From a virus: a DNA stretch of 22,795 bases. The stretch lies in IMG/VR virus record IMGVR_UViG_3300007735_000498, positions 1-22,795 of that record; one strand, 5' to 3'. The stretch's first letter is position 1. Every line of letters starts with the position of its first letter. Below, in pieces: positions 1 to 22,795 of this stretch. A program made the translations under genes and the position numbers. The notes below the pieces were generated by a model. The model saw only the letters and a program-made list of their open reading frames with translations. It did not search any database and was not told the DNA's origin.

Positions 1-2288
1 GTTGATATTGCTTTTGTTCTCACATAATAACAAAGTGTCTTTAAACCTTTTTCCCAAGAATAAAAATGTGAAGAATTGATTTTTGATAAGGTCGGATTGC
101 TCATATAGATATTCATAGATTGTGATTGGTCTATAAATGGAGCCCTGTCAGATGCCATATCAATTAATTCTCTCTGCGAAATTTCCCAAATGGTTTTATA
201 TTTTTGAATTAAATGCTCAATTCTTTTAACTTTGGAGTTATACCTTTTATCTTCTTGGTCCAAATAATTATTAAAGTTTATTCCCTGAACTGACCCTTCA
301 TTTAGAATAATTTCATTTTTTAAATCTTCACACCAAATTCCAATTTTTTCAAAATCATTAATTAAATATTTGTTAACAATTAGAATTTCTCCACCAACCA
401 CTCTTCTATTAAAAATTGCGGAGTGGGCTGGTTCTGTCATTTCATATGAACCTGTAATCTTGGCTGAAGATGCAACAGGCATTTGGGCCGTAAATAGAGA
501 GTTACAAACACCATATTTACTAACATTCTGTTTCAAAATACCCCAAGGCCATCTTCCTGACAACTCATCTTCTTTTAACCCCCACATATCAAATTGGAAA
601 TTACCTTGTGACATAGGAGAACCTTCAAAGTGTGAGTATGGTTTGTATTTACCATCAATACACAATCTATTACTTTCAGTGATAGCCGCGAAATAGATAG
701 TTTCAAAAATTTCTTTATTCAATTTACGAGCATCATCTGATGTAAAAATGTAATCCATCAAATAGAATACGTCTGCAAGACCTTGAGTTCCAATCGCAAT
801 GGCTCTTTGAGCAAGTCCTCCAATTTTACCCTTTTCAGTTGAGTAGTTATTAATGTCAATGACTTTGTTCAAAGCTCTTACAACTTTACGAGTTTCCTCA
901 TACAATAATTGGTGATTAAATTCCCCGTCTTTAACAAAGTTCTTCAATACCATAGATGACAATGTGCAGATTGCGGTAGTGTCCTCATCAGTATATTGAT
1001 AAATCTCATTACAAAGATTTGATTGTTTGATTACACCAATGTTTTGATGGTTTGTCTTCTTATTAGCATTGTCTTTAGAACATAGATATGGAACACCTGT
1101 TTCAATTTGTGACTCAATAATCTTATTCCAAATTTCCTGAGCTTTAACCTTTTTACCAATACCTAATTCAACCGCCTTGTTGTAATTAGCTTCATACTCA
1201 TCACCATAACATTCTTGTAGTGGTTTAATGCCCGACTTCTTAATATCATTAGGACAGAACAAATACCAATCTTCATTGTTCTTTACCGCCCTCATAAAAT
1301 TATCAGGAATCCAAAGTGCTGTGAATAAATCACGAGCTCTTAATTCTTCAGCCCCTGTGTTCTTTTTAATATCTAATAAATCAAAGATATCTTTATGCCA
1401 AGGTTCCAAATAGATTGCCGCTGACCCTGGTCTTCTTCCTTGTTGGTTGAAGAAACGAAGTGACTCATTAACAATCTTCAAGTACTTCAATAATCCACCA
1501 GCATATCCTCCTGATGAGTTGATACGACTTTCCTTACTACGAATATTTGACATACAAAGACCAATACCTGCGGCGTCTGATGAATATGTTGAAATGTCTC
1601 TCATAGTATCCAAAAGACCTTCACGAGAATCTTCATCGTTGTATTTTAAAACACAAGATGCAAGTTGTGGGGTCTTTGTGCCGGCATTAATCATAATCGG
1701 AGTTGCCGGTGATATTAATTGATTAGATAATGAAGTGTAATACTCAACCGCCTCCTCAAACGATTTAGTAACCCATAGGGCAACACGCATATACATATGT
1801 TGTGGTCTTTCAACAACTCTACCACTTGGTAGTTTCAAAAGGTACATTTCTTGTAATGAACGCCAAGCGAAGTAGTCAAAGTTATAATCATTATCGTGAT
1901 TAATAATTTCATCAATTTTACTTGGTCCGTACTGTTCAATAGTTTCCATTAATTTATCATTAACAATACCATCAACGTGTAGGGTATGCATTACGTTAGA
2001 GAAACTTGGGTCTGTTTCTTTATGATATGATGATATTGCAACTGATGATGCCAAACGAGAATAGTCATGGTGACTACCTGTAAATGCCGCAGCAATTTCA
2101 TAAATTAACTTATCCAAATCCTTAGTAGTGATAATACCTTCAGTTGGAACTGAAGTTATTACCTTGATGAATATTTCGTCAGAATTGACCGTTAATCCTT
2201 TAGCGGCTCTTTTAATTCTGTTATAAATTTTTTGTGGGTTAAACGACGCATCGTCACCACTTCTTTTTTTAATTCTAAGTGACATCAT
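1..2288 (-). CDS. nrdA: Class Ia ribonucleoside-diphosphate reductase, large (alpha) subunit, 3'-partial
   Basis: Catalytic subunit that reduces ribonucleoside diphosphates to deoxyribonucleotides for phage DNA synthesis. The frame is open from an ATG at 2288 (a second ATG follows directly) to the left edge, giving 762 codons; only the C-terminal tail with its expected Cys pair lies outside. An N-terminal ATP-cone (about residues 4-90, IKKRSGDDASFNPQKI) indicates dATP/ATP activity control. Catalytic residues are all present: C212 and C441 (redox pair), C426 (thiyl radical), N424 and E428 in NLCNEI, and the radical-relay pair Y754-Y755 in LCYYVRT. GRRPGSAAIYLEPWH (about 284-298) and PVASSAKITGSYEMTEP (about 603-620) are family signatures. 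The 15-residue gap between C426 and C441 is like the eukaryotic/T4 enzyme rather than E. coli NrdA. The gene lies 19 bases downstream of nrdB, so the two are surely co-transcribed. Confidence 0.97.
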   Translation of the reverse strand, partial: MMSLRIKKRSGDDASFNPQKIYNRIKRAAKGLTVNSDEIFIKVITSVPTEGIITTKDLDKLIYEIAAAFTGSHHDYSRLASSVAISSYHKETDPSFSNVMHTLHVDGIVNDKLMETIEQYGPSKIDEIINHDNDYNFDYFAWRSLQEMYLLKLPSGRVVERPQHMYMRVALWVTKSFEEAVEYYTSLSNQLISPATPIMINAGTKTPQLASCVLKYNDEDSREGLLDTMRDISTYSSDAAGIGLCMSNIRSKESRINSSGGYAGGLLKYLKIVNESLRFFNQQGRRPGSAAIYLEPWHKDIFDLLDIKKNTGAEELRARDLFTALWIPDNFMRAVKNNEDWYLFCPNDIKKSGIKPLQECYGDEYEANYNKAVELGIGKKVKAQEIWNKIIESQIETGVPYLCSKDNANKKTNHQNIGVIKQSNLCNEIYQYTDEDTTAICTLSSMVLKNFVKDGEFNHQLLYEETRKVVRALNKVIDINNYSTEKGKIGGLAQRAIAIGTQGLADVFYLMDYIFTSDDARKLNKEIFETIYFAAITESNRLCIDGKYKPYSHFEGSPMSQGNFQFDMWGLKEDELSGRWPWGILKQNVSKYGVCNSLFTAQMPVASSAKITGSYEMTEPAHSAIFNRRVVGGEILIVNKYLINDFEKIGIWCEDLKNEIILNEGSVQGINFNNYLDQEDKRYNSKVKRIEHLIQKYKTIWEISQRELIDMASDRAPFIDQSQSMNIYMSNPTLSKINSSHFYSWEKGLKTLCYYVRTKAIS

Positions 2289-2307
2289 AGTTTATAAAGA
2301 TAGTAAA

Positions 2308-3255
2308 TTAAAAGTCATCAGTAAATGAGAGGGACTCATTTAATTTTGCTTTTTGATATTCGACTGTTCTAGATTCAAAGAAATTACCTTTTGTTTCAAC
2401 GGCAATTTGTTCCATAAATTTAAATGGTTGTTCAACATTAAATTGTTTCTTACATCCCAATTTAACAAGAAGTCCATCAACCACAAACTCCAAATATTGT
2501 TTCATCAAGTTTTGATTCATACCAATAAGTGAAACGGGTAATGACTCTGTAATAAATTCTTTTTCAATTTCAAGTGCAGATAAAAGAATTTCTTTAATTC
2601 TTTTTTCACTTGGTTTGTTCTCAACATGGTTATTTAGCAAGTGAATTGCAAAATCACAATGTAAGTTTTCATCTTTAAAAATCAAAGAATTGGCGTTACA
2701 CAAACCTTGCATAATTCCACGAGATTTTAACCAAAAGATAGAACAGAATGAACCTGAGAAAAATATACCTTCAACGGCTGCAAATGCCACTAATCTTTCC
2801 TGAAAAGATGCATTTTCAATCCAATCTAAAGCCCATTTAGCTTTCTTCTGAACTGCAGGTAGATTGTCCAATGCAGTAAAACATTTATTCTTTTCTTCTT
2901 CGTTTGAAATGTAAGTGTCAATCAATAACGAATACATTAATGAATGTATGTTTTCCATCGCAAGTTGCATTCCGTAGAAAAACTTAGCTTCAGGGTATTG
3001 GACTTCTCTGTAAAAATTTTCAGCTAAGTTTTCATTTACAATACCGTCAGATGCCGCAAAAAATGATAGAATATTTTTAACAAAATATTGTTCATTTTCT
3101 GAAAGATTTTCCCAATCTCTAATGTCACCACTTAAATCAACTTCTTCAGCGGTCCAAAATGCCGCTTGGTGCATCTTATAATATTCCCATATATCGTTGT
3201 ATTGGATAGGGAAAATCACAAATCGGTTTGGGTTTTCTTTTAATATTTTTTCCAT
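2308..3255 (-). CDS. nrdB: Class Ia ribonucleotide reductase, small (beta) subunit
   Basis: Radical-generating partner of NrdA: it houses a di-iron centre and a tyrosyl radical. The 315 residues carry the complete ligand set: D40 (in FWTAEEVD), E101 and H104 (in AMENIH), E162 (AFAAVEG), E196 and H199 (KDENLH), with the radical tyrosine at Y108. Blocks such as [21 protein letters not shown] and [10 protein letters not shown] are those of the eukaryote-like NrdB group, which also occurs in Bacteroidota. The C-terminus SLSFTDDF is the acidic tail ending in Phe by which beta subunits dock on alpha. The start ATG at 3255 is preceded by an A-run and AATT rather than a Shine-Dalgarno. It follows the helicase gene after 26 bases and precedes nrdA by 19. 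It should be active, as no key residue is missing. Confidence 0.97.
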
Positions 3256-3281
3256 AATTTTTTTTACTTCTGTTTTAATAA

Positions 3282-4652
3282 TTATACTTGTTTTTGTTTT
3301 CTTTGCTCCATTATTTCTTTAATCCTGTTTCTTTTTTGTTCTTCCTTTTGTTCCTCCAATCCCAAGAAAGTAACAGAACTTTCCGTATCAATATCTAACA
3401 TTTCATTGTTGAATTTACAGTTTTCAAACACGACTCCATCTTTACCAATACGTGATTTGGTAATTGCTATTGTTGCAAGATTTAATTCTTTTTGTTGTAA
3501 AGATTTAGCAACGGTAATAATAACGTGGCCCACTTGAGCTTTCTTAATTGAACCCCCCATTTGGTCCGTAGTTACAACGTCAGATGATATTGAACTTCTA
3601 TTACCTTGTGTTGCCGTCCACCCAACAATATTCAATTCATGACACATTGCTTCAAAGGCTCTCATTACTGAACCCTCACTTTTCCACTCATCCTCCAAAG
3701 CTTTCTCAGGTGTTACACAGTCAATATAATCCAAAATAATCATATCAATGTGTGTTCCATCAGCAATCATCTTACGTATTTGATTCTTAATCTGACTCAT
3801 AGTAAATGTATCAGATTGTAATTTTTTAAGTATCAACTTATTGGACATCTTCTCTTCAATTTCCGCAATCTTCTTAAATACTTCCTCTCTATGAGCACTA
3901 AGGTCATCGGGAGCAATACCTGTCCAACAAGTAAAATGTTTTCTTTGAATAATTTTTGGATTATCCTCAAAGAATATTTGTAAAACATTAAACCCTAGAT
4001 TGAACGCATTGTTCGCAATTTTTGTTGTAAGAGTTGATTTACCAACACCTGTGGGTGCTAATATAACACCAATTTCACCTTTAGCCAAACCACCTTTTAA
4101 CAAATTGTCAATACCAGGGATTCCCATAGGTATTGGGTGTCTATAATCATCCGCCAAAACATCATCTAAGTTTTCAAACACATCCCCAGTTCCTCTATCA
4201 ACATTACCAACCTGTAATGCCTCACGAACCATTTCTTCCAATGTGTCATAGTTCTCAAATTCACCGTGGTCAATAATCTTTTTAGCTTTATCCATTACCT
4301 TCTGTAATTCTTGTTGTTTACAGAATTTTAAAGCTTTTTCCTGAACAAATTGAGTTCCACTTTCATCAACATTCTTTATCTCAGAAATTGTATCAAGAGT
4401 TATCTTTAACAATAACTCTTGAGCAATTTCACTTTTTGCGACTTGGTTTAAAGTATCAAAACTTGGGGAATGTTCAAATTTTTGATAGTACTCTTTAACC
4501 ATTTGTACAATTAATTTAAAGTATTTGTTTTCAAAGTAAGATGGTTCTAAAACACCAACGATGGAATGGGCGAAATCTTTATCAACAATAAGTTGATTTA
4601 GTAATTGTAGTTGGAACTGATTTCCTAAGTATTCAAAATTTTTGTCCGCCAT
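3282..4652 (-). CDS. Replicative DNA helicase, DnaB/T4 gp41 family
   Basis: Hexameric 5'-3' helicase expected to unwind the phage replication fork. The 456 residues have the DnaB layout: an alpha-helical N-terminal domain (about 1-150) and a RecA-like ATPase domain (about 165-430). Walker A is APTGVGKS (199-206). Walker B ends at D308 in MIILDY. A glutamine in the ATQGNRSS segment (Q349) and an arginine in KSRIGKDG (R401) fit the H3 element and arginine finger of the family. The C-terminus is a charged Lys/Glu/Gln-rich tail. Length is close to T4 gp41 (about 475). Unusually for this window the start has a Shine-Dalgarno-like AGAGGA just upstream, within AAGAGGAATTATG. No primase (gp61) or loader (gp59) gene is recognisable beside it in this window. 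Confidence 0.93.
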
Positions 4653-4677
4653 AATTCCTCTTTTTAACTAAATATCT

Positions 4678-5130
4678 TTAAACTAATGAGTAACCCATAT
4701 ATTCGTGTGTTAATTTTTTTGTAGATAACACTTCAGTTAAATTAAAAAGAATGTTCTTTAAATAAGGTCTAACATCAACTGTATATCTAATTTTTGGTGG
4801 ATATATTTTGGCGTCAAAGCTATAATGACACAATACATTATCCCCATTTTTAATATAGATATTAAAATTTTCAGGACCGTCTGTAAATGAAGTATTTAAA
4901 ACCTCAGGGTCGTCCATAATTTGATATTGATTATCCAACATATAGGATACTGTTTTAATTTTGAAATTGTCTTTCAAATCTTCAACAAAATTCATCATTA
5001 GGTCAGTCATTTCGACTGAACGATGAGATTTTGGGTTATACCCTTTAACGTTAAAAAATCTTTGAACAATGAAATTATTGTTCACCGTCATCAGAAACTC
5101 TAGTTTCGTAATGTCTTGTTGTTCTCTCAT
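4678..5130 (-). CDS. Hypothetical protein between helicase and 5'-nuclease genes
   Basis: A 150-residue protein of unknown function. It has no signal peptide, membrane segment or nucleotide-binding motif. The composition looks like a small mixed alpha/beta globular domain: a predicted helix around VEMTDLMMNFVEDLKDNF, strand-like stretches in the middle (NFNIYIKNGDNV, YPPKIRYTVDV), and a helix towards the end. It is tightly packed, 12 bases after the 5'-nuclease gene and 25 bases before the helicase gene, with the AATTATG start context shared by several neighbours. That position, inside an otherwise uniform replication operon, suggests a replication or recombination accessory. UvsY or a helicase loader are possible by size and place only; no sequence signature supports either. 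Confidence 0.85.
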   Translation of the reverse strand: MREQQDITKLEFLMTVNNNFIVQRFFNVKGYNPKSHRSVEMTDLMMNFVEDLKDNFKIKTVSYMLDNQYQIMDDPEVLNTSFTDGPENFNIYIKNGDNVLCHYSFDAKIYPPKIRYTVDVRPYLKNILFNLTEVLSTKKLTHEYMGYSLV

Positions 5131-5142
5131 AATTGTTTTTTT

Positions 5143-6138
5143 TTACTTTTTGTTTTTTTCTTTTCTTGTTAACTTCATAAATGGTTTTAAAAAATATGTC
5201 CACGAGTCATCTCCTTTAGGAAGGTACTTAAATAATCCGTCTTCGACCATATAACGAATAATATTTTTGTAACTTCTACCTTCAGTTTCTAATGTTTCAT
5301 TGACAATTTGGGAAATCTCTTCTTTGTCCTCGTCTTTGAGGAGTGGGTTTGATAAATCGACGATTTGTTCATTTACTTCAAAAAATTCGTTTTCAAATAT
5401 ACCTGATTTTGTCTTTCCTGTTAGAAGATTTTTTAAAGTTTGATTATCTTTTTGTTCCTTTAATAAATCTTCAGCTCGTGTTAAAATATCGGAATAAGAA
5501 ACTTCTTTTTCAAGTATCTCAGGAAAAAATTTTACTAATGTTTTTTCCCCAAGTAGGTAAATACCCTCAATATTGTCAGATTTATCACCTGTCAATATTT
5601 TTAATGTTTTAACATTATAATGAGGGAATTCAAAATCATCGAATTTAATCTTGTCCCCATGTTTAAACGTACTTTTAAGTGAAGGTGAGTATATGGACAC
5701 ATTTTCAGATATTAATTGAGTTAAATCCCTATCTGATGAAAAAATTAATTTTTCTTCATTCTCAGATATGTGACAGTAGTGAGCAATTAAATCGTCAGCT
5801 TCTCTACCAGCAATTTCAATTTGTCTAATGTATACTTCTTCGAGATATTGTTTAATCCTATTTTTCTGTTTTAAATAAGACATAAAAATAGGTTCTTCCA
5901 TAGTTAATCTACGGTTTTGTTTGTACTTGGGGTAAAGAACTCCACGAATACTCGTAGAGTCCTCTCCATCCCAGAATACCACCACTTTATCAAAGTTTTG
6001 TTCTTCAATAAATTTTCTTAATGTGTTAATGAAGTGATAAATTGCCCCAATATGTTCTCCATTGTGGAAGTAATCCTTCACACCATGAAACCCAATCTTC
6101 ATCAAATTATTCCCATCAACAAGGAGCGTTTTTTTCAC
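5143..6138 (-). CDS. rnh: 5'-3' exonuclease / RNase H of the FEN-1 superfamily (T4 Rnh-like)
   Basis: Structure-specific 5'-nuclease, expected to remove RNA primers and flaps from lagging-strand fragments. The 331 residues show the metal-binding acidic residues of the PIN/FEN fold: D8 in LLVDGNN, D57 in VFWDGED, E113, D115 and D116 in GREADD, D136 and D138 in SSDRD, and D185 and D188 in TGDKSDNI, the last beginning the helix-3-turn-helix DNA-binding region. T4 RNase H is about 305 residues. Translation starts at GTG (6136-6138); no ATG upstream keeps the frame, and the next Met would lose D8. Only 9 bases separate it from the UvsX stop, and there is no Shine-Dalgarno in the T-rich spacer. The C-terminus is basic (RKEKNKK). 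RNase H versus pure 5'-exonuclease cannot be decided from sequence. Confidence 0.92.
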   Translation of the reverse strand: MKKTLLVDGNNLMKIGFHGVKDYFHNGEHIGAIYHFINTLRKFIEEQNFDKVVVFWDGEDSTSIRGVLYPKYKQNRRLTMEEPIFMSYLKQKNRIKQYLEEVYIRQIEIAGREADDLIAHYCHISENEEKLIFSSDRDLTQLISENVSIYSPSLKSTFKHGDKIKFDDFEFPHYNVKTLKILTGDKSDNIEGIYLLGEKTLVKFFPEILEKEVSYSDILTRAEDLLKEQKDNQTLKNLLTGKTKSGIFENEFFEVNEQIVDLSNPLLKDEDKEEISQIVNETLETEGRSYKNIIRYMVEDGLFKYLPKGDDSWTYFLKPFMKLTRKEKNKK

Positions 6139-6147
6139 AAAAAAATA

Positions 6148-7146
6148 TTAAAATGGTTCGTTTTCGTTTTCAAAAGTTTCTTCAGTTTCATCAAGAGTGA
6201 TTTCTCCTGTACCTGAAAGAATTGCGTTCCAATATTGCGAATACTCTTTTTTATATTTTTCAAGAGCGTCTTTATCGTCAGCAATGTATCCTTGTGGTGT
6301 TGCGATAATCTTACCATCTTTATATCCTAAACCGTTAATATGATTCTTTAGGACAGAGATTTTAGTTCTGATAGCGTAAGATACTGTTCTACCATTTTTA
6401 GTTGCGGTAATATGATTGATGCCTGCGTTTTTCTGATTACCAAATAGGAACACAAGTGCCGATGCTAACCACATTGCCTCTCCACCTTTTGCCTTAATTG
6501 TTGGTTGCCCAAATGGATTATCAGGTAATTCAACCCAAGGTTGGTTAACTACAACCATAGTATTAGTATATGGATAATCTTCTTTACGAGATTTAGTAAT
6601 TCGAGCTTGGATGCCCATGCCGATTTTATCCGCCAATACAGATGCATTGTGTTGTTTTCCACCCTTACCATCAAAAGTCATCTTACAAGGAATTGAACCA
6701 ACCGAGTCCCAAAGGAAACAAAGTGAATAAGGAATATTACCCTTTTCTTGTTCATCTAATAACTCGTTAATATAGTCAGTAACTTGTTCAATATAATCAA
6801 AGTTATCGTTGAATATAAACTGTCCGTCCCATTCCCCATCAGACATTTCCGCCTGAAGTCCTAACTCCACGGCGTGGTCCCACGACCACTTTTTTTCGCT
6901 AATAATGAAAACGGGTAAATGCCCCTTCTTCTGAGCCGATACAGCGGCTTTAACAAGAGCTGTGGTTTTTGAAGAGTTTGAATGGCCGAGGAACATATTG
7001 ATGTTACCCAAAGCAGGACCAGGTAAACCACAAGCACTATGAAAAGCTTCGTCGACTTCATAGAACTCCGTATCTTTGTATTTAGTTTTTGTAGAATACT
7101 TGTTTTTGATTGCATCTAATGAAAATTCTTTTTTCTTTATTGCCAT
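6148..7146 (-). CDS. uvsX: RecA-like recombinase, UvsX family
   Basis: Strand-exchange recombinase of T4-like phages; it forms filaments on ssDNA and drives recombination-dependent replication and repair. The 332 residues contain a RecA core. The P-loop is GHSNSSKTT (54-62), where the last glycine of the classical Walker A is replaced by Ser; T4 UvsX also departs from the consensus here. A catalytic Glu is probably E84 in IISEKKW. Walker B is LCFLWDS (142-148). A DNA-binding L2-like segment follows NQPW at about 201-204 and ends in KGGEAMW (220-226). The C-terminus is acidic and ends ENENEPF, recalling the regulatory acidic tails of RecA and SSB proteins. It lies directly upstream of the 5'-nuclease gene. 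A promoter candidate sits in the 83-base gap before it. Confidence 0.93.
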   Translation of the reverse strand: MAIKKKEFSLDAIKNKYSTKTKYKDTEFYEVDEAFHSACGLPGPALGNINMFLGHSNSSKTTALVKAAVSAQKKGHLPVFIISEKKWSWDHAVELGLQAEMSDGEWDGQFIFNDNFDYIEQVTDYINELLDEQEKGNIPYSLCFLWDSVGSIPCKMTFDGKGGKQHNASVLADKIGMGIQARITKSRKEDYPYTNTMVVVNQPWVELPDNPFGQPTIKAKGGEAMWLASALVFLFGNQKNAGINHITATKNGRTVSYAIRTKISVLKNHINGLGYKDGKIIATPQGYIADDKDALEKYKKEYSQYWNAILSGTGEITLDETEETFENENEPF

Positions 7147-7172
7147 AAATGTCTATGCGTTTAAATTGTTTG

Positions 7173-7222
7173 TATAAAAATAAATAAGGATGGACACTTT
7201 GTCAATGCAAATGCCCATCCTT
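7173..7222 (-). terminator. Hairpin with T-rich tail after the ParB-like gene
   Basis: AAGGATGG (7186-7193) and CCATCCTT (7215-7222) form a perfect 8-bp inverted repeat with a 21-base interior. The interior can add a short TTTG/CAAA stem. In the direction of transcription the hairpin begins 7 bases after the TAA of the ParB-like gene and is followed by ATTTATTTTTATA. This is the shape of an intrinsic terminator, though the loop is long and the U-tract is interrupted, so it may be leaky. Confidence 0.5.
7175..7205 (-). promoter_or_regulatory. Candidate promoter for uvsX
   Basis: On the minus strand TTGACA (7200-7205) is followed after 17 bases by TATTTT (7177-7182). Read as a Bacteroidota promoter, TTG lies 20 bases from TATTTTTA (7175-7182), a 7 of 8 match to TAnnTTTG. 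It would give a short leader of about 25 bases to the uvsX ATG at 7146. It overlaps the hairpin at 7186-7222. AT-richness makes chance matches likely, so this is tentative. Confidence 0.4.
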
Positions 7223-7229
7223 GTAAGTT

Positions 7230-7961
7230 TTAAGAAAATCTTAGATTAACTCTATCTTTTCTTTTGTAGTTATAAATTTTTTCAATTAACTCAATATATG
7301 ATTCAGTTCTTGTACAATCCAATAATGATGTTGGTTGTTGTTTTAATTTTAAGATAAATTCTTCAAAAATAAAATATGGATTGTTTAATAACGACATCAT
7401 TGCGTTTATGAAATTTGTTCTTTTATATCCTAAATAATATGGTTTAATTACCAATAATTTTTCCATAAAATCACAAGCTCTTTCATAATTTTCAATTTTA
7501 AAATCTCCGTTTCTGAAATCTTTAGTGTACGAACTTTGATGTTTCCATTTTAATATTTTTTGAGAGTCCGAGTGATTTAACTTATATGTGTTTTTAAAAA
7601 TCTGATACTTCACATAATTTGGATTACCCTGATTAACAAAACACCTCATGTAATCATCATTTGTCCAATTTGTATTATTTGTATTCAATCTTCTCATTTC
7701 TTCTTCACCATATCCAGGAATAACAACATAAAACATTGGTAAATTAAGTTCTTTGATTGCTAAAAATCTGTGTTGTCCGTCACATATTTCATTTTTTTCA
7801 TTTACAGTTATCAATGTGAACAAATAATGTTGCTTCATTGATTCTTTTAAAGATTTCACATGTGGCTCGTTAACGGGACGATTTGAGGGGTGAAATTTAA
7901 AAATAAAATAATCTGTTGTACAATTTATTGAAGGTATAGTAATTGTCTGACTTATATTCAT
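7230..7961 (-). CDS. ParB/sulfiredoxin-fold domain protein
   Basis: A 243-residue protein with an N-terminal ParB-like domain (about 20-100). NRPVNEPHVKSLKESM (27-42) resembles the first ParB box, and CDGQHRFLAIKEL (60-72) resembles the second, nucleotide-binding box, with D61, Q63, H64 and R65. An LNTNNTNWTNDDYMRCFV segment (92-109) is typical of phage ParB-like proteins of this type. The remaining 130 residues are mostly helical, rich in Lys, Asn and aromatic residues, and unassigned. Members of this fold bind or hydrolyse nucleotides, cut DNA, or act as DNA clamps; which applies here is unknown. It lies between the gp32-like and uvsX genes, 26 bases after the former, in the same operon. 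It is unlikely to be a partition protein because no ParA or parS-like repeat is visible. Confidence 0.8.
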   Translation of the reverse strand: MNISQTITIPSINCTTDYFIFKFHPSNRPVNEPHVKSLKESMKQHYLFTLITVNEKNEICDGQHRFLAIKELNLPMFYVVIPGYGEEEMRRLNTNNTNWTNDDYMRCFVNQGNPNYVKYQIFKNTYKLNHSDSQKILKWKHQSSYTKDFRNGDFKIENYERACDFMEKLLVIKPYYLGYKRTNFINAMMSLLNNPYFIFEEFILKLKQQPTSLLDCTRTESYIELIEKIYNYKRKDRVNLRFS

Positions 7962-7987
7962 AATTTTAAGTTTTTAGAAGTTAAAAA

Positions 7988-8830
7988 TTAGAATGGTAAA
8001 TCGCCATCGGGTTCGTCACCAGCTTGTGGGTCAACAATTGACATATTTCCACCAACACTCATTTCAGATGCTTCGTCTCCGTAGACATACTTACCCAATT
8101 CAGATGACCATCTTGGAGTTTCTCCACGAGCAATTGCTTCCAAATACTCAACAGGTTTTTTAGAATAAACATCAGCCCAAGTAAGTGGGTCTTCAATCCA
8201 TGACTTAGCCGTATTAGCGTCTGTGTGAACAGGTGATGGGTCATCGTGCATTACAGTTTGGATAACTGTGTAGGTAGCGCCTTTTGGAGTTTTTGCCTTA
8301 GCCAACTCAATGATTAAGTCACGACCATTAACAGGGTCAGTAATATCACCTTTAGCTTTCCAAATTGGGATGATTTTATCCAAGATACCTTCGTTCTTGT
8401 AGTTGTGTTTGAATCTCCAAAACTTAACACCATCAGCTTCATTGTCACGGTCAATAACCTTTACAATGTAGAATTTACGAGGTTTGTAAGATTTTGCAAG
8501 TTCTCTATCGGACTCTTTACCAGTAGACATCAATTCGTCATGAATTTCAGTCAAAGGTGAACGCTCATTGTCGTTTTTACCTGGGTCGTAGATTTTATTC
8601 CACTTACCTTCAACTTGTACCTCATGGTACCACACTTCTTTAAAAGGTGATGAACCGTCAGGAGTTGGTAAAATACGAAGACGTTTTTGTCCCGATGTTT
8701 CATTCTGCGTCAAGATAGCCGCAAAATACTTTTTCATTCTGTCTTCTTGAGACATTTTGTTAGCTCCGTTTGAGCCTCCTTTCGCTTTTTCATACTGAGC
8801 GAGAACAGCATCTAGTGAATTTGTCGCCAT
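7988..8830 (-). CDS. Single-stranded DNA-binding protein, T4 gp32-like
   Basis: Coats ssDNA at replication forks and coordinates UvsX and helicase. The 280 residues carry a gp32-type core: a flexible N-terminus (1-30), then RLRILPTPDGSSPFKEVWYHEV (split as RLRILPTP, 50-57, and the aromatic patch that follows), KFWRFKHNYK and a typical gp32 segment RDLIIELAKAKTPKG. The C-terminal 30 residues are acidic and end DGDLPF, much like the protein-docking tip of bacterial SSB. There is no cysteine in the whole protein, so the zinc site of T4 gp32 is absent. It is the first gene after the promoter at 8858-8889. The start ATG at 8830 follows TTTATATA closely. High abundance would be expected from this promoter. 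Assignment to gp32 rests on pattern and context, and is firm but not absolute. Confidence 0.87.
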   Translation of the reverse strand: MATNSLDAVLAQYEKAKGGSNGANKMSQEDRMKKYFAAILTQNETSGQKRLRILPTPDGSSPFKEVWYHEVQVEGKWNKIYDPGKNDNERSPLTEIHDELMSTGKESDRELAKSYKPRKFYIVKVIDRDNEADGVKFWRFKHNYKNEGILDKIIPIWKAKGDITDPVNGRDLIIELAKAKTPKGATYTVIQTVMHDDPSPVHTDANTAKSWIEDPLTWADVYSKKPVEYLEAIARGETPRWSSELGKYVYGDEASEMSVGGNMSIVDPQAGDEPDGDLPF

Positions 8831-8857
8831 GATATATATAAATTATTAGTTAATAAA

Positions 8858-8889
8858 CAAGTATAAGTGTGTCAGCCGTAATAGTCAAA
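8858..8889 (-). promoter_or_regulatory. Promoter for the gp32-led replication operon
   Basis: On the minus strand TTGACT (8883-8888) and TATACT (8860-8865) are spaced by exactly 17 bases, a good sigma-70 arrangement. The same bases fit the Bacteroidota pattern: TTTG (8886-8889), 20 bases, then TATACTTG (8858-8865), 7 of 8 to TAnnTTTG. It lies in the 66-base gap between the 224-aa gene and the gp32-like gene, at the junction of the virion and replication modules. Confidence 0.65.
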
Positions 8890-8896
8890 CGAGAAA

Positions 8897-9571
8897 TTAA
8901 AACTTAATTGGTTTAAATGCGTTGTCCGAATTTAAACTAATATCATTAAAAGTATTTTTAATTTCAGAAGGTGAATAATCTTCAATTTCATCAGTAGTTA
9001 AAACATATTCATTTTTTCCAGATTTTTCAATATCTTCAGATTTATCAGAAAAGAAATCTGTCAATTTTTGATTAAATGGTCCTGAATCAATACTTCTAAG
9101 TTCTAATTTTTCTTGAGGCGTTTTTTCTCTGTATTTTTCAATCTTCGCCTCGATTTGATTTAATTTTTCAATAACAGAATTCATTTCTCCTAATTTACTC
9201 TCCAAATTACTTAATTGTGAAAATAAATTATTAAAATATTCTTCTTGTTTTGTTTCAATATTTTTTTGTGAATTTACTAAATCGGTAATATCCAATTCTT
9301 CACTACCACTTTCTTCTGTTTTCTCATCCCCTATTTTTTCAACATCGGGGTCTGAATTAACATCTACAGGTGCGGTAGTATCTTCAGCCGGAGGTGTTTC
9401 ACCACCTGTTTCAGGAGAAGTAGGAGGTGCGGTTTCAGCTCCAGGTTCTGCAGGTGGAGTTTCAGCTCCAGGTTCCGCAGGTGGTGCAAGTTCAGCTTCT
9501 TGTTCTAAGATATAGTTATTAATTTTTTTATATCTCTCAAGTTCTTCAATTATATTGTTAGCAATTCCCAT
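8897..9571 (-). CDS. Hypothetical protein with Pro/Ala/Glu-rich segment and coiled coil
   Basis: A 224-residue acidic protein I do not recognise. After a short helical N-terminus (IIEELERYKKINNYILEQE), residues about 28-70 are low-complexity, with two copies of PPAEPGAET and related PP, ET and GGE blocks, a likely disordered spacer. Residues about 95-155 form a predicted coiled coil (NLFSQLSNLESKLGEMNSV and following heptads). The C-terminal 60 residues look like a small folded domain ending FKPIKF. The start ATG at 9571 lies one base after the stop of the 74-aa gene, so the two are translationally coupled. Lying downstream of the baseplate genes and before the gp32 promoter, it may be a minor virion or assembly protein, but this is only positional. 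Confidence 0.8.
   Translation of the reverse strand: MGIANNIIEELERYKKINNYILEQEAELAPPAEPGAETPPAEPGAETAPPTSPETGGETPPAEDTTAPVDVNSDPDVEKIGDEKTEESGSEELDITDLVNSQKNIETKQEEYFNNLFSQLSNLESKLGEMNSVIEKLNQIEAKIEKYREKTPQEKLELRSIDSGPFNQKLTDFFSDKSEDIEKSGKNEYVLTTDEIEDYSPSEIKNTFNDISLNSDNAFKPIKF
9432..9485. repeat. 27-bp tandem duplication, two copies
   Basis: Bases 9432-9458 and 9459-9485 are two adjacent 27-bp units that differ at one internal base (T at 9449, C at 9476) and at the last base. They encode the two PPAEPGAET copies of the 224-aa protein. The near identity at synonymous positions suggests a recent duplication. Confidence 0.85.
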
Positions 9572-9572
9572 C

Positions 9573-9797
9573 TTATCCGTTTAATAATTGTTTGAAACCT
9601 TGTTTTGTTTCAACGTTTATTTTTTTGTTAGTATATAAAGTATTATCGACTCTTTCAATTAATCCGTCTTTCATTCTGATTGTATAACAATCTCCGGTAT
9701 CTAAATCACAAACTTCTTTAAATCCATTACCTTTATCGGTTTCAGTGATTCTTGTATTCTTACCAAGATATCTATCTAATAATTCTTTAGTTGCCAT
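9573..9797 (-). CDS. Small hypothetical protein, 74 aa
   Basis: A short protein without a recognised family. The N-terminal 15 residues look helical (KELLDRYLGKN), followed by beta-like stretches: ITETDKGNGFKEVCDLDTGDCYTIRMKDGLIERV. Two cysteines flank an acidic turn, CDLDTGDC (30-37), which could be a hairpin or metal site. It is credible as a gene: 25 bases after the hub stop with an A-rich leader, one base before the next ATG, and the same TAA stop. It may be a small virion or chaperone-like product; nothing in the sequence decides. Confidence 0.75.
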   Translation of the reverse strand: MATKELLDRYLGKNTRITETDKGNGFKEVCDLDTGDCYTIRMKDGLIERVDNTLYTNKKINVETKQGFKQLLNG

Positions 9798-9822
9798 AGT
9801 TTTTTTTATATAAATATATTAA

Positions 9823-12800
9823 TTAGTGAAAAAGATTATAATTCTTCCTTACAATATCTCTAAGATAGGCAATGTCATCAGGAAATCCAAATAAGAATTT
9901 ATCATATACTTGTGGGTCTTTAGTAACTTTGTTATATGGAAAATATTGTATATATGCCTCAACAAATTTATTGGATAAACTTTGGGAATCTCCAAAATTA
10001 TTTCTAATGACATTTAAAAACAATTCACAATATTTTAAATTACAAAACTGTATAGAATTTTCTAAATTTTGAAAAACCGCAATTGGTATTTGTTCGTTTT
10101 TCTTATTAATCACACACAAATATCCTTTACCAATAAGGTCATTTAAATTACCTCCAAATTTATCAGGTATATCTAAACTAACTTCAGCATAATTATAAAA
10201 TTGTCCTTTAAATGAATTTCCATTCCAAGAGCCGATGGCAAATAAATTATATATAATTTCTTGTCTTTCTTTACTGATTCCTAAATTAGTCATAGCACTT
10301 AGTACCATATCTTTAGAACTTTCAGTTTCAATTGGACTTATAAATGGATAATCACTGTATAAACTTGGAGTTGGTTTACACGCTTGAGTTTGAGCGACAG
10401 GTTTGTTGCCTAAGAAATTTGCAGATATTTTATCATTTGCCGCGATTGAATTTGTTAAAGGTAACTGAGATGGTTGTTGGTCTTGTTTTTGAGCGGTTTG
10501 AATACTGCTTAATATTTGTTTATTTATACTTTGTAATAATACATCAACGGTTGGGAATGTTGACACTTTTTGTCTTGTACCTGTAAAAGTAGTTCTAAAT
10601 GAATCTGTAGTAATTGTATGTGTTACTTCGTCAATTAAGAATGTTCCAGCAAATAATGGTACATTCCTAAGTGCGAAAAACATGGTTGGTTGAATCATTG
10701 CATTACCCATACAACTTACAGTAGCTCCATAACTTCTTTGTTTGTAAATGTTATATAAACTTACACTTTGTGATGTTGTACTAACTCCTTTAGATAGATT
10801 AGCCAAGTCGTATTCAGCCTTTAAAGATTCCGAGGTTGCCTGTCCAATGTCTTGTGAAATTTGAATACCCTCAAATACACTTTGATTTTGTAACCCAAAA
10901 TCAATGACAAACCCGCAAACTTTATTCGATAAAGCCTTATCTATATCGGTTTTTTTACTATCATCAATGAGTAATGTGTTATTTCCAGTTTTTTCAAAAT
11001 ATATACCATCATCATTGTAACCACTGATAGGGTCAGGATTATTTAAGTAATTTGATGGCACATCCGCATATTGACAAATATACTTAGTTCTTGAATCTTG
11101 GTAATCAACAGTGGTATATGTACCAAATAAAGAATTTGCAAAATCGTCAGGGTTATAAGGTTTGGGTGATAGTCCGGGTTTTTGTATGTTATAAAAATTT
11201 ATATAAGATGGCATTACAAACGGAACAAGATGAGCATCTCTTATTATACTGTCAATTAACACAAATAAACTAGTTTTTGGGTCAAGGCTCTTTAAATAAT
11301 CCTTAACTTTATAAACATCAACATAAACTTGATTTCCAATATCTTTATTAGCCCTATCAAAAAATAAAAAATCTTCAAACAATGTTTCGGTTTGGTAATT
11401 ATTACCCGCAACCCATTTATCATTTAGAGCTTTAAACATGTCATAATATTCAAATTTAGATTGACCACCTTCAGTTACATCCATATTACTTTCGTAATTT
11501 CCACCTTCACTGTACACAGGTAATTCCTTTTTCAATTTAATATCCAAACTTTGTAAAATATTGTCAGCCAATCTAGCTTTAGATTCTAAATTTGTCTTTA
11601 TAACTAAATTTTTAAATGTTTCTTTAGTAAACCCATTATATCTTGAGGTCGCATACATTTTAATAATTTCTGAAAAATTTTTAATATTTTCTTCATTGAA
11701 TCCAATATTAAAATCAGGGAAAAAATCTGTAATATACGAACCGTTATCCCCATAAACTAAGTTGTTTAGTGTTGAAAACCCAACATAAAGTTCAAGAGCT
11801 TTCCAAGTGTCAGGTTGGAATGTTTTTGAATTTTGCAATGTTGTACTTCCTCCACTAGTTGGTAAAGACCCTATTACATATGTCGATATATTATCTTTAG
11901 AATGTAACAATGGTGTGTCAGTAAACATGTAAAACTTCTTATAATCGAAGTTTTCAGGATTACCCTTTTTAATTATTAAATCATAGTTTATTGTTGATGG
12001 CAAATAATTAACAAAGTTTTTGATTTGGTCATTTTGAATCTTTTTAATTTGTTTATTTAAATCTAAAGATGTAACATCATCAAATACCAAATCAATGGTT
12101 AATGCCTCGATTAATATTTTTTGGAAGGTTAAACCGTCAATACTTTTTTTAGAACTTTGACTGAAGTTTTTAAAGTATTCTTCAAACATATCCAATTCTT
12201 TTTTAGTAAAAACTGCAAAAATTTCTTCAATATTTGTGTACGAATTGGTAGGGGTATTATCTAGTAAATCAAATGAATTTTGTAAAGTTTCATCTGATTT
12301 TATTTTTTTAAAATATTCTTTATACGTTGGTAATTTTATCGTGCTAGTTTTAAAATACCCATAATTGGGTGCTCCCCATAATAATCTTACAGAACCATCT
12401 AAAACTGATTGGTTATCAACAAAATCAAAATTATCTTTGACTATAGGTGTTGAGCCAGGTTTTAATCCCTCATATGCAGGTTGATTGACAATTGAACCAA
12501 AAGATGGTGTTGGTATATAATATTTTTTAGATGAGTCACTTTTTAACTCGTTTTCTATTATAATGGACCACCCTTTTAAATCTATTGTTTTATTCCCTTG
12601 TAATGCTAATATGTTTGAGGAGCTTGCATTTTTAAAAAGAATTTTTGCGGTCCCAACTTTTTCATTAATCTTATCTTGGATAGTAGTATTGTCTTGATAT
12701 ATGTTAGTACCATTAACAAAATAATAAAAGTCATTTAATAGTTTTGGATAAAATCCAACATTTTGTTTAACTAATGTTTGAGTAGTATTATTCGTTTGAG

Positions 12801-15800
12801 GTGTTTGAGTACTTTGTAATGTGAAGGTGTACGCACTATTTAAATACACGCCATCAATTACATACTCTTTTGCCTTGTTTGAGTTTATTGGGTCGTAATT
12901 TTGAGCAGCATTAAAACTTGTAAAAACTGAAGACATATAATCAGAAGTCCCTCCCGACAAAACACTACTTTTATATCTATTCCATATTGAGCCAATTTTA
13001 ATTACCCATAGTTTAGGTAACGCATGTACCGCTCCGAATTTTCTAAAAGTAGAAGCAATATAATCTAAATCATCTCCTGATGAACCGTTTTCTATTTTAT
13101 ATTTTTCCCTTAAAGTTGACAGAGGTAAACTATTGATAAACAAATAAGCCGCTTTCAAATATGCGTAATTTATATTTTGTCTATCATTTTCAACCCCTTC
13201 CTGTAAAGCATTAATGAAAAATGGAGTGTTTAACATGGATGTTGTTTTTTCATTTTTCCATAAACTACTCATATCACTTAATGTCCCTTCAGTAAAAACA
13301 TCATTAGTTTTCCTATTATTATAAAATTCATCAAGGTTAAATGAATCTGTGATGTCTATTAAATTCTTTAAAGTTTTAAAATTTGTAAAAGGTCTATTAC
13401 TTTTTTTATCACCAAAATTACCAAAAGCATTTTGACTTAAATAATTGGCAATTTTTTTAATATTTTTATTATATACTATCGATTTGTTCGTATTGAATAC
13501 TTTTGCAGGGTCAGAATTTTCTTTACCGTTTGAGAGGTTTTCTAAATTCCATTGTGATACAACAAACGGATATGTTGAGGTGGGTGGTACTACATTATTT
13601 TTATCTGACTTGATATAATTTTCAAATTTAGTTTCAGATTGAACTTCAACATTAATTGCTGGTAAATCTCGATTATAAATGTCAAAACTATTTTCGATAT
13701 TATTAGCCAAATATTCTGTCACAATATTACCATACTGATAGTTCAAATACTTTGGGTTACTAGTTGTTAGTTTAGTAGTCAAAACCTGTTCTAAAATTAT
13801 TGTTGAAGCCAAAGAAGTAGTTTTGAAAAAGTTTGGAACATCTATTGAATTAGATATAACTCCTTCTAAAAAATTTTTTACTTCAGAGTCAACTAAAAAA
13901 TCAATTAACTCATTATCAGTTTTTTCTATAAAATTATTATAATGTGAAATTAATCGTACTCTTTCAGCGTATTCTAATAAAATTTCAGATAAAATAACTT
14001 TACTATAAACAATGTTTGTTGGGAAAGTTTCAAATCCACTCACCAATAATCTATTTACTAAATCTAAATTAGTTTTCTTACCTGTTGTAACAGGTGGAAA
14101 ATTTCTTTGGATGTATCCTTTAACAAACTCTTCAACAAATTCAACCTCAGGCCAAATTTTATAATCTTTACCATTCGATAAGTTTATATATTTTGGGTCA
14201 CCAGGGTATTGTAACTCTATTTTTTTATCCCCGTTTACAGTTTTTTCAACCGCAAATTGAGGCCAAGGGTAAACAGGAAATCCTTCCCCTTTAATATCAT
14301 CAGGTACACCTTGTTTCTTTTTTGGATTGTCCCTTTCTTTAAAAGCATTTTCATGTACTTCGTTTAACAACCTAAGAAACCCTTCAGCCGAAGCCATAAT
14401 AACCGCAACTACATTTCTAATAGTCGGGTCAAATCCTGATTTATTTGAAGATTTAAGTAACTTTGAAAGTTTATCCTGTAAATCTTGTTGAATTTCTTCT
14501 TCCTTTTCACTTAACTTGGTTTCTATTTGAGATATTTTTTCATTAAACTCATTTGGTCCTGTCCAACTATATAGATTTGGTACGTTAGTTGCAGGAGCTT
14601 GTTGTCCTGAGGTATATGGTGATGTTGTAGAATTAACAATTGAGCTAAGTGAAACGTCAATTCTATTAGATTCTTCTTCTTCCGCACTAGGGAATAAATT
14701 CTTAATCTCTGTTTTTAAATTTTCTAATTGGTCCGCAGTAGGTTTAGCACCGGCATTTCTTTTTCTAAATGTTAATTCTGCATTATCTAATAGTATTTGA
14801 GAATTAGGGTTTGTATATAAAACTGTTGTTGGAATTAAATCCACCGTAGATATTGCATATTTACCAGATGAAAATGTTTTAACATTTTTTAATTGTAAAC
14901 TAAATTTACCAAAAATAGCAACCAACTCTCCAAATGCAGTAGTTTTTATTTCATCCTTTGTATTTGGTTTAAAAGTGTAGATTGGGACTTCTTGTCTAAA
15001 CCCATTACCATTTGTCGACTCTATTACATAATAATATGGATTTTCTAAATCCAAATATTTTATAACCCAAGATTCAGGAGAAACTGCAGTAATTACTGAT
15101 TTTCTGTAGTTAGATAAAATTTCTTTAAAGGTTGGGATATCGTTTAGAATATCCATTGAGATTGACCCAAAACTTTTTAATTTAGACGCAATAAAATTTT
15201 CTAAAACTGTAATTAACTGATTAACAGTTAATTCAGGAAAATCATTACTTATTAAACCTTTAGATTTATATTCTTTATAAACTTGTTGTATTTTTTCATA
15301 CCCTCTTTGTGAGAATTTAGTCACAGCATTCGCCCCTAATGATGGTAGATTAGTTGTTTGTCCTCCAACATTTTCAGTAGTTCTTCTAACATACATTTGC
15401 GGTAATGCTAAAATTTCACCAAAAGTTACATCATTTAACACACCAAAATTATAACCTATAAAATTCAAAGTTATCTCAAAATTTGAAGTACTTTGGTTAA
15501 AACTGGTTGCAAATTTTGTCAGTAAAAGTGGGTATCTAACCGCTTTACCATAAAAACCTTTTAGTGTTAAGTAAAAGGTTGGATAGGGTAAATTAAAAAA
15601 TGCTGAATATATACTTGAATTACCTTGTTCAAATAACGCCCTTCCTTTAGAATCTTCTAAACTAATAGATACTATAGGTGTTTGTGAACGACTAACTTTA
15701 AAATTAATTGCAGTTATTCCTAATAATTCACCATTTACAACATTTGATTCCTCAACATCTAATTGACTTTTAGTGTAATTAGTCGTTAAATAATCCTGAT

Positions 15801-16038
15801 TATTTGGTTTTAAAAAATTAATTTTTCCAACACCTATTTGAGTTAAACTTGTTTTGTCTTCTCCTGTAATTAATCTACTTCTAGGTTGTAAATTACATTC
15901 TAAGTTAGCATACATTATTAATTCCTCATGAGGTATATATCTGTCCTCATAACCCCCATCAGTTCTAAAAACTTTATTTGGATTAATTAAAAAAATATTA
16001 TTTATATCTGTTTCAATATAAATGTTTTTATCTGCCAT
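9823..16038 (-). CDS. Giant baseplate hub-like structural protein, 2071 aa
   Basis: Predicted centre of the tail tip. Near residues 1767-1827 it has the signature of the C-terminal half of phage D/VgrG/gp27-type hubs: SCMGNAMIQPTMFFALRNVP, then FAGTFLIDEVTHTITTDSFR and TTFTGTRQKV, a small beta domain of pattern G-x-P-x-x-x-G-x-Y-x-V-x-x-V-x-H. Residues about 112-205 form another beta-rich domain (SISLEDSKGRALFEQG, YPTFYLTLKGFYG, NFEITLNFIGYNFGVL) resembling tail-tube or baseplate folds. A charged coiled coil lies at about 495-530. The last 185 residues, after a Gln/Pro linker, form a separate unassigned domain. No membrane segment or signal is seen. The ATG at 16038 overlaps the end of the LysM gene by 11 bases. 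T4 gp27 has only about 390 residues, so much of this chain is lineage-specific. The hub role is inferred from the C-terminal signature and the gene order. Confidence 0.75.
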   Translation of the reverse strand: MADKNIYIETDINNIFLINPNKVFRTDGGYEDRYIPHEELIMYANLECNLQPRSRLITGEDKTSLTQIGVGKINFLKPNNQDYLTTNYTKSQLDVEESNVVNGELLGITAINFKVSRSQTPIVSISLEDSKGRALFEQGNSSIYSAFFNLPYPTFYLTLKGFYGKAVRYPLLLTKFATSFNQSTSNFEITLNFIGYNFGVLNDVTFGEILALPQMYVRRTTENVGGQTTNLPSLGANAVTKFSQRGYEKIQQVYKEYKSKGLISNDFPELTVNQLITVLENFIASKLKSFGSISMDILNDIPTFKEILSNYRKSVITAVSPESWVIKYLDLENPYYYVIESTNGNGFRQEVPIYTFKPNTKDEIKTTAFGELVAIFGKFSLQLKNVKTFSSGKYAISTVDLIPTTVLYTNPNSQILLDNAELTFRKRNAGAKPTADQLENLKTEIKNLFPSAEEEESNRIDVSLSSIVNSTTSPYTSGQQAPATNVPNLYSWTGPNEFNEKISQIETKLSEKEEEIQQDLQDKLSKLLKSSNKSGFDPTIRNVVAVIMASAEGFLRLLNEVHENAFKERDNPKKKQGVPDDIKGEGFPVYPWPQFAVEKTVNGDKKIELQYPGDPKYINLSNGKDYKIWPEVEFVEEFVKGYIQRNFPPVTTGKKTNLDLVNRLLVSGFETFPTNIVYSKVILSEILLEYAERVRLISHYNNFIEKTDNELIDFLVDSEVKNFLEGVISNSIDVPNFFKTTSLASTIILEQVLTTKLTTSNPKYLNYQYGNIVTEYLANNIENSFDIYNRDLPAINVEVQSETKFENYIKSDKNNVVPPTSTYPFVVSQWNLENLSNGKENSDPAKVFNTNKSIVYNKNIKKIANYLSQNAFGNFGDKKSNRPFTNFKTLKNLIDITDSFNLDEFYNNRKTNDVFTEGTLSDMSSLWKNEKTTSMLNTPFFINALQEGVENDRQNINYAYLKAAYLFINSLPLSTLREKYKIENGSSGDDLDYIASTFRKFGAVHALPKLWVIKIGSIWNRYKSSVLSGGTSDYMSSVFTSFNAAQNYDPINSNKAKEYVIDGVYLNSAYTFTLQSTQTPQTNNTTQTLVKQNVGFYPKLLNDFYYFVNGTNIYQDNTTIQDKINEKVGTAKILFKNASSSNILALQGNKTIDLKGWSIIIENELKSDSSKKYYIPTPSFGSIVNQPAYEGLKPGSTPIVKDNFDFVDNQSVLDGSVRLLWGAPNYGYFKTSTIKLPTYKEYFKKIKSDETLQNSFDLLDNTPTNSYTNIEEIFAVFTKKELDMFEEYFKNFSQSSKKSIDGLTFQKILIEALTIDLVFDDVTSLDLNKQIKKIQNDQIKNFVNYLPSTINYDLIIKKGNPENFDYKKFYMFTDTPLLHSKDNISTYVIGSLPTSGGSTTLQNSKTFQPDTWKALELYVGFSTLNNLVYGDNGSYITDFFPDFNIGFNEENIKNFSEIIKMYATSRYNGFTKETFKNLVIKTNLESKARLADNILQSLDIKLKKELPVYSEGGNYESNMDVTEGGQSKFEYYDMFKALNDKWVAGNNYQTETLFEDFLFFDRANKDIGNQVYVDVYKVKDYLKSLDPKTSLFVLIDSIIRDAHLVPFVMPSYINFYNIQKPGLSPKPYNPDDFANSLFGTYTTVDYQDSRTKYICQYADVPSNYLNNPDPISGYNDDGIYFEKTGNNTLLIDDSKKTDIDKALSNKVCGFVIDFGLQNQSVFEGIQISQDIGQATSESLKAEYDLANLSKGVSTTSQSVSLYNIYKQRSYGATVSCMGNAMIQPTMFFALRNVPLFAGTFLIDEVTHTITTDSFRTTFTGTRQKVSTFPTVDVLLQSINKQILSSIQTAQKQDQQPSQLPLTNSIAANDKISANFLGNKPVAQTQACKPTPSLYSDYPFISPIETESSKDMVLSAMTNLGISKERQEIIYNLFAIGSWNGNSFKGQFYNYAEVSLDIPDKFGGNLNDLIGKGYLCVINKKNEQIPIAVFQNLENSIQFCNLKYCELFLNVIRNNFGDSQSLSNKFVEAYIQYFPYNKVTKDPQVYDKFLFGFPDDIAYLRDIVRKNYNLFH

Positions 16039-16351
16039 AGTAATAATAATGTAATTCTAACGCTGAATTATAATCTAATAATGATGAATCCAAAGGAAAT
16101 GGTATATTTAAAACGGCATTATCAGATATTGATAATTCCGACCCTCCATAAATTGGATTTGCCTGTAAAATTAACCAACCAAAAAAAGGAGTGCCGTAAT
16201 AAAATTGAGATATTTTATCCAATCTTGATACTCCGAGTTTATAGATATATTTTTTATCAGTTCCTTTTTGAGGTAATTTAACATAAGGAATGTATGTTTG
16301 AACGTCCCCAACAATTAATTTTTGATATCTATTTAAATATTCATTAGCCAT
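16028..16351 (-). CDS. LysM-like baseplate wedge protein, T4 gp53-like
   Basis: A 107-residue protein with the pattern of tail LysM proteins. It has a beta strand (YIYKLGVSRLDKIS), then FYYGTPFFGWLILQANP (aromatic-rich, yYG..l.W.I...N) and a final ISDNAVLNIPFP. In T4 gp53 and P2 gpX-type proteins such modules join baseplate parts together rather than bind peptidoglycan. The start ATG (16349-16351) comes two bases after the stop of the 1548-aa gene, and its own TAA lies inside the first codons of the hub gene. Such close packing points to translational coupling and matched amounts. Its place between tape measure and hub is the canonical one. Confidence 0.8.
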   Translation of the reverse strand: MANEYLNRYQKLIVGDVQTYIPYVKLPQKGTDKKYIYKLGVSRLDKISQFYYGTPFFGWLILQANPIYGGSELSISDNAVLNIPFPLDSSLLDYNSALELHYYYYGR

Positions 16352-16353
16352 TA

Positions 16354-19300
16354 TTAGGAAAATTTCTTTTTATCGTTAAAATTTCTATCTGAACCTGAGT
16401 TTTCACTACTGTAGATATTAATTAATCTTCTTTTTTGAGAGTTTGTACCGGAATCCGTTTGGAAATTTAGTGTTCTGGTTTTACCCTTAATTGATTTATT
16501 ATCTCTTTGTGGATTATAATTTGAGTACGTTTGATATTCCGTCGATTGGAAAAACCCATTTATTACTTCCAATTCTTTTGTTTTTTCGGTATTAAAAATA
16601 CCAGCAATGTTATTTAATTCTGTCGTAAGGACATCTGAAAATGCTGAGTTATCAATTCCGTTTAGTAACGCCTCTTTAAATGTATTTCTTTTTCCACTAT
16701 CAATAATATCATTTGCAAAAAATGAATACATATAATTTAAAAATGTCCCAGGTTGTAATTCAGAATCATCAACAAAAGGTACAAAGTCACTCGGGGTGTC
16801 GCCAGTAACTCCCTGTTGTAATTTAGTTTGACCTTCTTTAGGATATACTTGTATTTCACCTAATTTAGTCACATATTCATTTAAATCATTGGATATAACT
16901 TGGTAATCCTGAACCATTTCAGAAATTTCAGTAGTTCCTGATAAATCATATATTTTAGGTTCTCCATTACTTAATATTTTACCATCAGTACTCGTAAGTA
17001 CTAAATCAAGTTTTCTAAAAATTTGAATGTATTCGGCTTGGGTATTTGCGAATGTGTCCATACTTGAATACAAACTATTAAATCCGTTTGACGCTTTATC
17101 CCTTACTAATTTTTTAAAATTATTACTGAACTTTACTCTTTCTAATGCAGGCATTTGTGCTTGTTCTAAAGCATTATTTAAATCATCAGTACCTAATGTA
17201 ATTTTACTAATAAGTAGTGTTTTAATTGTTGCAATTGCCAATGTTCCGGATGTTTTACCAAAAATTTTAGTGTCATATGCGGTACCATATTGATTAAGTT
17301 CTCCTGTATAGAATCTTCTTTTATTTGAGAATGCGTGGTAAAGTCCGTAACCATATTGGTCTATTGTTGATGATACAAACTTGGTTGTTTGGTCAAAATA
17401 ATTTTTTGTTTGGTCAACCATATTATCAAAAAAGTTAGTATAACTAATTGTACCTGTTTGAGCAGTTCCTGTAAATGGTGTACTTGTTAAAATTTGTCCA
17501 ATAGTATCACCTCCCTCATTCTGTGATAAATTACCAACATCATTAATATTCGCTAATGGTTCTCCATTAAATATTGAATTAACTAACTCGTTGTCAAGAG
17601 CAGTTGTATCTTCAGTAACGTCAGCCCTATCATCATACATTTCAGTGTTAGCATAATAGTTAAATGAAAGAGCATTTTGTAATTTTTCAACAGGTTCTTT
17701 CAAACCGTGACCTCCAATCATTTTAAAGTTAATAGATACTGATGCAATCATTGGTTGTACCCCAATACCTTCAGGATTGATATCTAAATTTTCATATGTA
17801 AAACTAACACTATCAGGTATTATTTTTGTATTATAAAAGTCACCAACTCTTAAAATTAATACAGGTGGTGTTCCGAAATTTGTATTAAACGCATCATTAT
17901 AAACTAATTCGCCACCCTTCCTAGTCGGCATTGTTTTACCAGGTCTAACACACTGATTTAAAAACGTAATTCTTGAATTTAATCCTTCGGGTGTAATTGA
18001 GTGAAACGCCGGATTAAAATATTTTATTTTTTGTTTTATTGAGTCGTATAAAAATGGACTATCAGTTTTTAACATTTCAAAGTAATCGGATTCAACCAAT
18101 AATTCTCTTAATATTTTTTTACTTATGTTTTTTGTTTTATCAATAATATCTGTTGTAGGTTGTGTTGGTAATCCGTTACTAATATTTGAATTTGGTCTAT
18201 TCTGATTATTTTGATTTTCCCCTTCAGGTTGTGGTGGGTTTGGAGTAACCGTAATATTAGTAATTAATGCCGAACTACATGCGTAACTTTTTATTGGGTC
18301 AGTATTATCATATTGATTACTATCACAAGTATATGTTGACTGAATGTTTGAATCAGGTGAACTTTTTGGATTAACACTACCAAGTATGTCTCCCAAAACC
18401 TCAATTTGTAAATCTCTATTTTCAATAAATTTATCAACCCCTAACGTTTCAAAAAATTGTATAATAGAATCATTAATATCCGAACTACTAACAGGTGATA
18501 ATGATGGTGTTACCTCTAATTTTACTTTTCCCTTTTTTTGTTGCAAAATATCAATTATTTGAGTTCTTATACTTTCTAACTCAATAAAATTATATTCAAC
18601 AATATTTTCTTTAAACCCAATTGATGAGTCGGTATTTAAGGTAGTTAGATTATTTACAACATCATCATAAACATCGTCATATAATTTTTTATTATCACCC
18701 TTAGGATTAAAATAAAATGAAATCCCATTCCAACCCGTAACGTCTAAATTTTCTGAATTATCAACTTCTTCAGCGTTATTTAAACCGTCAGAAACACCTT
18801 GTATATCTTCTTCATTAGCATTTGGATTATCTAATATTGATTGATACGCTTCTTGTATTGTACCTAAACTAAGTGAATTAAATTTTTTGGCAAGTTCATA
18901 TATATCATATTTTTTTAATCCCGCAAAAAACGAATTAATAACTTGTTGTGTGGTAAAATTATCTTCCTTATTTAATTCTTTATTAACAATTAAATTCATT
19001 ACCGACGGATAGTCAACAACAATTTTAAAAGTTAAACTACCACCTCTTGATGAGTTCTGATAAGTATAAATTGGCTCAGGTCTTCCTAAAAAATTAGTGG
19101 CATTCCACTGAGCACTTGAGTTATCTGAAAATGTTAAGTCATACGGAGGGAACCACATAATTCTACCTCCATTAGGTCCTTTTTCACAAGCAGGTAATTG
19201 TTCATATTCTGATGAACCCTTCCACGCTAAATTCTCAATTGAAAACATGTACTTTTTAACTTTCCCATCTTTAACACTTGTTCCTCCATTCTTATATGGT

Positions 19301-21000
19301 GTAATGTTTAAATTGTAAGTACTATCTAAAACAGAGTATGAAAATCTTCTAATATTCCCATTTGTCTCAGCACCTGAAGTATTGGCGATTGTACTTTGTA
19401 AATTTGAATATGTAAAATATGGGTTATCTTTAGCAAAAACTCTACCATATTCTTTACCTACTTCTTTACCTTTTTCGTTCACATATCTCTTAACTTTTGA
19501 ACCCTTTGTGATTTCTTTGTATCCATCCCAAAAAACTTTAGATACTTGATTCATTGCGTTACCCACATGTGCTAATCTATCTTTACCCCTATTAGGTGTT
19601 GAGTCAATAATTCTTTGTGTCGCATCAAGTATGGAGCCAGGTCTAAATTCGTAATCAGTTGATAACACTTGGTCAAAAGATGACCTTAGTGTGTTTGAGG
19701 CATTATTTTTACCAAATTTTTCCCCTCCTTCTCCAACTTTTTTAAATGCGTCTCTTGCTCTTCTTTTTTCCACCCATACAAACCCACCATCAAAAACAGG
19801 TCTTTCGTCATATGTTTTTGAAGCCATTCCAAATTGGAAATTTTGATTACCATCAAACAATGTCGCCAATTTATCAGGACCATAAACTGTTGTGGTGGTA
19901 ACAGTACCTTCAGCATTTTTAGGTACATCATCAGCCGGTGACATAATTAATGCTCCCGCCAAATTCTGATTACCAACGTAAAAATTTTCTTTTTTATCGT
20001 AGTTTGGTTTATACTTATTGTAATCCAAATTAGCAAATAATGCCGATTTTTGACCGCTACCTGTATTAGCTAAAAACTTTTGTGAAGGTGAATTACTATT
20101 TGATAAGTTCTTTAATCCTCTTTGTAATAATTGCCCCGCCTTTGTTGACCTTCTTTGTGGACTTTCAAAATAATCCCCTTCTATTGGTGACTGTGGATAA
20201 TAGGTACCTGTAATTCTTTGAGCCAATGAAAATGCTTGGTCTAATAGTCCGTCGGGTACAGTGATTTTCCAATTCTTATCTGTAAGTGGGACTTGTCCTG
20301 TAACAAATAATGAAATGTCAGGTTGATTTAAAATGTTTATTCTTCCTAACGAATTTTTCCTTACTTCTTCAAAAACTCTTTCTTCAAACGAAAACTTTAA
20401 TTGTTCCGCTCCAATTTTTTGGATGTATGAATCATTTTGAGTCGCTTGATTATTTGAGATAAGGTCCAGCATACTGTAAGTTCCCTGAACAAACTCAGGA
20501 TAAACTCCATTAAATTGTAAATCTTTTTGTACAATAACATCGGTAGTAATGTACATATCTTCGTAACCTTCGTTGGGTACGAATCGATTTAATATTTCAG
20601 AATTGTCAATGTAAAATTCATTAACTAAATCTAATTTAGCATCGCTATAATCATATTCTGACTTTGGTGGAAATACAGGAGTTGTCCCGTCAACATTGGT
20701 GACAGTATTAATTACATTTGCTAATGTAACTGTATTAATTAGGTCCGCGCCATCGACGTATTTTCCACCTTCTGAACCATACTTGTTAGGAATTGTTTCG
20801 TATTTTGCCTCAATTATAATACCTGTACTAATATTTTCAGTATCAATAATTGTATCATTAACTGATATCTGTGTCTCATAGTTAATTGGTTCTTGAGCCG
20901 GTGTAAAATTTCCAACCACATTGTATGGTGGCAAATTTTTAACCAACATTTTTTTTCTGAATTCTTCAGAACCTTGTAAACTAAGTTTGTTTTCAGACAT
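16354..21000 (-). CDS. Giant baseplate/tail structural protein, 1548 aa
   Basis: A very long protein encoded between tape measure and LysM genes. Two regions stand out. About residues 588-664 contain FSIENLAW, GGRIMWFPPYDLTFSDNS, FLGRPEPIYTYQNSSRGG and FKIVVDYPSVM, a beta-sandwich-like domain with a look common in baseplate proteins of large myoviruses. About residues 1030-1130 contain FGTPPVLILRVGDFYNTK, IPDSVSFTYE, NPEGIGVQPMIASVSINFK and MIGGHGLKEPVEKLQNALS, a second beta domain reminiscent of tube-initiator or baseplate proteins. Between and around them are Asn/Ser-rich spacers, including a Gln/Asn/Pro run near residue 930. There is no catalytic motif, signal or membrane segment. The leader holds TTTATATA 12 bases before the ATG. 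It is likely a distal-tail or wedge component joining tube, hub and outer baseplate; I cannot name a T4 equivalent. Confidence 0.7.
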   Translation of the reverse strand: MSENKLSLQGSEEFRKKMLVKNLPPYNVVGNFTPAQEPINYETQISVNDTIIDTENISTGIIIEAKYETIPNKYGSEGGKYVDGADLINTVTLANVINTVTNVDGTTPVFPPKSEYDYSDAKLDLVNEFYIDNSEILNRFVPNEGYEDMYITTDVIVQKDLQFNGVYPEFVQGTYSMLDLISNNQATQNDSYIQKIGAEQLKFSFEERVFEEVRKNSLGRINILNQPDISLFVTGQVPLTDKNWKITVPDGLLDQAFSLAQRITGTYYPQSPIEGDYFESPQRRSTKAGQLLQRGLKNLSNSNSPSQKFLANTGSGQKSALFANLDYNKYKPNYDKKENFYVGNQNLAGALIMSPADDVPKNAEGTVTTTTVYGPDKLATLFDGNQNFQFGMASKTYDERPVFDGGFVWVEKRRARDAFKKVGEGGEKFGKNNASNTLRSSFDQVLSTDYEFRPGSILDATQRIIDSTPNRGKDRLAHVGNAMNQVSKVFWDGYKEITKGSKVKRYVNEKGKEVGKEYGRVFAKDNPYFTYSNLQSTIANTSGAETNGNIRRFSYSVLDSTYNLNITPYKNGGTSVKDGKVKKYMFSIENLAWKGSSEYEQLPACEKGPNGGRIMWFPPYDLTFSDNSSAQWNATNFLGRPEPIYTYQNSSRGGSLTFKIVVDYPSVMNLIVNKELNKEDNFTTQQVINSFFAGLKKYDIYELAKKFNSLSLGTIQEAYQSILDNPNANEEDIQGVSDGLNNAEEVDNSENLDVTGWNGISFYFNPKGDNKKLYDDVYDDVVNNLTTLNTDSSIGFKENIVEYNFIELESIRTQIIDILQQKKGKVKLEVTPSLSPVSSSDINDSIIQFFETLGVDKFIENRDLQIEVLGDILGSVNPKSSPDSNIQSTYTCDSNQYDNTDPIKSYACSSALITNITVTPNPPQPEGENQNNQNRPNSNISNGLPTQPTTDIIDKTKNISKKILRELLVESDYFEMLKTDSPFLYDSIKQKIKYFNPAFHSITPEGLNSRITFLNQCVRPGKTMPTRKGGELVYNDAFNTNFGTPPVLILRVGDFYNTKIIPDSVSFTYENLDINPEGIGVQPMIASVSINFKMIGGHGLKEPVEKLQNALSFNYYANTEMYDDRADVTEDTTALDNELVNSIFNGEPLANINDVGNLSQNEGGDTIGQILTSTPFTGTAQTGTISYTNFFDNMVDQTKNYFDQTTKFVSSTIDQYGYGLYHAFSNKRRFYTGELNQYGTAYDTKIFGKTSGTLAIATIKTLLISKITLGTDDLNNALEQAQMPALERVKFSNNFKKLVRDKASNGFNSLYSSMDTFANTQAEYIQIFRKLDLVLTSTDGKILSNGEPKIYDLSGTTEISEMVQDYQVISNDLNEYVTKLGEIQVYPKEGQTKLQQGVTGDTPSDFVPFVDDSELQPGTFLNYMYSFFANDIIDSGKRNTFKEALLNGIDNSAFSDVLTTELNNIAGIFNTEKTKELEVINGFFQSTEYQTYSNYNPQRDNKSIKGKTRTLNFQTDSGTNSQKRRLINIYSSENSGSDRNFNDKKKFS

Positions 21001-21024
21001 TAGAATATTTTATATATAAATAGA

Positions 21025-21042
21025 CCAAAATAGAATTTTTGG
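21025..21042 (-). other. Small inverted repeat in the 47-base gap after the tape-measure gene
   Basis: CCAAAA (21025-21030) and TTTTGG (21037-21042) can pair around a 6-base loop. It lies 6 bases after the tape-measure TAA and is followed on the minus strand by TCTATTTATATATAAAAT. With only two G-C pairs it is a weak stem; it might mark a processing or attenuation site, or be chance in AT-rich DNA. Confidence 0.25.
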
Positions 21043-21047
21043 AACTA

Positions 21048-22795
21048 TTAAACTTTGGAGAATTCTAAAGCTGCTTTGATTTTATTTTGTAAATCAGGAC
21101 TGCTTTTTATTGCGTCTGCAATACGATTACCTAAGGCAGTTGCCTCATTCATACCTAAATTACCCAAATTAGCATTATTATCTAGCATAACTTTAAATGT
21201 TACCTCACCTTCAACCTTACTTTGGTTTGTAATAGTAGTATTAGTATTATTTGTAATAGTATCGTTTACTGATAATTGTTGTGACTTGGACATTAATCCT
21301 GTCCCTCCAATAACTAAATCATTCTCATCAAATTTTGTAATTCCTTGACCGGGTCTCCAAATAAAATCTTTACTTCCAGTTGCAGTGTCAATTGCGTTAG
21401 TAAATTTATCTATACTTTTAATTAAATTTTCATGAGTAATCCCAATTTCGTCTAAAGATTTTCCCAAAATTGGTAATTTGTTACCTATCTCAATTAAAGT
21501 GTCCACCTGAGGTTGTATTACCGATTTAGTAATTACATCACCAATATCACCTCCTAAATCTTTCATACCCCCAATAATTCCTCCAAAATCCCCTTTAGCT
21601 ATTGCGTCAACAATTGAAGTTAAATTTTTTGATGTATCATTTAAAGTTTTAATAAGTTTTTCATTATTTAAATTTACGTTTTTTATAGTCTCTTGAGTTT
21701 TAATATCAACACTGTTTAACGCTTTGTCTAAATATAACTCTCCAACTTGGGACCCAGCAACTGACATAGGAATTGCATTTTTGAATGCGTCAATTTTAGC
21801 AATTATTTGGTCAGCCTTTCCTAGTTGTTCTTTAGCTAAATCAATCATTTTTTGTTCAGGGGAATCTCCTTCCTCACCACTTTGATTTTCCAAAAATTTT
21901 TTAATTTCCCCCTCACTTCCTTTTAATTCATCTAAAGTTTTTTTAATAGTTTGACCACTTTCATCTTTAAATTCAATTTGGTATTTTCCGCTTTTTTTAT
22001 CTAATTTTGACAAATTAGCAATTTGTTCTTGTTGTTCTTTTGTAAAATCTAAACCTGAAAAATTTATTTCAGACAACTTTTTTTTCAATTTAGAACCCTC
22101 AATACCCATGTTAAACATCGTCTTTTCACTATAACCTAAAGCATCTCCTATTGCTTTAATCTCACGTCTAGCGCCAGGCATTATTTGAAAAGATTTTGTT
22201 TTTTCATCAAAATAAGTGTACTTTTCCATCAATTTAGATAATTGATTTTGTAACTCAGGTACATTATTTTGAGCTAAATCCATTAATCTTAGTGGGTCCG
22301 CCAATTGACTTGTTGCCCCTCCTAATCGTTGTAAAGCATTCGCAGTTTCAATCGCGTTTTCAGGACTAAGTAATTTTTCGGCCAAACTAAAAGTTTCACC
22401 CATATCAATTCTAAACATGGCAGCCTTTGCCGCCATTTTAGCTAAACCACTAACTCCACCTTCAAATGTATATTTATTTAACTTATCTAAGTTATTTGTG
22501 ACTAAAGAAGTAACCGCTCTAGCATTAACCCCCATATTTTGAGCAATTTTTTGGGTTTTATACATCTGTTCAGTTATTTGTTCAGCTTCATATCCGGCGT
22601 CCATAAAATTTTCTAATAATGTTGCAGATTGGATTCCCGTTACTTTTTGAGTTGCAACAAGTCCTTCTATTACTTCTTTACTTGCAACTATGTTTTTTCC
22701 AGATTTTGTGGCTAAATCTTGTTGGATGGCCGTCATGTCTTCTAAAGACCCTCCCATTAACAAAACTTCGGGTGACGCTTTAGCAAAATTTTCTT
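21048..22795 (-). CDS. Tail tape-measure protein, C-terminal part (5'-partial)
   Basis: Sets tail length and fills the tail tube before DNA ejection. The frame is open to the right edge, so the N-terminus lies outside; 581 residues are visible, beginning ENFAKASPEVL. The visible part is largely helical with Ala-, Gln- and Lys-rich amphipathic stretches (for example KMAAKAAMFRIDMGETFSLA and NALQRLGGATSQLADPLRL), charged coiled-coil segments, and a Gly-rich hinge (GDFGGIIGGMKDLGGDIGDV). It ends in an Asn/Thr-rich linker (DTITNNTNTTITNQSK) and a terminal domain of EGEVTFKVMLDN plus a helix. This pattern and its place upstream of the baseplate genes fit tape-measure proteins; T4 gp29 is about 590 residues, and this one is longer. 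A TTG at 22763 is in frame but there is no reason to take it as the start. Confidence 0.8.
   Translation of the reverse strand, partial: ENFAKASPEVLLMGGSLEDMTAIQQDLATKSGKNIVASKEVIEGLVATQKVTGIQSATLLENFMDAGYEAEQITEQMYKTQKIAQNMGVNARAVTSLVTNNLDKLNKYTFEGGVSGLAKMAAKAAMFRIDMGETFSLAEKLLSPENAIETANALQRLGGATSQLADPLRLMDLAQNNVPELQNQLSKLMEKYTYFDEKTKSFQIMPGARREIKAIGDALGYSEKTMFNMGIEGSKLKKKLSEINFSGLDFTKEQQEQIANLSKLDKKSGKYQIEFKDESGQTIKKTLDELKGSEGEIKKFLENQSGEEGDSPEQKMIDLAKEQLGKADQIIAKIDAFKNAIPMSVAGSQVGELYLDKALNSVDIKTQETIKNVNLNNEKLIKTLNDTSKNLTSIVDAIAKGDFGGIIGGMKDLGGDIGDVITKSVIQPQVDTLIEIGNKLPILGKSLDEIGITHENLIKSIDKFTNAIDTATGSKDFIWRPGQGITKFDENDLVIGGTGLMSKSQQLSVNDTITNNTNTTITNQSKVEGEVTFKVMLDNNANLGNLGMNEATALGNRIADAIKSSPDLQNKIKAALEFSKV

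Follow-up and report, generated by a model that had tools for sequence, protein, structure and literature searches.

A probable baseplate hub of 2071 residues, with a large insertion and a terminal lysozyme-like domain, in a family of uncultured aquatic phages

Hubs of the gp27 type – T4 gp27, P2 gpD, Mu gp44, VgrG and the hubs of eCIS and pyocins – share a tail-tube domain (domain I), domains II-IV and a second tail-tube domain, and their genes adjoin a gp53-like gene and the tape measure region. Elaborations of this plan are known. In T5 pb3 and in the GTA hub, or megatron, insertions lie at the linker that follows domain I, and in T5 the insertion closes the tube (PMC10038345); the megatron of roseophage R4C carries peripheral and carbohydrate-binding domains (PMC10276861). 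Hub gp15 of Anabaena phage A-1(L), about 900 residues in length, is fused to a lysozyme, an endoglucanase and a peptidase domain, of which the last two are active by experiment, and a LysM protein bridges hub and wedge in this phage (PMC10966104).

The gene described here lies in a stretch of 22,795 nucleotides (the window), which is the whole of the 22.8-kb IMG/VR record IMGVR_UViG_3300007735_000498. Our data make it likely that its 2071-residue product is the trimeric central baseplate hub of a contractile-tailed, T4-like (Far-T4/RM378-like) phage; the trimer and the location in the virion we infer. The protein shares the domains and the gene neighbourhood of the gp27-type hubs. Unlike them, it carries an insertion of ~1,320 residues between domain I and the rest and a fused C-terminal lysozyme-fold domain, and its hub part is without a detectable sequence-profile link to gp27. 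As models for what the insertion does, those of T5 pb3, the GTA hub and R4C would seem the best, but the likeness to T5 and GTA is one of position: here the insertion is much larger, and the phage is contractile with a separate gp5-like spike. With A-1(L) gp15 the protein has in common a cell-wall hydrolase domain fused to the hub of a contractile phage, whereas it differs in having a single FlgJ-type domain, with the catalytic Glu replaced, and the giant insertion. The same or a similar gene order, with weak profile links at the hub, gp53 and large-protein positions, is found in Flavobacterium phage immuto, Rhodothermus phage RM378 and the uncultured phage genome LR756508. The proteins at the hub position of these genomes are half to a third as long, with a correspondingly short insertion and a different lysin or none; that of immuto resembles ours in ending with a lysin domain (VanY).

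The gene and its family

The open reading frame at the predicted coordinates is real and lies on the minus strand; the plus-strand frame across the same positions is full of stops. At 29% GC the chance of a frame so open is about 10^-82 under an i.i.d. model. Measured against two relatives (67% protein identity), divergence at codon positions 1, 2 and 3 is 0.26, 0.18 and 0.46, which reads as the pattern of purifying selection. Several features named in the original prediction hold on inspection: the chain is about five times the length of T4 gp27 (391 aa); the hub signature sits near its end, with VSCMGNAMIQP at 1774-1784 and VTHTITTDSFRTTFTG at 1805-1820; a helical hairpin (498-529 and 540-567) appears in the predicted model near the proposed coiled coil; and the middle of more than 1000 residues is covered by no Pfam family. 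Coordinates are collected in Table 1.

Table 1. Features of the probable hub gene and its upstream neighbours in the window
Feature	Residues	Positions	Strand	Remarks
Giant baseplate hub gene (probable), P0001	2071 aa	9823..16038	-	ATG at 16038
Tail-tube fold, hub domain I	36-198	15445..15933	-	VIA fold matches
Insertion of ~1,320 residues	199-1520	11479..15444	-	largely helical, conserved; hairpin 498-567
Remaining hub domains II-IV, including second tail-tube domain	1521-1829	10552..11478	-	VIA, Foldseek
Hub signature	1774-1820	10579..10719	-	most conserved segment of the family
FlgJ/GH73-type lysozyme-superfamily domain	1907-2071	9826..10320	-	pLDDT 82-96
gp53/LysM-like wedge-hub linker	107 aa	16028..16351	-	separate gene directly upstream of hub
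1548-aa protein	1548 aa	16354..21000	-	syntenic with 716-aa protein of phage immuto
Tape measure protein (probable), C-terminal part		21048..22793	-	cut by record end

The protein is a member of a large, so far undescribed family of aquatic phage proteins. Scans of IMG/VR returned at least 586 related stretches; among 91 full-length relatives nearly all are one unbroken open reading frame of 1918-2282 aa, the exceptions being one split into two frames (L022) and one that is fragmented (L034). Searches by tblastn of 50,697 phage records gave no match to the protein, to a distant family member or to the 1548-aa neighbour; Pfam returned no hub family; the sole PHROGs match is sub-threshold (phrog_52 'tail protein', E 0.067, residues 1773-1819); and sequence and profile searches of the PDB gave nothing relevant. 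When ten genomes of RM378, T4-like phages and cyanophages were searched with a profile, the one match at E<=1 was a weak one in LR756508, which led to the 721-aa hub there. Bacterial genome contigs contained no relative, and thus offer no evidence of a host or prophage. Two database proteins match much of the C-terminal half in structure, A0A6J5L837 (uncultured Caudovirales; Foldseek E 4e-84, 37% identity) and A0A8S5LAH1 (Myoviridae ctPuP5 'Lysozyme'; E 2e-19, 18% identity). These are unannotated or labelled lysozyme only, and the literature searched contained no description of our protein and no hub analysis for either.

Hub fold and gene order

The two halves were modelled separately with AlphaFold2 as monomers, each from 56 aligned relatives, and reached mean pLDDT values of 74 (N half, residues 1-1060) and 76 (C half, residues 1011-2071); the pTM values of the two models are 0.49 and 0.42. 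Structural comparison with VIA matched the first domain to VgrG1 (4mtk 5-95; Z 8.2, 3.2 A over 91 residues), to 3d37 (8-94; Z 7.8) and to the PVC hub (6j0m 3-105; Z 7.6). The N half also matches other tail-tube-fold proteins, hub targets being aligned at their first domain; since the fold is common to tube, initiator and terminator proteins, this region is not hub-specific by itself. Residues ~1551-1826 (about 541-816 of the C-half model) match the PVC hub at 129-352 (Z 8.5, 4.2 A over 139 residues), followed by pyocin R2 (6u5h, Z 8.1), Pam3 (Z 7.7), Milano (Z 7.4), T4 gp27 (1k28_D, Z 6.9) and Mu gp44 (Z 6.6). In a Foldseek search of the PDB with the C half, hubs – those of diffocin, N. meningitidis (3d37), T4 (gp27), phiTE and eCIS, together with VgrG – occupy nearly all top ranks, at modest E values of 0.02-0.4.

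Z scores of 7-9 are moderate and lie in a range that chance or unrelated models can reach, and the case for a hub therefore rests on three things together: the dominance of hubs in the match list, the complementarity of the matched ranges and synteny. The two halves of our protein match complementary ranges of one and the same PVC hub, 3-105 and 129-352, which indicates a canonical hub split by a stretch of ~1,320 residues in the place of the short linker of ordinary hubs. The original prediction of a hub is thus borne out: structural search with the half models returned a gp27/gpD-like fold near residues 1767-1827, of the gp27 type and extending over 1551-1826, and with it an N-terminal tube-like fold at 36-198. 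At the level of sequence profiles, hhalign gave no link between the hub part and T4 gp27, and one for the N part only at E 0.03.

The neighbouring genes are those expected beside a gp27-type hub. For the 107-aa family, T4 gp53 ranks first among 23 T4 proteins (hhalign, E 0.001); the family also aligns with the syntenic 101-aa protein of immuto (E 8e-4), and the protein itself matches phrog_7145, baseplate wedge (E 0.014). The 1548-aa family has the 716-aa protein of immuto first among 29 candidates in profile comparison (E 0.005), and is a probable enlarged tube-initiator or cap-region protein. The tape measure call follows from position, since its counterpart precedes the 1548-aa gene in those large relatives that are listed, and from the tape measure annotation of the immuto equivalent. 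Downstream of the hub are proteins of 74 and 224 aa and then replication genes (gp32-like SSB, ParB-like, UvsX-like and 5'-3' exonuclease).

Larger relatives keep this arrangement – tape measure, about 1600 aa, gp53-like, about 2000 aa – and it recurs in LR756508, a 484-kb genome with a hub of 721 aa, and in immuto, where a 938-aa protein annotated as carboxypeptidase stands at the hub position; RM378 has it in part, with a short 72-aa gene beside a 950-aa gene. Compared with ~29 candidates by hhalign, the hub-part profile places the LR756508 hub first (E 9.6e-5) and the RM378 950-aa protein second (E 0.004), both links falling on the signature segment. The immuto protein is not picked by this profile, and is tied to the LR756508 hub by tblastn. 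The phages probably lie near the Far-T4/RM378-like relatives of T4 (PMC4360716); immuto and RM378, the two that bear on the question, would point to Bacteroidota-related hosts.

The insertion and the division of baseplate roles

Given the size of the chain, the original prediction had supposed that several baseplate roles are fused in it, as a different solution from the multi-protein baseplate of T4. The window is itself too short to show wedge and spike genes, and the supposition was examined in 12 related contigs of 86-256 kb. All 12 carry a separate gp25 gene and a separate Baseplate_J (gp6) gene, the latter over the curated cut-off in 11 and below it in one. A separate gp5-like spike of ~500 aa, detected via PF04717 and hhalign to T4 gp5, is present in eight of the 12 (in G002 as two pieces); its N-terminus ranks T4 gp5 first among 23 T4 proteins (E 0.0024), and it matches phrog_430 'baseplate hub subunit and tail lysozyme' at E 0.026. 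Pfam Gp5_OB and PAAR gave no match in the relatives, the T4 control being positive. Contractile sheath and tube genes are present in the 256-kb relative. Several large fibre-like genes lie downstream of gp6.

A T4-like division of labour thus persists in the large contigs, and with wedge genes (gp25, gp6, gp53) separate, a separate spike gene in most, and no match of the insertion to a T4 wedge protein by profile, a fusion of wedge roles is not supported. What is fused is the C-terminal lysozyme-like domain only, to which is added the huge insertion.

The insertion falls between the tail-tube domains, as the complementary hub ranges indicate, and includes among its conserved motifs NTPYF, GSIWHRY and ITDFF. 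Pfam and PHROGs gave no family match over residues 199-1520, and profile comparison of the insertion with T4 wedge proteins gave none; the fold match lists of both half models do not reach it, and the lack of a known family thus refers to profile searches only. The boldest reading, which we put forward tentatively as something short of probable, is that some T4-like phages, an uncultured but abundant branch, have a hub of 2,000 residues in which the insertion is a new module – a collar, gate or envelope-contact device – absent from solved tails, and in which the end domain is a disarmed, cell-wall-binding lysozyme.

Other readings have to be weighed. The R4C megatron provides a precedent for envelope- or receptor-binding domains in a hub (PMC10276861), and its chain 8gtc_M is among the hub matches. 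That the insertion here consists of such domains, comparable to the peripheral and carbohydrate-binding domains of R4C, is nonetheless unlikely: no carbohydrate-binding or adhesin family matches it, it is largely helical and conserved, unlike fast-changing receptor binders, and there are the large fibre-like genes downstream of gp6. Less likely again is a hub whose insertion serves mainly as a plug or gate, closing the tube and opening on host contact in the manner of the T5 pb3 hub-domain-II insertion. Hubs of T5 and DT57C do occur among the C-half structural matches, but contractile tails are usually closed by an OB spike, for which the relatives have a separate gp5-like gene, and ~1,320 residues far exceeds the need of a plug.

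A more radical alternative is that the protein is no hub but another tail-tube-fold protein, for example an initiator or distal tail protein with similar beta domains. The breadth of the N-terminal fold among tail proteins and the moderate Z scores leave room for this. We consider it improbable, because the matches of the C half, which span hub domains II-IV, are led by hubs and not by initiators or terminators, and because the gene occupies the hub position of immuto, RM378 and LR756508. Least probable of all is a single chain in which hub, wedge and other roles replace the multi-protein baseplate, a proposal that draws on protein size and on the lysozyme-fold domain that is indeed fused, and that founders on the separate gp25, gp6 and spike genes, on the separate gp53-like gene adjoining the hub and on insertion profiles that match no T4 wedge protein. 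Tape measure and fibre identities were also considered for the 2071-aa protein, and both were rejected.

The terminal domain and the proposed working of the hub

The C-terminal domain finds its best VIA match in 4kt3, a T6SS effector (Z 7.9), followed by Listeria Auto (3fi7, Z 7.7), SPH1045 (3vwo, Z 7.6) and FlgJ (5dn5, Z 6.6). The column of the expected catalytic Glu, at the end of the first catalytic helix, is occupied by Gly1936, an equivalence drawn from the motif and the VIA range and not from residue-by-residue superposition; among 50 relatives the column holds Glu in seven and Asn in 22. The catalytic residue, and with it probably catalysis, thus seems to be gone from the domain. Cys1887 and Cys1975 are near-invariant in the family, which suggests a disulfide between them. 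One deep branch of the family has an M23 peptidase in place of the lysozyme-fold domain, and the protein at the hub position of immuto has a VanY domain at its C-terminal end. Fusion of hub and lysin has itself a precedent in the hub-fused hydrolases of A-1(L); what is unusual is that the domain is retained despite apparent loss of catalysis. It may bind peptidoglycan instead of cutting it.

If the protein is the hub, its working can be outlined. Residues ~36-198 would provide the first tail-tube domain, and ~1521-1829 the middle hub domains and the second tail-tube domain, such that three copies form a pseudo-sixfold ring capping the tail tube. The insertion would probably encircle the hub, or lie beneath it, as a large collar that braces the wedges or touches the cell envelope. 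Beyond the hub domains a flexible linker would lead to the lysozyme-fold domain, which probably contains a disulfide and would lie exposed next to the spike, at the site that M23 peptidase or VanY carboxypeptidase occupies in relatives; its catalysis probably lost, it may there bind peptidoglycan.

Taken as a whole, the protein is likely a variation on known hubs, enlarged by a giant insertion and ending in a lysin domain that is mostly disarmed, in an abundant uncultured group. Through it a large group of unannotated proteins of ~2,000 aa – at least 586 IMG/VR stretches with no Pfam family – becomes recognisable as tail-tip hubs, and a handle is gained for annotating tail modules in Far-T4-like aquatic phages. 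It shows that a T4-type baseplate can remain modular in its other parts even when the hub is enlarged this far. In addition, lysins at the C-terminus (M23, VanY, FlgJ-type with or without Glu) have been swapped and have apparently decayed, which offers a testable case of a phage enzyme turning into a binding part.

Hub end domains and interrupted hub genes

In four relatives (L024, L019, L026 and L028) the C-terminal domain of the hub is of a third type, unlike both the FlgJ-type and the M23 domains, with a motif resembling GP.H.GPS...G.ALS..L...L.L..GDVVYF. The hub-like protein of Rhodothermus phage RM378 contains a stretch, NVIKENESGGNY...GAYQFTETTW, that looks transglycosylase-like by eye and for which Pfam gave no match; judged from sequence, it seems to be internal to the chain, not terminal. 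In two contigs the hub gene is split over several frames, breaks that are probably sequencing or assembly errors.

A shared N-terminal stretch

Several proteins otherwise unlike each other begin with M-KKIKLTESDLYRIVRKVLLEQEEE, a stretch similar in kind to a T4 capsid-targeting sequence and a possible head-packaging tag.

Apparently enlarged tail proteins

The 1548-aa protein adjoining the hub region, without a Pfam match, is syntenic with a gene of only 716 aa in Flavobacterium phage immuto: like the hub, this neighbour is much enlarged. In G001, a 256-kb hub-encoding relative, a 1704-aa protein following gp6 has no PHROGs match at all and may occupy the gp7/gp8 wedge position. The G001 tail sheath is 1129 aa long and its best sheath match lies at residues 912-1127, and thus further tail proteins of the hub-bearing phage group seem enlarged as well.

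Coordinates of the features discussed
Feature	Location	Strand
1548-aa protein	window 16354-21000	-
Tail sheath, 1129 aa	L120:6372-9758 (G001)	
1704-aa protein	L122:2206-7317 (G001)	
RM378 hub-like protein, 950 aa	L129:7355-10207	
Split hub genes	L034:10568-15169; L022:9959-15740	
M-KKIKLTESDLYRIVRKVLLEQEEE proteins	L120:3422, L121:2426, L121:7592, L121:16670, L127:7140 (G001); also L124, L119
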